Program-made: the position numbers and the translations under genes
Shown: one piece after another, positions 1 to 64,000 of the stretch
Layout of the letters: every line of letters begins with the position of its first letter
How positions within the stretch are numbered: the stretch's first letter is position 1
Notes under the pieces: model-generated
What the model was told of the DNA's origin: nothing
The model's input: only the letters and a program-made list of their open reading frames with translations
The model's database searches: none
Assembly (NCBI RefSeq): GCF_014243445.1
Contig: NZ_JACLQD010000002.1
Span: 372,001 to 436,000 of the forward strand
DNA length: 64,000 bases
Direction: 5' to 3'
From: Paragemmobacter straminiformis
GTDB lineage: Bacteria; Pseudomonadota; Alphaproteobacteria; Rhodobacterales; Rhodobacteraceae

Positions 1-1
1 C

Positions 2-628
2 GACAGCATCACCGGCCAGAACGTGGCGGGTTCGGGCCATATGATCTGGATCGGTGACCGCACCCGCCAGCCCGATGGCGCGCATGTCGAATTCTGCCGT
101 GGCGTGCTGAACCCGATCGGTCTGAAATGCGGCCCCTCGACCACGGCCGAGGACCTCAAGGTCCTGATGGCGAAACTGAACCCGCAGAACGAAGCCGGCC
201 GCCTGACCCTGATCGCCCGTTTCGGCGCGGGCAAGGTGGGCGACCATCTGCCGCGTCTGATCAAGACGGTTCAGGCCGAAGGCGCCAACGTCGTCTGGTC
301 CTGCGACCCTATGCATGGCAACACGATCAAATCGTCCTCGGGCTACAAGACCCGTCCCTTCGACTCGGTCCTGCGCGAAGTGCGCGAATTCTTCGCCATC
401 CACAAAGCCGAAGGCACCATCCCCGGCGGCGTGCATTTCGAGATGACCGGCAAGGACGTGACCGAATGCACCGGCGGCCTGCGCGCCGTGACGGACGAGG
501 ATCTGTCCGACCGCTACCACACCGCTTGCGACCCGCGCCTCAACGCCTCGCAGTCGCTCGAGCTTGCCTTCCTCGTGGCCGAAGAGCTGACCGCGCTGCG
601 TGACACGCAACGCCGCGTCGCGCTGTAA
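2..628 (+). CDS. class II DAHP synthase, C-terminal part
   Basis: Plant/microbial class II 3-deoxy-7-phosphoheptulonate synthase, which condenses phosphoenolpyruvate and erythrose-4-phosphate in the first step of the shikimate pathway. The reading frame is open through the left edge, so the N-terminal half lies outside the window. The visible part has the conserved class II blocks: [19 protein letters not shown], a GLKCGPS stretch, WSCDPMHGN, the GGVHFEMTG block and the [15 protein letters not shown] terminus, which carry the metal ligands and phosphate-binding residues known for the family. It ends as AroG-II proteins normally do, so the 3' end is intact. A terminator follows directly and the next gene is convergent. 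The family call is secure; which pathway end product inhibits it cannot be seen. Confidence 0.95.
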
Positions 629-652
629 GCGAACAGCCTTGGGGCGAAACGG

Positions 653-683
653 AAAGGGCGGTCCCTCGGGGCCGCCCTTTTCT
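653..683 (+). terminator. rho-independent terminator after DAHP synthase
   Basis: Perfect 9-bp stem AAAGGGCGG / CCGCCCTTT (653-661 and 672-680) with a 10-nt loop, followed by TTTTCT. It lies between convergent genes and could serve both strands, because the stem is bounded by A and T runs. Confidence 0.8.
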
Positions 684-1312
684 CATTCCACCAGGCGCAA
701 CAGCGGAACGCCCCTTGGCGGCGGTTCGGGGGCATCGGCCCCTCCGGCCCGCAACGGGCCGCGCAGGCAGCGTTCGATGCCAAAGCGGCGCGGCGCCTGC
801 CCGAATTCGCCGTTCGGCCACAGGGGCGCGCTTTCCATGAAGGGGGTGGAAACCTCCATCGTGCCGATGGCAAGGTCGCGCGTTCCCGCACGGTTGGCGA
901 GGGGGAGCAGGGTCATCCGCGCCAGAAGCGCCGGCCGCCCCGTGCTTTGCCCCGCCCGCAGCGTCAGATCGACCGTCGCCGGATCCTCGCTCATCGCAGC
1001 GACGATCCCCGCGATCTCGCCCCGCGCGGCGGGTTCGAACAGCAAGGCCAGCGGCGCGCCGCGCAATTCCATGCCGTAAAGCGCGCAAAGCACCCGCCCG
1101 GCGATCAGGAAGCGCGCCGCCCCGCGTTCGGTCCCCTCGATCAGGAACATCGACGACAGCACGGGGGCCAGTTCGCGCGGCGCGAATTCGTCGCGGCGGG
1201 GCAGGGCCTCGCCCTTGCGCAACCGCTGCCAATGCGCGCGCAGCACCGCCGCCATCGGGGCTGTCGCAGGTGCCCGCTGCAATCTTGCAAGGTTCGATCT
1301 TTCCGCGCCCAT
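683..1312 (-). CDS. PAS_5 domain protein
   Basis: A 209-residue soluble protein matching the PAS_5 family, common in alphaproteobacteria and of unknown biochemical role. PAS folds usually bind small ligands or mediate protein contacts. The family features visible are the N-terminal stretch with HWQRLRKGEALPRRDEFAP, the central FLIAGRVLCALYGMEL segment, and a C-terminal part ending in a low-complexity Gly/Pro tail. No output domain (kinase, GGDEF, HTH) is attached and no membrane segment is present. The ATG is preceded by GAAGAG. It is divergent from yicC and convergent with the DAHP synthase gene. The family is recognised; no specific function can be assigned. Confidence 0.75.
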   Translation of the reverse strand: MGAERSNLARLQRAPATAPMAAVLRAHWQRLRKGEALPRRDEFAPRELAPVLSSMFLIEGTERGAARFLIAGRVLCALYGMELRGAPLALLFEPAARGEIAGIVAAMSEDPATVDLTLRAGQSTGRPALLARMTLLPLANRAGTRDLAIGTMEVSTPFMESAPLWPNGEFGQAPRRFGIERCLRGPLRAGGADAPEPPPRGVPLLRLVE

Positions 1313-1488
1313 CTCTTCGCCCGTTCCGCCTGTTGTCGGTCAACTCCCCCTCTGTTACGGACGGGAACAGGGGGACCATAAGCGCCCCATCCGTTTGGAC
1401 AGGGATAGACGCGCATTGGGCGAGTCGGGAAAAATTCTAAACAAATGGTAAACGGGTGCCGCCGCATCGCCGCAAAGGGGAAGAGCGC

Positions 1489-2388
1489 ATGACGATTTCG
1501 ATGACCGGTTTCGCCGCCGCCAAAGGGCAGGGCGCAGGGCATAGCTGGAGCTGGGACATCCGCTCGGTCAATGGCAAGGGCCTCGATTTGCGCCTGCGCG
1601 TGCCCGAATGGATCGACGGGCTGGAACTGGCCCTGCGCGGCGAGATCGCCAAGGCGCTCGGTCGCGGCAACGTCTCGCTTTCGCTCAAGGTCGCCCGCGA
1701 CGGCATGGCCGAAGGGGCCGAGGGGCTGCGCGTCAACCCGCCCGCATTGTCGCAGGTGCTGCGGGCCTTGGCCCAGATCGAGCAGGCGGCGATGACGGCG
1801 GGCGTCACGCTGGCGCAGGCCACCGCCGCCGATGTTCTGGCCGTGCGCGGGGTGCTCGACACGTCATCCGCCGACGAGGATACCGCCCCCCTGCGCGCGG
1901 CCATCCTGTCGGACCTGCCCGCGCTGCTGGCCGATTTCACCGCCATGCGTGCCGCCGAAGGGGCCGCGCTGAACGCCGTGATCGCGGCGCAGCTCGACCG
2001 GATCGAAACCCTGCACGCCGAGGCGAAAACCGAAGCCGAGGCCCGCCGCAACCTTGCCGCAACCGCGCTTCGCGACGCCTTGGCAAAACTGCTGTCGCAG
2101 GCCGAGGGCATGGACGAAACCCGCATCGCGCAGGAACTGGCACTTCTCGCGGTGAAACAGGACGTGACCGAGGAACTCGACCGCCTGACCGCCCATGTCG
2201 CCGCCGCCCGCGCTTTGCTGGCCGACACCGCCCCCGTGGGCCGGAAATTCGATTTCCTGATGCAGGAATTCATGCGCGAGGCGAACACCCTGTGTTCCAA
2301 ATCGCAGTCCACGGCGCTGACCCGCATCGGTCTTGACCTCAAGACCGTCATAGATCAGATGCGCGAACAGGTTCAGAACGTGGAATAG
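1489..2388 (+). CDS. yicC: YicC family endoribonuclease
   Basis: A 299-residue YicC-family protein. The family acts on RNA as an endoribonuclease or RNA-decay factor in E. coli. Residues 1-150 form the YicC-like N-terminal domain, beginning [13 protein letters not shown]. The last 90 residues are the DUF1732 domain with the signature [12 protein letters not shown] near residue 270. The ATG at 1489 is chosen over an upstream GTG because AAAGGGGAAGAG precedes it and because the family starts at M-x-x-S-M-T-G-F. gmk follows after 16 bp, the usual alphaproteobacterial arrangement, so the two are probably cotranscribed. Confidence 0.92.
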
Positions 2389-2404
2389 GCAGGGGGGAAA
2401 GATC

Positions 2405-3046
2405 ATGGCGCAAGACCGGCGCGGCCTTCTGCTCATCCTGTCCTCGCCCTCGGGCGCGGGCAAGTCGACACTGACCAAGATGCTGATGGCATGGGATGAC
2501 ACCATGCGCTTTTCGGTATCGGCCACCACCCGCAAGCCAAGACCGGGCGAAGCTGACGGGCGCGACTACTTCTTCCGCTCGCGCGAGGATTTCGAGGCGA
2601 TGGTCGCCGCGGGCGAGATGCTGGAACATGCCGAGGTGTTCGGCAATTTCTACGGCACCCCCAAAGGCCCGGTCGAGGCGAACATGCGCGACGGCCGCGA
2701 CACGGTGTTCGACATCGACTGGCAGGGCGGCCAGCAGATCCGCAACTCCGCGCTTGGCCGCGATGTCGTGTCGATCTTCGTCCTTCCCCCCTCGATCGCC
2801 GAACTCGACCGCCGCCTGCGCAGCCGCGGGCAGGACAGCGACGAGGTGATCGCCGGACGCATGGCCAAAAGCCGCGACGAGATCAGCCATTGGGCGGAAT
2901 ACGACTATGTGCTGGTGAACGAAGACCTTGGCGACACATTCGAGAGCCTGAAGACCATCCTCACCGCCGAACGCCTGCGCCGCGACCGCCAGCCCCGCCT
3001 GTCGGATTTCGTGCGCGGCCTGAATGCCGAGTTCGCAGCCCGATGA
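2405..3046 (+). CDS. gmk: guanylate kinase
   Basis: Guanylate kinase (GMP + ATP to GDP + ADP), 213 residues, the normal length. The P-loop [10 protein letters not shown] occupies residues 13-22. The GMP-binding segment with [11 protein letters not shown] and the YG-containing [11 protein letters not shown] stretch follow, and [11 protein letters not shown] is the expected lid and magnesium region. A purine-rich Shine-Dalgarno (GGGGGGAAAG) precedes the ATG. The stop codon overlaps the start of the next gene (ATGA), indicating translational coupling with the gamma-carbonic-anhydrase-like protein. Confidence 0.96.
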
Positions 3047-3561
3047 TCTATTCCCTCGACGGCATCGCCCCCGTGATCGACGCCAGCGCATGGGTCGCCC
3101 CCGATGCGAACCTGATCGGGCGCGTCACGCTGCTGGCCGATGCCTCTGTCTGGTTCGGCAGCACCCTGCGCGGCGACAACGAGAGGATCACGCTGGGGCA
3201 GGGGTCCAACGTGCAGGAAAACTGCGTGCTGCACACCGATATGGGCTATCCGCTGACCATCGGCACCAATTGCACCATAGGCCACAAGGCGATGCTGCAC
3301 GGCTGCACCATCGGTGACGGGTCGCTGATCGGCATGGGGGCCATCGTGCTGAACGGCGCGGTTATCGGCAAAGGCTGCCTGATCGGGGCAGGGGCGCTGG
3401 TGACCGAAGGCAAGGAAATTCCCGATGGCGCGCTTGTCATGGGCGCTCCGGCCAAGGTGGTGCGGCTGCTCGACGCCGGGGCGCAGGCGCGTCTGGTGAA
3501 ATCCGCGCTCGGCTATCAGGCAAACGCCCGCCGCTTCCGCGCTGGAATGATCGCGCTGTGA
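3043..3561 (+). CDS. gamma-carbonic-anhydrase-like hexapeptide-repeat protein
   Basis: A 172-residue left-handed beta-helix protein of the gamma-carbonic-anhydrase/PaaY/YrdA type. Hexapeptide turns run from about residue 15 to 145. His in [12 protein letters not shown] and in [13 protein letters not shown] match the metal-binding positions of the family (HTD, GHxxxLHG). Catalytic activity cannot be inferred, since many YrdA-like members lack measured carbonic anhydrase activity. The start is the ATG overlapping the gmk stop. The 3' end is followed at once by the iolR operator region. Confidence 0.88.
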
Positions 3562-3563
3562 TG

Positions 3564-3604
3564 TTCCAAAATCAGTTGGAATATTCGTTCCATCTTGATA
3601 GCCT
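3564..3604 (+). promoter_or_regulatory. iolR promoter with GGAA-N6-TTCC operator
   Basis: GGAA-TATTCG-TTCC at 3578-3591 is a dyad, extended to TGGAA/TTCCA at 3577-3592. It overlaps a second dyad, TTCCAA-N6-TTGGAA, at 3564-3581. GGAA-N6-TTCC is the motif described for rhizobial IolR repressors. A candidate promoter TTGGAA (3576-3581), 17 bp, TAGCCT (3599-3604) is embedded in it, so binding would block polymerase and give autoregulation (inference). Confidence 0.65.
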
Positions 3605-3627
3605 GCACCCGAACAAGGGGTAGCCGC

Positions 3628-4458
3628 ATGTCCGACGATACGATTGAACCGCATGTGCAGGCTCCGGCCTCGGTCGACGAATTCCGCGACCGCCTTGCCG
3701 CCGTCACGCCCGACCTGCCGCGCCGCCTGCGGCAATGCGCCGATTTCATCGCCGCCCATTCCGACCGCATCGCCGTCTCGACCGTGGCCGAGCTTGCCTC
3801 GGGGGCCGACGTTCCGCCCTCGGCGCTGATGCGCTTTTGCCAGATCATGGGGTTTTCCGGCTTTTCCGAAATGCAAAAGCTCTTCCGCGAGGCCTATGCC
3901 CCCGGTTGGCCCGACTACACCACCCGCCTGCGCAACCTCAAAGAGGGCGGCGCGGGCAGCCCTGCGGCACTTCTGGCCGAATTCATCGAAGCCGGTCGCC
4001 TCTCGCTCGAGGCTTTGGCGAAAACGGTGGACGAGGCGTCCTTGGCCGATGCGGTCAAGCTTCTGTCCAAGGCTGAAACCATCCATGTCGTCGGTTTCCG
4101 CCGGACCTTCCCCGTTGCCGCCTATCTGGTCTACGTCTTCGAGAAGATGTCGGTTCCCGCAATGCTGCATGACGGGGTCGGCAAGCTTGACCACCGTTTT
4201 GCGCTGCGTCAGGGCGATGCGGTGCTTGCCATCACCTTCGCGCCCTATTCCGAAGAAACCCTGACCCTTGCGCAAGACGCCCGCGACCGTGGTTTGCCCG
4301 TCGTCGGCCTGACCGACCGCGTCACCAGCCCGCTGGCCCGCACCGCCGATGCCATCATCACCGTGCCCGAGGTGGACTTCGGCGCCTTCCGCTCGCTTTC
4401 GGCCACCATCGCGCTCGCGCTGTCGCTGGCGGTTGCCATCGGATCGGCCCGCGATTGA
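3628..4458 (+). CDS. iolR: RpiR-family regulator, probable IolR repressor
   Basis: A 276-residue RpiR-type transcription factor. An N-terminal helix-turn-helix spans residues 15-95, with the ALMRFCQIMGFSGFSEMQ recognition-helix region typical of HTH_6. A C-terminal SIS phosphosugar-binding domain spans about 120-265, including IHVVGFRRTFPVAAYLVYVF. In rhizobia and Salmonella the IolR of inositol operons is of this family and is relieved by an inositol catabolite. The position immediately upstream of iolC and the two GGAA-N6-TTCC sites make that role very likely here. The ATG at 3628 has AAGGGG at the right distance; an upstream TTG at 3595 lacks one. Confidence 0.88.
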   Translation: MSDDTIEPHVQAPASVDEFRDRLAAVTPDLPRRLRQCADFIAAHSDRIAVSTVAELASGADVPPSALMRFCQIMGFSGFSEMQKLFREAYAPGWPDYTTRLRNLKEGGAGSPAALLAEFIEAGRLSLEALAKTVDEASLADAVKLLSKAETIHVVGFRRTFPVAAYLVYVFEKMSVPAMLHDGVGKLDHRFALRQGDAVLAITFAPYSEETLTLAQDARDRGLPVVGLTDRVTSPLARTADAIITVPEVDFGAFRSLSATIALALSLAVAIGSARD

Positions 4459-4467
4459 AATTAGCAC

Positions 4468-4501
4468 TTCCCCTGTTGCCGGAAATGGAATAAATATTCC
4501 A
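4468..4501 (+). promoter_or_regulatory. iolC promoter with GGAA-N6-TTCC operator
   Basis: TGGAATAAATATTCCA at 4486-4501 contains GGAA-N6-TTCC and is almost fully palindromic. A plausible promoter TTCCCC (4468-4473), 17 bp, TAAATA (4491-4496) puts the -10 inside the operator. The same GGAA-N6-TTCC pattern stands in front of iolR. Confidence 0.65.
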
Positions 4502-4557
4502 AAACGTGACGCGGTCCTGAGTCTTCCTGCCAGCCGCTGCCGACATGGGGAATATTC

Positions 4558-6477
4558 ATGACCGACTCTGCCAAAACCCTCGACGTCATCACCATCGGCC
4601 GCTCCTCGGTCGACCTCTATGGCGCGCAGGTGGGCGGACGGCTCGAGGATATGGGGTCTTTCCAGAAATACATCGGCGGCTCGCCCACCAACATGGCGGC
4701 AGGCACCGCGCGCCTTGGCCTGAAATCGGCGCTCATCACCCGCGTCGGCGATGAGCATATGGGCCGTTTCATCCGCGAGGAACTGGCAAAAGAGGGCGTC
4801 GATACCCGCGGCGTCATCACCGACAGGGAACGTCTCACCGCGCTCGTCCTTCTCGGCATCCGCGACGAACACCAGTTCCCGCTGATCTTCTACCGCGAGA
4901 ATTGCGCCGACATGGCGCTGTGCGAGGACGACATCGACGAAGCCTTCATCGCATCCTCGCGCGCGGTCGTCGCCACCGGAACGCATCTGTCGCACGCCCG
5001 CACCGAAGCGGCGGTGATGAAGGCGCTGAACCTCGCCCGCAAGCATGGGGCGCAAACCGCACTCGACATCGACTACCGCCCCAACCTCTGGGGTCTGGCG
5101 GGGCATGGCGATGGCGAAAGCCGTTTCATCGAATCCGCCGCCGTCACCGCCAAGCTGCAAGCGACGCTGCACCTGTTCGACCTGATCGTCGGCACCGAGG
5201 AAGAGTTCCACATCGCGGGCGGCAGCACCGACACCATCGCAGCCCTGCGCGCCGTGCGGGCCGTTTCGGATGCCACGCTGGTGTGCAAACGCGGCCCGAT
5301 GGGGGCCGCTGCCTTTATCGGTGCCATCCCCGACAGCCTTGACCAAGGCGAGGCCGGACCCGGCTTCCCGATCGAGGTGTTCAACGTCCTCGGCGCGGGC
5401 GACGGCTTCATGTCGGGTCTCATCAAGGGCTGGCTCGATGGCGAGGCATGGCCCACCGCGCTGAAATATGCCAACGCCTGCGGTGCTTTTGCCGTGTCGC
5501 GCCACGGCTGCACGCCGGCCTATCCCTCGTGGGAGGAGCTGCAATTCTTCCTTGGCCGTGGCGTGGTGACCAAGGCGCTGCGCAAGGACCGCGAACTGGA
5601 ACAGGTCCATTGGGCGACCAACCGCCATAAAGACTGGTCTACCATGCGGGTCTTTGCCTTCGACCACCGCATGCAGCTCGAGGCGATGGAGGGTGCCACC
5701 CCCGCCAAGATCGGCGCTTTCAAGGAGTTGTGCCTGAAAGCCGCCCTGACCGTGGCCGATGGCAAGCCGGGCCACGGCATCCTGTGCGACAGCCGCCTTG
5801 GCCGCGATGCGCTTTACGCCGCTGCCGGAACCGGCCTGTGGATCGGCCGCCCCGTGGAATGGCCCGGCTCGCGCCCGCTGTCGCTGGAACCCGAACTCGG
5901 CCCCGATTTCGGCGGCCTTCAGGAATGGCCGCTGGAACATGTGGTCAAGGTGCTGTGCTTCTACCACCCCGACGACAGCGCCGAGGTAAAGACCGCGCAA
6001 GAGGAAACGGTTCTGCGCCTGTTCCACGCCTGCCGCCGCAACCGTCTGGAAATGCTCTTGGAAATCATCCCGTCCAAGGTCGCGCCCGTGAACGATGACA
6101 CCTCGGCTTTGGTCATACAAAGGTTTTATGACCTTGGCGTCTATCCCGATTGGTGGAAGCTCGAACCCTTCGCCACCACGGCCGCATGGGAGAAAGCCTG
6201 CGCCGCCATCACCCGCAACGATCCGCACACGCGCGGCATCGTGGTGCTTGGCCTCGACGCGCCCGAAGCCGAGCTTTCCGCCTCGCTTGCCATCGCCGCG
6301 AAACATGATCTGGTCAAAGGTTTCGCCGTGGGCCGCACCATCTTTGCCGATGCCGCCCGTGGCTGGCTTGCCGGCACCATGACCGAAAAAGACGCCATCG
6401 CCATGATGGTCGACCGCTACAGCCGCCTGTGCCGGATCTGGGACAGCGCCCGCGCCAACAAGGACATCGCCGCATGA
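4558..6477 (+). CDS. iolC: bifunctional 5-dehydro-2-deoxygluconokinase / phosphogluconate aldolase
   Basis: A 639-residue two-domain protein. Residues 1-325 are a PfkB sugar kinase: GRSSVDLYGAQVGG near the start, GGSPTNMA, and the catalytic GAGD at residues 279-282. This part phosphorylates 5-dehydro-2-deoxy-D-gluconate. Residues from about 345 to the end match DUF2090, which in this family is fused to IolC and is assigned the aldolase step that splits the phosphorylated product, a reaction performed by separate IolJ in Bacillus. No stand-alone iolJ is present nearby, consistent with the fusion. iolD overlaps the stop codon. The kinase domain is certain; the aldolase assignment follows family annotation. 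Confidence 0.93.
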   Translation: MTDSAKTLDVITIGRSSVDLYGAQVGGRLEDMGSFQKYIGGSPTNMAAGTARLGLKSALITRVGDEHMGRFIREELAKEGVDTRGVITDRERLTALVLLGIRDEHQFPLIFYRENCADMALCEDDIDEAFIASSRAVVATGTHLSHARTEAAVMKALNLARKHGAQTALDIDYRPNLWGLAGHGDGESRFIESAAVTAKLQATLHLFDLIVGTEEEFHIAGGSTDTIAALRAVRAVSDATLVCKRGPMGAAAFIGAIPDSLDQGEAGPGFPIEVFNVLGAGDGFMSGLIKGWLDGEAWPTALKYANACGAFAVSRHGCTPAYPSWEELQFFLGRGVVTKALRKDRELEQVHWATNRHKDWSTMRVFAFDHRMQLEAMEGATPAKIGAFKELCLKAALTVADGKPGHGILCDSRLGRDALYAAAGTGLWIGRPVEWPGSRPLSLEPELGPDFGGLQEWPLEHVVKVLCFYHPDDSAEVKTAQEETVLRLFHACRRNRLEMLLEIIPSKVAPVNDDTSALVIQRFYDLGVYPDWWKLEPFATTAAWEKACAAITRNDPHTRGIVVLGLDAPEAELSASLAIAAKHDLVKGFAVGRTIFADAARGWLAGTMTEKDAIAMMVDRYSRLCRIWDSARANKDIAA

Positions 6478-8303
6478 AAACGATCCGCCTGACCGCCGCC
6501 CAAGCCCTTGTCCGCTGGCTTTCGGTGCAGATGACGCCCGAGGGCGACCGTTTCATCGACGGCGTCTGGGGCATCTTCGGCCACGGCAACGTGGCTGGTC
6601 TGGGCGAGGCGCTGCACGGCATCCGCGACACGCTGCCCACATGGCGCGGCCATAACGAACAGACCATGGCCCATACCGCCATCGCCTATGCCAAGGCGCA
6701 AAAGCGCAAACGCGCGATGGCGGTGACCACCTCGATCGGGCCGGGGGCGACCAACATGGTGACGGCCGCCGCCCTCGCCTATGTCAACCGCCTGCCGGTC
6801 CTGCTGATTCCGGGCGATGTCTTTGCCAACCGCGCCCCCGATCCGGTGCTGCAACAGGTCGAATCCTTCGCCGATGGCACCGTTTCCGCCAATGACTGCT
6901 TCCGCCCCGTCAGCCGCTATTTCGACCGCATCTCGCGCCCCGAACATATCCTGACCGCGCTTCCCCGCGCCCTGCGGGTGATGACCGACCCCGCCGAATG
7001 CGGCCCCGTCACGCTTGCCTTCTGTCAGGACGTGCAGGCCGAAGCCTATGACTACCCCGAAGCCTTCTTCACCCCCAAGGTCTGGCACATCCGCCGCCCG
7101 CAGCCCGATGCCGTGGAACTCGACGCCGCAATCGCCGCGCTGAAAGCCGCGAAAGCCCCCGTCATCGTCGCAGGCGGCGGGGTGATCTATTCCGAAGCCG
7201 AAGCCGCCCTTGCGGCCTTTGCCGAAACCCACGGCATTCCGGTCGTGGAAACCCAGGCCGGCAAATCGGCGCTGGCCCATGACCACCAGATGAATTTCGG
7301 CCCCGTGGGCGTCACGGGGGCATCCTCGGCCAATATCGTCTGCGAGAAGGCCGATCTGGTCATCGGCCTCGGCACGCGGTTCCAGGATTTCACCACCGGC
7401 TCGTGGTCGCTGTTCAAACACCCGAACCGGAAGATCCTGTCGATCAACGTCCAAGCCTATGATGCCGCCAAACACGGCGCGATCAGCCTTGTGTCCGATG
7501 CAAAGGTCGCGCTGCAAGCCCTTGGTGCGGCGCTGAAATCCCACAGATACGCCGCCCCCGACGCCGCGCTGAAAGCCGACTGGGCGCAGGCCAAGGCCGC
7601 GGTCAAGGCCGCCCCCGCCGCAGGCAACACCCTGCCCACCGACATGCAGGTGGTGGGGGCCGTGCAGCGCGCCGCCACCCCCGAAACCGTGGTCATGGGG
7701 GCCGCAGGCACCATGCCGGGCGAGTTGCACAAGATCTGGGATGCCCCGCAGGGCGGCTACCACATGGAATACGGCTTTTCCTGCATGGGATACGAGGTTG
7801 CGGGCGCGCTTGGCATCAAGATGGCCCGCCCCAAGGCCGACGTCGTCTGCATGGTGGGCGACGGGTCCTACATGATGGCGAACTCGGAACTTGCGACCGC
7901 CGTGATGATGGGCGTGCCCTTTACCGTGGTGCTGACCGACAACCGTGGTTACGGCTGCATCAACCGGCTGCAAAAGCACACCGGCGGCGCGCCCTTTAAC
8001 AACCTTCTGGACGACAGCTACCACGTGAACCCCTCGGCCATCGACTTCGTGGCGCATGCGGCCTCGATGGGGGCAAAGGCGGTCAAGGCGGGCAGCATCG
8101 CCGCGCTCGAGGCGGAACTGCATGCCGCCCGTTCCAGCACCATCCCCGTGGTCATCGTGATCGACACCGACCCCATGCCCTCGACCGCCGCGGGCGGCAC
8201 ATGGTGGGAGGTGGGCGTGCCCGAAGTCTCGGTGCGGCCCGCGGTGAACGAGGCCCGTGCCAAATACGAATCCTCCAAACAAAAACAGCGTCTTGCGGAC
8301 TAA
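6474..8303 (+). CDS. iolD: 3D-(3,5/4)-trihydroxycyclohexane-1,2-dione acylhydrolase
   Basis: Thiamine-diphosphate-dependent ring-opening hydrolase of the inositol pathway, 609 residues. The ThDP fold is visible in order: N-terminal pyrimidine-binding domain with [16 protein letters not shown]; central domain with [16 protein letters not shown]-terminal cofactor domain with [13 protein letters not shown] near residue 460 and the following TDNRGYG, the GDG-NN type motif. The ATG at 6474 overlaps the iolC stop (ATGA). A longer upstream start would run into iolC and lacks family support. Confidence 0.95.
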
Positions 8304-8317
8304 GGCTAAACAAGAAC

Positions 8318-9214
8318 ATGATCCTTTTCGGAACCAACCCCATCGCCTGGGCGAATGATGACGACCGTTCCATCGGCGCCGACATCCCCACCACCCGCAT
8401 CCTTGACGAGGCGGGTCGCCAGATCGGCTTCGACGGTATCGAGAACGGCCACCGCTGGCCGGAAGAGCCCGAGGCACTGCGCGCGCTGCTCGCGGAATAC
8501 GGCCTTGCCTTCATCTCCGGCTGGTATTCCACCGAACTCCTGATCCGCACGGTCGAGGACGAGATCGCCGCCGTCCAGCCGCATCTTGCCAAGCTGAAGC
8601 ACAACGGCTGCAAGGTCTGCATCGTCTGCGAAACCTCGAACGCCATCCACGGCGACGCGGCCAAAGCGGTGAACGACCGCCCGCGCCTGACGGCGGACGA
8701 GATGACAGCCTTCGGCGCGAAGCTCGAAGCCTTTGCCGCCTATCTGGCAGGGCAGGGCGTCACGCTGGTCTACCACCACCACATGGGCACCATCGTCGAA
8801 TCCCCCGCCGAGATCGACGCGCTGATGGCCGCGACCGGCCCGCATACGCATCTGCTCTTCGACGCGGGCCATTGCACCTTTGGCGGCGGCGACCCCGTGG
8901 CCGTGCTGAAGAAACATGCCGCCCGCGTGCGCCATTTCCACGCCAAGAACGTCCGCCCCGCGATTGTGGACAAGGTCCGCAAAGAGGGCTGGTCCTTCCT
9001 CAAGGGGGTCGTCGGCGGTGCCTTCACCGTTCCGGGCGACCAGGAGGGCGGGGTGGATTTCAAACCGCTGCTGCAAATCCTTGCCGACACCCGCTATGAC
9101 GGCTGGATCGTGATCGAGGCCGAACAGGACCCCGGGGTCCGCAACCCGCTGCTTTACCAGACGCTCGGCCTTGCGACGCTGAAGCGCCTGTCCAAAGAGG
9201 TCGGGCTGATCTGA
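8318..9214 (+). CDS. iolE: myo-inosose-2 dehydratase
   Basis: A 298-residue TIM-barrel enzyme of the xylose-isomerase-like/AP endonuclease 2 superfamily, starting [16 protein letters not shown] as IolE proteins do. Metal-site residues are visible in [35 protein letters not shown] and HFHAKNVRP. It dehydrates scyllo-inosose to the diketone used by IolD. It is placed 14 bp after iolD. The ribosome-binding site is weak (an AAGG 14 bp upstream), so expression may depend on coupling to iolD. Confidence 0.94.
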
Positions 9215-9224
9215 ACTTGCAGGA

Positions 9225-9275
9225 GCGGGGGTTTCACACCCCCGCACCCCCGTGGAGTATTTCCGCAAGGATGAA
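9225..9275 (+). repeat. dispersed hairpin module, copy a (iolE-iolB)
   Basis: Hairpin GCGGGGGT/ACCCCCGC (9225-9232, 9238-9245) followed by the core GGAGTATTTCCGCAAGG (9254-9270) and ATGAA. The core ends 11 bp before iolB, and its AAGG supplies the likely Shine-Dalgarno. Same architecture as six other copies in the window. Confidence 0.7.
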
Positions 9276-9285
9276 AGGGACGTGC

Positions 9286-10101
9286 ATGGCCGACCTGCTG
9301 CGAAAACCGCGAGGCACCAACGGCAAGGTGCATGACATCACCCCCGCCAATGCGGGCTGGGGCTATGTCGGCTTCGGCCTCTACCGCCTGACGGCCGGCC
9401 AATCGGCGGCCGAGGCCACGGGGGAGCGCGAAGCCATCCTTGTCCTTGTCGAGGGCAAGGCCCGCATCACCGCAGGCGGGCAGGACATGGGCGAGATGGG
9501 CGAGCGGATGGATGTCTTTGAAAAGACCCCGCCGCATTGCCTTTATGTTCCGGACGGGTCCGACTGGTCGGCCGTTGCCACCACCGATTGCACCCTTGCC
9601 ATCTGCACCGCACCGGGCAAGGGCAACCACCCCGTCCGCCGCCTTGGTCCCGAAGGCATCACCCTGACCCAGCGCGGCACGGGGGCGAACACCCGCTTCA
9701 TCAACAACATCGCGATGGAGGCGCTCGACGTGGCCGACAGCCTGCTCGTGACCGAGGTCTTTACCCCGCAGGGCAACTGGTCGAGCTACCCCAGCCACCG
9801 CCATGACGAGGACGATTTCCCCCGCATGACCTATCTGGAAGAGACCTATTACATGCGCACGAACCCCGCACAGGGTTTCGCCATCCAGCGCGTCTACACC
9901 GAGGACGGCGCGCTTGACGAAACCATGTCGGTCAAGAACCACGATGTCACGCTGGTGCCAAAGGGCCATCACCCCTGCGGTGCGCCCTATGGCTATGAGC
10001 TCTACTATCTGAACGTCATGGCCGGTCCGCGCCGCAACTGGCGCTTCCAGAACGATCCCGACCACGACTGGATCTACCGCCGCGACAACCCGCAGGCCTG
10101 A
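9286..10101 (+). CDS. iolB: 5-deoxy-glucuronate isomerase
   Basis: IolB converts 5-deoxy-D-glucuronate to 5-dehydro-2-deoxy-D-gluconate, the IolC substrate. The protein has 271 residues, the usual length, and the bicupin layout. The C-terminal cupin carries YPSHRHDEDDFPRMTYLEETYY, with the expected His/Glu metal ligands, and VTLVPKGHHPCGAPYGYELYY. The start at 9286 is set by AAGGATGAAAGGG just upstream. It is the last iol gene here. iolA, the inositol dehydrogenase and a transporter are not in the window. Confidence 0.94.
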   Translation: MADLLRKPRGTNGKVHDITPANAGWGYVGFGLYRLTAGQSAAEATGEREAILVLVEGKARITAGGQDMGEMGERMDVFEKTPPHCLYVPDGSDWSAVATTDCTLAICTAPGKGNHPVRRLGPEGITLTQRGTGANTRFINNIAMEALDVADSLLVTEVFTPQGNWSSYPSHRHDEDDFPRMTYLEETYYMRTNPAQGFAIQRVYTEDGALDETMSVKNHDVTLVPKGHHPCGAPYGYELYYLNVMAGPRRNWRFQNDPDHDWIYRRDNPQA

Positions 10102-10422
10102 TCAGCCCTGCAAGGCGGGCACGACCTCGATCTTCACGCGGCCCGCGCTGGCCTGCAATTCGCGCTGCACCATGGCGCGATTCGGCAAGCCGGGGGCGAC
10201 GACCGTCAGGCGGCCCGCCCAGCCCAGGGCCGCCAGCGTTTCGGCCACGGCCATCGCATCGGCCTCCGGCGCGAAAAGGCGGCAGATCACGCGCGCCGGT
10301 CCCACACGCGCCAGAAGCCCCGAATCGAGGGCTGCGAAAGCGATGCGCAGCGCCCCTTCGGGGCCGGGCGCCTCGCCGATCAGCAGCGTCGGTGCCGCCG
10401 CCTGTTCCGTTCCGTCACTCAT
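10102..10422 (-). CDS. hypothetical protein, 106 aa
   Basis: I do not recognise this protein. It has 106 residues starting MSDGTEQAAAPTLLIGEAPG, soluble, Ala/Leu-rich, with alternating hydrophobic stretches (ARVICRLF, GRLTVVAPGL) that suggest an alpha/beta fold. The codon pattern is like neighbouring genes. It starts 142 bp from, and divergent to, the PhoR-like kinase. Its stop abuts the iolB stop in convergent orientation with no spacer. A palindrome lies in the shared upstream region. The frame could be extended upstream, but that would run into the kinase gene. Confidence 0.55.
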   Translation of the reverse strand: MSDGTEQAAAPTLLIGEAPGPEGALRIAFAALDSGLLARVGPARVICRLFAPEADAMAVAETLAALGWAGRLTVVAPGLPNRAMVQRELQASAGRVKIEVVPALQG

Positions 10423-10460
10423 CCCGATCCGTCCACAGCACAAACGACAAGGGCCCCACC

Positions 10461-10489
10461 CGGTTTCGTGCGGTACCGCATCAGAACCG
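10461..10489. promoter_or_regulatory. palindromic site between divergent genes
   Basis: Perfect 12-bp palindrome TGCGGTACCGCA (10469-10480) nested in an outer CGGTT/AACCG pair (10461-10465, 10485-10489). Two direct CCAAGCC(T)TGCA repeats follow (10495-10505, 10510-10521). The position between divergent genes fits an operator. No PHO-box-like direct repeat is apparent. Confidence 0.4.
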
Positions 10490-10564
10490 CCTTGCCAAGC
10501 CTGCACTGGCCAAGCCTTGCAGTCATGGTAATGAGGGCACAGATCGAACGCGAAGGGGCGGGGA

Positions 10565-11590
10565 ATGGACAGCCTGACGATACGTGCCATGGCCGATGCC
10601 GTGCCCTTGCCGATGATCGTGATCGGGCAGGATGAACGCATCCTTGCCGCCAACCCTGCCGCCACCACGCTGTTCGGCGCGGGGATCGAGGGGCGGCACC
10701 ATCTGCTGACCCTGCGCCAGCCCGCGCTGCAATCGGCCATCGCCGCAGCCCTGACCGAAGGGCGCGGCGGGCAGGCGCGCCATGTCATTCCCGGACCGTC
10801 GCAGGATGTGGCCTATCGCGTCACCGTCTCGCCGGTGGCAGGGCCGGGTGCGGCCGCCCTGACCTTCGAGGATGTGACCGAGGCCGAGCAGATGGGCCAG
10901 ATGCGCCGCGATTTCGTGGCCAATGTCAGCCACGAGCTGCGCACCCCCCTGACGGCGCTTCTGGGGTTCATCGAAACCCTGCGCGGCGCGGCGCGGGACG
11001 ATGCCGCCGCCCGCGACCGCTTCCTTGCCATCATGGAGCGCGAGGCCGAGCGGATGAACCGTCTGATCCGCGACCTTCTCCACCTCAGCCGCGTCGAATC
11101 CGAAGAGCGTGTGCGCCCTACCGACCGTGTCGATATCGCGGCGCTGCTGGCCTCGGCCCTCGCCCTGCTGCGCCCCCTGGCCGAGGCGCAGAACGTCACC
11201 CTGACGACGACGGGTCTGGACGGCCCGCTTCCGGTTCCGGGCGATGCCGACCAGATCACGCAGGTGCTGACCAACCTGATCGAGAACGCGGTGAAATACG
11301 GTGGCGCGGGCGGCAAGGTGACCATCCGCCTGTCGCGCGAGGCTTTGCCCCGTGGTCCGGGCCTGCGGATCGACGTGATCGACACGGGCGAAGGCATCGA
11401 AAGCCAGCACCTGCCGCGCCTGACCGAGCGCTTCTACCGTGTCGACGGGCACCGCAGCCGCGAAAAAGGCGGCACGGGTCTGGGCCTTGCCATCGTCAAG
11501 CACATAGTGAACCGCCATCGCGGGCGGATGCGGATCGAAAGCGAAAAGGGCAAGGGATCGGTCTTTACCGTGGTCCTGCCCGAAGCCTGA
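10565..11590 (+). CDS. PhoR-like sensor histidine kinase
   Basis: A 341-residue cytosolic histidine kinase without transmembrane segments. A PAS domain covers residues 10-110 (MIVIGQDERILAANPAA). The HisKA domain has the phospho-acceptor His123 in NVSHELRTPL. The ATPase domain has the N box NLIENAVKYGG, DTGEGI and GGTGLGLAIVKH. It resembles alphaproteobacterial PhoR, often annotated as the phosphate-regulon kinase, but no phoB, phoU or pst gene is adjacent. The phosphate role is therefore by family only. Its neighbours are the small unknown gene and a nucleoside hydrolase. GAAGGGGCGGGGA gives a strong ribosome-binding site. Confidence 0.82.
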   Translation: MDSLTIRAMADAVPLPMIVIGQDERILAANPAATTLFGAGIEGRHHLLTLRQPALQSAIAAALTEGRGGQARHVIPGPSQDVAYRVTVSPVAGPGAAALTFEDVTEAEQMGQMRRDFVANVSHELRTPLTALLGFIETLRGAARDDAAARDRFLAIMEREAERMNRLIRDLLHLSRVESEERVRPTDRVDIAALLASALALLRPLAEAQNVTLTTTGLDGPLPVPGDADQITQVLTNLIENAVKYGGAGGKVTIRLSREALPRGPGLRIDVIDTGEGIESQHLPRLTERFYRVDGHRSREKGGTGLGLAIVKHIVNRHRGRMRIESEKGKGSVFTVVLPEA

Positions 11591-11607
11591 TGCCGAAAGC
11601 CTAAAGC

Positions 11608-12555
11608 CTAAAGCCGCGCCAGACGTTCGGTCAGTAGCCCGTAGAACCCCGCCGCATCGACCCCGCCCATGAACAGCGCGTTGGCGGGGCGCTTGGTCAC
11701 CCCCCACCAATCCGCCACGGTCATGCCCAGCGTCAGCTCCGACCGGGTTTCGATCTCGACATTGATATGCCGCCCGGTGAACAGCCCGGGCCGGATCAGA
11801 TAGGCGATCACGCAAGGATCATGCAGCGGCGCGCCTTCGCTGCCGTATTTCTGCATGTCGAAGCGCTCGAAGAAATCGGTCCATTCCGCGACCATCCGGC
11901 CCGCCTCGTTGCCGATGGCGCGGAACGCCTCGACCCGCGCGCGGTTGGTCAGGGCCTTGTGCGTCACATCAAGCGGCATGACGACAAGCGAAATGCCGGA
12001 TTTGAACACGATTTCAGCGGCTTCCGGATCGACGTAAATGTTGAATTCGGCCGCGGGCGTGATGTTGCCCACCTCGAAATAGGCGCCGCCCATCAGCACG
12101 ATCTGCTGCACGCGCGCCACGATGTCGGGCGCCTTGGCAAAGGCCGTGGCGATGTTGGTCAGCGGGCCGAGCGGGCAAAGCGTGACCGTATGCGCAGGCT
12201 CGCGCCGCAGGGTTTCGATGATGAAATCGACGGCATGTTCCGGCTGCAACGGCATCACCGGATCGGCCATCTGCGGCCCGTCGAGGCCGGTCTTGCCATG
12301 CACATGTTCCGCCGTCACCAGCTTGCGCTTCAAGGGCGCGTCGCATCCGGCAAAGACCCGCGTCGCGGGCTTGCCCGCCAGTTCGCAGATGATCCGCGCG
12401 TTCTTCTGCGTCAGCGGCAGGGGCACGTTGCCCGCGACGGCGGTGATGCCCAGCACCTCGACATCCTCGGGCGAGGCCAGCGCCAGAAGGATCGCCACGG
12501 CATCATCCTGCCCCGGATCGGTGTCGATGATGATCTTGCGCGGCGAATGGGTCAT
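11608..12555 (-). CDS. inosine-uridine preferring nucleoside hydrolase
   Basis: Ribonucleoside N-glycosidase of the IU-NH family, 315 residues. The N-terminal metal/ribose motif DTDPGQDDA spans residues 11-19. PLGPLTNIATAF, VLMGGAYFEVGN, EFNIYVDPEAA and the late HDPCVIAYL contribute the calcium and ribose ligands known for the family. The nucleobase preference cannot be decided from sequence. The start at M-T-H-S is taken because an upstream in-frame ATG adds 13 residues not seen in the family. It is convergent with the PhoR-like gene. Confidence 0.9.
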   Translation of the reverse strand: MTHSPRKIIIDTDPGQDDAVAILLALASPEDVEVLGITAVAGNVPLPLTQKNARIICELAGKPATRVFAGCDAPLKRKLVTAEHVHGKTGLDGPQMADPVMPLQPEHAVDFIIETLRREPAHTVTLCPLGPLTNIATAFAKAPDIVARVQQIVLMGGAYFEVGNITPAAEFNIYVDPEAAEIVFKSGISLVVMPLDVTHKALTNRARVEAFRAIGNEAGRMVAEWTDFFERFDMQKYGSEGAPLHDPCVIAYLIRPGLFTGRHINVEIETRSELTLGMTVADWWGVTKRPANALFMGGVDAAGFYGLLTERLARL

Positions 12556-12676
12556 GCGGTCCTCGGTTGGTCGTTCGGGCGCAGAAAAGCCCAAGGGGGC
12601 GTTCTTGTCCAGATGGACAAATTTTTAACGGCAGTTCCCGCTGCGTAAAGCGCGCGCGCCCTGCGCTGCAAAGGGG

Positions 12677-12700
12677 AAAGGGGGGCCACGGCCCCCCTTT
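12677..12700 (-). terminator. terminator hairpin after the iron-binding protein gene
   Basis: Perfect 11-bp arms AAAGGGGGGCC (12677-12687) and GGCCCCCCTTT (12690-12700), with at least the innermost pairs open to form a loop. It lies 21 bp beyond the stop of the minus-strand gene, followed on that strand by TTTCCCCTTT. Confidence 0.6.
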
Positions 12701-12720
12701 GACTGGCATGAGATGCCGTG

Positions 12721-13728
12721 TCAGTTGTCGAAATCGATCTCTTCCATGATCTTCAGCGCAGCGGGCCGTGCCGCCGCCACATCGGTCAGCGATACGGTGT
12801 CGGGCGTGAACTCGCCCCAGCTTTTCACCAGCTCCGACCGCGGCACGCCATCCTTCACCGGGAATTCGTGGTTCTTCTCGGCATAGATGCGCTGCGCCTC
12901 GTCCGAGGAAAGCCATTCCATCAGCTTCAGCGCCGCCTCCTTGTTCGGGGCCGATTTGGTCAGCGCAACCCCCGAGATGTTCAGGTGCGAGCCGCCATTC
13001 TCGAACACCGGAAAGTCGATGCGCACCATGTCGGCGGTGGGCTTGGTCTCGGGGTCGCTCAGCATCTGGCCCATGTAATAGGTGTTGCCCAGCGCGATGT
13101 CGCATTCTCCGGCCGCGATGGCCTTGATCTGGTCGCGGTCGCCGCCGTTCGGCTTCTTGGCAAGGTTGGCTTTCACCCCCTCGGCCCAGGTCTTTGCGTA
13201 ATCCTCGCCGTGGTGGACGATCATCGCCCCCAGCAGCGCGATGTTGTAGTCATTGGTCCCCGACCGGATGCAGATGCGCCCCTTCCACTTGGGGTCGGCC
13301 AGATCCTCGTAGGTGGTGATCTCGCCGGGTTTGATGCGGTCCTTGCTGGCATAGACGATCCGCGCCCGCGTGGTCAGGCCGAACCACATCCCGTCCTTGT
13401 CGCGCAGCGTCTCGGGGATATTGGCGTCAAGCACGGGGTCGGTCACCGGCTGGATCACGCCGGCATCGACGATCTGCTTCAGCCGCGCGATATCGACCGT
13501 CAACACCAGATCGGCAGGCGAGCGCGCGCCCTCGGCCACCAGCCGCTCGGCCATGCCCTTGTCGACGAAGGCCACGTTGGTGGTGATCCCGGTCTCGGCG
13601 GTAAAGGCGTCGAGCAGCGGCTGGATCAGCTCGGGCTGGCGGTGCGAATAGATGTTCACCTGATCGGCAAAGGCGGGCAGGGCCGCGCTGGCAAGGGTAA
13701 GGGCGGCTAGCGAAAGATGCAGGCGCAT
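12721..13728 (-). CDS. periplasmic Fe(III)-binding ABC transporter protein
   Basis: FbpA/FutA-type iron-binding protein, 335 residues. A Sec signal peptide covers residues 1-21 (MRLHLSLAALTLASAALPAFA), and the mature protein begins DQVNIYSHRQPELIQPLLDAF as in the family. The paired tyrosines 217-218 in NTYYMGQM match the di-tyrosine iron site of FbpA. No permease or ATPase gene is adjacent, so the transporter partner must be encoded elsewhere. The start at M13 of the longer frame is chosen because it begins the signal peptide. A dyad lies about 45 bp upstream. Confidence 0.9.
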   Translation of the reverse strand: MRLHLSLAALTLASAALPAFADQVNIYSHRQPELIQPLLDAFTAETGITTNVAFVDKGMAERLVAEGARSPADLVLTVDIARLKQIVDAGVIQPVTDPVLDANIPETLRDKDGMWFGLTTRARIVYASKDRIKPGEITTYEDLADPKWKGRICIRSGTNDYNIALLGAMIVHHGEDYAKTWAEGVKANLAKKPNGGDRDQIKAIAAGECDIALGNTYYMGQMLSDPETKPTADMVRIDFPVFENGGSHLNISGVALTKSAPNKEAALKLMEWLSSDEAQRIYAEKNHEFPVKDGVPRSELVKSWGEFTPDTVSLTDVAAARPAALKIMEEIDFDN

Positions 13729-13769
13729 GGGGGCGCTCCATGAGGGTTCGTCGATGCGCCCCATAAACC

Positions 13770-13794
13770 TGACTATTTTACTTTGGTCAATAGT
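13770..13794 (-). promoter_or_regulatory. candidate iron-responsive operator/promoter
   Basis: ACTATT (13772-13777) and AATAGT (13789-13794) form an inverted repeat with an 11-bp spacer. TGAC/GTCA (13770-13773, 13786-13789) forms another overlapping dyad. On the minus strand TTGACC, 17 bp, TTTATG could be the promoter. Location and A/T-rich symmetry suggest a site for an iron regulator; which one is not decidable here. Confidence 0.45.
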
Positions 13795-13863
13795 TGAGTG
13801 AAAAAATCAGGTATCACGGCCGCGCGATCTTGCCTGCCGACCCTGCCTGTAACGCCCGTCCCG

Positions 13864-14727
13864 TCACCCGCGCCCAGCGCGCGCCTTGGCCGCCTTTTCC
13901 TCGGCCTTGGCGCGGTTCCACAGCGCGTCCATCTCGGCAAGGTCGCTTTGCTCGGGGGTCTTGCCCGCCTCGGCCAGCCAATCCTCGATCCGGCCGAAGC
14001 GGCGGGTGAACTTGGCATTCGCCGCGCGCAATGCCGCCTCGGGGTCCACCTTCAGATGCCGCGCAAGGTTGGCCATGACGAACAGCAGGTCACCGAATTC
14101 TTCCTCGACCTCGGCTTCGGTCAGGCTGTCGCGGGCTTCGACCAGTTCGGCCGCCTCTTCCGCGATCTTGGCCACCACCTCGTCGGTCGAGGGCCAGTCG
14201 AACCCGACCCGCGCCGCCCGCTTTTGCAGCTTGACCGCCCGCGTCAGCGCAGGCAGGCCCAGCGCCACCCCGTCCAGCACCCGCGCCCCGTCTTTCGCGC
14301 CGCGCTCGGCGGCCTTGATCCGCTCCCAGTCGGCGGTCTGCTGTTCAGGGCTCTTGTCGCGGCTTTCATCTCCGAACACATGCGGATGCCGTGCCAGCAT
14401 CTTGCCGGAAATCGCCCGCGCCACATCGTCGAACCCGAACAGCCCCGCCTCCTCGGCCATCTGCGCGTGATAGACCACCTGCAACAGCAGATCGCCCAGC
14501 TCTCCGGGCAATTCGTCCCAGGCCCTGCGCGTGATGGCATCGGCCACCTCATGCGCCTCTTCCAGCGTATAGGGGGCGATCGTGTCGAAATCCTGCGCGA
14601 TGTCCCAGGGGCATCCGGCCACCGGGTCGCGCAGGCGGCGCATGATCTCGCGCAGCCGCGCCATCCCGCCCTCGGGGTCGCGGACCAGTCTGTCGCTCAT
14701 TTCCGATGCGCTGTCGGGTGCGGGCAT
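13864..14727 (-). CDS. mazG: nucleoside triphosphate pyrophosphohydrolase MazG
   Basis: A 287-residue MazG that hydrolyses NTPs/dNTPs to monophosphates and pyrophosphate. Two MazG domains are visible. The first has CPWD near residue 39, LEEAHEVADAI, and GELGDLLLQVVYHAQMAEE. The second has KIAEEAAELVEA followed by EEEFGDLLFVMANLARHL. The EExxE + ExxD magnesium motifs are intact in both. GGAGG sits five bases before the ATG, supporting this start over the internal M10. It is divergent from the M20 amidohydrolase with a 63-bp shared upstream region. Confidence 0.94.
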   Translation of the reverse strand: MPAPDSASEMSDRLVRDPEGGMARLREIMRRLRDPVAGCPWDIAQDFDTIAPYTLEEAHEVADAITRRAWDELPGELGDLLLQVVYHAQMAEEAGLFGFDDVARAISGKMLARHPHVFGDESRDKSPEQQTADWERIKAAERGAKDGARVLDGVALGLPALTRAVKLQKRAARVGFDWPSTDEVVAKIAEEAAELVEARDSLTEAEVEEEFGDLLFVMANLARHLKVDPEAALRAANAKFTRRFGRIEDWLAEAGKTPEQSDLAEMDALWNRAKAEEKAAKARAGRG

Positions 14728-14790
14728 TGCAGCCTCCGTGGTTTTCGGATTTGATCAAACACCGAACAGCGTCCCGAAAGGAAGCCCCCC

Positions 14791-15954
14791 ATGCCTGTCC
14801 TGAACCGTATCGCAGCCTATTCCGGCGAAATGAAGGGTTGGCGTCAGCACCTCCACCGCAATCCCGAACTGGGGTTCGATTGCCACAACACTGCCGCCTT
14901 CATCGCAGAGCGCCTGCGCGAGATGGGGGTGGACGAGATCCACGAGGGCATCGCCAGAACCGGAATCGTGGCCCTGATCAACGGGCAGGGCGAGGGCCCC
15001 ACCATCGGCCTGCGCGCCGATATGGATGCCCTGCCCATCGCCGAGATCACGGGGGCGGAATACGCCTCGACCGTTCCGGGCAAGATGCATGCCTGCGGCC
15101 ATGACGGCCATGTCACCATGCTGCTCGGGGCTGCCAAATACCTGTGCGAGACGCGCCGCTTCGCAGGCCGCGTCGCGCTGATCTTCCAGCCCGCCGAAGA
15201 AGATGGCGGCGGCGGTCAGGTCATGGTGCAAGAGGGGGCGATGGACCGGTTCGGCGTGTCGCAGGTCTACGGCATCCACAATGCGCCCAACGTGCCCTTC
15301 GGCCATTTCCACACCACCCCCGGCCCGCTGATGGCCTCGGTCGATACCGCCACCGTCACCCTGACGGGCAAGGGCGGGCACGGGGCGACACCGCATGAAT
15401 GCATCGACCCCGTGGTCGCCGTCGTGGGCATGGTCGGGGCAATCCAGACCATCATTCCCCGCAACGTCTACGCGCTGGACGAGGCGGTGATTTCTGTCAC
15501 GCAAATCCACACCGGAACCGCATCGAACATCGTCCCGGAAACCGCGATGTTCCAGGCCACGATCCGCGCCTTCGACCCGGGCGTGCGCGCCTTGCTGAAG
15601 CGCCGCTTCTACGAAATCGTCGAGGGCCATGCGCTGGCCTATAACGTCAAGGCCGATGTCCATTACGACTGGGGCTATCCCGCAACCGTCAACCATCCCG
15701 CCGAAACCCGTTTCGCCGCCGAGGTTGCCGCCGAGGTCGCAGGCGCCGATGCCGTCCAGGCCGATGCCAACCGCGAGATGGGCAGCGAGGATTTCTCCTA
15801 CATGCTCGAAGCCCGCCCCGGCGCCTATCTCTTCCTTGGCACCGGACCGGGCGCAGGGCTGCACCACCCCGCCTATGACTTCAACGACGAGGCCGCCCCC
15901 ATCGGTGCCAGCTTCTTCGCCCGTCTGGTCGAACGGGCGCAACCGCTGGTCTGA
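14791..15954 (+). CDS. M20 family amidohydrolase (hippurate hydrolase-like)
   Basis: A 387-residue M20 metallopeptidase/amidohydrolase of the HipO/IAA-amino acid hydrolase group. Metal-binding blocks are visible: LRADMDALPI, HACGHDGH, FQPAEEDGGGG, the HN in YGIHNAPNVP, and the C-terminal NREMGSEDFSYM. The lid/dimerisation domain lies between them. Likely substrates are N-acyl amino acids or related amides; the exact one is not predictable. AAAGGAAG precedes the ATG. Downstream come about 450 bp without a gene, holding two copies of the dispersed hairpin module. Confidence 0.88.
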   Translation: MPVLNRIAAYSGEMKGWRQHLHRNPELGFDCHNTAAFIAERLREMGVDEIHEGIARTGIVALINGQGEGPTIGLRADMDALPIAEITGAEYASTVPGKMHACGHDGHVTMLLGAAKYLCETRRFAGRVALIFQPAEEDGGGGQVMVQEGAMDRFGVSQVYGIHNAPNVPFGHFHTTPGPLMASVDTATVTLTGKGGHGATPHECIDPVVAVVGMVGAIQTIIPRNVYALDEAVISVTQIHTGTASNIVPETAMFQATIRAFDPGVRALLKRRFYEIVEGHALAYNVKADVHYDWGYPATVNHPAETRFAAEVAAEVAGADAVQADANREMGSEDFSYMLEARPGAYLFLGTGPGAGLHHPAYDFNDEAAPIGASFFARLVERAQPLV

Positions 15955-15990
15955 AAGACGAAAAAGGGCAGGGCTGCGACAACCGTCGCC

Positions 15991-16056
15991 GGGGGGCTGT
16001 CTGCCCCCCACGGCGCGTGCCGCGCCTCCCCCCGAGGATATTTGGGGCAAGAGGAA
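15991..16056 (+). repeat. dispersed hairpin module, copy b
   Basis: Two stems, GGGGGGC/GCCCCCC (15991-15997, 16003-16009) and GGCGCG/CGCGCC (16012-16026), are followed by CCCCCC and the core GATATTTGGGGCAAGAGG ending at 16054. It sits 36 bp after the amidohydrolase stop and probably terminates it. Confidence 0.7.
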
Positions 16057-16080
16057 GCTGGCGTTTCCCATTGCGTTTCA

Positions 16081-16138
16081 CCTTTGCCAAAATACTCCGG
16101 GGGGCGGCTCGCCCTGCGAGCCGGGGGGCTGGCCCCCC
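16081..16138 (-). repeat. dispersed hairpin module, copy c (inverted)
   Basis: Minus-strand copy: GGGGGGC/GCCCCCC stem (16123-16138), GGCTCG/CGAGCC stem (16106-16122), then GGAGTATTTTGGCAAAGG (16081-16098). It faces copy b tail to tail, 25 bp apart. The rest of 15955-16423 holds no convincing gene; it also contains an 11-G run. Confidence 0.65.
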
Positions 16139-16198
16139 GACGACATCTGCACCCTGCCAAAGCATGTGCCGAAAATGCGGCCCGCCCTTTCGTGTCGC

Positions 16199-16209
16199 GG
16201 GGGGGGGGG
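16199..16209. repeat. poly-G tract (11 G)
   Basis: Eleven consecutive G followed by C and five more G, in the non-coding stretch upstream of the agmatinase-family gene. Long mononucleotide runs are slippage-prone or may be an assembly artefact. Confidence 0.6.
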
Positions 16210-16423
16210 CGGGGGATGCGGGGCGGACCGACAGGCGGCAGGCGGCGGGGGGGCTAACGAATCCCCAAGACAGCCGCGCGCAGGCGTGCATCAGCTGTGC
16301 ATTGCCGCCTCCTTCCCCACGCCCCCCGCTTGACTCCCGTCTGGCGGCCTGTTCCAGTCGCCCCGACCGATCCGCGGTGTCTCGGACATGAACGACTCCG
16401 CCCGACCGTTACGGATTCCCAAC

Positions 16424-17389
16424 ATGGCACTCGAAGACGCCAAGACCGAAGTCGATACCGCTTTCACCCGCAGCTCCAACCGTGGCCTGTCGTTCGAGAA
16501 CGCCTTTGGCGGGGCCACATCCTTCTTGCGCCGCCGCTACAGCAAGGACCTGACGGGCGTCGATCTCGCCATCACGGGCGTTCCGTTCGACCAGGCCGTC
16601 ACCCATCGCACCGGCACCCGCTTCGGCCCCCGCGCGATCCGCGAGGTATCGACCCTCCAGCCCTATGACCCGCCGCATGGCTGGCCGACCAACCCCTTGG
16701 AAGATATGGATATCGTCGATTACGGCGATGTCGCCTTCGACTATGCCAAGACCGCCGATTTCCCCGCCGCGCTGACGGCGCATATCGCGGGCATCCTGAA
16801 AGCGGGGGCGGGGACGATCACGCTTGGCGGCGACCATTTCATCACCCTGCCGATCCTGCGCGCCTATGCGGCCAAGTTCGGCCCGCTGTCGGTGATCCAT
16901 TTCGACGCCCATTCCGACCTCTGGGTCGATGACGACATGTCGCGCATCGATCACGGCACCTTCATGTACAAGGCGGTCAAGACCGGCCTTGTCGATCCGG
17001 CCCGCTCGGTCCAGATCGGCATCCGCACCACGACCGAGGATTACCTTGGCTTCAACGTCATCACCGCCCGCGAGGTCCACGAGAAGGGCGCGGCGCAGGT
17101 GGTGGCCATGGCCAAGGACATCGTGGGCGATGCGCCGACCTACCTGACCTTCGACATCGACGCGCTCGACCCCGCCTTCGCGCCGGGCACGGGAACGCCG
17201 GTCTGGGGCGGGCTTGCCTCGTGGCAGGCGGCGGCCTGCCTGCGCGATCTTGCCGGCATCAACCTTGTCGGCGGCGATGTGGTCGAAGTCTCGCCACCCT
17301 ATGATCCGACCGGCATCACCGCCGTCGCGGGGGCGCATGTCGCCTATGAGTTGATCTGCCTCTATCACTGGGCGCGGACGCAAAGATGA
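16424..17389 (+). CDS. speB: agmatinase / ureohydrolase family enzyme
   Basis: Binuclear manganese ureohydrolase, 321 residues from this ATG. All metal motifs are visible: GGDHFIT, HFDAHSDLW and TFDIDALDPAFAPGTGTP, with the His in DHGTFM. Such enzymes hydrolyse agmatine to putrescine and urea; close relatives use guanidinobutyrate or related guanidines, so the substrate is not certain. The start is placed at MALEDAKTEV because the 12 preceding residues (from 16388) look unlike the family; neither ATG has a good Shine-Dalgarno. The DUF1499 gene overlaps or directly follows its stop. Confidence 0.82.
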   Translation: MALEDAKTEVDTAFTRSSNRGLSFENAFGGATSFLRRRYSKDLTGVDLAITGVPFDQAVTHRTGTRFGPRAIREVSTLQPYDPPHGWPTNPLEDMDIVDYGDVAFDYAKTADFPAALTAHIAGILKAGAGTITLGGDHFITLPILRAYAAKFGPLSVIHFDAHSDLWVDDDMSRIDHGTFMYKAVKTGLVDPARSVQIGIRTTTEDYLGFNVITAREVHEKGAAQVVAMAKDIVGDAPTYLTFDIDALDPAFAPGTGTPVWGGLASWQAAACLRDLAGINLVGGDVVEVSPPYDPTGITAVAGAHVAYELICLYHWARTQR

Positions 17390-17415
17390 CAGCGGCGGGG
17401 CGCAGGGGGGCACGC

Positions 17416-17862
17416 ATGGTCACGATGATCTTGCTCGGGGGGCTGGGGCTAGTCGCGGCCTTTGCCATCTATGTCCGTCTTGCGCCCTCGGACCCCGCGC
17501 GCTGGAACATATCGCTGCCGATGGATGCACCCGATGACTGCATGGTGCGTCCCGCGCGGGGCAGCGCCTCGGTCAGTTGCCTGATCGCCGAGGACCCGAC
17601 CGTCCTGCTGCGCCAGCTCGAGGGCATCGTCCTTGCCACGCCGCGCACCACCCGCCTTGCGGGATCGCCCGAGGAAGGCCGCATCACATGGATCACCCGC
17701 AGCCGCCTGTGGGGCTTTCCCGACTACACGACCGTCCAGGTTTCGCAAACCTGCACCGGCACGCGGATCGACATTTTTGCCCGCCTGCGCTTTGGCGGCG
17801 ATGACATGGGCGTCAACGCAGGCCGGCTTTCGGTCTGGTTCGCAAGGCTTACCGCCGAATAG
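17416..17862 (+). CDS. DUF1499 family protein
   Basis: Small membrane-anchored protein of the DUF1499 family, function unknown. One N-terminal transmembrane helix (MVTMILLGGLGLVAAFAIYV) is followed by a soluble domain with the family pattern RITWITRSRLWGFPDYTTVQV near residue 95 and DIFARLRFGGDDMGVN. This ATG has AGGGGGG six bases upstream. An alternative ATG at 17386 overlaps the speB stop as ATGA and would add ten residues. Probably cotranscribed with speB. Confidence 0.75.
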   Translation: MVTMILLGGLGLVAAFAIYVRLAPSDPARWNISLPMDAPDDCMVRPARGSASVSCLIAEDPTVLLRQLEGIVLATPRTTRLAGSPEEGRITWITRSRLWGFPDYTTVQVSQTCTGTRIDIFARLRFGGDDMGVNAGRLSVWFARLTAE

Positions 17863-17913
17863 GGGCCGCGTTGCCCACTTGACCGCCCGTCTTTCCCGCG
17901 CCACACCCGCCGC

Positions 17914-18972
17914 ATGGTTCCGCTCGACAAACTCGCCCAGATCACGCAGCGCTTCGAATATCTCGAAGCGCGCCTGTCCGCTGGCGCGCCCCCCGCCGAA
18001 ATCGCCGAAGTCAGCCGCGAATACAGCAACCTCAAGCCCGTCGCCGAAGAGATCGCCGCCTATCGCCGTGCGCTCGACGATCTGGCCGAGGCGCAGGCCC
18101 TGCTGTCCGATCCGGAAATGAAGGCTTTGGCCGAAGATGAAATCCCGCGTCTCAAGGCGCTGATCCCCGAACTGGAACAAAGCCTCCGCGTGGCGCTCAT
18201 GCCCAAGGATGCCGCCGACGCCCGCCCCGCGATCCTCGAAATCCGTCCCGGCACCGGCGGGGACGAGGCCGCACTTTTCGCAGGCGATCTGCTTCGCATG
18301 TATCAGCGCTACGCCGAAAAGCAGGGCTGGCGCTTCGAAATCCTCGAACAGCAATTTTCCGAACTGGGCGGGATCAAGGAAGTTACCGCCCATGTGCAGG
18401 GCGAGGGCGTCTTTGCCAAGCTGAAGTTCGAATCCGGCGTCCACCGCGTCCAGCGCGTGCCGGAAACCGAGGCGCAGGGCCGCGTCCACACCTCGGCGGC
18501 CACCGTCGCCGTCTTGCCCGAGGCCGAAGAGGTCGACATCGACATCCCCGCTTCGGATATCCGCATCGACACCATGCGCTCCAGCGGGGCAGGGGGACAG
18601 CACGTCAACACCACCGACTCGGCGGTGCGCATCACCCATATCCCCACGGGGATTATCGTCACCTCGTCGGAAAAGTCGCAGCACCAGAACCGCGCCATCG
18701 CCATGCAGGTGCTGCGCGCCCGTCTGTTCGAGATGGAGCGCGATCGGCAGGCCAACGACCGCGCCGCCGAGCGCAAGTCGCAGGTCGGCAGCGGCGACCG
18801 GTCGGAACGCATCCGCACCTACAACTTCCCCCAAGGGCGCCTGACCGACCATCGCATCAACCTGACCCTTTATTCGCTGGGGCAGGTGATGCAGGGCGAT
18901 CTCGACGCCGTGGTGAACGCGCTGGTCGCCCATGACCAGGCCGAAAAACTGGCCGAGATGGAAGGCGCATGA
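17914..18972 (+). CDS. prfA: peptide chain release factor 1
   Basis: RF1, 352 residues, which recognises UAA and UAG stop codons. The catalytic GGQ is at residues 227-229 in [10 protein letters not shown]. The tripeptide anticodon region reads PET at residues 183-185, where E. coli RF1 has PAT; the RF1-specific surroundings ([20 protein letters not shown]) rule out RF2. No clear Shine-Dalgarno precedes the ATG. Its stop overlaps the start of prmC, which methylates the GGQ glutamine, so factor and modifier are translationally coupled. Confidence 0.97.
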
Positions 18973-19823
18973 CCGGAAACGAGGCATTGCGTGCCGCCCT
19001 GCCGCGCCTTGTGGCCGCGGGTGTGCCCGATGCCCCGCGCGATGCCCGCGCCCTTCTGGCCCATGCCGCAGGCCTTGCGCCCGACCGCCTGACCCTGCAC
19101 CTTGCCGACCCGCTGCCACCCGATGCGCTTGCCGCGTTCGAGGCCGCGATCGACCGCCGCGCCGCCCGCGAACCCGTAAGCCACATCACGGGCACGCGCC
19201 TGTTCTGGGGCCGGACCTTCCGCGTGACAGCCGACACGCTCGACCCGCGCCCGGAAACCGAAATCCTCGTTCAGGCGGCTCTGGCCGAACCTTTCCTGAA
19301 ACTGCTCGATCTTGGCACAGGCACGGGTTGCGTGCTGCTCTCCTGCCTTGCCGGAATGCCGATGGCGACGGGCACGGGAACCGACATCCACGCCCCGACG
19401 CTTGCCGTGGCGCAAGACAACGCCACCCGCCTGAACCTTGGCACGCGCGCCCGCTTCCAGCTTTCCGACTGGTTCGCCGCGGTGCAGGGCCGCTTCGATC
19501 TGATCGTCTCGAACCCGCCCTATATCGCCGAGGCCGAGATGCCCGCCCTCTCGCCCGAGGTGCAGCGCGAACCCCGCCGCGCCCTGACACCGGGGGGCGA
19601 CGGGCTTGATGCCTATCGCGCCATCGCAAGGGGGGCGCCCGCCCGTCTGATGCCCGGCGGGCGCCTGCTGGTCGAGATCGGGCCGACCCAGGGCAAGGCC
19701 GTCGCGGCCCTCTTCTCCGCACAGGGTCTGACCGGCATTCGCATCTTGCCCGATCTCGACGGGCGCGACCGCGTGGTAAGCGCGCGCAAGCCGCAGGACG
19801 ATTCCGGCTGCGGCACCGTCTGA
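18969..19823 (+). CDS. prmC: peptide chain release factor N5-glutamine methyltransferase
   Basis: PrmC/HemK, 284 residues, which methylates the glutamine of the GGQ motif of RF1/RF2. The N-terminal helical domain (about residues 1-85) is followed by the SAM fold with [14 protein letters not shown] as motif I and the catalytic NPPY at residues 182-185. Starts at the ATGA overlap with prfA. The prfA-prmC pairing is standard in proteobacteria. Confidence 0.96.
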
Positions 19824-20061
19824 CCCTGCGGGAATTCGGCCACAGCACGGTTTTTCCCGCGACGAATTGCAGCGCAGGATGGCCGAAGTCCAACTTTCCC
19901 CTTGTCATCGGCGCGCAGCAATGCTTACTCAAACCACGTGACGGGGCAGGGCGAAGGCTCCCCCTTGCGGATTATGCCAGACATGCTCGTAACGCCACGG
20001 TCCATAGGGCCATCGTCAATGGCGTTCGCAGAAAGCCAGGTCATCTGGACCAAAGGACAAG

Positions 20062-21087
20062 ATGAGATCTTCCAAGTCCCGCTCGCGTTCCAAGGCGAAC
20101 CGCCCGCGCACCCTCGGCAACATCATCAACCGCGTCTTCGAAAGCTCCGGCCCCGAAGGCAAGGTGCGCGGTACGCCGCAGCAGATCATCGAGAAGTATC
20201 AGCTTCTCGCCCGTGATGCGCAATTGTCGAACGACCGCGTCGCGGCCGAGAACTTCCTGCAACACGCCGAGCATTACACCCGCCTTCTGGGCGAGGCGCA
20301 GCGTGAAATGGCCGCCGAACAGGAAGAGCGTCAGCGCCAGCAGGGCCAACAGGGCCAGCAGGGCGGCGGACAGGGTTACAACAACAACGGCGGCAACGGC
20401 GGCAATGGAAACGGCGGCAACCGCGACACGTGGCGCGACCGCAACGACCGCGACTATCGCCCCGAATACCGCGACGACCGCAGCGACGATGATCGCCCCG
20501 CCGCCGATTATCCGGCCGATGGCGACGCCAATCTCGTCGAAACCCCCGAGGCGCGCCCCTACCAGCCGCGCCGCGACGACCGCCAGAATGATCGCCCGCA
20601 GGGTGACCGCGCGCAACAGGGCGGCGAACGGCAGGGCGGCGAACGCCGCGACCGTGGCGAATTCCGCCGCCGCGATGATCGCCCGCGTGATGCGTCGCAA
20701 AATGCGAACAATCCGCAACAAACCGATAACGGTCAGCCGCGCCAGAACCGCGAAGACCGCCCGCGCGACCAGAACCGTGACCGTCCCCGCGACGATCGCC
20801 CCCGTGAAGAGCGTCCGCGCGATGATCGCCCCCGTGACGACCGCCCCCGTGACGACCGCCCGCGTGAAGAACGCCCGCGCGACCAGAACCGCGAAGACCG
20901 TCCGCGTGACACCCAGCCCAAGGCCGAACCCGTGGCCGAAGCACCTGTGACGCAGCCGGTGCTGCCCGCCTTGGACGCTCCCGCAGCCGAGGCCGCGCCC
21001 AAAAAGACCCGCGCCCCGCGCAAGCCCAAGGCCGAAAAGCCGACCGACGACGGCAACGGCGGCGGGTCGCAGGAAGCGGCCGAGTAA
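20062..21087 (+). CDS. DUF4167 domain protein with RPRDD repeats
   Basis: A 341-residue protein of the alphaproteobacterial DUF4167 family, usually found after prfA-prmC. Residues 1-85 are the conserved domain (SKANRPRTLGNIINRVFESS, then RGTPQQIIEKYQLLARDA). The rest is low complexity: a Gln/Gly/Asn stretch near 95-120, then an arginine/aspartate/proline-rich region with seven pentapeptides of RPRDD/RPREE type (residues 241-275), and an Ala/Pro/Lys tail. The mixed-charge disordered tail resembles RNA-binding or RNP-organising proteins, but the function is unproven. AAAGGACAAG precedes the ATG. The 238 bp upstream hold no gene. Confidence 0.85.
   Translation: MRSSKSRSRSKANRPRTLGNIINRVFESSGPEGKVRGTPQQIIEKYQLLARDAQLSNDRVAAENFLQHAEHYTRLLGEAQREMAAEQEERQRQQGQQGQQGGGQGYNNNGGNGGNGNGGNRDTWRDRNDRDYRPEYRDDRSDDDRPAADYPADGDANLVETPEARPYQPRRDDRQNDRPQGDRAQQGGERQGGERRDRGEFRRRDDRPRDASQNANNPQQTDNGQPRQNREDRPRDQNRDRPRDDRPREERPRDDRPRDDRPRDDRPREERPRDQNREDRPRDTQPKAEPVAEAPVTQPVLPALDAPAAEAAPKKTRAPRKPKAEKPTDDGNGGGSQEAAE
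20782..20886 (+). repeat. 15-bp tandem repeat, seven units, in the DUF4167 gene
   Basis: Seven in-frame 15-bp units encode RPRDD, RPREE, RPRDD, RPRDD, RPRDD, RPREE and RPRDQ. Units differ mainly at synonymous positions, so the repeat looks maintained at protein level. Copy number could vary between strains. Confidence 0.85.
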
Positions 21088-21109
21088 GACTTTCTTAACC
21101 ATGCAGCGC

Positions 21110-21139
21110 AAAGGCCGGACCCGAAGGTCCGGCCTTTTG
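21110..21139 (+). terminator. terminator after the DUF4167 gene
   Basis: AAGGCCGGACC (21111-21121), CGAA tetraloop, GGTCCGGCCTT (21126-21136) then TT. A perfect 11-bp stem between convergent genes. Also usable by rsmA, whose stop is at 21144. Confidence 0.85.
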
Positions 21140-21143
21140 CCTG

Positions 21144-21986
21144 TCAGCCCGCTGCCACCAGCCGGGCAAGGGCGCAGAACCGTTCGAGCGGGATTTCCTC
21201 GGCCCGCGCCGTGGGCTCGATCCCCGCCGCGACCAGCTTGTCCTCGATCCCCGCCCCCATCCCCTTGAGCGAGGAGCGCAGCATCTTGCGGCGCTGGTTG
21301 AAGGCCATTGCCGTGATCCGCCCCAGAACCGCCCCGTCCGCCGGAAAGCGCGGCTCGGTCAGACGCGTCAGATGCACCACCGCCGAATGCACCTTGGGGG
21401 CCGGGGTAAAGGCTTCGGGCGGCAGATGCATGACGATCTTCGCATCGCAGCGCCATTGCGCCAGCAGCGCCAGACGCCCGTAATGGTCGCTGCGCGGTTT
21501 GGCCACGATCCGCTCGGCCACCTCTTTCTGGAACATCAGCGTCAGGCTGTCCCAAAAGGGCGGCCATTGTGCGGGTGTCAGCCAGCGGATCAGCAATTCG
21601 GTACCCACGTTATAGGGCAGGTTCGCCACCACGCGGATCGGCGCGGTCAGGTGCGACAGCACATCCACCTCGAGCGCGTCGCCGTTGATGACCTGAAGCC
21701 GCCCCGGATAGGCCGCTGAAATCTCGGCCAAAGCGGGCAGGCAGCGGGGGTCTTTCTCGACCGCAAGCACCCGCCGCGCGCCTTCGGCCAGCAGCCCGCG
21801 GGTCAGCCCGCCGGGGCCGGGCCCAACCTCGAGCACATCGCAGCCCGACAGATCCCCCGCCAGACGCGCGATCTTGGCCGTGAGGTTCAGATCGAGCAGA
21901 AAGTTCTGCCCCAACTGCTTCTTTGCCACCAGATCATGCGTCTGGATCACTTCGCGCAGCGGTGGCAGCCCATCGATGGTCGCCAT
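21144..21986 (-). CDS. rsmA: 16S rRNA dimethyladenosine transferase (KsgA)
   Basis: RsmA dimethylates A1518 and A1519 of 16S rRNA during 30S maturation; 280 residues from this start. [11 protein letters not shown] is the conserved N-terminal signature, [13 protein letters not shown] is SAM motif I, and NLPYNVGT is the catalytic NLPY block. The ATG at 21986 has AAGGGGGCC before it; a start six codons upstream has its AAGG directly against the ATG. It is the last gene of the lptF-rsmA cluster and is separated from pdxA by a copy of the hairpin module. Confidence 0.95.
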
Positions 21987-21999
21987 TGCGGCCCCCTTG

Positions 22000-22046
22000 T
22001 TCATCCTTGCGGCAAATACTCCGGGGGGGCGGGGGGCTGGCCCCCC
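22000..22046 (-). repeat. dispersed hairpin module, copy d (pdxA-rsmA)
   Basis: Minus-strand order: GGGGGGC/GCCCCCC hairpin (22031-22046), C run, then GGAGTATTTGCCGCAAGG and ATGAA (22000-22022). It lies between pdxA and rsmA, 13 bp before the rsmA start, again leading into a gene on the same strand. Confidence 0.7.
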
Positions 22047-22051
22047 GCGGC

Positions 22052-23023
22052 CTAACCCAGACGCGCCTTGGCCATCTGTTGCGCCATTCGCAGCGCCGCG
22101 ACAAGGCTCGTCGGTTTGGCGACCCCTTTTCCGGCAATGTCAAAGGCGGTTCCATGATCGGGCGAGGTGCGGATGAAGGGCAGGCCCAACGTCACATTCA
22201 CCCCGCCGTCGAAATCGAGCGTCTTGATCGGAATCAGCGCCTGATCGTGATACATGCAGACCGCCACGTCATAGCCCGCGCGGGCGGCGGCGTGGAACAT
22301 GGTGTCGGGCGGCATCGGGCCGCGCAGATCAAAGCCCTCGCCCCGCATCCGCTCGACCAGCGGCGCGATCCAGTCCAGCTCTTCCCGCCCCATCAACCCG
22401 CCTTCACCGGCATGCGGGTTCAATCCCGCCACGGCGATCCGCGCCCCGTTGATGCCAAGGTCGCGGCGCAATCCGGCGTGGGTGATGCGGATGGTCTCTT
22501 CCAGCAGTTCGGGTGTCAGCTGACGCGGCACGTCGGACAGCGCGATGTGGATCGTCGTGGGCACCACACGCAGGGCGGGGCAGGCCAGCATCATCACCAC
22601 GCGACCAACGCCGCCCAGATGCGCCAGAAATTCCGTATGCCCCGGATAGGCAAAGCCCGCCCCGTCCTTGAGCACCTTTTTCGAGATCGGCGCGGTGCAG
22701 ATGGCGGAAGCGGCCCCCGTTCGGACCAGATCGACACCCCGCGCGATGACATCGATCACATCCTGCGCCAAGGAAGGGTCCGGTGCGCCGGCCTTTACCT
22801 CGTGCAGGAAGGGGTGGGCCAGAACCGGCAGACGATCTGCCGCGACCTCTGCCGCCTCGTGCGGGCTGTCGATCAGGGTCAGGGGCGTGCCAGCCGGCAG
22901 GTGGCGCGGATCGCCAAGCCAGAAGAACGGCACCTCGCCTCCCAGAACATGCCGCGCCGAAACCGCGATTTCCGGCCCGATCCCTGCCGGATCGCCACAG
23001 GTCAGGACAACGGGCGCGGTCAC
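22052..23023 (-). CDS. pdxA: 4-hydroxythreonine-4-phosphate dehydrogenase
   Basis: PdxA, pyridoxal-phosphate biosynthesis, 323 residues. It starts at a GTG overlapping the surA stop (GTGA), giving [18 protein letters not shown], the normal N-terminus. Zinc-site histidines lie in [28 protein letters not shown] and [14 protein letters not shown]. The C-terminal [14 protein letters not shown] completes the signature. It is coupled to surA upstream and followed by rsmA, the same local order as in E. coli. Confidence 0.95.
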
Positions 23024-24381
23024 GGCGTCTCGATGATCGCTTCCGAGCGAAGCTCTTCCATATAGGCGTCGGCCAGTGCCGATATCTGCCGGTTGCCCAA
23101 CTGTCCGCGCACGGCCTCGCGCTGCGGATCGGGCTTCTCGAACTCGCCCGATACGGTCGACTCTGCGGCGGGCTTTTCGGTCCCCTCGGTGGCGGCGGGC
23201 TTTTGCGGCTCGGGCGTGGGCTTGGCCGCATCGGCCGCTTCCGGTGCCGCTGTCGCTTCGGGTTCGGCCACGATGCCGTTGCGCAGGCAAAGCATCAGCA
23301 GCTCGTTGTAGCCCGATTGCGGCCTGACCACGGCCTCGTCCGGATCGAGCTTGGCAAGCGCCAGACCGATATCGAGAGGAACCTGCGCCATCGGCATTTC
23401 CTCGGTCACCGTCAGCCGGTCGGCGGGAAGGTCGCGGGCGAGCGGGTAAAGATCGTCACAGCCATCCACCCGCGACAGGATCTCGGCCGGGTCCTGATCG
23501 GCGGCCAGGGCAAAGCGCGCGTAGCTGACCAGAACCTCGGTCGGTTGCGGGGTTTCCAGGTCGCTCAACCCGTTGAGCTGGAACAGAACCACGGCTTGCG
23601 GCACCACGACGGGATCGGAGACCTCGCCCTGCGCCAGTCCGAGCAACTGGTTGCCGATCGCAGGGGGCAGTTTGCTCAATTCCAGCCAGTCGAGCCGCCC
23701 GCCACGGTCGGCGGTGGGCGCGGCCGAATATTTGCGTGCCGCAGCGGCAAAGCCGCCTTCGGCACCCAGATTGGCCTTGATGTCGCGCACTTCGGCCAGC
23801 ACGTCGGCCGCGTCGGCACCTTCGGGCACCGGAACGACCAGTTCCGACAGAAGCAGCCGCACATCGGGCTTGCGCGCGGCTTCGGCAAGGGCGCGGTCGA
23901 TCTGCACTTCGGAAATCCGCACCGTGCCGCCGAACTTCTTGCGCACGACCTCGCGCCACAAAAGACCGGCGGTCACGAAATCGCGGAAGGTTTCGGGCTC
24001 GACCCCTTCGTCGCTGATGGCTTTGACGAAGGCGGGCACGTCAAGATTGGCGCGGCCCGCGAATTCGGCCATGCCGGCATCGATCTGGTCCTTGGTCAGC
24101 TTGATCTCGAGCCGCTTGGCCTCTTGCGCGCCAAGGCGGTCGGTCGTCAGCCCCTTCAACGCCTCTTTCTCGGGGTCGCCGGGCACGCGCAGCACCGAAA
24201 GGAACCGGACCCGCTGCTCGAATTCGTAATTTGTGATGACCTGACCGTTGATCACCACTTTCGGCGCGAAAAGTCCGGCATCGTCCTGTGCGAAGACAGC
24301 TCCTGCCCCCATCGCGGAAAGGCCGAAAGCCACTGATGCCCGAAAGGCAAAGGCCAGTGTCAAATCGCTGCGTTTGGTCAT
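23020..24381 (-). CDS. surA: SurA-type periplasmic peptidyl-prolyl isomerase/chaperone
   Basis: A 453-residue SurA-like chaperone for outer-membrane proteins. A signal peptide ends at about residue 32 (GAGAVFA), followed by the SurA N-terminal domain (VVINGQVITNYEFEQRVRFL). One parvulin domain lies at about 175-275, with the family segment GGRLDWLELSKLPP. An alanine/proline/glutamate-rich linker near 385-420 precedes a C-terminal helical end. The start at MTKRSD is favoured by AGGA at proper spacing; upstream ATGs at 24396 and 24468 are possible. It stands directly downstream of lptD, as in enterobacteria. Confidence 0.88.
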   Translation of the reverse strand: MTKRSDLTLAFAFRASVAFGLSAMGAGAVFAQDDAGLFAPKVVINGQVITNYEFEQRVRFLSVLRVPGDPEKEALKGLTTDRLGAQEAKRLEIKLTKDQIDAGMAEFAGRANLDVPAFVKAISDEGVEPETFRDFVTAGLLWREVVRKKFGGTVRISEVQIDRALAEAARKPDVRLLLSELVVPVPEGADAADVLAEVRDIKANLGAEGGFAAAARKYSAAPTADRGGRLDWLELSKLPPAIGNQLLGLAQGEVSDPVVVPQAVVLFQLNGLSDLETPQPTEVLVSYARFALAADQDPAEILSRVDGCDDLYPLARDLPADRLTVTEEMPMAQVPLDIGLALAKLDPDEAVVRPQSGYNELLMLCLRNGIVAEPEATAAPEAADAAKPTPEPQKPAATEGTEKPAAESTVSGEFEKPDPQREAVRGQLGNRQISALADAYMEELRSEAIIETP

Positions 24382-24406
24382 TCGCAATTCCTGCATTTCG
24401 CCGCCC

Positions 24407-26560
24407 CTATCGCCGGCACATCCGTGCCGGCCCCGCACCGTCGCTGCCGCCGAACCCGATGAGTTCAAGCGTCAGCCCGAATTTCGTGCCTGGTTGCACA
24501 GTAGTCGACGTCGTGAACCGACGCGAGAGTGAAAGATCGAGCAGCACGCACTCGTTCCGGAAGGTCAGCCCCAGATCGGCGCGGCTGGCCTCTTCTGCGG
24601 CAAAGTCGTAGCGCCCCGACACCTTGGCCCGCCAACTGTCGGTCAGGTTATAGCCCGCTGCCATGACAAGTTCGGAGATGTCGTCGGTTCTGGCCTCGGT
24701 CACATCGGCGATCGACCAGATGTAGCCTGACGAGAAACTCGCGCCCTTGTTCGAATATTCGAGCTGCATTTCACCGCGCGCGACGTCAAGGCTGTCGTCG
24801 GCGATGATGCGTCCGGCCGCATAAAGCCCGCCCGCGCTTTGCACGTGAAGCGCCGCCAGCCAATCGGACGCCATGCCCCCGAGGCCCGATGCATCGCTGA
24901 AGCCGTTGCCGTCCTCGGCCCGCAGCACGCGCCCGACCGTCGCGCCCATCGACCAGCCGTCGGGGTCGTAGCGCGTCCAGTTGACGCCGATATTGGCATG
25001 CAGTCCGGTTTCGACCGCGTCCGATCCGGGAAAGCGGTTCAGCGAGAACAGGCTCGCCTCGTCAAATTCGACAAGGGTCGAATCCTCGTTCGGAACGGCC
25101 TTGCTGCTATTCGGTGCGGCGACGATCTGAAGCACGGGTTCAAGAACCTGCCGTCCGCCGCCGCGTTCGGTCTTGACCAGCGGCCAGCGCAATTCGGCCC
25201 CCACAGCACCCCAGACGCGGGGGATGCTGCCGGCATAGACGGGATCTTGCGCCACGTCGTAGAAATCGAGGCTGGCTTCGCCCATGACCGCGCCGAGCAG
25301 ACCGTGCGGCAAGACCCAGTCGCGCCGCCAATCGGCCGAGATCGAGGCGCGTGCGACATCGCGCCCGTCGGGGATGCCGTCGCCATTCGCATCGGCTTGC
25401 GATGTGGAACTGCGCAGATGGCCGTGGCTTGCAAAGCGCAGATTGCCGTTTCCGCCCATCGCGGCGAAGCGGTGCTGCCAAAGCGCGTCGGCCAGCAGCG
25501 TGGGGATCGACGATCCGACATCGGCGCTGCGCAGGGTGTCGATGTTGCGCAGGGTGCCGTAGACCAGCTCTTGCTGGCTGACGCGCGAAACGGCGACCGA
25601 ACTGGTCAGCCTGTCGGCCTCGCGGATGTCGTAGTCGGAGAGGTATGAGGGGTCGCTGACCGCCTCGCCCCGGAATGTCAGCCGGTAATCATGCGGCAAT
25701 GCAAAGCTGCCGTCGGCAAAGACATAGCCCCGCAGCTTGCTTTTGCCGTCGATGTCATCCTGCGCTGCCGCTCCGGTCACGGTGATTTCGCCGGTGGCAA
25801 AGGCCTGCCGGTAGCGCAGGGTGACGTTCCGCACCTCGGCATTCGAGGCGAAGGGCGTGATCGTCAGGTCCCGCGATGGCCCGAGGGTCAGGAAATAGGG
25901 CAGGCTGATGCCCGTGCCCAGCAGGGTCGAGCTTGTAAAGGTCGGAAGCAGGAAGCCCGAGGCGCGCTTCAGCGTCGGGTCGGGAAGCCGCAGGCGCGGG
26001 ATGTAAAGAACCGGCACCCCGCCAAAGCGCAGTTGCGCATGGTCGAAATAGATCTGCCGTTCGGTCTGGTCATGCGTCACGCGCCTTGCGCGGATTTCCC
26101 AAAGCGGAATGTCGCTGCCCGCGCAGACGCGGCAGCTGGATGCGACGGCATTGTCAAGTTGCAGGTAGCGCCCGCCGATCCGGCGGGCCTCGGCCGCGGC
26201 GATCTGCAATTGCTGGTTCAGCACGACCCGCGCGCTGGTCAGCAGGCCTTCGGTCATGTCGGCGGACAGATCGGCCTGACTTGCCAGAATGACCGTCTCG
26301 CCGGTTTCGTCGGTCAGGCGGATGGGACCGTCGATCTTCAGCGTTCCGGCCTTCTGGTCATAGACGATGCGCGAGGCTGTCAGCCTGCGGCCCTGAAAGA
26401 ACACTTCGACCGAGCCATCCGCCACAAGCTGCGAGTCGCCGGCGATCTGGAGGCTGTCGGCGACCAGCGTGGCACGGTCTTGCGCCGAAACGGGGGTGCA
26501 CAGCACCAGCCCGAGAGCGGCGGTTGCCAAAAGGCGGCGCAGCGACGGGGACAGGGCCAT
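24407..26560 (-). CDS. lptD: LPS-assembly protein LptD
   Basis: Outer-membrane beta-barrel that inserts lipopolysaccharide; 717 residues. The signal peptide (MALSPSLRRLLATAALGLVL, cleavage after about residue 27) precedes the N-terminal beta-jellyroll (OstA-like) domain, about residues 28-150, with QIAGDSQLVADGSVEVFFQG. Cysteines in SSCRVCAGSD and near the C-terminus (NECVLLDL) could form the inter-domain disulfides known from E. coli. The barrel part shows FLLPTFTSSTLLGTGISLPY, a conserved LptD stretch. The start overlaps the lptG stop (ATGA) and has GGAGGATGG before it. Confidence 0.95.
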   Translation of the reverse strand: MALSPSLRRLLATAALGLVLCTPVSAQDRATLVADSLQIAGDSQLVADGSVEVFFQGRRLTASRIVYDQKAGTLKIDGPIRLTDETGETVILASQADLSADMTEGLLTSARVVLNQQLQIAAAEARRIGGRYLQLDNAVASSCRVCAGSDIPLWEIRARRVTHDQTERQIYFDHAQLRFGGVPVLYIPRLRLPDPTLKRASGFLLPTFTSSTLLGTGISLPYFLTLGPSRDLTITPFASNAEVRNVTLRYRQAFATGEITVTGAAAQDDIDGKSKLRGYVFADGSFALPHDYRLTFRGEAVSDPSYLSDYDIREADRLTSSVAVSRVSQQELVYGTLRNIDTLRSADVGSSIPTLLADALWQHRFAAMGGNGNLRFASHGHLRSSTSQADANGDGIPDGRDVARASISADWRRDWVLPHGLLGAVMGEASLDFYDVAQDPVYAGSIPRVWGAVGAELRWPLVKTERGGGRQVLEPVLQIVAAPNSSKAVPNEDSTLVEFDEASLFSLNRFPGSDAVETGLHANIGVNWTRYDPDGWSMGATVGRVLRAEDGNGFSDASGLGGMASDWLAALHVQSAGGLYAAGRIIADDSLDVARGEMQLEYSNKGASFSSGYIWSIADVTEARTDDISELVMAAGYNLTDSWRAKVSGRYDFAAEEASRADLGLTFRNECVLLDLSLSRRFTTSTTVQPGTKFGLTLELIGFGGSDGAGPARMCRR

Positions 26561-27657
26561 CAGCCATCCTCCAGATGCAACAACAGGCCAAGCGCCATCA
26601 TGACGGCGGCGAGCGGCGGACTCCATGCCGCCAGAAGGACAGGAATCTGCCCGTTCTCGCCAAGCACTTGCGCGAAGTTGCGCAAAAAGAAAATGGCAAA
26701 TCCGCTCAGCACCGCCAGAAGCACCAAGGTTCCGGTCTTGCCGAAGCGGGCATGGCGCATGGTGAAGCCCGCGGCGATCAGGACCATGGCGATGAGCAGA
26801 AGCGGTTGTGCCAGTTCCATCTGGAACCAGACCTCGTGGCTGCGGGCCGAGAAACCGGCCCGTTCAAGCCCGTCGATATAGTCGGGCAGCGACCAGAAGG
26901 GGATGGCCGAGGGTTTTCCGAAGCTGTCGCGAATGCCTTCGCGTGTCAGGTCGGATGTCAGAAGGAAACCGTCAGGCTCTTGCGTGGCCGACATTTCGGG
27001 GTTCGGGGCCGTAAGGTCCCATCGTTTCGCCCCGTCCAGCTTCCACGCGCCGGGAACCAGCGTGGCGCTTTTTGCGCCGATCCTCTCCGTCGGCATGCCT
27101 TCGGCATCGAAGCGCAGGAAGGTGGCATCGTAAAGCTGCGTCGCGTCGCTGCTGCTGCGCGCGGCCTGAATGACCGTCTGTCCTTCGTCGCCGCCCTGCC
27201 GCAGCCACAGGCCCGCACCGCTGACCGACAGCACGCTTTTGCCGCCCCGCGCCACTTCGGCCTGTGCTACGTCGAAAGCGCGGGTCGTGGCCGCCACCAG
27301 CGGGTTCAGGACCGAGACGGCGAATAGCCCGACAAGCAGCGCCGTGCCGGCCGGAGCCATCAGGAACCGCAGCCCTGACCGGCCCGCCGCCCGCACGACG
27401 ACAAGCTCGGAACTGCGGGCAAGACCGATGAACAGCGCAATGGCCGACAGCACCACGATCAGCGGGAAAATCCGGTAAAGGCTTTCGGGCACGTTCAGCG
27501 CGGCAAGGCGCAGCGCCGTTCCCACGCCCGCGCCACGATCGGTGACAAGGCGAAGCTGGTCGATCGTGTCGATCAGCAGCAGAATGCCGTAAAACACGCC
27601 CAGAACCCGCAGCAACATGCCAAGAAACCGGCGGGCGATGTAAAGGTTCAGGACCAT
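26560..27657 (-). CDS. lptG: LPS export ABC transporter permease LptG
   Basis: Inner-membrane permease of the LptB2FG lipopolysaccharide extractor, 365 residues (YjgP/YjgQ family). Transmembrane helices are visible at the N-terminus (FLGMLLRVLGVFYGILLLID), after residue 60 and near residue 100, then a periplasmic domain and three helices at the C-terminus. IARRFL at the N-terminus is typical. Placed after lptF (10-bp overlap), it is the LptG member by order and by similarity of its first helix. It is unusual relative to E. coli that lptFG adjoin lptD, but this is common in alphaproteobacteria. Confidence 0.92.
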   Translation of the reverse strand: MVLNLYIARRFLGMLLRVLGVFYGILLLIDTIDQLRLVTDRGAGVGTALRLAALNVPESLYRIFPLIVVLSAIALFIGLARSSELVVVRAAGRSGLRFLMAPAGTALLVGLFAVSVLNPLVAATTRAFDVAQAEVARGGKSVLSVSGAGLWLRQGGDEGQTVIQAARSSSDATQLYDATFLRFDAEGMPTERIGAKSATLVPGAWKLDGAKRWDLTAPNPEMSATQEPDGFLLTSDLTREGIRDSFGKPSAIPFWSLPDYIDGLERAGFSARSHEVWFQMELAQPLLLIAMVLIAAGFTMRHARFGKTGTLVLLAVLSGFAIFFLRNFAQVLGENGQIPVLLAAWSPPLAAVMMALGLLLHLEDG

Positions 27658-28772
27658 GCCGCCCTCCGTCCCGGACGCCTGCGGGGGCGCTGCGACAGCC
27701 AAAGCAGACCGCAAGCCAGCCCACACCCCAGAAGCGGCCCAAGATAGAGCGCAGGCCAAAGGCTTGCGTCGAGCAGGGTTGCCGATGTGGCGGTCGTGCT
27801 GACCAGTTGCACGAGGATCAGCCCCAGCACGGCCCCGATGATCTGGCGCCACAGGCCGAAGCGGCTGAATGCGCCGATCAGAAGGCTGGAAAAGCCGAGC
27901 ATCGCCGCGGCAAGGGCCAGCAGCGGCTGGCTGATGCGGGAATGCACTTCCAGTGTCACGGCCGGGGCGGTGCGCGGATCGGTCCAGTCAAGCCCGCCGT
28001 TGGTCGAAAACAAGGCGAGCGTGGTCAACTCGCGCGGATGCGGCAAGCGGGCCCGTGCGGTCTCGATAATCTTGCCGAGGTCGTAGGTGGCGTCGGAAAA
28101 CCGCGTGATCGAGAGACGGTTGCTGGTGATCGCAAGGCGTTGCGACGTGCCGTCGAGCATCAGAAGCCGCGGTCCGGTATCGCTGCGCACGATCAGGGCG
28201 CGGCTGGCATTGTAGACGACGCTCGCTTCCTTGTTGCGGTTGTCCGACAGGAACAGGTCCAGCAACTCGCCCTCGGCGGTGATGTCGCGGATGTAAAGCG
28301 TGACACCGGTCGCCGGATGCATGAACTGGCCCGCGTTCATATACCGCGCCGTCATGTCCTGAGAGACGTCCTGCTGGCGCGCGTTGAGCATGGCATAGCT
28401 CCACGGCACAAGAAGATGGACCAGCACAAGGTGCAGGACCGTCACAACGACGCCGAAGTAGAACACGGGCCGCGCCAGACGGAAGGCGGAAAATCCCGTG
28501 GCCTGCATCACCACCAGTTCGCTTTCCTGCATCAAGCGGTTCGTGACGTAGACGGCCGCCGCAAAGGCGGCGACGGGCAGCACAAGCCGGATGGCATTGG
28601 GCAGCAACAGCAAAGAAAACTCGAGGAAAACAAGGGCGGTCTGGCCATCGCCCAGAAGCTTGTCGAACAGGCCGACCGCGCGATTGATCCAGTACACCGC
28701 GACCATGACAAGCGCGAAGAAGCCAAACAGCGCAAGCAATTGCGACAGCAGATATCTGTCGAATCTCGACAC
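27648..28772 (-). CDS. lptF: LPS export ABC transporter permease LptF
   Basis: Second permease of LptB2FG, 374 residues. It starts at GTG (V/M-SRFDRYLLSQLL), with GGGGGGCCAGG upstream. Predicted helices lie around residues 13-32, 50-75 and 100-125, a beta-jellyroll-like periplasmic part from 130 to 260, and three C-terminal helices. QESELVVMQATGFSAFRLARPV is the characteristic cytoplasmic coupling-loop segment. It is the first gene of the minus-strand cluster and is divergent from pepA, with 179 bp between the starts. Confidence 0.92.
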   Translation of the reverse strand: MSRFDRYLLSQLLALFGFFALVMVAVYWINRAVGLFDKLLGDGQTALVFLEFSLLLLPNAIRLVLPVAAFAAAVYVTNRLMQESELVVMQATGFSAFRLARPVFYFGVVVTVLHLVLVHLLVPWSYAMLNARQQDVSQDMTARYMNAGQFMHPATGVTLYIRDITAEGELLDLFLSDNRNKEASVVYNASRALIVRSDTGPRLLMLDGTSQRLAITSNRLSITRFSDATYDLGKIIETARARLPHPRELTTLALFSTNGGLDWTDPRTAPAVTLEVHSRISQPLLALAAAMLGFSSLLIGAFSRFGLWRQIIGAVLGLILVQLVSTTATSATLLDASLWPALYLGPLLGCGLACGLLWLSQRPRRRPGRRAAWS

Positions 28773-28951
28773 GCGCCCTGGCCCCCCGTTTCTTGTTGCG
28801 GTGAAACTATCCGAATTGGCGGGCGGGGAAAACTGCTATCTGGTCAAGCCCGTGCGGGCGGGCTACCGTCCGCCCAAATCCCGCCGAAGCGGTCCTTTTC
28901 CGACCGTGGCGGGGCGGCAATCCCGTCACAGAGCAAGGGGCGACAGTCACC

Positions 28952-30424
28952 ATGAGCCATCCCGTTCCGATCCAGTTCCGCGCCACCGATCTCGAGGCGC
29001 TGCCCGCGCTTGCGGGGCGCATCGTCGTCTTTGCCGACGGGCCGACAGGGCTTACGCCGGCGGTGCGGCGGCTGGACCGGCTGATGCGCGGGGGGCTGGG
29101 GCGGTTCGTGGCCTCGGAGGCTTTCGGAAAGATGAAGGCAGGCGAGGCGCTCGACCTTGCATGGCCTGCGGGGCTGGCTGCCGAGGCGGTTCAGGTGGTG
29201 CGCCTGCCCAAGCGCTGCGAGATTGCCGTGGCGCGCAAGGCGGGGGCTGCGGTGGCCAAGGCGCTTGGCGCTTCGGGGGCGACCGTTCTGGCCGAGGGCC
29301 ATGCGCAGGCGGCGGAAATCGCCTTTGGCCTTGCCATGCGCGCCTATGACTTCACGCCGCACAAGACCGGCGAGGCCAAGGTTCCTGGCCCCGTGGTGAT
29401 GATGGTGACCAACCCCGAGGCCGTGGCGGCGGCGGCATCGCCCGGTGCCGCTGTGGCCGAGGGGGTGTTCTTCACCCGCGATCTGGTGAACGAACCGGCC
29501 AATATCCTGACCACCTACGACTTTGCGGCGCGGCTTGCGGCGATGCAGGAACTTGGCCTCGAGGTGGAAATCCTCGAGGAGGAGCAGCTCGAGAAACTGG
29601 GCATGGGGGCCTTGCTCGGCGTGGGGCAGGGGTCGGAAAGCCCCTCGAAAGTCGTTGTTATGCAATGGCATGGCGGCGAGAAGGGGGCGGCACCCTTTGC
29701 GCTGGTGGGCAAGGGGGTCGTCTTTGACACCGGCGGCATTTCCATCAAGCCCGCGGGTGGCATGGAAGAGATGACGATGGACATGGGCGGCGCGGGCGTC
29801 GTGGCGGGGGTGATGCGGACGCTTGCGCTTCGCAAGGCCAAGGCCAATGTCGTGGGGCTGGTCGGTCTGGTCGAGAACATGCCCGACGGTCGCGCGCAAA
29901 GGCCGGGCGATGTGGTCCGTTCGATGAAGGGCGATACGATCGAGGTGATCAACACCGATGCCGAAGGCCGTTTGGTGCTGGCCGACGTGCTTTGGTACAC
30001 GCAAGAGCGGTTCAAACCCACGGGGATCATCGACCTTGCCACGCTGACCGGGGCGATCATCATTGCCTTGGGCCACGAGAATACGGGCGTTTTCTCGAAC
30101 GATGACGAGCTGTGCAACGCATTCCTGAAAGCCGCCAGGGCCGAGGGCGAGGGCGCGTGGCGGATGCCGATGGGCGATGCCTATGACGCCAAGCTGAAAA
30201 GCCGGATTGCCGATATGATGAACGTCGGCGGGCGTGATGGCGGGTCGATCACGGCGGCGCAGTTCCTGCAACGCTTCGTCAAGAAGGATGTGCCGTGGAT
30301 CCACCTCGACATCGCGGGGACGGCGCTTTTGAAGGGCGACTCGACCCTTGCGCCCAAGGGGGCGACGGGCTGGGGGGTGATGGCGCTGAACCGCCTGATC
30401 CGCGACCGGTTCGAGGGGAAGTGA
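28952..30424 (+). CDS. pepA: leucyl aminopeptidase (PepA, M17)
   Basis: M17 zinc/manganese aminopeptidase, 490 residues, hexameric in the family; some PepA proteins also bind DNA. Active-site Lys254 is in VGKGVVFDTGGISIKP, and NTDAEGRLVLAD near residue 333 contains the metal-binding Asp and Glu and the catalytic Arg. The N-terminal domain is residues 1-165. AAGGGGCGAC precedes the ATG. holC follows after 7 bp, the same pepA-holC adjacency seen in many proteobacteria. Confidence 0.96.
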   Translation: MSHPVPIQFRATDLEALPALAGRIVVFADGPTGLTPAVRRLDRLMRGGLGRFVASEAFGKMKAGEALDLAWPAGLAAEAVQVVRLPKRCEIAVARKAGAAVAKALGASGATVLAEGHAQAAEIAFGLAMRAYDFTPHKTGEAKVPGPVVMMVTNPEAVAAAASPGAAVAEGVFFTRDLVNEPANILTTYDFAARLAAMQELGLEVEILEEEQLEKLGMGALLGVGQGSESPSKVVVMQWHGGEKGAAPFALVGKGVVFDTGGISIKPAGGMEEMTMDMGGAGVVAGVMRTLALRKAKANVVGLVGLVENMPDGRAQRPGDVVRSMKGDTIEVINTDAEGRLVLADVLWYTQERFKPTGIIDLATLTGAIIIALGHENTGVFSNDDELCNAFLKAARAEGEGAWRMPMGDAYDAKLKSRIADMMNVGGRDGGSITAAQFLQRFVKKDVPWIHLDIAGTALLKGDSTLAPKGATGWGVMALNRLIRDRFEGK

Positions 30425-30431
30425 GCCGCCG

Positions 30432-30890
30432 ATGGGCGTTGTGATGTTCTACCATCTGACCCGCTCGAGCGCCGAGGAGACGCTGGTGGCGCTGCTGGAC
30501 CGTGCCTTGCGGCAGGGGTGGCGGGTGATGGTGCGTGGAACGGACCGCGCCGGGCTGGAGCGGCTGGACGAGCGGCTTTGGCAAGGGCCGGAAGAGGCGT
30601 TTCTGCCGCATGGATTGCAGGGCGGGCCGCATGACGCGGCCCAGCCCGTGCTGATCGGGACGGGAGAAATCGTAAACGATGCCAAAGGGTTGTTCGTGAT
30701 CGACGGGGCCGATGTCACCGTGGCCGAGGCGCGCGGGCTTGAACGGGTCTGGCTGTTGTTCGACGGGGGCGACGGGGCGCAGTTGTCGGATGCGCGGGGC
30801 AAGTGGAAGGCGCTGACCGATGCGGGGGTGCCGGCACAGTATTGGTCCGAGGAGACGGGGCGCTGGGAAAAGAAGGTGGAAAAGAATTAA
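30432..30890 (+). CDS. holC: DNA polymerase III chi subunit
   Basis: HolC links the clamp loader to SSB; 152 residues. FYHLTRSSAEETL at the N-terminus, GWRVMVRG, the LWQGPEEAFLPHG block and RVWLLFDGGD near residue 108 are family features. GAGGGGAAG precedes the ATG within the end of pepA. It runs convergently into the retropepsin-like gene with 7 bp between stops. Confidence 0.93.
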   Translation: MGVVMFYHLTRSSAEETLVALLDRALRQGWRVMVRGTDRAGLERLDERLWQGPEEAFLPHGLQGGPHDAAQPVLIGTGEIVNDAKGLFVIDGADVTVAEARGLERVWLLFDGGDGAQLSDARGKWKALTDAGVPAQYWSEETGRWEKKVEKN

Positions 30891-30897
30891 CGGCAGG

Positions 30898-31473
30898 TTA
30901 ACGCCGCAGGATCATTTCATCGCCCGCGATCTCGACCCGATAGAGGCGCAGGTAATCCATTCCCAAAAGCGAGCCGTCCATTTCGCCGCGGTTCACCCAT
31001 GCGGAAAAATCGGTGTCGTCATAGGGGCCAAGCTGCATGCTGGGCAAGGTGACGCGGGCGGTTGCGACGGGTCCGTTGGCGGTGGAGGCTTGGCCCAGAT
31101 AGACCAGCGCCTCGGGGTCGATGCCGAGTTTGCGGGCGTCTTTCAGCGACAGAACCATGTTTGACGCCCCGGTGTCGGCCAGAAACCGGATCGGCGTGCC
31201 GTTGATTTGCAGCGTCAGGTAATAATGCCCGTCGGCGGCGCGGGGGACGGTGATTTCCCCGCCCTGTGCCACCATCTGCGGCGGCGGGGCGAAACCGCCC
31301 ATGTCGTTCCACAAGCCGTAGCCTGCCGCGACTCCTCCGAAGATCAGACCCCAGGCGATGGCGACGCGCATCGCTTCGCCCATCCGCTTGCGGTATTCGA
31401 CCAGCACCCAGCCCGCCACCGCCACGAGCAGCAGCGCGAGATAGGCAAGTCGGGCAAGGTGGTCAGCTTCCAT
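30898..31473 (-). CDS. retropepsin-like aspartic protease family protein, membrane-bound
   Basis: A 191-residue member of the TIGR02281 clan AA family. Two N-terminal membrane helices (about residues 8-26 and 37-56) are followed by a periplasmic retropepsin-like fold with the active-site motif DTGAS at residues 100-104 and a hydrophobic LLGMDYL stretch near 170. Retroviral-type proteases need a dimer for two aspartates. Proteolytic activity in this family is only suggested. Upstream is a marC gene on the same strand, 42 bp away. Confidence 0.8.
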   Translation of the reverse strand: MEADHLARLAYLALLLVAVAGWVLVEYRKRMGEAMRVAIAWGLIFGGVAAGYGLWNDMGGFAPPPQMVAQGGEITVPRAADGHYYLTLQINGTPIRFLADTGASNMVLSLKDARKLGIDPEALVYLGQASTANGPVATARVTLPSMQLGPYDDTDFSAWVNRGEMDGSLLGMDYLRLYRVEIAGDEMILRR

Positions 31474-31515
31474 GATGGCCGATATGGGATGCGGATGGTC
31501 CGGATGTAAGGCCCG

Positions 31516-32130
31516 TCAGATCAGGCCGGTTCCCTTGACACCGTCGATGACGAATTGCACCGAAAGTGCGGCGAGCAGCATGCCCAGCAGGCGGGTGACG
31601 ACGATGGTTCCGGTGCGCCCCATGATCCGTTCGATGGGCGGAGAGGCGAGCAGAAACACAAAGGTCGCCAGCATCATCGCCAGCATCAGGGCAAGGATGG
31701 CAACGGTGCCGGTCCAGTCCTCGGTCTGGCCGACGAGCAGGATCATGGTGGCGATGGCCCCCGGCCCTGCGATGAGCGGTGTTGCAAGCGGAAAGACCGA
31801 AGGGTCGTGATCGGGTTCGGATTTCTGCCCCTCGCGCCGCTGGGTGCGGCGCTCGAACAGCATGTCGAGCGCGGTCAGAAACAGCAGAATGCCGCCCGCG
31901 ATGCGGAATGCCGGCATGGAAATGCCAATGAAACCAAGCAGTTGTTCGCCAAGCAGGCCAAAGAGCGTCAGCAGGATCGCCGCGATGATGCAGGCGCGGC
32001 GGGCAAGGCGCTTGCGATGCGCATTGTCCATGCCTTGGGTCAGCGCGATGAAAAGCGGCACCAGACCGGGCGGGTCGATCACCACGAAAAGCGTGGCAAA
32101 GGCGGTGATCAGGAACCCTGTTTCGATCAT
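31516..32130 (-). CDS. MarC family integral membrane protein
   Basis: A 204-residue, six-helix membrane protein of the MarC/UPF0056 family. The characteristic DPPGLVPLFIALTQGM lies in the first helix-loop, PLIAGPGAIATMILL lies in the middle, and a C-terminal helix pair follows. The name comes from the mar locus, but a role in antibiotic resistance is not established and no transport substrate is known. It starts within the end of the ABC-F gene (ATGA overlap), so it is translationally coupled. Confidence 0.86.
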   Translation of the reverse strand: MIETGFLITAFATLFVVIDPPGLVPLFIALTQGMDNAHRKRLARRACIIAAILLTLFGLLGEQLLGFIGISMPAFRIAGGILLFLTALDMLFERRTQRREGQKSEPDHDPSVFPLATPLIAGPGAIATMILLVGQTEDWTGTVAILALMLAMMLATFVFLLASPPIERIMGRTGTIVVTRLLGMLLAALSVQFVIDGVKGTGLI

Positions 32131-33974
32131 GCGGCGCTTTCCAGCTTTTCCGAGGCGGCCAGCCAGAGTGCCTCGGCGCGGTCGAGCGCCTCCATCACTT
32201 CGGCATATTTGCGGTTCCAGGTTTCAAGCTCGCCCGCGCGGGCGTTCTCGTAGAGTTCGGGGTCTGCCAGTTTCTTGGCCAGCTTGTCGCGCATGTCGTT
32301 GATCTTGGTCAGACGCTCTTCGCATTTGCGAACCTCGGCCCGCAGGGCGAGGATTTCATCGCGGCTGGCTTTCTTTGGCTTTTCAACGGGTTTCGCGGCG
32401 GGCTTCGCGTCTTCGTCGCCAGCCAGAAGCATGCGGCGATAGGCCTCCAAGTCCTCGTTATAGGGCGTGACGGCCCCGCCCTTAACCAGCCAGAGACGGT
32501 CGGCCACAAGCGACAGCAGGTGCATGTCGTGGCTGACGAGGACGACCGCGCCGGAATATTCGGTCAGCGCCTCGACCAGCGCCTCGCGGCTTTCCATGTC
32601 GAGGTGGTTGGTCGGTTCGTCGAGGATCAGCAGATGCGGTGCGTCGATGGTGGCAAGCAGCAGCGAAAGGCGGGCTTTCTGGCCCCCCGACAGGCGACCG
32701 ACCACGGTTTCGGCCTGATCGGCCATCAGGCCAAAGCCTGCAAGGCGGGCGCGCAGACGGGGCTGGCCTTCGGCGGGGCGCAGGCGCTGGACATGTTGCA
32801 GCGGCGTTTCGTCGATGTGGAGTTCATCGACCTGATGTTGGGCGAAGTAACCGATCCTTAACTTGGACGAGGAGGTGAATTTCCCCTCCATCGGTTTAAG
32901 TTTTCCAGCCAACAGCTTGGAAAGAGTTGATTTTCCTTCGCCGTTGCGACCCAGTAGCGCGATGCGGTCATCTTGGTCGATGCGCAGCGACAGTTTCTTC
33001 AGGACGGGCGGGCCGCCATAGCCGACCGAGACGCCTTCGAGGTTGATGATCGGCGGCGACAGTTCTTCGGGCGCGGGGAAGGTGAAAACGACGCGTTTTG
33101 CATCTTCGGGCGCGGTGATCGGGGTCATTTTCTCGAGCATCTTGACGCGGGACTGGGCTTGCACCGCCTTGGATGCTTTTGCCTTGAAACGGTCAACGAA
33201 GGATTGCAGATGCGCGCGCCGCGCCTCTTGCTTCTTGGCTTCGGCTTGCAGAACGGCGCGGCGTTCGGCGACCTGCCGCGCGAACTGGTCGTAAGGGCCT
33301 GTCCAATATGTCAATTTCTTCTGGTCGAGATGCAGGATGCCCTGCACGGCGCGGTTCAGAAGGCCGCGGTCGTGGCTGATGATGATGACGGTATGGGGAT
33401 ATTTTTGCAGGTAGGATTCGAGCCAGAGCGCGCCTTCGAGGTCGAGGTAGTTTGTCGGTTCGTCCAAAAGCAGCAGATCGGGCTGCGAGAAAAGCACGCC
33501 AGCAAGGGCGACACGCATGCGCCAGCCGCCGGAAAAGTCGGAGCAGGGGCGCAGCTGCGCTTCGGAATCGAAGCCTAAGCCCTTGAGAATGCTGGACGCG
33601 CGGCCTTCGGCGGACCATGCGTCGATGTCGGTCAGGCGGGACTGGATTTCGGCGATGCGATGCGGGTCTGTGGCGGTTTCGGCTTCGGCCAGCAGGGCGT
33701 TGCGTTCGGTATCGGCCTGCAAGACCGTGTCGAGCAGCGAGGTAGAGGAGGAGGGCACCTCTTGCGCCACGCCGCCGATGCGCGAGCGGGAGGGGAGCGA
33801 GATCTCGCCGCCCTCGAGCACCAGTTCGCCGCGTATCAGCTTGAAAAGCGTGGTCTTTCCCGCGCCGTTGCGCCCGACGAGGCCCACTTTGTGGCCATAG
33901 GGAATGGTGGCCGAGGCCCCTTCGAGCAGGGGACGGCCTTCGACGGAATAGGTGATGTTTTCGATCTTGAGCAT
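32127..33974 (-). CDS. ABC-F family ATPase
   Basis: A 615-residue ABC-F protein without membrane segments; relatives act on ribosomes. The first ATPase domain has Walker A GRNGAGKTT (residues 34-42), signature FSGGWRMRVALAG and Walker B LLLLDEPTNYLD. The inter-domain linker is rich in Lys/Arg/Gln. The second domain has GRNGEGKSTL near residue 345, RLSGGQKARLSLLL and LLILDEPTNHLD. A C-terminal coiled-coil extension (EVRKCEERLTKINDMRDKL) follows. The layout is closest to YheS/Uup types. The start at MLKIENITYS is used, 21 codons inside the longest frame. Confidence 0.92.
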   Translation of the reverse strand: MLKIENITYSVEGRPLLEGASATIPYGHKVGLVGRNGAGKTTLFKLIRGELVLEGGEISLPSRSRIGGVAQEVPSSSTSLLDTVLQADTERNALLAEAETATDPHRIAEIQSRLTDIDAWSAEGRASSILKGLGFDSEAQLRPCSDFSGGWRMRVALAGVLFSQPDLLLLDEPTNYLDLEGALWLESYLQKYPHTVIIISHDRGLLNRAVQGILHLDQKKLTYWTGPYDQFARQVAERRAVLQAEAKKQEARRAHLQSFVDRFKAKASKAVQAQSRVKMLEKMTPITAPEDAKRVVFTFPAPEELSPPIINLEGVSVGYGGPPVLKKLSLRIDQDDRIALLGRNGEGKSTLSKLLAGKLKPMEGKFTSSSKLRIGYFAQHQVDELHIDETPLQHVQRLRPAEGQPRLRARLAGFGLMADQAETVVGRLSGGQKARLSLLLATIDAPHLLILDEPTNHLDMESREALVEALTEYSGAVVLVSHDMHLLSLVADRLWLVKGGAVTPYNEDLEAYRRMLLAGDEDAKPAAKPVEKPKKASRDEILALRAEVRKCEERLTKINDMRDKLAKKLADPELYENARAGELETWNRKYAEVMEALDRAEALWLAASEKLESAA

Positions 33975-34079
33975 GGCGGGGGGCTTGCCTGATGGCGGGG
34001 CTGTCGTCAACCGAAACAAGGGGAATCGCGCATGCACAGGCGATGCACGGGTTTTGCGCGGCCGTTTAACGAAGGCTTC

Positions 34080-34115
34080 ACCCCGCTGTCGGGCTTTACC
34101 CCGCTGTCCGGCTTT
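34080..34115 (+). repeat. 18-bp tandem duplication upstream of ndk
   Basis: Two adjacent 18-bp units, ACCCCGCTGTCGGGCTTT and ACCCCGCTGTCCGGCTTT, with one mismatch, in the ndk upstream region. A GGCGCGG/CCGCGCC hairpin (34159-34180) lies closer to the start. No function is evident. Confidence 0.6.
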
Positions 34116-34201
34116 TCAATCGCCGGCATGCGTGTTACGAGGCGCGCGCATCAATTCAGGCGCGGGACCCTTTCCGCGCCCTTTGTCATGGAGACTTCCG
34201 A

Positions 34202-34624
34202 ATGGCCATCGAACGCACGCTGTCGATCATCAAGCCCGACGCCACCAAACGCAACCTGACCGGCAAGATCAACGCCAAGTTCGAGGAAGCCGGTCTGCGC
34301 ATCGTCGCGCAGAAGCGCATCCATCTGACCCCGAAGCAGGCGGGCCAGTTCTATGCCGAGCATGCCGAGCGCGGCTTCTATGGCGAGCTGTGCGAGTTCA
34401 TGGCTTCGGAGCCGGTCGTGGTGCAGGTTCTGGAAGGCGAAGGCGCCATCCTGAAGAACCGCGAAGTCATGGGCGCCACCAATCCGGCGAACGCGGCCGA
34501 GGGCACGATCCGCAAGGAATTCGCCCTGTCGGTCGGCGAAAACTCGGTCCACGGGTCGGACAGCCCGGAATCGGCCGCGCGCGAGATCTCGTTCTACTTC
34601 TCGGGCCTCGAACTGGTCGGCTGA
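34202..34624 (+). CDS. ndk: nucleoside diphosphate kinase
   Basis: Ndk balances NTP pools by phosphate transfer through a phosphohistidine; 140 residues, standard length. Catalytic His117 is in [23 protein letters not shown] at the N-terminus, [18 protein letters not shown] and the C-terminal [10 protein letters not shown] are canonical. GGAGA precedes the ATG. A monocistronic position is likely: a 227-bp upstream region and a convergent gene downstream. Confidence 0.97.
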
Positions 34625-34629
34625 TCGGG

Positions 34630-34646
34630 GCGTCCTTGCCGGACGC
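34630..34646 (+). terminator. possible terminator after ndk
   Basis: GCGTCC/GGACGC stem with a 5-nt loop right after the ndk stop, followed by GTTAT. Short and without a real U tract, so weak. It lies between convergent genes. Confidence 0.35.
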
Positions 34647-34647
34647 G

Positions 34648-35004
34648 TTATGACTTGCGTCGCTCTATGACGCCCAAGGCATCGAGGGCCGCTTCCAGAT
34701 CGGAGCGGCCCTTTGTCTTGGCCGGAATTGCGGCCTTGAGGGCGTCGAAGCGGGCGCGGAGCTGCTTTTTCTCCTCGCCCTGACAATCGTTCCAGGGGCG
34801 GCCCTGAAGGCCCATCACCAGAACGTAATAGCCGATGAAATGCGGCTGGGTGCCCGCGGCGAGAAGGCGGCGGTAGCCTTCGTCGGCGCCGAGGGCGCGC
34901 AGCTCTTCGGCCGAGTGGATGCCCGCCTTGGCGAAGGCGGCTTCCGAGGCGGGGCCGAGGTTGGGGATGGACGAGACGGGGCTGGACGGGACGGGGCTGG
35001 GCAT
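34648..35004 (-). CDS. TfoX C-terminal domain protein
   Basis: A 118-residue protein made of a lone TfoX C-terminal domain: SIPNLGPASEAAFAKAGIHS, LRALGADEGYRRL and the late MGLQGRPWND. In Haemophilus-type TfoX this domain accompanies an N-terminal one and promotes competence. Free-standing versions are widespread in alphaproteobacteria and of unknown role. The start at MPSPVPSS is chosen because upstream codons of the longer frame run through a terminator hairpin. Confidence 0.75.
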   Translation of the reverse strand: MPSPVPSSPVSSIPNLGPASEAAFAKAGIHSAEELRALGADEGYRRLLAAGTQPHFIGYYVLVMGLQGRPWNDCQGEEKKQLRARFDALKAAIPAKTKGRSDLEAALDALGVIERRKS

Positions 35005-35022
35005 CGGGGGCCTATGAATGCA

Positions 35023-35050
35023 ACAGGGCCAGCCTAGCGGCTGGCCCTGT
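35023..35050 (-). terminator. terminator hairpin after the small Gln-rich ORF
   Basis: Perfect 12-bp stem ACAGGGCCAGCC/GGCTGGCCCTGT with a 4-nt loop, 22 bp beyond the stop of the 44-codon minus-strand ORF. The U tract is poor. It separates that ORF from the TfoX-domain gene. Confidence 0.6.
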
Positions 35051-35072
35051 GTGCTTGCAAGCATGTGCTGGC

Positions 35073-35207
35073 CTAGATCGAGGCCCAGTCGCGGATCACG
35101 GGCGTCTGGCCCTGTTGCTGCTGGCTGGGGGTCGATTGGCCCTGCTGCTGTTGCGGGGCCGAGGCGCCGCCCTGCTGTTGCTGGGGGGCGGAAGATTTGG
35201 TTGCCAT
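35073..35207 (-). CDS. putative small glutamine-rich protein, 44 aa
   Basis: Small ORF of 44 codons, start ATG at 35207, stop TAG. The peptide begins MATKSSAP and has three QQQQG blocks at residues 9-13, 19-23 and 29-33, separated by Ala/Ser/Pro, then ends TPVIRDWASI. In favour of a gene: ATG start with GAAAGAGCAG upstream, clean internal periodicity, a perfect hairpin right after it, and an otherwise unexplained 360-bp gap. Against: length and low complexity. I recognise no family. Possible promoter: TTGCAA (35335-35340) and CATAAT (35314-35319) on the minus strand, spacer 15. Confidence 0.5.
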   Translation of the reverse strand: MATKSSAPQQQQGGASAPQQQQGQSTPSQQQQGQTPVIRDWASI

Positions 35208-35365
35208 TTCGGGCTGCTCTTTCGTGCCGTTACGGTTTTATTCTTCGTCGTCAGAGGAAGGTGCGCTTGGCTTTGGGCCGTTGCAAGACCCCCTTATGGC
35301 GAATTCGCGACGGATTATGAAAGTTGTGCGACCTTTGCAACAGCAACTTTCGGATGGGGAGCCAG

Positions 35366-35569
35366 TCAATTCCCGACGAGGGAGGCGGGAAATCCGACTT
35401 CGTCGAGGGCTTTCAGCAAGGCCGAGGGCGCGGCGGGGCCTGTGGTGGTCACGGTCTTGGCGGCGAGGTCGACGGTGATCGCGCCCGCATCGGGCAGGGC
35501 CGCGAGGGCGCTTTCGACGCTGGCTTTGCAATGGCCGCAGGTCATGTCGGGGACTGAGAGTTTGGTCAT
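35366..35569 (-). CDS. copper metallochaperone (HMA domain)
   Basis: A 67-residue single heavy-metal-associated domain, CopZ-like. The metal-binding motif MTCGHC puts cysteines at residues 11 and 14, followed by the ferredoxin-like fold of the family (VESALAALPDAGAITVDL). It would deliver Cu(I) to the CopA ATPase encoded divergently 270 bp away. GGAG precedes the ATG. A CueR-type promoter with a 19-bp spacer stands directly upstream. Confidence 0.9.
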   Translation of the reverse strand: MTKLSVPDMTCGHCKASVESALAALPDAGAITVDLAAKTVTTTGPAAPSALLKALDEVGFPASLVGN

Positions 35570-35590
35570 GGGAGACTCCTTTCCTGGTCC

Positions 35591-35621
35591 GACATGGGCG
35601 TTCCCCCTGGGGGAAGGTCAA
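35591..35621 (-). promoter_or_regulatory. CueR-type promoter for the copper chaperone
   Basis: Minus strand: -35 TTGACC (35616-35621), 19-bp spacer, -10 CATGTC (35591-35596). The spacer contains TTCCCCC-A-GGGGGAA, a perfect dyad. A 19-bp spacer with a central dyad is the hallmark of MerR-family activated promoters. Confidence 0.75.
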
Positions 35622-35784
35622 GGGGGGGAATTATAGGAAATTTACGGAACGCCACACCGCATTGTCAGGCGGGGCCCGATCTTTCGATTTGGGCCGGATG
35701 CTTGCCTTGCATCAATGCCGGGGCGGGATACCGGCGTAAAATCGGCAGTCTGGGGGCTTGTAAGCGGGGTGGCGAAGAAGGGGC

Positions 35785-35815
35785 TTGACCTTCCCGTGAC
35801 TGGAACCCCTATCTG
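35785..35815 (+). promoter_or_regulatory. CueR-type promoter for copA
   Basis: Plus strand: TTGACC (35785-35790), 19-bp spacer, TATCTG (35810-35815). ACCTTCC-N7-GGAACC in the spacer resembles the CueR consensus. The transcript would start just before the copA ribosome-binding site at 35825-35830. Confidence 0.75.
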
Positions 35816-35838
35816 GGTGGGCAGAAGGAGACTTTGCC

Positions 35839-38256
35839 ATGTCAGCTGCTGCGAAAATGACCCCGCCACAGGCCCCGACCGAAAGCATCCGCTTCAAGCT
35901 GGAGGGGATGACCTGCGCCAGTTGCGTGGCGCGGGCGGAGCGGGTGCTGAAGGCGGTTCCGGGTGTGTCGGGGGCGGTGGTCAACCTGTCGACCGAAACC
36001 GCCGATGTGCGTTTTTCTGCCCCCGCCGCGCCCGATGCGATGGCGGCGGCCCTTGCCAAGGCGGGCTATCCGGCGCGCGAGGCGGTGGTGACGCTGGCCG
36101 TCGAGGGCATGACCTGCGCCGCCTGCACGGGGCGGGTGGAGCGGGTGCTGAAGGCGCAGGCGGGGGTCAAGGACGCGGTGGCGAATCTGGCGCTGCGGCG
36201 GGCCACGGTCACGCTGTGGGACGGGGCGCAGGGCGATACGGGGCGGCTGATCGCCGCCGTCGGCAAGGCGGGCTATGCGGCTTCGTTGATGCAAGAGGCC
36301 GCACCGCATGATCCCGAGGCCGAGATCAGGGCGCTGGCGCGCGAGACCGTTTTCGCGGCCGTTCTGGCGGCACCCGTCTTTGTCACCGAGATGGGCGGGC
36401 ATCTGGTGCCTGCGTTCCACCATTGGCTGATGGGAACGCTGGGGATGATGCCGCTGTTTGTCATGCAGTTCATCCTGTCGACGCTGGTGCTGGCGGTGCC
36501 GGGGCGGCGGTTCTTTCTGAAGGGGATTCCCGCATTGCTGCGCGGGGGGCCGGATATGAACAGCCTTGTCGCGGTGGGGACGGGGGCGGCCTGGGTCTAT
36601 TCGACCATCGTGACATTCGCGCCCGAACTGGTGCCCGAGGAGGCGCGGGCCGTCTATTTCGAGGCGGCGGCGGTGATCGTGGTGCTGATCCTGCTGGGGC
36701 GCACGCTCGAGGCGCGGGCGCGGGGGCGGGCCGGGGCGGCGATTGCGCGGCTGGTGCGGTTGCAGCCCAAGGTGGCGCGGCTCGAGGGGGGCGAGGAGGT
36801 TCCCGTCTCGGCGCTTGTTCCGGGGATGCGGGTGGTGATCCGCCCCGGAGAGCGGGTGCCGGTGGACGGGGTGGTGGTGTCCGGTGTCTCGGCGGTGGAC
36901 CAGTCGATGCTGACGGGCGAGCCTGTGCCGGTGGCGCGGGGGGTGGGCGATGCGGTGACGGGCGGAACCGTGAACGGCACGGGGGGGCTGGTTGTCGAGG
37001 TGCGCGAGGTGGGGGCGGCGACAGTGCTGGCCCGCATCGTGGCGCTGGTCGAGGAGGCGCAGGGCACCAAACTGCCGGTGCAAGAGGTGGTGGACCGCGT
37101 GACGCTGTGGTTCGTGCCGGTGGTGATGGGGATTGCCGCGCTGACGGTGCTGGTCTGGCTGGCGGCGGGCGGCGGGATCGTGCAGGCGCTGGTGGCGGGG
37201 GTGTCGGTGCTGATCATCGCCTGCCCCTGTGCGATGGGGCTGGCGACGCCGGTTTCCATCCTTGTGGGCACGGGGCGGGCGGCGGAAATGGGCGTGCTGT
37301 TCCGGCGGGGCGAGGCGTTGCAGCGGCTGTCCACGGTGCGGCTGGTGGCCTTTGACAAGACGGGAACGCTGACCGAGGGGCATCCGGTGGTGACGGATGT
37401 GCTGGGCGATGTGCTGGCGCTGGCGGCGGCGGTCGAGGCGGGGTCGGAGCATCCGCTTGCCGCGGCCGTCCTGGCCGAGGCGGCGGCGCGGGGGCTGGCG
37501 GTGGTCCATGCCGAGGGCTTCGAGGCGGTGCCGGGATATGGCGCGCGGGCCGTCGTGGGGGGCGTTGCGGTTTCGGTGGGGTCGGAGCGGATGTTTTCGG
37601 CCGTGCCGGACGCGTTGCATATGGCGGCAGAGCGGTTTGCGGCTGAAGGGAAGGGGCTTCTTTTCGTCGGCTACGGGGCCGAGGCGGCGGGGCTGATCGC
37701 GGTGGAGGACCCCGTGAAGCAGAGCACGCCCGCAGCACTGGCGGCGCTGGGGGCGCTTGGCCTAGAGGTGGCGATGGTCACGGGCGACAATGCGGTGACG
37801 GCCGGGGCGATTGCGCGGCGGATCGGGATTGCCCGCGTCGAGGCGGGGGTCCTGCCCGAAGGCAAGGGGCAGGTGATCCGCGCCATGGGGGCGGGGGTGG
37901 CCTTTGTCGGGGACGGCATCAATGACGCGCCCGCCCTTGCGGCGGCCGAGGTGGGGCTTGCGATGGGCACGGGGACGGATGTGGCGATCGAGGCGGGGGA
38001 TGTGGTGCTGATGACGGGCGACCCCCTGGGGGTTGCCAATGCCGTGGCGATCAGCCGCGCGGTGATGCGCAACATCCGGCAGAACCTGACCTGGGCCTTT
38101 GGCTACAATGCGGCGCTGATTCCGGTGGCGGCGGGGGCGCTGGTGCCCTTTGGCGGGCCGCAGCTTTCGCCCATGCTGGCCGCCGGGGCCATGGGGCTTT
38201 CGAGCGTTTTCGTTCTGACCAATGCGCTGCGCTTGCGGCTGGTGAAGGGAGTGTGA
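35839..38256 (+). CDS. copA: Cu(I)-translocating P-type ATPase
   Basis: Copper-exporting P1B-1 ATPase, 805 residues. Two N-terminal HMA domains bind Cu(I): CxxC at 26/29 (MTCASC) and 93/96 (MTCAAC). The transmembrane metal site CPC is at 462-464 in [13 protein letters not shown]. The phosphorylated Asp506 is in [11 protein letters not shown] in SEHPLAAAV, and [10 protein letters not shown] follow in the usual order. AGAAGGAGAC precedes the ATG. cueR follows after 4 bp, giving an autoregulated exporter-sensor operon under the CueR-type promoter. Confidence 0.97.
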
Positions 38257-38260
38257 GGCC

Positions 38261-38665
38261 ATGAACATCAACGAAGTGGCCAGAAAGGCGGGGCTGCCTG
38301 CCAAGACGATCCGCTATTACGAGGAGATCGGGCTGATCCGCCCGTTGCGCGGCGGCAACGGCTACAGGGCCTTCCGCGACAGCGACATGCACAAGCTGTC
38401 CTTCATCGCGCGGGCGCGGGGCCTTGGCTTTTCCATCGAGGAATGTCGCAAGCTTCTGGCGCTGTATGACGACAAGGGACGGGCGAGTGCCGATGTGAAG
38501 GCGCTTGCCGAGGAACATCTGGTGCAGATCGCCGGAAAGATCCGCGAGCTTCGGGCGATGGAGGCCACCTTGCAGGGGCTGGTCCGGGCCTGCGCGGGGG
38601 ACCATCGCCCCGACTGTCCGATCCTGACGGGTCTTGCCGATGCGGGAGATGCGTGCTGCGCGTGA
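38261..38665 (+). CDS. cueR: CueR-type MerR-family copper regulator
   Basis: A 134-residue MerR-family activator. A winged helix-turn-helix covers residues 1-70 (MNINEVARKAGLPAKTIRYY), followed by a dimerisation coiled coil. Cys111 and Cys119 have the C-x7-C spacing of the CueR Cu(I) site. An extra Cys-Cys pair stands near the end (132-133), as in HmrR-like proteins. The two promoters at 35591-35621 and 35785-35815 are its probable targets. Confidence 0.92.
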   Translation: MNINEVARKAGLPAKTIRYYEEIGLIRPLRGGNGYRAFRDSDMHKLSFIARARGLGFSIEECRKLLALYDDKGRASADVKALAEEHLVQIAGKIRELRAMEATLQGLVRACAGDHRPDCPILTGLADAGDACCA

Positions 38666-38728
38666 CGCGGGGCTTTTCGGCTGCCGCGGGCCGTGCAAAG
38701 GTGGCGGCGACCCAAGGAGTCCGCGACC

Positions 38729-39784
38729 ATGATCCCTGTTTTCGACGGCCATAACGACATTCTCTACCGCATCCTGCAAGCGCCCGAAAAGCGCGAGGCG
38801 ATCTGGCTTACGGGGGAAGGCAAGGGGCATCTCGACCTGCCGCGCATGGCGGAAGGCGGATTCGCGGGCGGGTTCTTTGCGATCTACATGCCCTCGCCGC
38901 ATGATCCCGATGCGGATATGGACGCGATCATGGATGCCCCGCCCTATGAGGTGCCCTTGCCCGCGCCCTTGCCGCTTGGCCCCTGTCAGGCCATCGCGGT
39001 GGAGCTGTCGGCGCAGCTGATCTGGATGGAGCGCGCGTCGGGCGGGCGCTTCAGGATCGTGCGGTCGGTGGCCGAGATCGAGGCGGCGCGGGCGGCCGGC
39101 GCGATTGCGGGGATCATGCATATGGAGGGGGCCGAGGCGATCGACCCCGATTGCGAGGCGCTTTACCTGTGGCACGCGGCGGGTCTGCGGTCACTCGGTC
39201 CGGTGTGGAGCAGGCCCACGGCCTTTGGCCACGGGGTGCCGTTCAAGTTCCCCTCGACCCCCGACACGGGACCGGGGTTGACCGAGGCGGGCAAGCGGCT
39301 GGTCAAGACCTGCAACGCATTGCGGATCATGGTCGACCTGAGCCATCTGAACGAAAAGGGCTTTGACGATGTGGCGCGGATTTCGGATGCGCCGCTGGTC
39401 GCCACCCATTCCAACGCCCATGCGGTGACACCGTCGAGCCGGAACCTGACGGACCGGCAGCTTGACATGATCCGCGAGACGAAGGGGATGGTCGGGCTGA
39501 ACTTTGCCACGGGCTTCCTGCGCCCCGACGGGCGGCGCGATCCGGTGATGGGATGGGAGGCGATCCTGCGCCATCTCGACCATCTGATCGGGCGTCTGGG
39601 CGAGGACCATGTGGGATTCGGGTCGGATTTCGACGGGGCGACGATGCCGGACGGAATTGTCGATGTGGCGGGCCTGCCGCGCCTGATCGACGCGATGCGG
39701 GCGCATGGTTACGACGAGGCGCTGCTGCGCAAGCTGGCTTGGGGCAACTGGATCGGCGTCTTGCGCCGCGTCTGGGGCGGTTAA
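38729..39784 (+). CDS. membrane dipeptidase (M19)
   Basis: A 351-residue M19 renal-dipeptidase-type zinc enzyme. The HxD motif (His8, Asp10) is in FDGHNDIL. HMEGAEAI holds the bridging glutamate, and DLSHLNEKGFDDV and ATHSNAHAV hold the other histidines. FGSDFDGATMPDGI is the C-terminal active-site aspartate region. No signal peptide is visible, so it is probably cytosolic; substrates may be dipeptides, including D-amino-acid ones. AAGGAG supports the ATG. It follows cueR after 63 bp but has no evident copper link. Confidence 0.9.
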   Translation: MIPVFDGHNDILYRILQAPEKREAIWLTGEGKGHLDLPRMAEGGFAGGFFAIYMPSPHDPDADMDAIMDAPPYEVPLPAPLPLGPCQAIAVELSAQLIWMERASGGRFRIVRSVAEIEAARAAGAIAGIMHMEGAEAIDPDCEALYLWHAAGLRSLGPVWSRPTAFGHGVPFKFPSTPDTGPGLTEAGKRLVKTCNALRIMVDLSHLNEKGFDDVARISDAPLVATHSNAHAVTPSSRNLTDRQLDMIRETKGMVGLNFATGFLRPDGRRDPVMGWEAILRHLDHLIGRLGEDHVGFGSDFDGATMPDGIVDVAGLPRLIDAMRAHGYDEALLRKLAWGNWIGVLRRVWGG

Positions 39785-39839
39785 GACGCGCGGCGCGTCC
39801 CGCAAGGGGCATCGGCCGCCGGATTGCGCAAGGCCGTGG

Positions 39840-40274
39840 TCAGGCGGCCTTGAGAAGGGCGTGCAACTGGCTGTTGCCGTTCACCAGTTCGGCGACGGTG
39901 ACCTTGTCGAGGGCGGCGTAAAAGGCCGCAAGCGCGCCGGTCAGCACGCCCTTGAGCGCGCAGGCGGCCGAAAGCGGGCAGGAGTTTTCCTCGGCGCTGA
40001 AGCATTCGGCGAAGGGAAGGCAGGCTTCGAAGCTGCGGAACACCTCGCCCACCCTGATGTCATCGGCGGCGCGGCCAAGGGTAAGCCCGCCCGAGCGGCC
40101 GCGCACCGTCTTGAGAAAGCCGCGCTGCGCCAGAAGATGGATGACCTGTGCCAGATGGTTTTCCGACGCGTTGCAGGCATCGGCCACCTCTTGCTTGCGG
40201 ACGATGCGGCCTTTGTTCACGGCGCAGTACATCAGCGTGCGCATCGCGAGGTTCGTGCGGGTGGTGAGTCTCAT
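39840..40274 (-). CDS. Rrf2-family regulator, NsrR-like
   Basis: A 144-residue Rrf2 winged-helix regulator. RLTTRTNLAMRTLMYCA and KTVRGRSGGLTLGRAADDIRVG are close to the NsrR pattern, so it is probably a [Fe-S] NO sensor-repressor. Cysteines at 91, 99 and 105 (also 85) would ligate the cluster; the first spacing (C-x7-C-x5-C) is two longer than in studied NsrRs. No NO-detoxification gene is adjacent. The start at MRLTTRTN is the family N-terminus; the frame extends 11 codons upstream. Confidence 0.78.
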   Translation of the reverse strand: MRLTTRTNLAMRTLMYCAVNKGRIVRKQEVADACNASENHLAQVIHLLAQRGFLKTVRGRSGGLTLGRAADDIRVGEVFRSFEACLPFAECFSAEENSCPLSAACALKGVLTGALAAFYAALDKVTVAELVNGNSQLHALLKAA

Positions 40275-40435
40275 CTTTGGCAGCCTTTTCCGGGGGCGGG
40301 TTGCCAAAGGTTTATGCTGCGCGCACCTTGGGCGCCTTGATGCAGATCAGTTTGCCCGTGGTAGCGGGAGGGTGGTTTGCACGGGATGCATGGCTGGCAG
40401 AACCGCGTGCGGGCGGGGTTGGGCGGGAATTGCCC

Positions 40436-40517
40436 AAAGCGGTTTGAAAAAGGTATGCCGCGAAGATTCAGGGTGACGCGGGCAAATGATTGCGCTAACA
40501 CTGAAAGCGGTTTGAAA
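40436..40517 (+). promoter_or_regulatory. glgP upstream region with repeated LacI-type half-palindromes
   Basis: The 349-bp gap before glgP holds no credible gene. AAAGCGGTTTGAAA occurs twice (40436-40449, 40504-40517). AAAGC/GGTTT is an imperfect palindrome with a central CG, as in LacI-family operators. Between them GATTGCGCTAAC (40488-40499) matches 10 of 12 positions of the perfect palindrome in front of zwf. Confidence 0.45.
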
Positions 40518-40623
40518 GATCGGCGGTGTCCATGCCGGCTTTCGCACCTGCTGTTCGCTTGCTTGACCCCGCACCCTTGGGGATTAGGGTAGGCTTGGTG
40601 AAATTGCCCATAACGGATGCCGG

Positions 40624-43017
40624 ATGAACGACCTCAGCCTGACCCCGAACCTGTTGCAAGCCGATGTCGCGCGGCATCTGACATTCACGCTGGGCAAGGA
40701 CGCGCCGAATGCGAGCGTCTATGACTGGCGCATGGCGCTGTCTTTCGCCATCCGCGACCGGATCGTGGAGCCGTGGTTCGCCTCGACCCGCCGGACATGG
40801 GCCGAGGATCGCAAGCGCGTTTACTATCTGTCGATGGAATTCCTGATCGGGCGGATCCTCGAGGATGCGACGATCAACCTTGGCCTGCGGGATGTGGCCG
40901 AGGAGGTGATGGCGGGGTTCGGGCAGGATTTCCGCGCGATCATCGAGAACGAACCCGACGCGGCTTTGGGCAATGGCGGTCTGGGGCGGTTGGCCGCCTG
41001 TTTCATGGAAAGCATGGCGACGCTGGGTTGCCCCGCCTATGGCTACGGGATCCGCTACGAACACGGGCTGTTCCGCCAGCGGTTCGAGGGCGGCCAGCAG
41101 GTGGAAACGCCCGAGGACTGGCTGTCGCAGGCGCATCCGTGGGAATTCGCGCGGCCCGAGAGCAGTTACACGATTCCGTTCAAGGGGGCTGTCGAAACGG
41201 TCGGCGGGCGCGAAAGCTGGGTTGCGGGCGAGACGGTGCTGGCAGAGGCGCATGACACGCCGGTCGTCGGCTGGCAGGGCAAATGGGCCAATACGCTGCG
41301 GCTTTGGGCGGCCAAGCCCACGACGATGTTCGACCTCGAACGGTTCAACCGCGGCGATTACGCGGCGGCGGCAGAGCCCGAGGCGCTGGCGCGGACGCTG
41401 AGCCGCGTGCTGTATCCCGATGACACCACCTATCAGGGCAAGGAATTGCGCCTGAAGCAGGAATTCTTTCTGACCAGCGCCGCGTTGCAGGACATTCTGC
41501 GGCGGTTCAAATCGACGCATTCCAACCTGCGCGACCTGCCGAAATACGTGGCGATCCAGATGAACGACACCCATCCGGCCATTGCGGGGCCGGAACTGGT
41601 GCGCCTGCTCGTCGACGAGAACGGGATGGAATTTGCCGATGCTCTCGAGACGGCGCGGGGCTGTCTGGGCTATACCAACCACACCCTGCTGCCCGAGGCG
41701 CTGGAGCGGTGGGCGACGTTCACCTTCGGCAATGTGCTGCCGCGCCACATGCAGATCGTGGAACGCATCGACCAGTGGCACAAGGACGAGAATTACCACC
41801 GCCCGCATTACATCGGGATCGTGAAGCATCACGAGGTGCGGATGGGCGAACTGGCCTTCATCATGGCGCATAAGGTGAACGGCGTTTCGGCGCTGCATTC
41901 CGAGCTGGTCAAGAAGAACCTGTTCCCCGAGCTGGACAAGCTGCATCCGGGGCGGATCATCAACCAGACGAACGGGGTGACGCCGCGGCGCTGGCTGAAG
42001 ATGGCGAACCGCCCGCTGGCAAAACTGATCACCGACACGATCGGCGAGGGATGGGAGGACCATCTGGACCGGCTGCGCGAGCTGGAGCCCGCGATCAAGG
42101 GCAAGCAGTTCCGCGAGGCCTTCGGTGCGGCAAAGCGGGTGAACAAGGTTGCGCTGTCGAACTGGATCGGCGCGGAATGCGGGGTGCAGGTGTCTCCCGA
42201 CGCGCTGTTCGACGTGCAGATCAAGCGCATCCACGAATACAAGCGCCAGCTTCTGAACATTCTGGAAACCATCGCCCGCTGGCATGCGATCCGCGCCAAT
42301 CCCAAGGCAAATTGGGTGCCGCGCGTCAAGATTTTCGGCGGCAAGTCGGCGCCGGGCTATGCGGTGGCGAAAGAGATCATCCATCTGATCAACGACGTGG
42401 CGGCGGTCATCAACACCGATCCGGTGACGGGCGATCTGCTGAAGATCGTCTATCCGCCGAACTACAACGTCAGCATGGCCGAGCGGTTGATCCCGGCCTC
42501 GGACCTGTCGGAGCAGATCTCGACCGCCGGAAAGGAAGCGAGCGGCACCGGCAACATGAAGTTCATGATGAACGGCGCGCCGACCATCGGCACGCTGGAC
42601 GGGGCGAATGTGGAAATCCTGCAAGAGGTCGGGGCGGAGAATTTCTTCCTGTTCGGTCTGACGGCGGAAGAGGTCATGATCCGCAGGCAGGACCCCGACC
42701 ACAGCCGCAAGGCCATCGAGGCGAGCAAGGCCTTGCAGGATGTGTTGCAGATGATTGCCGAGGGGCGTTTCAGCCCGACGCAGAAAGACCGTTACCACGG
42801 GTTGGTGCATCGGGTCTGGCACCATGACTATTTCCTTGTCGCGGCGGATTTCGACGCCTTCCATGCGGCGCAGGGCGAGGTCGACAAGGCCTATGCCGAC
42901 CGGCAGCGCTGGCTGGGAATGGCGGCGATGAACACGGCGCGGTCAGGATTCTTCTCGTCGGATCGGACGATCCGGAGTTACATGGATGACATCTGGGGCA
43001 TCGAGCCCGCGCTGTAA
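40624..43017 (+). CDS. glgP: glycogen phosphorylase
   Basis: A 797-residue PLP-dependent phosphorylase releasing glucose-1-phosphate from glycogen. DAALGNGGLGRLAACF is the N-terminal active-site loop, MNDTHPAI and the RRWLKMANRPL stretch are conserved, and the PLP lysine is Lys646 in GTGNMKFMMNG. It is bacterial in size, lacking the eukaryotic regulatory serine region. First gene of a glgP-B-C-A-X-pgm operon, the order known from Rhodobacter. A moderate upstream regulatory region precedes it. Confidence 0.97.
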   Translation: MNDLSLTPNLLQADVARHLTFTLGKDAPNASVYDWRMALSFAIRDRIVEPWFASTRRTWAEDRKRVYYLSMEFLIGRILEDATINLGLRDVAEEVMAGFGQDFRAIIENEPDAALGNGGLGRLAACFMESMATLGCPAYGYGIRYEHGLFRQRFEGGQQVETPEDWLSQAHPWEFARPESSYTIPFKGAVETVGGRESWVAGETVLAEAHDTPVVGWQGKWANTLRLWAAKPTTMFDLERFNRGDYAAAAEPEALARTLSRVLYPDDTTYQGKELRLKQEFFLTSAALQDILRRFKSTHSNLRDLPKYVAIQMNDTHPAIAGPELVRLLVDENGMEFADALETARGCLGYTNHTLLPEALERWATFTFGNVLPRHMQIVERIDQWHKDENYHRPHYIGIVKHHEVRMGELAFIMAHKVNGVSALHSELVKKNLFPELDKLHPGRIINQTNGVTPRRWLKMANRPLAKLITDTIGEGWEDHLDRLRELEPAIKGKQFREAFGAAKRVNKVALSNWIGAECGVQVSPDALFDVQIKRIHEYKRQLLNILETIARWHAIRANPKANWVPRVKIFGGKSAPGYAVAKEIIHLINDVAAVINTDPVTGDLLKIVYPPNYNVSMAERLIPASDLSEQISTAGKEASGTGNMKFMMNGAPTIGTLDGANVEILQEVGAENFFLFGLTAEEVMIRRQDPDHSRKAIEASKALQDVLQMIAEGRFSPTQKDRYHGLVHRVWHHDYFLVAADFDAFHAAQGEVDKAYADRQRWLGMAAMNTARSGFFSSDRTIRSYMDDIWGIEPAL

Positions 43018-43056
43018 GGCGGGGTTGCGATACCGGCAAGCTTGGGAGGGCAGGCC

Positions 43057-45240
43057 ATGACCGAGACATGGATCGACCGCGTGATCGACTCGTCGGCGGC
43101 GCGGGCCATCGTCGAGGGGCGGCATGGCGACCCTTTCGGGGTGCTTGGCCCCCACAAGATCGGCAAGGACTGGGTGGTTCTGGCCTTTGTGCCGGGGGCA
43201 GAGCGGTTGACGGTGCTGTGCGGCAAGGCCGAGGTGGTGGCCGAGGCGGTGCCCGATTTCGCGGGGCTTTTCGCGGCGAAGCTGGACAAGAACCAGCCCT
43301 ACCGCCTGCGGGCCGAGGGGCATGGCACGGCTTGGGAGTTCGACGACCCCTTCCGCTTCGGCCCCGTTCTGGGCGAGATGGACGAATATCTGCTGGGCGA
43401 GGGCACGCACAAGCGGCTGTGGCAGGTGCTGGGGGCGCATATCGTCACGCATGAAGGGGTGTCGGGCACGCATTTCGCGGTCTGGGCGCCCAATGCCGAG
43501 CGGGTCTCGGTCGTCGGGGATTTCAACATCTGGGACGGGCGGCGCCATCCGATGCGGCGGCGCGGGGCGACGGGGGTCTGGGAGACCTTTGTTCCGGGCC
43601 TTGGCGAGGGGACGACCTACAAATACGAGATCCGCGGGCAGCATGGCCATGTCGGGCCGCTGAAGGCGGACCCCGTGGGATTCGGGTCCGAGCATCCTCC
43701 GGCCAATGCCTCGGTCGTGCGGCGGATCGCGGGTGCGTTCCACGACGGCGACTGGATGGAGACGCGGGCGGCACGGCATTCGATCGACGCGCCGATCTCG
43801 GTCTATGAGGTGCATCTGGGGTCATGGCGGCGGGCGCCGGGGGACAGGATGCTGTCCTACCTCGAACTGGCCGAGCAGTTGGTGGATTATGTCGCGGATA
43901 TGGGCTTTACCCATATCGAATTGCTGCCCGTGTCGGAATATCCGTTCGACGGGTCTTGGGGATACCAGCCCGTCGGGATGTATGCCCCGACGATCCGGCA
44001 CGGAACGCCGGGGGAATTCCGCGCATTTGTCGATGCGGCGCATCGCAAGGGGCTTGGCGTTCTGCTCGACTGGGTGCCGGGGCATTTCCCGACCGATCCG
44101 CATGGCCTTGGCCGGTTCGACGGCACGGCGCTTTACGAACATGCCGATGCGCGCGAGGGGTTCCATCAGGACTGGAACACGCTGATCTACAATTACGGGC
44201 GGATCGAGGTGGCGAATTACCTTGTGTCCAACGCCTTGTATTGGCTTGAGGAATACCACCTTGACGGGCTGAGGGTGGATGCGGTGGCGTCGATGCTTTA
44301 CCGCGACTATTCCCGCAAGGAGGGCGAGTGGATCCCGAACAAGGACGGGGGCCGCGAGAATTACGAGGCCATCGCGCTGTTGCAGCGCATGAATGCGGTG
44401 GCTTACGGCGAGGTGGCGGGGATCATGACCGTGGCCGAGGAAAGCACGGCCTTTCCCGGCGTGTCGCGGCCCGTCAGCCACGGCGGGCTTGGCTTTGGTT
44501 TCAAGTGGAACATGGGGTGGATGAACGACACCCTGTCCTACATCGAGAAAGACCCGATCTACCGGCAGTATCACCATCACCAGATGACCTTTGGCCTGCA
44601 TTATGCGTGGTCGGAAAATTACATCCTGCCGATAAGCCATGACGAGGTGGTTCACGGCAAGGGCAGCATGCTGGCCAAGATGCCGGGAGGGGATTGGGAG
44701 AAATTCGCCAACCTGCGGGCCTATTACGGGTTCATGTGGGCGCATCCGGGCAAGAAGCTGCTGTTCATGGGCTGCGAATTCGCCCAAGGGGCCGAATGGA
44801 ACCACAAGCAATCGCTTGACTGGCACCAGTTGGAGATTGCCGAGCATCGCGGGGTGCAGGCGCTGGTGCGTGACCTGAACCGCGTCTATCGCGACAACCG
44901 CGCGCTGCATGTGAACGACACGCGGCCCGAGGGGTTCGAGTGGATCGAGAGCAATGACGCGGGGGCGTCGGTCTATGTCTGGGCGCGCAAGGGCGGGGCC
45001 GGGGATGCGACCGTGGTGGCGGTGGTCAACCTGACGCCGGTCGAGCGGCGCTACAGGATCGGGCTGCCCGAGGCGGGGCATTGGGACGAAATCCTCAATA
45101 CCGATGCAAAGCTTTATGGCGGGATGAACCGCGGCAATCTGGGTGGTGTGACGAGTGAGGCGGTGGAATGGCACGGGCGGGCGCAGTCGGCGCTGGTGAC
45201 GCTGCCGCCGCTGTCGGCGGTCTATTTCAGGAAGGCATGA
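43057..45240 (+). CDS. glgB: 1,4-alpha-glucan branching enzyme
   Basis: GH13 branching enzyme, 727 residues, including the N1 and CBM48 N-terminal domains ([20 protein letters not shown] marks CBM48 near residue 140). Nucleophile Asp408 is in [11 protein letters not shown], acid/base Glu461 in [11 protein letters not shown], and [12 protein letters not shown] contains the third acidic residue. GGGAGGGCAGG lies upstream of this ATG; an in-frame TTG five codons earlier overlaps that Shine-Dalgarno and is less likely. Confidence 0.97.
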
Positions 45241-45283
45241 ACACAAGGCGGGGCGACCCGCGGCTTTGGGAGGGGCTAGGACG

Positions 45284-46558
45284 ATGATGACACCGAGACC
45301 GAATGCGCGGCTTTCCAGCCAGGCCATGGCTTTCGTGCTGGCGGGGGGACGGGGAAGCCGGTTGAAGGAGTTGACCGACCGCCGCGCCAAGCCTGCGGTC
45401 TATTTCGGCGGCAAGACGCGGATCATCGACTTTGCCCTGTCGAACGCGCTGAACAGCGGGATCCGCAAGATGGCGATTGCCACGCAATACAAGGCGCACA
45501 GCCTGATCCGGCATTGCCAGCGGGGCTGGAACTTCTTTCGCGCGGAACGGAACGAATATCTGGATATCCTGCCCGCGTCCCAGCGGGTGGACGAGAACAA
45601 GTGGTATCTGGGCACGGCGGATGCCGTGGCGCAGAACATCGACATCGTCGACAGCTACGGCATCAAATATGTGATCGTGCTGGCGGGCGACCATATCTAC
45701 AAGATGGATTACGAGATCATGCTGCGCCAGCATGTCGAGACGGGGGCCGATGTGACCATCGGCTGCCTGACGGTGCCGGTGGCCGAGGCGACGGCCTTCG
45801 GCGTGATGGATGTGGACGGCAAGGGGCAGATCACGGCGTTCCTCGAAAAGCCGAAGAACCCGCCGCATATTCCGGGCGATCCGAAACATGCGCTGGCGAG
45901 CATGGGGATCTATGTCTTTGACTGGGCCTTTTTGCGCGACCTGCTGATCCGCGACATGGCCGATCCGAATTCCAGCCATGATTTCGGCAATGACCTGATC
46001 CCCGCCATCGTGAAGAACGGCAAGGCGATGGCGCACAAGTTCGCCGATTCCTGCGTGAAGAGCGGCCTGGAGCACGAGCCCTATTGGCGCGATGTGGGGA
46101 CAATCGACGCCTTCTGGCAGGCCAATATCGACCTGACGGATTTCGTGCCCAAGCTCGACATCTATGACAACAGCTGGCCGATCTGGACCTATTCCGAGAT
46201 CGTGCCGCCCGCGAAGTTCATCCATGACGAGGACGGGCGGCGCGGGTCGGCGGTGAGTTCGCTCGTCTCGGGGGATTGCATCGTCTCGGGGTCGGCGGTG
46301 AGCAATTCGCTGCTGTTCACGGGCTGCCGGACGCACAGCTATTCCAGCCTCGAATATGTGGTGGCGCTGCCGCGGGTGACGGTGAACCGCAAGGCCGAGC
46401 TGAAGAATTGCGTGCTCGACAGCAATGTGGTGATCCCCGAGGGGCTGGTCGTGGGGCAGGACCCGGTCGAGGATGCCAAGTGGTTCCGTGTGAGCGAGGG
46501 CGGCATTGTCCTGATCACGCAGGATATGCTTGACGCGCGGGCGGCGAAGCTGTCCTGA
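45284..46558 (+). CDS. glgC: glucose-1-phosphate adenylyltransferase
   Basis: ADP-glucose pyrophosphorylase, 424 residues, the committed step of glycogen synthesis. [20 protein letters not shown] (residues 20-39) is the nucleotide loop and regulatory segment. [11 protein letters not shown], the Asp in [11 protein letters not shown], and the glucose-1-phosphate lysine region FLEKPKNPP follow, with a left-handed beta-helix at the C-terminus. In Rhodobacter this enzyme responds to fructose-phosphates. Two consecutive ATGs at 45284 and 45287; GGGAGGGG upstream fits either. Confidence 0.97.
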
Positions 46559-46579
46559 GGGCGGCGCGGCGGAACGGCC

Positions 46580-46634
46580 GGGGGGACTTTGCGTCCCCCC
46601 GGACCCCCCTGCAGGATATTTGGGGCAAGAGGAA
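46580..46634 (+). repeat. dispersed hairpin module, copy e (glgC-glgA)
   Basis: GGGGGGAC/GTCCCCCC stem (46580-46587, 46593-46600), then CCCCCC and GCAGGATATTTGGGGCAAG and AGGAA ending at 46634, 11 bp before the glgA ATG. It lies inside the glycogen operon, where it may attenuate or stabilise segments of the transcript. Confidence 0.7.
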
Positions 46635-46645
46635 CGGGGGACGGG

Positions 46646-48075
46646 ATGCAGGTCAGGGGGCGGGTGCTTTCGGTGGCGTCGGAATGCGTGCCGCTGGTCA
46701 AGACCGGGGGGCTTGCCGATGTGGTGGGGGCGCTGCCTGCCGCGCTGGCGCCTTTGGGCTGGGAGATGCGGGTGCTGATGCCGGCCTATCGCGCGCTGCG
46801 CGCGCGGCTTTCGGGGCTGCACGAGGTCTGGGAAGAGGCGGAACTGTTCGGCGGGCGCGGGGTGGTGTTTCAGGGTGACCTCGACGGGGTGCCGGTGATG
46901 CTGCTCGATGCGCCGCATCTTTATGACCGCGAGGGCGGGCCCTATTCGGGGCCGGCGGGGGATTGGGGCGACAATGCCCAGCGTTTTGCTGCCCTGTCAT
47001 GGGTGGGGGCGCGGATGGCGCGGGACGGGGTGGAGGGCTGGAAGGCCGATATCCTGCATGCGCATGACTGGCAGGCGGGCTTTGCGCCGGCCTATCTTGC
47101 CTATGGCGGATCGGGCGGGGTCGGGTCGGTCATCACGGTGCATAACATCGCGTTTCAGGGATGGGCGAGTGCCGGGATGATCGAGGCGCTGCGCCTGCCG
47201 CGCGAGGCGTTCCATCCGGGGGCGCTGGAGTATTACGGGGGCTTGTCGAGCCTGAAGTCGGGGCTGGTGACGGCGGACCGGGTGACGACCGTGTCGCCCA
47301 CCTATGCGACCGAGCTTTTGCGGCCCGCCTTTGGCATGGGGCTGGAAGGGGTGATCGCGGCGCGGGGGGCGGATGTTTCGGGGATATTGAATGGGGTCGA
47401 TACCGCCGTCTGGTCGCCCGAGGCCGAGCCTTTGCCCTATTCGGTCAAGGCGATGAAGGGCAAGGCAGCCAACCGCGCGGCGCTTTGCGACGAGTTCGGC
47501 CTGACGCTGCCCGAGGGGCCGCTTGCCATTGTGGTGAGCCGCTTGACCGACCAGAAGGGGATCGACCTTTTGCCCGCCGTGGTGCCCGATTTCATCGGGG
47601 CGGGCGGGGCACTTCTGGTGCTTGGGTCGGGTGACCCGGCGCTCGAGGGAGCGATGCGCGGCCTCGAGGCGCGGTTTCCGGGCAAGGTTGCGGTGCGGAT
47701 CGGCTATGACGAGGCGCTGAGCCACCGGATGTTCGCGGGCGCAGATGCCGTGCTGGTGCCGAGCCGGTTCGAGCCTTGCGGGCTGACGCAGATGTATGGC
47801 CTGCGCTATGGCACGGTGCCGGTGGTGGCGGCGGTCGGGGGGCTGGCGGATACGGTCATCCACGCCTCGCCCGCAGCGCTGGCCGCAGGGGTGGCGACGG
47901 GGGTGCAGTTCCACCCGACCGACGCCATTGCCTTTGGTCAGGCGCTGCGGCAATTGTGCGGGCTTTATGCCGATGGCAGGCTTTGGGCCAAGGTGCAGGC
48001 CAATGCGATGAGGCATCCGGTGGGCTGGGAGACGAGTGCCGCAGCCTATGCGGCGCTTTACGAGGGGTTGGTCGG

Positions 48076-48079
<4 letters not shown>
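46646..48079 (+). CDS. glgA: glycogen synthase
   Basis: GT5 ADP-glucose:glycogen glucosyltransferase, 477 residues. KTGGL at residues 19-23 is the ADP-glucose site. HAHDWQAGFAPAYLAYG and VHNIAFQG are N-lobe signatures, and PSRFEPCGLTQMYGLRYGT holds the C-lobe EX7E motif. The ATG at 46646 is preceded by GGGGGACGGG and by a copy of the hairpin module. Its stop overlaps the GTG start of glgX. Confidence 0.96.
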
Positions 48080-51845
<3,766 letters not shown>

Positions 51846-51866
51846 GAGGGACCGGGCGTGAGAGGG

Positions 51867-51934
51867 GCGGGGGCATCCTGCCCCCCGCATTCGGCCGCGC
51901 AACGTCTGGCCCCGTAAATATGCGGGGCGAGAGG
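51867..51934 (+). repeat. dispersed hairpin module, copy f (degenerate)
   Basis: GGGGGCA/TGCCCCC stem and a diverged core GTAAATATGCGGGGCGAGAGG-like segment at 51914-51934. It lies between the convergent pgm and lytic transglycosylase genes, so it can only act as a terminator here. Confidence 0.5.
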
Positions 51935-51947
51935 CTGCGGCGGGCTG

Positions 51948-52391
51948 TCAGGAGCGCAGGCCGGTTTCTTCCAGTAGCCCCATGCGCTTGGCTTCGTAGT
52001 AGTAGCCGCGGCGATACCAGTCATAGGCGCGTTTTTCGTTGCCCCGCGCCACGAGATAGGCGCCGCGCAGGTATTTGACGCCGTATTTCAGGTTGGTGTC
52101 GGCATCGAGCAGGTCGGAGGCGGGGCCACGGTGGCCCATCGTCTGCGCGGTTTGCGGCACGATCTGCATCAGGCCGTAATAGGGGCCGTTGCGGGCGGCT
52201 GGGTTGTAGCCGCTTTCGATCTTGACCACGTGATGCACCAGCCGTTCGGGCACGTCATATTTGCGCGCGTATTTCGCGATCAGGCGGTTGATCTCGGCCG
52301 GGCCCTGCGGTTCGGGGCGGGCAGAGCCGCAGGCGGCAAGGAGTGCCGCGAAAGACAGGGCGAGGGCGGAGCGGCGGGTGATCTGGGGCAT
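51948..52391 (-). CDS. small lytic transglycosylase lipoprotein
   Basis: A 147-residue Slt-type peptidoglycan lytic transglycosylase. A lipoprotein signal with lipobox LAAC, acylated Cys21, is visible. The catalytic Glu59 is in KIESGYNP, followed by the GLMQIVPQTAQTMG motif. Much shorter than Slt70: only the catalytic domain is present. Divergent from the response regulator gene. Substrate cleavage is inferred from the intact active-site motifs. Confidence 0.88.
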   Translation of the reverse strand: MPQITRRSALALSFAALLAACGSARPEPQGPAEINRLIAKYARKYDVPERLVHHVVKIESGYNPAARNGPYYGLMQIVPQTAQTMGHRGPASDLLDADTNLKYGVKYLRGAYLVARGNEKRAYDWYRRGYYYEAKRMGLLEETGLRS

Positions 52392-52554
52392 GCGGGCCTT
52401 TTCCGTGCGGTTTGGGCGGTGATAGCGGGCGAAGGCCGCAGGGGGAAGCGCGGCGATGCGGGCCGTGCGGAATGTCGCCAAGGGGGTAAGACTTTTGGCG
52501 CGTAGCGGGGCGGGGCGCGGCTTGCTAGGGTAGGCGCGAGAGCGAGGTGCGGGG

Positions 52555-53241
52555 ATGATGGCGGAAACGGGCGAAAGGGTGCTTCGGTCGGCGCTGATCG
52601 TGGATGACCATCCGCTGTTTTGCGATGCGCTTTCCATGACGTTGCGGGCCGTGGCCGGGATCGAGGAGATCGCGACCGCCGACCGGATCGAGGCCGCGAT
52701 TGCGCGGCTGGATCAGGCCGCCCATCCGGATGTGGTGGTGCTTGACCTCAACCTGCCGGATGTGACGGGGTTGGACGGGTTGATCCGGCTTAAAGCCTCG
52801 GCCCGGGATGTGCCTGTGGTGGTGGTGTCGTCGCTGGCCGACAACCGTGTGATCGGGGCGGCGTTGCGGGCGGGGGCGGCGGGCTTCGTGCCGAAACATT
52901 CGCACCGCGAGGTGTTCCGCGCCGCCTTCGAGGCGATACGGTCGGGGATCGGCTATGTTCCCGAGGGGTTCGTGCCGCAGGGCGACCCCAAGGCACCGGC
53001 GAGCCAGCGCGAGGCGTCGATCGCGCGGCTGGCGCTTTTGACGCGGCAGCAGGCGAAGATCTTGCAACTGATCTGCGAGGGGATGCTGAACAAGCAGATC
53101 GCCTATGAGCTGACGATTGCCGAAACCACGGTAAAGGCGCATGTCACGGCCATCATGCGCAAGCTGGGCGTGCAGAGCCGGACGCAGGCGGTTCTGATCG
53201 CGCGGGAGGCTTCGTTTTCGTCATTGATGCCCGAGGGGTAG
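52555..53241 (+). CDS. LuxR/NarL-type response regulator
   Basis: A 228-residue two-component regulator. The receiver domain covers residues 10-130, with acidic pocket Asp17-Asp18, phospho-acceptor Asp64 in VVLDLNLPDVTG and the Lys of FVPKHSH. A LuxR-type helix-turn-helix covers about 155-220 (LTRQQAKILQLICEGMLNKQ). It is followed after 84 bp by the FIST gene and then a hybrid kinase, its probable partner. Target promoters cannot be read from the sequence; the cox operon downstream is an obvious candidate. Confidence 0.9.
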   Translation: MMAETGERVLRSALIVDDHPLFCDALSMTLRAVAGIEEIATADRIEAAIARLDQAAHPDVVVLDLNLPDVTGLDGLIRLKASARDVPVVVVSSLADNRVIGAALRAGAAGFVPKHSHREVFRAAFEAIRSGIGYVPEGFVPQGDPKAPASQREASIARLALLTRQQAKILQLICEGMLNKQIAYELTIAETTVKAHVTAIMRKLGVQSRTQAVLIAREASFSSLMPEG

Positions 53242-53325
53242 CAGTCGCGAGGGGCGGAGGCCGCGGCAAATTCCGGTTGCGCGTCGGGGCGGGGCTTGTA
53301 GCGTGGCCAAGGGGAGGACGCGCGG

Positions 53326-54486
53326 ATGGAGGCACTTGCAGGGCTGTCGCTGGTGGCGCGGGCTTCGGTCGATGTGGGCGAGGCGCATCCGATCCGTGCG
53401 CTCGAGGCGGCGCTGGGGCCGGGGCCTTTTGCGGTTGTGATCCTGTTCATCTCGCCCGATGTCGACATGGGCCGGCTGGCCGGGCGGATGGCCGACAGGT
53501 TCGGCGGGGCGACGGTGATCGGCTGCACCACGGCGGGCGAGATTTCGGGCGCGGGATACAGCGAGCGCGAGATCGTGGCGGTGGGGCTGCCTGCGGCGCA
53601 TTTCGCGGCGGATGTGCTGCTGGTGCCCGATCTGTCGGTGCTGGAGCGTGACACGCTGATCGGCGAGTTGATCCGGCGCAGGCAGGGGCTGGCGCGGGGG
53701 CGTGCCGGATGGCAGGGGGAATTCGCCTTTCTGATGGTCGACGGGCTTTCGGTGCGCGAGGATGCGCTTGCCTCGGCGCTGGCCAGCGGGCTTGGCCCGG
53801 TGCCGCTGTTCGGGGGCAGCGCGGGGGACGGGACGCGGTTCAAGCAGACCTTCGTGCTGCATGGCGGGCAGGCCTTGCAGAATGCGGCGGTGCTGACGCT
53901 GGTGCGCACCGATTGCCGTGTAAAGGTGTTCAGCCTTGACCATCTGGTGCCGACCGAGAAGCGGATGGTGGTGACAGGGGCCGACCCCGCGCGGCGGATC
54001 GTGCGGACGATCAACGCCGAGCCTGCGGCGCAGGAATATGCGCGGCTCTTGGGCAAGGACCCGGCGCAATTGACCACCTTTACCTTTGCCGCCCATCCGG
54101 TGGTGGTGCGGATCGGGGGCAAGCATCATGTGCGGGCGATCCAGCAGGTGGGAGAGAACGGCGATCTTGTGTTCTTTTCGGCCATCGACGAGGGGGTGGT
54201 GCTGACGCTGGCCGAACCGCAGGACATGGTGGCGCATCTGGCGGCCGAAATGGCGGCGCTGTCGCGGCAGGGGCGGCCCGAGGTGATCCTTGCCTGCGAT
54301 TGCATCCTGCGGCGCATGGAAGCGCAGGAAAAGCAGAAGTCGGGCGCGGTGTCGGCCTTGTTGCGGGAAAACCGCGTGGTCGGCTTTTCGACCTATGGCG
54401 AACAGTTGAATTCCATGCATGTGAACCAGACCATGACCGGGGTGGCGATCTATCCGCCCGAAGGGGGCGGCGCTTGGACACGTTGA
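53326..54486 (+). CDS. FIST domain sensory protein
   Basis: A 386-residue protein with FIST N (about residues 30-220) and FIST C (about 225-365) domains, a sensory module without transmembrane segments. Visible family parts are TVIGCTTAGEISGAGYSE, LFGGSAGDG and, near the end, VVGFSTYGEQLNSMHVNQTM. In several proteobacteria a FIST protein (NosP) is encoded beside a hybrid histidine kinase and controls it in response to nitric oxide through haem. The same arrangement is seen here, but haem binding is not shown by sequence alone. It overlaps the kinase gene by 13 bp. Confidence 0.88.
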   Translation: MEALAGLSLVARASVDVGEAHPIRALEAALGPGPFAVVILFISPDVDMGRLAGRMADRFGGATVIGCTTAGEISGAGYSEREIVAVGLPAAHFAADVLLVPDLSVLERDTLIGELIRRRQGLARGRAGWQGEFAFLMVDGLSVREDALASALASGLGPVPLFGGSAGDGTRFKQTFVLHGGQALQNAAVLTLVRTDCRVKVFSLDHLVPTEKRMVVTGADPARRIVRTINAEPAAQEYARLLGKDPAQLTTFTFAAHPVVVRIGGKHHVRAIQQVGENGDLVFFSAIDEGVVLTLAEPQDMVAHLAAEMAALSRQGRPEVILACDCILRRMEAQEKQKSGAVSALLRENRVVGFSTYGEQLNSMHVNQTMTGVAIYPPEGGGAWTR

Positions 54487-56672
54487 TCAACCCCGCCGAT
54501 CCGCCCGAGCGGCAGGTCGAGAAGCTGCGCACCATCGCGCAGGTCCTGATGCGGCGGGTCGAGCAGATCACCGATGACAGCGGGGCCGCCTATGCCCAGT
54601 TCCAGCGCGCGGCGATGCTGGAGGACCAGGTGCGCGAGCGGACGCGCGATCTGGAGCGGGCGCTGGACCTGTTGAACGAGTCGAACGCGCAACTGGCGCA
54701 GGCCAACCGCGAGACCGAGGCCGCGCGGCAGAACCTTGCCAATGCCATCGAGACGATTCAGGAGGGGTTTGCGCTATTCGATGCGGATGACGTGCTGGTC
54801 ATGTGCAATTCGCGCTTCGGGATGCATATGGCCGATGTGCGCCCGCATCTGACTCCGGGGCTGCGGTTCGGCGATTACGTGGGCCTTGTGAGCCGGTCGC
54901 GGTTTCTGGAACTTCCCGCGGGAGAGCGGCCCGAGGACTGGGCCGTGGGACGGCGGCGGCGGCATCAGGACCGGCATGTCATGTTCAACGTGCGCATGAC
55001 GGGCGATTGCTGGGTGCAGGTGTCCGAACACCGCACCGGCGACGGCGGCACGGTGATCTTGCAGACCGATGTGACCGAGATCATCCGGCTGGAGCGCAGC
55101 GAGCGCGGCAAGATGCTGGACGATCAGGCGCGGGTGATCCGTGCCACGCTCGACCATATCGGGCAGGGGGTGTGCATCTTCGATGCCGACGCGCGGCTGG
55201 TGGGGTGGAACCAGCGGCTGGGGCAATTGCTGGCGATTCCGATGGCGCGGTTCCGGCTGGGGACGGGGTTCGACGCGCTGCTCGACCGGTTCCGGCCCGA
55301 TTTCACCTTTGGCATCGGGATGACCGGCGCGCGGCTGGGGGACTGGGTCGAGGATGCGGCACGGGGGGCGCTGCGCTTCGAGTTGCGGCGGGATGCGGAG
55401 CTGATCCTCGATGTCTTTGCCCAAGGCATGCCGGACGGCGGTTTCGTGATGAGCTTTACCGATGTCACCGCCGAGCGCGCCGCGATCGAGGCGTTGAGCC
55501 GCGCCAACGAGACGCTGGAGGCGCGGGTGATGGCGCGGACGCTCGAACTCGAGGATGCGCTGGGGAATGCGGAGCGGGCCAATGCCTCGCGCACGCGCTT
55601 TGTCGCGGCGGCGAGCCATGATCTGCTGCAACCCCTGTCGGCGGCGAAACTGTTCCTGTCGTCCATCGGGGACGAGGGGCTGACGCCGGTTGCACGGGGG
55701 GCGCTGGACAAGGCGCAGAATGCGCTGGTGTCGGTCGAGGGGATTCTGGCGGCGCTGCTCGACATTTCCAAGCTGGAAAGCGGCAAGGCGGCGGTGTCGG
55801 TGGGGGCGGTGAGGTTGGACCGCTTGCTGGCGCAGCTGAACGACGAGTTCGGGGCGATTGCGGCGGCCAAGGGGCTGGCCTTTCGGGTTGTCGGGTCGGG
55901 GGCGGTGGTGGTTTCGGACGCGGCCTATCTGCGGCGGATCTTGCAGAACCTGATCGGGAACGCGATTCGCTACACCGAGCGCGGGCGCGTGCTGGTCGGC
56001 GTGCGGCGCGCGGGGCCGATGCTGCGGATCGAGGTGACCGACACGGGGCCGGGGATTCCCGAAGAGGCGCAGGACGATATCTTCAAGGAATTCCACCGCT
56101 TGAACGCGCAAGCTTCAGCCAGCGAGGGGCTGGGGCTGGGGCTTGCCATCGTTGAGCGGGCCTGCGCGCTGCTGGGCCATCCGCTGGGGCTGCGGTCGGT
56201 CGTCGGGCGGGGGACGACCTTCATGGTGCAGGTGCCCGCCTATACCGGGGGCGAGGTGCTGGTCGACCGGCCGAAAGCCGAGGCGCCGCAGGGAGCGATG
56301 GAGGGGCGGATCGTCTTTCTGGTCGAGAACGATGCCGACCTGCGGCGGGCGATGGGGCTGCTGCTGGAGAAATGGGGGGTGAGCGTGCTTGACGCGCCCA
56401 GCGGCGAAGCGGCGCTTGAATTGCTCGAGGAGCTGGGCATACTGCCGGATTGTTTCCTTGTGGATCAGGACCTTGGCGCGGGGATGGACGGGATTTCCTT
56501 TCTGGCGCGGGTCAGGGCGGTGCATGGCGCGGTGCCGGCGCGGCTGGTCACGGCGATGCGCGGGGCCGCGTTCGACGCGCGGGTTCAGGCGGCCGGAGTG
56601 GCGGTGATGGCCAAGCCCATCGACGCGCGGGCCTTGCAGGATTTCATCGCGGGGCTGGCCGTTCACGAATAG
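54474..56672 (+). CDS. hybrid sensor histidine kinase with PAS_7 domains
   Basis: A 732-residue cytosolic hybrid kinase. Order: N-terminal coiled coil (about residues 10-90), two PAS_7 domains (about 90-210 and 225-340, each opening with a pattern like EGFALFDADDVLVMCNSRFG), HisKA with His382 in SHDLLQPLSAAK, HATPase (NLIGNAIRYTERG, DTGPGIPEE), and a C-terminal receiver with probable phospho-Asp664 in FLVDQDLGAGMDG. The start is the TTG at 54474 with AAGGGGGCGG before it, inside the end of the FIST gene, so the two are translationally coupled. An internal ATG about 24 codons further on is possible. Confidence 0.9.
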   Translation: MDTLINPADPPERQVEKLRTIAQVLMRRVEQITDDSGAAYAQFQRAAMLEDQVRERTRDLERALDLLNESNAQLAQANRETEAARQNLANAIETIQEGFALFDADDVLVMCNSRFGMHMADVRPHLTPGLRFGDYVGLVSRSRFLELPAGERPEDWAVGRRRRHQDRHVMFNVRMTGDCWVQVSEHRTGDGGTVILQTDVTEIIRLERSERGKMLDDQARVIRATLDHIGQGVCIFDADARLVGWNQRLGQLLAIPMARFRLGTGFDALLDRFRPDFTFGIGMTGARLGDWVEDAARGALRFELRRDAELILDVFAQGMPDGGFVMSFTDVTAERAAIEALSRANETLEARVMARTLELEDALGNAERANASRTRFVAAASHDLLQPLSAAKLFLSSIGDEGLTPVARGALDKAQNALVSVEGILAALLDISKLESGKAAVSVGAVRLDRLLAQLNDEFGAIAAAKGLAFRVVGSGAVVVSDAAYLRRILQNLIGNAIRYTERGRVLVGVRRAGPMLRIEVTDTGPGIPEEAQDDIFKEFHRLNAQASASEGLGLGLAIVERACALLGHPLGLRSVVGRGTTFMVQVPAYTGGEVLVDRPKAEAPQGAMEGRIVFLVENDADLRRAMGLLLEKWGVSVLDAPSGEAALELLEELGILPDCFLVDQDLGAGMDGISFLARVRAVHGAVPARLVTAMRGAAFDARVQAAGVAVMAKPIDARALQDFIAGLAVHE

Positions 56673-56743
56673 CTGTTTACGACCATTGTTCCATTGCGCG
56701 GTTGCGCGGGCCGCTTAGACTTCGGTCAAATTCAGGGGGGACC

Positions 56744-57271
56744 ATGCAGCTATCCGACCACCGAGACATCAAGGCCGATCCGCAAACGGTATGGGCCGCG
56801 ATCCTGAACCCAGATGTGTTGAAAGACTGTGTGCCCGGTTGCGAAAGCATGACCGGAACGCCGGACACGCAATTCGAGGCCGTGGTGACGCAGAAGGTCG
56901 GGCCGGTAAAGGCCACCTTCAAGGGGATCGTCACCCTGTCGGACATGGTGCCGGGCCAGAGCCTGCGGATCAGCGGCGAGGGCAAGGGCGGGCCTGCGGG
57001 CTTTGCCAAGGGCGGGGCCAATGTCACGCTGACCGCGACCGAGACCGGCACGCGGCTGAGCTACGAGGTCGAGGCCAGCGTGGGCGGCAAGATCGCCCAG
57101 CTGGGCAGCCGGATCATCGACGGCTTCGCCAAGAAGATGGCCGATGAATTCTTCACCCGCTTCCAGGAGGCAATCGAGGGGCCTGCCGTGGAAGAGGCGT
57201 CCGACGAGGCCGCCGGGGGCGAGGGCGAGGGCGAAAAGAAAAAGGGATGGTTCAAGAAGCTGATCGGCTGA
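56744..57271 (+). CDS. coxG: CoxG family protein (SRPBCC fold)
   Basis: A 175-residue CoxG/SRPBCC protein of carbon monoxide dehydrogenase clusters. The START-like fold spans residues 1-145 (DPQTVWAAILNPDVLKDCVPG is the family signature). An acidic Glu/Gly linker follows, ending in KKKGWFKKLIG, a basic-aromatic tail suited to peripheral membrane contact. In Oligotropha CoxG has been linked to membrane recruitment of CO dehydrogenase. AGGGGGG stands before the ATG. First gene of the cox operon, 71 bp after the kinase. Confidence 0.9.
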   Translation: MQLSDHRDIKADPQTVWAAILNPDVLKDCVPGCESMTGTPDTQFEAVVTQKVGPVKATFKGIVTLSDMVPGQSLRISGEGKGGPAGFAKGGANVTLTATETGTRLSYEVEASVGGKIAQLGSRIIDGFAKKMADEFFTRFQEAIEGPAVEEASDEAAGGEGEGEKKKGWFKKLIG

Positions 57272-57307
57272 CGGAACCCTAAAGACACGGAAAACAGGGA
57301 GGAAACC

Positions 57308-57793
<486 letters not shown>

Positions 57794-57814
57794 AGCAACA
57801 GGGGAGGAAACCAG

Positions 57815-60193
57815 ATGCCGAAGGATTACGGGATCGGCGCCAGTTCGAAACGGCGCGAGGATGTCCGCTTTCTGAGCGGGCTTGGCAATTATACCGATGA
57901 CGTGGTGATCGCGGGGCAGACCTATGCGGTCTTTGTCCGTTCGACCGTCGCGCACGGGCGGATCAAATCGGTGGGCACGGCCACGGCTTCGGCCATGCCG
58001 GGGGTTCTGGCCGTGTTCACGGGCGAGGATTTCAAGGATGTCGGCGGCAACCCTGCGGGCTGGCTGATCAACAGCCGCGACGGCACGCCGATGCGCGAAC
58101 CCAAGCGGCCCGTGCTGGCGCATGGCAAGGTGCGCCATGTGGGCGACGCCTATGCCGCCGTGGTGGCCGAGACCTTGCAGCAGGCGAAGGACGCCGCGCA
58201 AGTCATTGCAGACGAAACGGAAATCGAGGAGCTGCCCGCGATCGTCGACATGGCGCAGGCCTTGGCCGATTCGTCCAACCGCGTGCATGACGAGATTCCG
58301 GACAACCAGTGCTTTGACTGGGGCTGGATCGAGGACAACCGCGCCGCGACCGAGGCTGCGTTCAAATCGGCGCCGCATGTGACCACGCTTGAGCTGGTCA
58401 ACAACCGTCTGGTGCCGAACGCGATGGAACCGCGCGCCAGCATCGGCGAGTATTTCCCCGGCACGGGCGACTACAAGCTGACCACGACGAGCCAGAACCC
58501 GCACCTGACGCGCCTGCTGATCGCGGCCTTCGTCATGGGGATTCCCGAGAACAAGCTGACCGTTGTCGCCCCCGATGTGGGCGGCGGGTTCGGGTCGAAG
58601 ATCTATCATTACGGCGAAGAGGCGCTGGTTCTGGCGGCGGCGAAAAAGATCAAGCGCCCCGTCAAATGGGTGGCCGAGCGGTCGGAAAGCTTTTTGTCGG
58701 ATGCGCATGGCCGCGACCATGTGACCAAGATCGAGCTGGCGTGCGACAAGCAGGGCAATTTCCTTGCCTTCCGCACCTCGACCATGGCCAACGTGGGCGC
58801 CTATCTGTCGAACTTCTCGACCGCGACGCCGACCTTCCTGCATGGCACGCTGATGGCCGGCCCCTACAAGGTGCCGCATGTCTATGTGAACGTGAAGACC
58901 GTGTTCACCAATACCGCGCCCGTGGATGCCTATCGCGGTGCGGGGCGGCCCGAGGCGACCTACAGCCTTGAACGGGTGATCGACAAGATGTGCCGCGAGC
59001 TGAACCTCGACCCGTTCGAGGTGCGTCGCAAGAACTTCCTGACCACGGACATGTTCCCCTATACCACCCCGGTCGGGCTGGTTTACGACACCGGCAACTA
59101 TCAGGCGACGCTGGACAAGGCGATGGAGCTGGGCGATGTGGCCGGCTTCGAGAAGCGCCGCGTCGAGAGCGCCAAGCGCGGCAAGCTGCGCGGGATGGGG
59201 CTTTCGACCTGGATCGAGGCCTGCGGTATCGCGCCGTCGAACCTTGTCGGCATCCTTGGCAGCCGCGTCGGGCTTTACGATGCGGCGACGGTGCGGGTGA
59301 ATGCCACCGGCAACATCAGCGTCATGACCGGGGCGCACAGCCACGGGCAGGGGCATGAGACGGTCTTTGCGCAGGTCGTGGCCGAGCAGTTGGGGATTCC
59401 CGAAAGCTCGATCGAGATCGTGCATGGCGATACGTCGAAGATCCCGTTCGGCATGGGGTCTTACGGGTCGCGCAGCCTTGCGGTCTGCGGCACGGCGATG
59501 ACCAAGGCGGTGGACAAGATCATCGCCAAGGGCAAGAAGATCGCGGCCCATATGCTGGAAGCGGCCGAAGGCGACATCACCTTTGCAGACGGCAAGTTCA
59601 GCGTGGCGGGCACCGACAAGGCCAAGACCTTCGGCGAGATCGCCTTCTCGGCCTATGTTCCGCACAACTACCCGCTCGAGACGCTGGAACCGGGTCTGGA
59701 AGAGACGGCCTTCTATGATCCGGCCAACTTCACCTATCCGGCGGGCGCCTATCTGTGCGAGGTCGAGGTCGATGCCGAGACCGGCAAGGTCGAGGTCTGC
59801 TCGTTCACCTGTGCCGACGACTTCGGGAATGTGATGAACCCGATGATCGTGGAGGGGCAGGTGCATGGCGGCGTGGGGCAGGGGATCGGGCAGGCGCTGC
59901 TCGAGAACACCTCCTATGACGAGAACGGGCAGTTGCTGACCGGTTCCTACATGGACTATGCCATGCCGCGCGCGGATGACGTGCCGTTCTATACGGTCGA
60001 CGCCTCGTGCATCACGCCCTGCACGCATAACCCGCTGGGGGTGAAGGGCTGCGGCGAGGCGGGGGCGATCGGTTCGCCGCCGGCGGTGGTGAACGCGGTG
60101 ATCGACGCGCTGCATCGTGGCGGGCATACGCACGTCACCCATATCGACATGCCTGTCAGCCCCTCGCGGGTCTGGTCGGCGATGAACGCCTGA
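57815..60193 (+). CDS. coxL: form II CO dehydrogenase-like large (Mo) subunit
   Basis: A 792-residue molybdopterin-binding subunit. The active-site loop reads AYRGAGR at residues 372-378, the form II signature, instead of AYxCSFR of true form I CO dehydrogenases. The Cys that carries copper in form I is therefore absent. The catalytic glutamate is Glu748 in GCGEAGAIGSPP. GGGFGSKIYHYGEEA and GQGHETVFAQVVAEQLG are Mo-cofactor segments. Form II enzymes may oxidise CO slowly or another substrate altogether. GGGGAGGAAACC gives a strong ribosome-binding site. Confidence 0.93.
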   Translation: MPKDYGIGASSKRREDVRFLSGLGNYTDDVVIAGQTYAVFVRSTVAHGRIKSVGTATASAMPGVLAVFTGEDFKDVGGNPAGWLINSRDGTPMREPKRPVLAHGKVRHVGDAYAAVVAETLQQAKDAAQVIADETEIEELPAIVDMAQALADSSNRVHDEIPDNQCFDWGWIEDNRAATEAAFKSAPHVTTLELVNNRLVPNAMEPRASIGEYFPGTGDYKLTTTSQNPHLTRLLIAAFVMGIPENKLTVVAPDVGGGFGSKIYHYGEEALVLAAAKKIKRPVKWVAERSESFLSDAHGRDHVTKIELACDKQGNFLAFRTSTMANVGAYLSNFSTATPTFLHGTLMAGPYKVPHVYVNVKTVFTNTAPVDAYRGAGRPEATYSLERVIDKMCRELNLDPFEVRRKNFLTTDMFPYTTPVGLVYDTGNYQATLDKAMELGDVAGFEKRRVESAKRGKLRGMGLSTWIEACGIAPSNLVGILGSRVGLYDAATVRVNATGNISVMTGAHSHGQGHETVFAQVVAEQLGIPESSIEIVHGDTSKIPFGMGSYGSRSLAVCGTAMTKAVDKIIAKGKKIAAHMLEAAEGDITFADGKFSVAGTDKAKTFGEIAFSAYVPHNYPLETLEPGLEETAFYDPANFTYPAGAYLCEVEVDAETGKVEVCSFTCADDFGNVMNPMIVEGQVHGGVGQGIGQALLENTSYDENGQLLTGSYMDYAMPRADDVPFYTVDASCITPCTHNPLGVKGCGEAGAIGSPPAVVNAVIDALHRGGHTHVTHIDMPVSPSRVWSAMNA

Positions 60194-60208
60194 AGGGAGG
60201 GTCGAGAC

Positions 60209-60997
60209 ATGCATAACTTTGACTTCGTGAAGCCCTCGTCCATCGCGGAAGCGGTGAAGGCCCTGTCGAACGAGGGCGCGCAGGCGCTGTCGGGCGGGCA
60301 GACGCTGACGCCGACGATGAAGCAACGGCTTGCCGCACCGAGCGTGCTGGTCAGCCTGACCGGAATCGCCGAGATGAAGGGTGTCTGCCTTGGCGATGAC
60401 GGGCTGAGCATCGGGGCGGCGACGCCGCATGCGGTGGTTGCCGCCGAGGCGGCCAAGCACTATCCGGCGCTGGCCGCACTGGCGGGGGGCATCGGCGATC
60501 CGGCGGTGCGCAACCGCGGGACCATCGGCGGGTCGCTGGCCAACAACGACCCTGCCGCCTGCTATCCGGCGGCGGTGCTGGGGTCGGGGGCGACGGTCGT
60601 GACCAACAAGCGCAAGATCGCGGCGGACGACTACTTTCAGGGCATGTTCACGACGGCGCTGGAAGAGGGCGAGATCATCACCGGTGTCACCTTTCCCGTG
60701 CCGGAGAAGGCCGCCTATGTGAAGTTCAACCAGCCCGCCAGCCGGTTCGCGCTGACCGGCGTGTTCGTTGCCAAGTTCAAGGGCGGCGTGCGCGTGGCAG
60801 TCACGGGGGCGTCGAACAACGGCGTCTTCCGCTGGAGCGAGGGCGAGTCGGCGCTGTCGTCGAACTTCTCGGGCGCTGCGGTGGCGGGGCTGAAGGTGGA
60901 TGCCGCCGAGATGATCGGCGACCTGCACGGCACGCCCGAATACCGGGCGCATCTGGTGAAGGTGCTGACCAAGCGCGCTGTCGACGCGGCGCGCTGA
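60209..60997 (+). CDS. coxM: CO dehydrogenase-like medium (FAD) subunit
   Basis: A 262-residue flavoprotein subunit, slightly short for the family. The FAD signatures ALSGGQTLTPTMK near residue 30 and the IGDPAVRNRGTIGGSLANND block near 95-115 are intact. It takes electrons from CoxS. Last gene of the operon, followed by a terminator. The coxD/E/F or xdhC-type maturation genes that often follow are not present. Confidence 0.93.
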   Translation: MHNFDFVKPSSIAEAVKALSNEGAQALSGGQTLTPTMKQRLAAPSVLVSLTGIAEMKGVCLGDDGLSIGAATPHAVVAAEAAKHYPALAALAGGIGDPAVRNRGTIGGSLANNDPAACYPAAVLGSGATVVTNKRKIAADDYFQGMFTTALEEGEIITGVTFPVPEKAAYVKFNQPASRFALTGVFVAKFKGGVRVAVTGASNNGVFRWSEGESALSSNFSGAAVAGLKVDAAEMIGDLHGTPEYRAHLVKVLTKRAVDAAR

Positions 60998-61019
60998 GCC
61001 CGGGCAAAAACGGTCGGAG

Positions 61020-61051
61020 CGGCCCTGCCATCGGCGGGGCCGTTTCCTTTT
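61020..61051 (+). terminator. terminator of the cox operon
   Basis: CGGCCCTGCC/GGCGGGGCCG stem with a 3-nt loop (61020-61042), followed by TTTCCTTTT, 23 bp after the coxM stop. Confidence 0.8.
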
Positions 61052-61061
61052 GGGGCGGGGG

Positions 61062-61110
61062 GAAGATTTTTCGGCGAAAAATCTTCGTGCGGATTTTCTG
61101 CGAAAATCCG
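61062..61110. repeat. two tandem A/T-core hairpins
   Basis: GAAGATTTTTC-GGC-GAAAAATCTTC (11-bp stem, 61062-61086) and CGGATTTTC-TGC-GAAAATCCG (9-bp stem, 61090-61110), three bases apart. Both have 3-nt loops and a TTTTC/GAAAA core, so they are related. They lie between coxM and the HNH gene. Confidence 0.7.
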
Positions 61111-61223
61111 GTGCGGGGCGGTGCCGGGGGACTTCCGTGCAGAAAAAAGCGGCGATGCGGGTCACATGGGCGTTACAGGCGCAGGCTAGCTGTGATCGGC
61201 GCGGACCCAACAGCTTGAGGGGC

Positions 61224-61251
61224 TTGCCAGAGAGGTTACGCCATATATAGT
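61224..61251 (+). promoter_or_regulatory. promoter of the HNH endonuclease gene
   Basis: TTGCCA (61224-61229), 16 bp, TATAGT (61246-61251), close to the sigma-70 consensus. The leader then contains GGGGCGGGG/CCCCGCCCC (61262-61281), a strong hairpin, about 40 bp before the start codon. Confidence 0.55.
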
Positions 61252-61323
61252 CAAAGCTGTCGGGGCGGGGCTCCCCGCCCCGGGTCGGAAGGCGGCGGGT
61301 CGAAAGCGGAGTCTCAAAGACCG

Positions 61324-61908
61324 ATGGACGGCGATTTCAGGACACAGTTCGTAAGGGATCCGGCGGCGCTGAAGCATTATCCGGCTTTGGTGCTGAACGC
61401 CGATTACCGGCCGCTCAGCTACTACCCGCTGAGCCTTTGGCCCTGGCAGGAGGCGATCAAGGCGGCCTTCCTCGACCGTGTGCAGATCGTGGCGGAATAC
61501 GACCATGTGGTGCGCAGCCAGAGGCAGGAGTTCCGCATACCCTCGGTCGTGGTGCTGAAAGAATTCGTCAAACCCCAGAAGCGCGTGGCCTTCACGCGCT
61601 TCAATCTTTTTCTGAGGGACGAGTTCTGTTGCCAGTATTGCGGCGCGAAGGGGGATCTGACCTTTGACCATGTGTTGCCGCGGTCGCGGGGCGGGGTGAC
61701 GAGCTGGGAGAATGTGGTGGCGGCCTGTAGCCCCTGCAACCTGCGCAAGGGGTCCAAGACGCTGCGGCAGGTGGGAATGCATCTGCGCCGCCCGCCGCGC
61801 CAGCCTTCGGCCGAGGAGATGCAGTCGCACGGGCGGCGCTTTCCGCCGAACCATCTGCACGAGAGCTGGATGGATTACCTCTACTGGGACGCCGAACTGG
61901 ACGCCTGA
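61324..61908 (+). CDS. HNH endonuclease domain protein
   Basis: A 194-residue protein with an N-terminal region (ALVLNADYRPLSYYPLSLWP) typical of the chromosomal alphaproteobacterial HNH family and an HNH domain at about residues 98-150. The domain shows CCQYCGAKGDLTFDHVLPRS and CSPCNLRKG, giving two CxxC zinc pairs and the catalytic DH. It is a stand-alone chromosomal family rather than an intron-homing or restriction enzyme; its natural substrate is unknown. No mobile-element remnant lies nearby. Confidence 0.86.
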   Translation: MDGDFRTQFVRDPAALKHYPALVLNADYRPLSYYPLSLWPWQEAIKAAFLDRVQIVAEYDHVVRSQRQEFRIPSVVVLKEFVKPQKRVAFTRFNLFLRDEFCCQYCGAKGDLTFDHVLPRSRGGVTSWENVVAACSPCNLRKGSKTLRQVGMHLRRPPRQPSAEEMQSHGRRFPPNHLHESWMDYLYWDAELDA

Positions 61909-61948
61909 GGCAAGGAGATTTGCCGCAGCGTCGGGCGGGGCGCTGTTC

Positions 61949-62019
61949 GGGGGGCCTTCTGCCCCCCGCGGGGCGCCTGCCGCGCCCCTTCCCCCCGAGG
62001 ATATTTGGGGCAAGAGGAA
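61949..62019 (+). repeat. dispersed hairpin module, copy g (HNH-zwf)
   Basis: GGGGGGC/GCCCCCC (61949-61967) and GGGGCGC/GCGCCCC (61970-61988) stems, C run, then GATATTTGGGGCAAGAGG and AA to 62019. Almost identical in layout to copy b. It is the likely terminator of the HNH gene. Confidence 0.7.
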
Positions 62020-62151
62020 GGCGGCAGGCGCTTCGGAGCGGCGTTGCGGTTGCGCGGGAGCTGGCCTGAACCATGCTGCAGAGCAGCAACGTGCTTTGCC
62101 CGGCGTGAAAGCGGTGCTAGACAGGGCGGGTTCGCGGGGGTAAAAGCGGCG

Positions 62152-62170
62152 GCGTTAGCGCTAACAACGC
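62152..62170 (+). promoter_or_regulatory. LacI-type palindrome upstream of zwf
   Basis: GTTAGCGCTAAC (62154-62165), a perfect 12-bp palindrome with central CG as LacI-family operators have, plus an overlapping GCGTT/AACGC pair. It lies 36 bp before the zwf ATG. A close relative stands upstream of glgP. Confidence 0.6.
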
Positions 62171-62201
62171 AGCGCACGACCAGCAGCAGCGAGGGAATTC
62201 A

Positions 62202-63656
62202 ATGGTTTCGCGTGTCATTCCGGTCGACGCCTTCGACCTTGTGATTTTTGGCGGGACGGGAGACCTTGCGCGGCGCAAGATCCTGCCGGGTCTTTACCGG
62301 CGGTATCTGGCCGGCCAGATGCCCGAGACGAGCCGGATCATCGGTGCGGCGCGGGCCGATCTGACCGAGGCGGCCTTCCGTGACACGGTGCGCGAGGCCA
62401 TCGTCGAATTCGTTCCCGCCGAGCGGCAGGACAAGGCGGCGATCGACGCCTTCATCGGGCGGATCGGCTATGTCTCGATCGACGCCAAGGGCACCGGCGG
62501 CTGGACCGAGTTGAAGGCGATGATGCGCGAGAATGTCGTGCGGGCCTTTTACTTTTCAGTGGCGCCCGCGCTGTTCGGGGATATTGCGGAGCGGTTGCAC
62601 CAGCATGGCATCGCCGATGCCTGGAGCCGGATCGTTGTCGAAAAGCCCTTCGGGCGCGACCTTGCCTCGGCCCGGGCGCTGAACGGGACTTTGGCCAAGC
62701 ATTTCAACGAACAGCAGATCTACCGGATTGACCATTATCTGGGCAAGGAGACGGTCCAGAACCTGATGGCGGTGCGCTTTGCCAATATCCTGTTCGAGCC
62801 GCTGTGGAAGGCCGAATACATCGACCATGTGCAGATCACCGTGGCCGAGACCGTCGGTGTCGAGGGGCGTGGAGCCTATTACGACAAGTCGGGCGCGATG
62901 CGGGACATGGTGCAGAACCACCTGATGCAGTTGCTGTGTCTGATCGCGATGGAGCCGCCCTATCACTTTGACCCCGATGCCGTGCGGGACGAGAAGCTGA
63001 AGGTGATCCGCGCGCTTGACGCGGTGCGCCCCGAGGACATCGTGCGGGGGCAGTATCTGGCCGGCGGCGGGCAGGGCGGCTATGTCGAGCATTCGGAAAA
63101 CCCCGCGAGCAAGACGGAAAGCTATGTCGCGCTCAAGGTGCATATCTCGAACTGGCGCTGGAAGGGCACGCCCTTTTACCTGCGCACGGGCAAGCGGCTT
63201 CGTGCGCGCGCGTCCGAGATTGCCATCACCTTCAAGGAACCGCCGCATTCGATCTTTGACGATGCCGAAGGCTGGCGCGAGAATGTTCTAGTCATCCGGT
63301 TGCAGCCCAACGAGGGCATGAACCTGATGATGATGATCAAGGAACCGGGACCGGGGGGCATGCGTCTGATGCAGGTGCCGCTGGACATGGCCTTTGCCGA
63401 TGCCCTTGGCGCGGATGCCGAGGATATTCCCGACGCCTACGAGCGGCTGATCATGGATGTGATCCGCGGCAACCAGACCTTGTTCATGCGCGGCGACGAG
63501 GTCGAGGCCGCCTGGGCCTGGGCCGACCCGATCATCCAGGGTTGGGAAGAGCGTGGCCAGAAGCCGCAGGGATATGATCCGGGATCCAGTGGCCCCGAAG
63601 ATGCGTTGATGCTGATGCATCGCGACGGGCGGCGCTGGAGGGAGATCAAGGAATGA
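62202..63656 (+). CDS. zwf: glucose-6-phosphate 1-dehydrogenase
   Basis: Zwf oxidises glucose-6-phosphate to 6-phosphogluconolactone; 484 residues. The nucleotide-binding FGGTGDLARRK lies at residues 16-26. The active-site RIDHYLGKETVQN lies near residue 178. EKPFGRD and the NHLMQLLCLIAMEPP helix are conserved. GAGGGAA precedes the ATG. Its stop overlaps the start of pgl, the next enzyme of the pathway. In Rhodobacterales this feeds the Entner-Doudoroff route. Confidence 0.97.
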   Translation: MVSRVIPVDAFDLVIFGGTGDLARRKILPGLYRRYLAGQMPETSRIIGAARADLTEAAFRDTVREAIVEFVPAERQDKAAIDAFIGRIGYVSIDAKGTGGWTELKAMMRENVVRAFYFSVAPALFGDIAERLHQHGIADAWSRIVVEKPFGRDLASARALNGTLAKHFNEQQIYRIDHYLGKETVQNLMAVRFANILFEPLWKAEYIDHVQITVAETVGVEGRGAYYDKSGAMRDMVQNHLMQLLCLIAMEPPYHFDPDAVRDEKLKVIRALDAVRPEDIVRGQYLAGGGQGGYVEHSENPASKTESYVALKVHISNWRWKGTPFYLRTGKRLRARASEIAITFKEPPHSIFDDAEGWRENVLVIRLQPNEGMNLMMMIKEPGPGGMRLMQVPLDMAFADALGADAEDIPDAYERLIMDVIRGNQTLFMRGDEVEAAWAWADPIIQGWEERGQKPQGYDPGSSGPEDALMLMHRDGRRWREIKE

Positions 63657-64000
63657 AGCTGGAGACCTATCCCGACCGCGAATTCCTCATGCTCGGGCTT
63701 GCGAATGTGATCGCGGGGCAGCTTGCGGATTTTCTGCGGCGGGAGGGCAAGGCTTCGCTTTCGGTGCCGGGGGGAACCACGCCGGGGCCGATCTTCGACA
63801 CCTTGTCGGGGGTCGACATCGATTGGGGCAATGTCGCCGTCTTCCTGAACGACGAGCGCTGGGTCGACGAGGGCAGCCCGCGGTCGAACACGCGCCTGTT
63901 GCGCGAGCGGTTCCTGCGCGGCAAGGCGGCGGCGGCGCGGCTGGTGCCGCTTTACGCGCCCGTGCCCGCGCCCGAGCAGGCGCTCGAGGCATTGTCCGAA
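63653..64000 (+). CDS. pgl: 6-phosphogluconolactonase, N-terminal part
   Basis: The first 116 codons of a 6-phosphogluconolactonase (DevB/Pgl type); the gene runs off the right edge. The N-terminus is MKLETYPDREFLMLGLANVI, and SVPGGTTPGPIFDTL and FLNDERWVDEGSPRSNTRLL are the sugar-phosphate binding signatures. It starts in the zwf stop (ATGA), so zwf and pgl are translationally coupled. Confidence 0.92.
   Translation, partial: MKLETYPDREFLMLGLANVIAGQLADFLRREGKASLSVPGGTTPGPIFDTLSGVDIDWGNVAVFLNDERWVDEGSPRSNTRLLRERFLRGKAAAARLVPLYAPVPAPEQALEALSE

Follow-up and report, generated by a model that had tools for sequence, protein, structure and literature searches.

A FIST-containing ErdR-type cassette and its predicted operator at form II cox and PQQ alcohol oxidation genes of Rhodobacterales

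Introduction

In Paragemmobacter straminiformis three signalling genes directly precede a molybdenum hydroxylase operon of the cox type. Do these genes control the operon, and to which cue would they respond? The initial annotation of this locus suggested a gas- or redox-responsive control. The question matters because form II cox is widespread: in 238 of 292 genomes of the order, the matches listed include a relative of coxL with an E value of 1e-150 or lower, paralogues counted. The part of PMC13240472 consulted describes its activity as unresolved, and an excerpt of PMC6794299 considers CO as probably not the substrate. A defined regulator, operator and set of partner genes make the role of the enzyme directly testable. 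Judged by titles and the first lines of abstracts, we found no description of form II cox linked with FIST and/or a PQQ alcohol dehydrogenase, which does not prove its absence from print.

Results

The window is a stretch of 64,000 nucleotides (contig NZ_JACLQD010000002.1, positions 372,001 to 436,000), and its features are listed in Table 1. The FIST stop and the kinase start overlap by 13 bp (54474-54486). The kinase stop is separated from the coxG start by 71 bp, and coxS, coxL and coxM follow on the same strand. Coordinates and domains therefore confirm that a regulator, a FIST gene and an overlapping, TTG-started hybrid kinase lie ahead of a Mo-hydroxylase operon. As the arrangement recurs in related genomes, it is more than chance.

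Table 1. Signalling genes, cox genes and predicted promoter elements in the window.
Feature	Position	Strand	Evidence
ErdR-like LuxR-type response regulator	52555..53241	+	Response_reg, GerE; NF041830 ErdR 163 bits (below cut-off)
NosP-like FIST N + FIST C protein	53326..54486	+	FIST 154 bits, FIST_C 79 bits
NahK/ErcS'-like hybrid histidine kinase, TTG start	54474..56672	+	2x PAS_7, HisKA, HATPase_c, Response_reg
coxG-like protein	56744..57271	+	COXG 102 bits
coxS, [2Fe-2S] subunit	57308..57793	+	domain match
coxL, form II Mo-hydroxylase large subunit	57815..60193	+	AYRGAGR motif
coxM, FAD subunit	60209..60997	+	domain match
predicted regulator operator TACGACCATTGTTCCATT	56678..56695	+	score 22.5, best in the window; 66 bp before coxG start codon
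candidate -10 region CTTAGACT of coxG promoter	56714..56721	+	distance from operator common to coxG and PQQ-ADH promoters
weak operator-like site	52487..52504	+	score 12.9; 51 bp ahead of the regulator start

Among 110 related loci, the three signalling genes are intact in 105. The cox genes are linked to the cassette in 58 of them (38 out of 61 genera) and in both orientations, within 1.5 kb in 30 loci and, in 28 others, on the far side of ped-like genes (PQQ ethanol dehydrogenase, PedF, PQQ-ABC). The ped-like block adjoins cox and cassette or sits between them. Conservation with cox is thus found as linkage in part of the loci; the exact order RR-FIST-HK-coxGSLM occurs in 9 of the 30 close loci and is one of several arrangements. 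That cassette and cox are not co-conserved was rejected on this linkage, although it does not extend to all loci. In L058 and L136, both counted among the 30 adjacent loci, coxG is the only cox gene. No cox gene was present in the fetched span for 52 of the 110 cassettes, and neither cox nor ped genes for 31.

The neighbours of these 31 cassettes are apparently lineage-specific.

The 110-locus tallies exclude 80 named-genome loci (the best 80 of 198); these are included in the motif training and the gap counts, so that close copies are present there. The genes sbp3 and coxG lie on the same strand with gaps of 10-108 bp in 30 of 30 loci. Cox operons without a cassette are common. The FIST set was taken from among the matches listed, and was divided into groups A and B at 47% identity, a line drawn by eye; twenty group-B loci (about 38-46% identity) were sampled and kept apart from the group A counts. 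The class-wide FIST scan gave 20/385.

The cassette is also associated with PQQ alcohol dehydrogenase (PQQ-ADH). A FIST gene is found in 98 of 102 PQQ-ADH genomes, a count that ignores kinship. When PQQ-ADH in the genome was compared with cox within 1.5 kb in independent pairs, there were 8 supported pairs, of which a mean of 1.2 agreed with expectation, 0.2 ran against it and 6.6 showed no difference. Genome G094 carries one FIST cassette next to cox and a second near PQQ-ADH and a GSH-formaldehyde dehydrogenase.

About 70 bp before coxG we found a conserved motif, TACGACC-WW-GGTC-N2-ATA. The TACGACCATTGTTCCATT site in the window is unique: nowhere else does the genome, in which no PQQ-ADH scores above the cut-off, match the motif with fewer than two mismatches. 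The matrix was trained on coxG promoters, so the coxG figure is in-sample, and the shuffles keep single-base composition only. This coxG-trained matrix finds matches before 49 of 52 PQQ dehydrogenase and 48 of 48 pedF genes, with 0 and 0 in the shuffles. Columns 39-44 after the operator start, where the candidate -10 region CTTAGACT would lie, are conserved in both the coxG and the PQQ-ADH promoter sets. Scores of at least 10 are reached upstream of the regulator gene in 55 out of 186 cases compared with 4 out of 186 shuffles, and autoregulation through the weak site is possible. The four printed CrbR/ErdR ACTU sites, of which only the acs site is described as tested and the other three are called predicted in the table, score between 10.3 and 17.9, against permutation means of -22.6 to -26.3. 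The target promoters thus carry an ACTU-type operator, which the cassette regulator is predicted to bind.

According to their profile matches, the regulator, FIST protein and kinase are related to ErdR, NosP and NahK/ErcS', in each case with scores below the threshold. The best NCBIfam match of the regulator is ErdR/CrbR (NF041830, 163 bits against a cut-off of 390). The kinase stays below the cut-offs of both NahK/ErcS' models (NF041832, 341 bits, cut-off 400; NF041831, 389 bits, cut-off 1500). For the FIST protein, NosP (NF041558, E 9e-118) is the sole NCBIfam match, which could mean a functional NosP that binds heme and NO, or detects heme, and switches cox and alcohol genes accordingly. 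The overlap of the FIST and kinase genes resembles nosP-nahK pairs, and H365 and two cysteines are invariant in 115 of 115 FIST sequences. Signalling by NosP and a kinase in response to NO or heme is described for other bacteria in excerpts of PMC8846402, PMC11237717 and PMC13259868, and a review proposes, in the part consulted, NO sensing by PP_2663/PedS1 instead of or besides alcohols (PMC12997753). However, the FIST protein obtains 393.5 bits, below the curated NosP cut-off of 450, systems with the same gene order respond to formaldehyde, and context and operator connect the cassette to PQQ alcohol oxidation and cox. We regard an NO or heme switch as unlikely, and for FIST-kinase systems of this order an inducing signal other than NO is suggested.

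The presence of the operator depends on the cassette. The site reaches the threshold at the cox promoter in 48 of 56 cassette-linked loci (42 of 49 under stricter filters) and in 14 of 20 genomes where cox is distant from the cassette, four of these 14 sites being weak (10.3-12.8) and from a single genus. At threshold it is absent from 8 of the 56 linked loci and 6 of the 20 distant-cox genomes. In cassette-less genomes none of the 24 cox promoters reaches the threshold, and a motif general to all cox promoters of the order was therefore rejected. Mismatch-free matches are confined to FIST-bearing genomes (20/20). The Fisher tests on the PQQ-ADH/FIST, linked and unlinked site counts ignore kinship, except the one at genus level. 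Independent pairs of cassette against motif, on a short coxS tree, gave only 2 supported pairs, with a mean of 1.9 expected and 0 opposite.

The operator could be real and belong to another ErdR-like regulator, the neighbouring cassette having a different job. The printed CrbR/ErdR ACTU motif is similar, related regulators may coexist, and some cassette genomes lack the site. Against this, the site is missing from all 24 cassette-less cox promoters, and members of the same genus differ in the site at cox along with the cassette. Further, in the 13 genomes with group-B cassettes only, among the matches listed, the 5 kb upstream of the best coxL contain no match when up to two mismatches are allowed; the nearest is at 5.4 kb (G235). 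A separate owner of the operator is quite improbable.

Still less probable is hitchhiking, in which the adjacency of cassette and cox comes from shared ancestry and the motif is kept only since the locus is kept. Neighbourhoods are common to related genomes, and both independent-pairs tests rest on few supported pairs. However, the linkage survives changes of orientation, cassette-less relatives lack the site, and it persists elsewhere in the genome, at distant cox operons and ahead of PQQ-ADH genes remote from the cassette (G015, G041, G114, G255, G066, G159). Local hitchhiking was therefore rejected as the source of the motif.

CoxL carries AYRGAGR, which fits the form II definition and not the form I motif (A/S)YRCS(F/L)R, as both are given in the part of PMC13240472 consulted. 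It aligns with AYRCSFR of the solved CO dehydrogenases 1ffu and 1n5w. That cox encodes a CO dehydrogenase under a CO- or redox-responsive cassette is barely credible, as CoxL, though homologous to solved CO dehydrogenases (8uem, E 8e-175) and accompanied by coxG, has the form II motif in place of the Cys-bearing one, and the cassette-linked genes are alcohol-oxidation genes. An alcohol/aldehyde-type regulator family with a matching operator before cox suggests that the enzyme serves alcohol or aldehyde metabolism. Form II Cox would then most probably act as an oxidoreductase of aldehydes (or related carbonyls), and aldehyde/alcohol oxidation is the likeliest predicted role of the cassette-linked genes.

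Discussion

We consider it probable, from domains, gene context and promoter motifs, that the cassette represents a two-component system of the ErdR/NosP/ErcS type, with PQQ alcohol oxidation and form II cox as its regulon in Rhodobacterales. The FIST protein and the PAS hybrid kinase would respond to a signal, most probably an aldehyde formed from an alcohol or the alcohol-oxidation state, and the kinase would, judging from its domains, pass phosphate to the LuxR-type regulator. The regulator may then bind its operator just upstream of the promoter and activate coxGSLM. Where genes for the PQQ ethanol dehydrogenase, PedF and PQQ-ABC are present, the same operator precedes them; in the genome of the window, the coxG site is the only strong one.

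Control of cox by the cassette is computationally well supported, by linkage and by the cassette-dependent operator, and to this extent the suggestion of the initial annotation holds. Its gas (NO/CO) or redox sensing finds no support here: the association with PQQ-ADH, the formaldehyde response of same-order systems and the sub-threshold NosP score speak against it.

More tentatively, and with more doubt than confidence, we propose that cassette-linked form II cox of Rhodobacterales, instead of encoding a CO enzyme, forms the aldehyde-oxidising part of a PQQ alcohol-oxidation regulon (probably lanthanide-type), and that a FIST-containing ErdR-type system controls it through one shared operator. 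FIST would be the sensor of an aldehyde formed from an alcohol, and some lineages would have the regulator and cox without the PQQ dehydrogenase.

Comparison with known systems

NosP-NahK-NarR of Legionella and NosP-NahK of P. aeruginosa also combine a FIST protein with a kinase, and are the best family matches, below cut-offs. The partner here is a DNA-binding regulator, while the excerpted source gives a c-di-GMP enzyme as partner of the Legionella pair.

The likeness to CrbS/CrbR (MxtR/ErdR) lies in the regulator, with ErdR as nearest NCBIfam family, and in the predicted operator, which fits the four ACTU sites; similar to the -52 to -36 position at P. fluorescens acs, it lies immediately ahead of the promoter. 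CrbS contains an SLC5 domain resembling transporters and is not known to have a FIST partner. Unlike those of the cassette here, the targets of CrbS/CrbR are acetate genes.

The order regulator-T-kinase is shared with AfdR-AfdT-AfdS and RfdR-RfdT-RfdS of Rhodobacter sphaeroides and with FlhR-orf2-FlhS of Paracoccus denitrificans, all of the same bacterial order. This likeness is one of gene order. The FIST gene takes the position of the T gene of AfdRTS/RfdRTS, which may itself encode a FIST protein. According to section 21 of PMC4776306, AfdRTS, RfdRTS and FlhRS act in formaldehyde-related control with adhI as target, and adhI expression with formaldehyde is unchanged in an rfdT mutant. That section, unlike our results, makes no mention of cox.

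In the part of PMC12997753 consulted, the Pseudomonas ped cluster contains PedF, PedA2, PedB, PedC and PQQ dehydrogenases. Within this PQQ alcohol cluster, PP_2663-PedS1-AgmR (nosP-nahK/ercS'-erbR in P. aeruginosa) combines, like the cassette here, a LuxR-type regulator and a hybrid kinase with an adjacent NosP-like protein. The gene order differs; the cytosolic aldehyde step is assigned there to the NAD aldehyde dehydrogenase PedI, and the set here includes a form II cox operon.

The cassette and the cox operon in the window

The initial annotation placed the three signalling genes, and the cox operon after them, correctly, and the 13-bp overlap of the FIST and kinase genes was confirmed. The nearest NCBIfam families of the regulator, the FIST protein and the kinase are ErdR, NosP and NahK/ErcS', each under its curated cut-off. 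Domains found in the kinase are HisKA, HATPase_c, a receiver and PAS_7, the last in two stretches. The motif in CoxL is that of form II, and the best two NCBIfam matches of this protein, the large subunits of CO dehydrogenase (643 bits) and glyceraldehyde dehydrogenase (628 bits), are close in score and both below cut-off. C67, C326 and H365 of the FIST protein are invariant in all 115 aligned sequences of groups A and B (defined below), and they are candidate residues for binding a ligand or sensing redox state. An HNH endonuclease-like gene, whose match to IscB is weak at 42.8 bits against a cut-off of 175, directly follows coxM and is kept beside cox in the nearest relatives.

Coordinates of the features in the window, in locus L055 and in genome G094
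Feature	Sequence	Position	Strand
Regulator-FIST-kinase cassette	window	52555-56672	+
FIST gene	window	53326-54486	
Predicted operator	window	56678-56695	
HNH endonuclease-like gene	window	61324-61908	
pqqC	L055	2297-3022	-
Group-A cassette, adjoining cox	G094	C4:1552437	
Group-B cassette	G094	C4:1234251	
PQQ-ADH near group-B cassette	G094	1222272	
GSH-formaldehyde dehydrogenase near group-B cassette	G094	1220320	

Distribution of the cassette and its linkage to cox

Among 292 Rhodobacterales genomes, 139 contain a FIST relative; coxL relatives with E no worse than 1e-150, paralogues included, occur in 238. When the class was sampled, 20 of 385 contained a FIST relative with E no worse than 1e-60. 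We divided the loci into close ones (group A, FIST identity of about 47% and more, 110 including the window) and divergent ones (group B, 20 sampled). By computation, the trio is conserved, being intact in 105 of the 110 group-A loci, and it is linked to cox, which lies within 1.5 kb in 30 loci and at 1.5-12 kb in 28; by genus, the linkage is seen in 38 out of 61. In the other 52 loci cox was not found inside the fetched span, and this lack of a linked cox in nearly half of the cassette loci is a limit on any cassette-cox model. The gene order proposed initially, regulator-FIST-kinase-coxGSLM, is conserved in part: cox is adjacent in the 30 close loci, nine of which share the head-to-tail layout of the window, the other 21 being divergent. 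Since both arrangements occur, the link survives rearrangement. Both are also seen among the best 80 of 198 loci from named genomes (Rhodobacter, Tabrizicola, Defluviimonas, Cereibacter and others), which are outside the 110-locus tallies. Cox operons without a cassette also exist, and 20 of 24 examined show no coxG immediately upstream.

In five loci (L033, L036, L177, L209, L219) CoxL is 67-69% identical to that of the window although CoxS is 85-89% identical, while other loci have 88% in CoxL (comparison set L034, L039, L042); from these identities, a coxL replacement within a conserved operon is possible. Rhodobacterales-type cassettes occur in records titled Exiguobacterium profundum (L218, CP059262.1) and Enemella evansiae (L243, JAFKDC010000022.1), which look mislabelled or contaminated. 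The group-B loci (L112-L131, e.g. L113 and L131) are divergent second cassettes with FIST about 40% identical; that of L113 adjoins MoxR-type AAA, VWA and PqqE genes. G094 has one cassette of each group.

A predicted operator shared by cox and PQQ dehydrogenase promoters

Comparison of coxG upstreams revealed a conserved block. A matrix trained on 110 distinct upstreams, close copies included, has the consensus TACGACC-WW-GGTC-N2-ATA, mostly 66-73 bp ahead of the coxG start. At a threshold of 10 it recovers 101 of 110 coxG upstreams in-sample, vs 4 of 110 shuffles (which keep single-base composition only). Out of sample it recovers 49 of 52 PQQ-ADH upstreams (shuffles 0), 48 of 48 for pedF (0), 43 of 50 for pedA1 (1), which shares its divergent gap with pedF, 55 of 186 for the regulator (4) and 1 of 45 for sbp3 (0). 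A -10-like block follows the operator at equal distance in the coxG and PQQ-ADH promoters. The coxG site is the best of the window at 22.5, followed by a site scoring 13.2. Allowing one mismatch, the coxG site is the sole match in the window's genome, and likewise in G094; with two mismatches, matches about equal those of a reversed control pattern (3 vs 3 and 2 vs 1, respectively). The four printed P. fluorescens ACTU sites score 10.3-17.9, vs permutation means of -22.6 to -26.3. CrbR-dependent activation of acs is reported to require the repeat at -52 to -36, and the other printed sites are listed as predicted.

Computed dependence of the predicted operator on the cassette

None of 24 cox promoters from genomes without a FIST match reaches 10 (coxG in four, coxS in 20 without coxG upstream; best 6.0). 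Of the 20 genomes whose group-A cassette has cox beyond its span, 14 reach 10 and ten reach 15; those under 10 are G265, G121, G141, G129, G038 and G123. By computation, then, the operator depends on the cassette even without linkage (Fisher p 3e-7, ignoring kinship). The difference holds by genus (7/12 vs 0/17, p 5e-4) and for coxS-first operons (8/13 vs 0/20, p 9e-5, again ignoring kinship); tree-based tests were underpowered. Of 56 linked loci, 48 score at least 10 and 45 at least 15. Both states occur within some genera: the site is present in G073 (28.1), G099 (25.8), G171 (23.7), G084 (19.5) and G209 (20.8) and absent from the cassette-less congeners G172, G106, G243, G104 and G096. G059 has a cassette and a score of 8.5, under the threshold.

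All 20 genomes of the order with a zero-mismatch match contain a FIST gene, and matches with at most one mismatch precede PQQ-ADH genes distant from the cassette in G015, G041, G114, G255, G066 and G159. In 13 group-B-only genomes the 5 kb ahead of the best coxL contain no match with up to two mismatches, the nearest among the matches listed being at 5.4 kb (G235); the same search recovered three of five positive controls (G082 has more mismatches, G131 is not among the matches listed).

PQQ alcohol dehydrogenase genes

All 28 distal-cox loci have ped-like genes inside the span. L044, for example, has a PQQ alcohol dehydrogenase that matches TIGR03075 at 775 bits, along with PedF cytochrome c-550, an SBP_bac_3 protein, and genes for a PQQ-ABC transporter and its beta-propeller and binding proteins. 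The nearest solved structures of this dehydrogenase are the quinoprotein ethanol dehydrogenases 6zcv/6zcw, which we take to be PedH, and its WDYDG stretch is presumably a lanthanide-type signature. In all 46 loci compared, pedF and sbp3 share a strand and lie 0-153 bp apart; sbp3 and coxG do so in 30 of 30, at 10-108 bp. An annotated plasmid of Ruegeria sp. SCSIO 43209 carries coxL, coxS, coxG, SBP, pedF, ABC genes and PQQ-ADH together with regulator, FIST, kinase, DUF779 and aldehyde dehydrogenase; those of Shinella sp. HZN7 and Paracoccus pantotrophus have PQQ-ADH and the cassette, with cox absent from the stretch shown. In L055 and about eight similar loci, the PQQ biosynthesis gene pqqC (368 bits in L055 against a cut-off of 240) is found downstream of the kinase gene.

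Of the 292 genomes, 102 have PQQ-ADH, and 98 of these have a FIST gene as well. Neither a PQQ-ADH over the cut-off nor a PQQ-ABC propeller was found in the window's genome. Group-A genomes lacking PQQ-ADH number 38 and split evenly, cox adjoining the cassette in 19 and not in the other 19; because half retain it, the cox enzyme seems to be useful even without the PQQ dehydrogenase.

Proposed model and comparison with known systems

We infer that an alcohol-derived aldehyde, or a state caused by it, would be sensed by FIST and the kinase. Phosphotransfer within the two-component system would then allow the regulator to bind the operator as an activator, switching on the Mo-hydroxylase and, where present, the alcohol dehydrogenase set. 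The substrate of the cox enzyme would most likely be an aldehyde or a related carbonyl.

In the Pseudomonas ped cluster, PP_2663 (NosP-like), PedS1 (ErcS'/NahK) and AgmR occur with PedABC, PedF and PQQ-ADH genes, and NO sensing is suggested for PP_2663-PedS1, instead of or besides alcohols (PMC12997753), which counts against the aldehyde or alcohol reading of the cassette signal. A second account describes formaldehyde control by AfdR-AfdT-AfdS, RfdR-RfdT-RfdS and FlhR-orf2-FlhS in R. sphaeroides and P. denitrificans, with adhI in the presence of formaldehyde unaffected in an rfdT mutant (PMC4776306). The T protein of AfdRTS and RfdRTS is probably a FIST protein, and all three systems have the same gene order as the window cassette.
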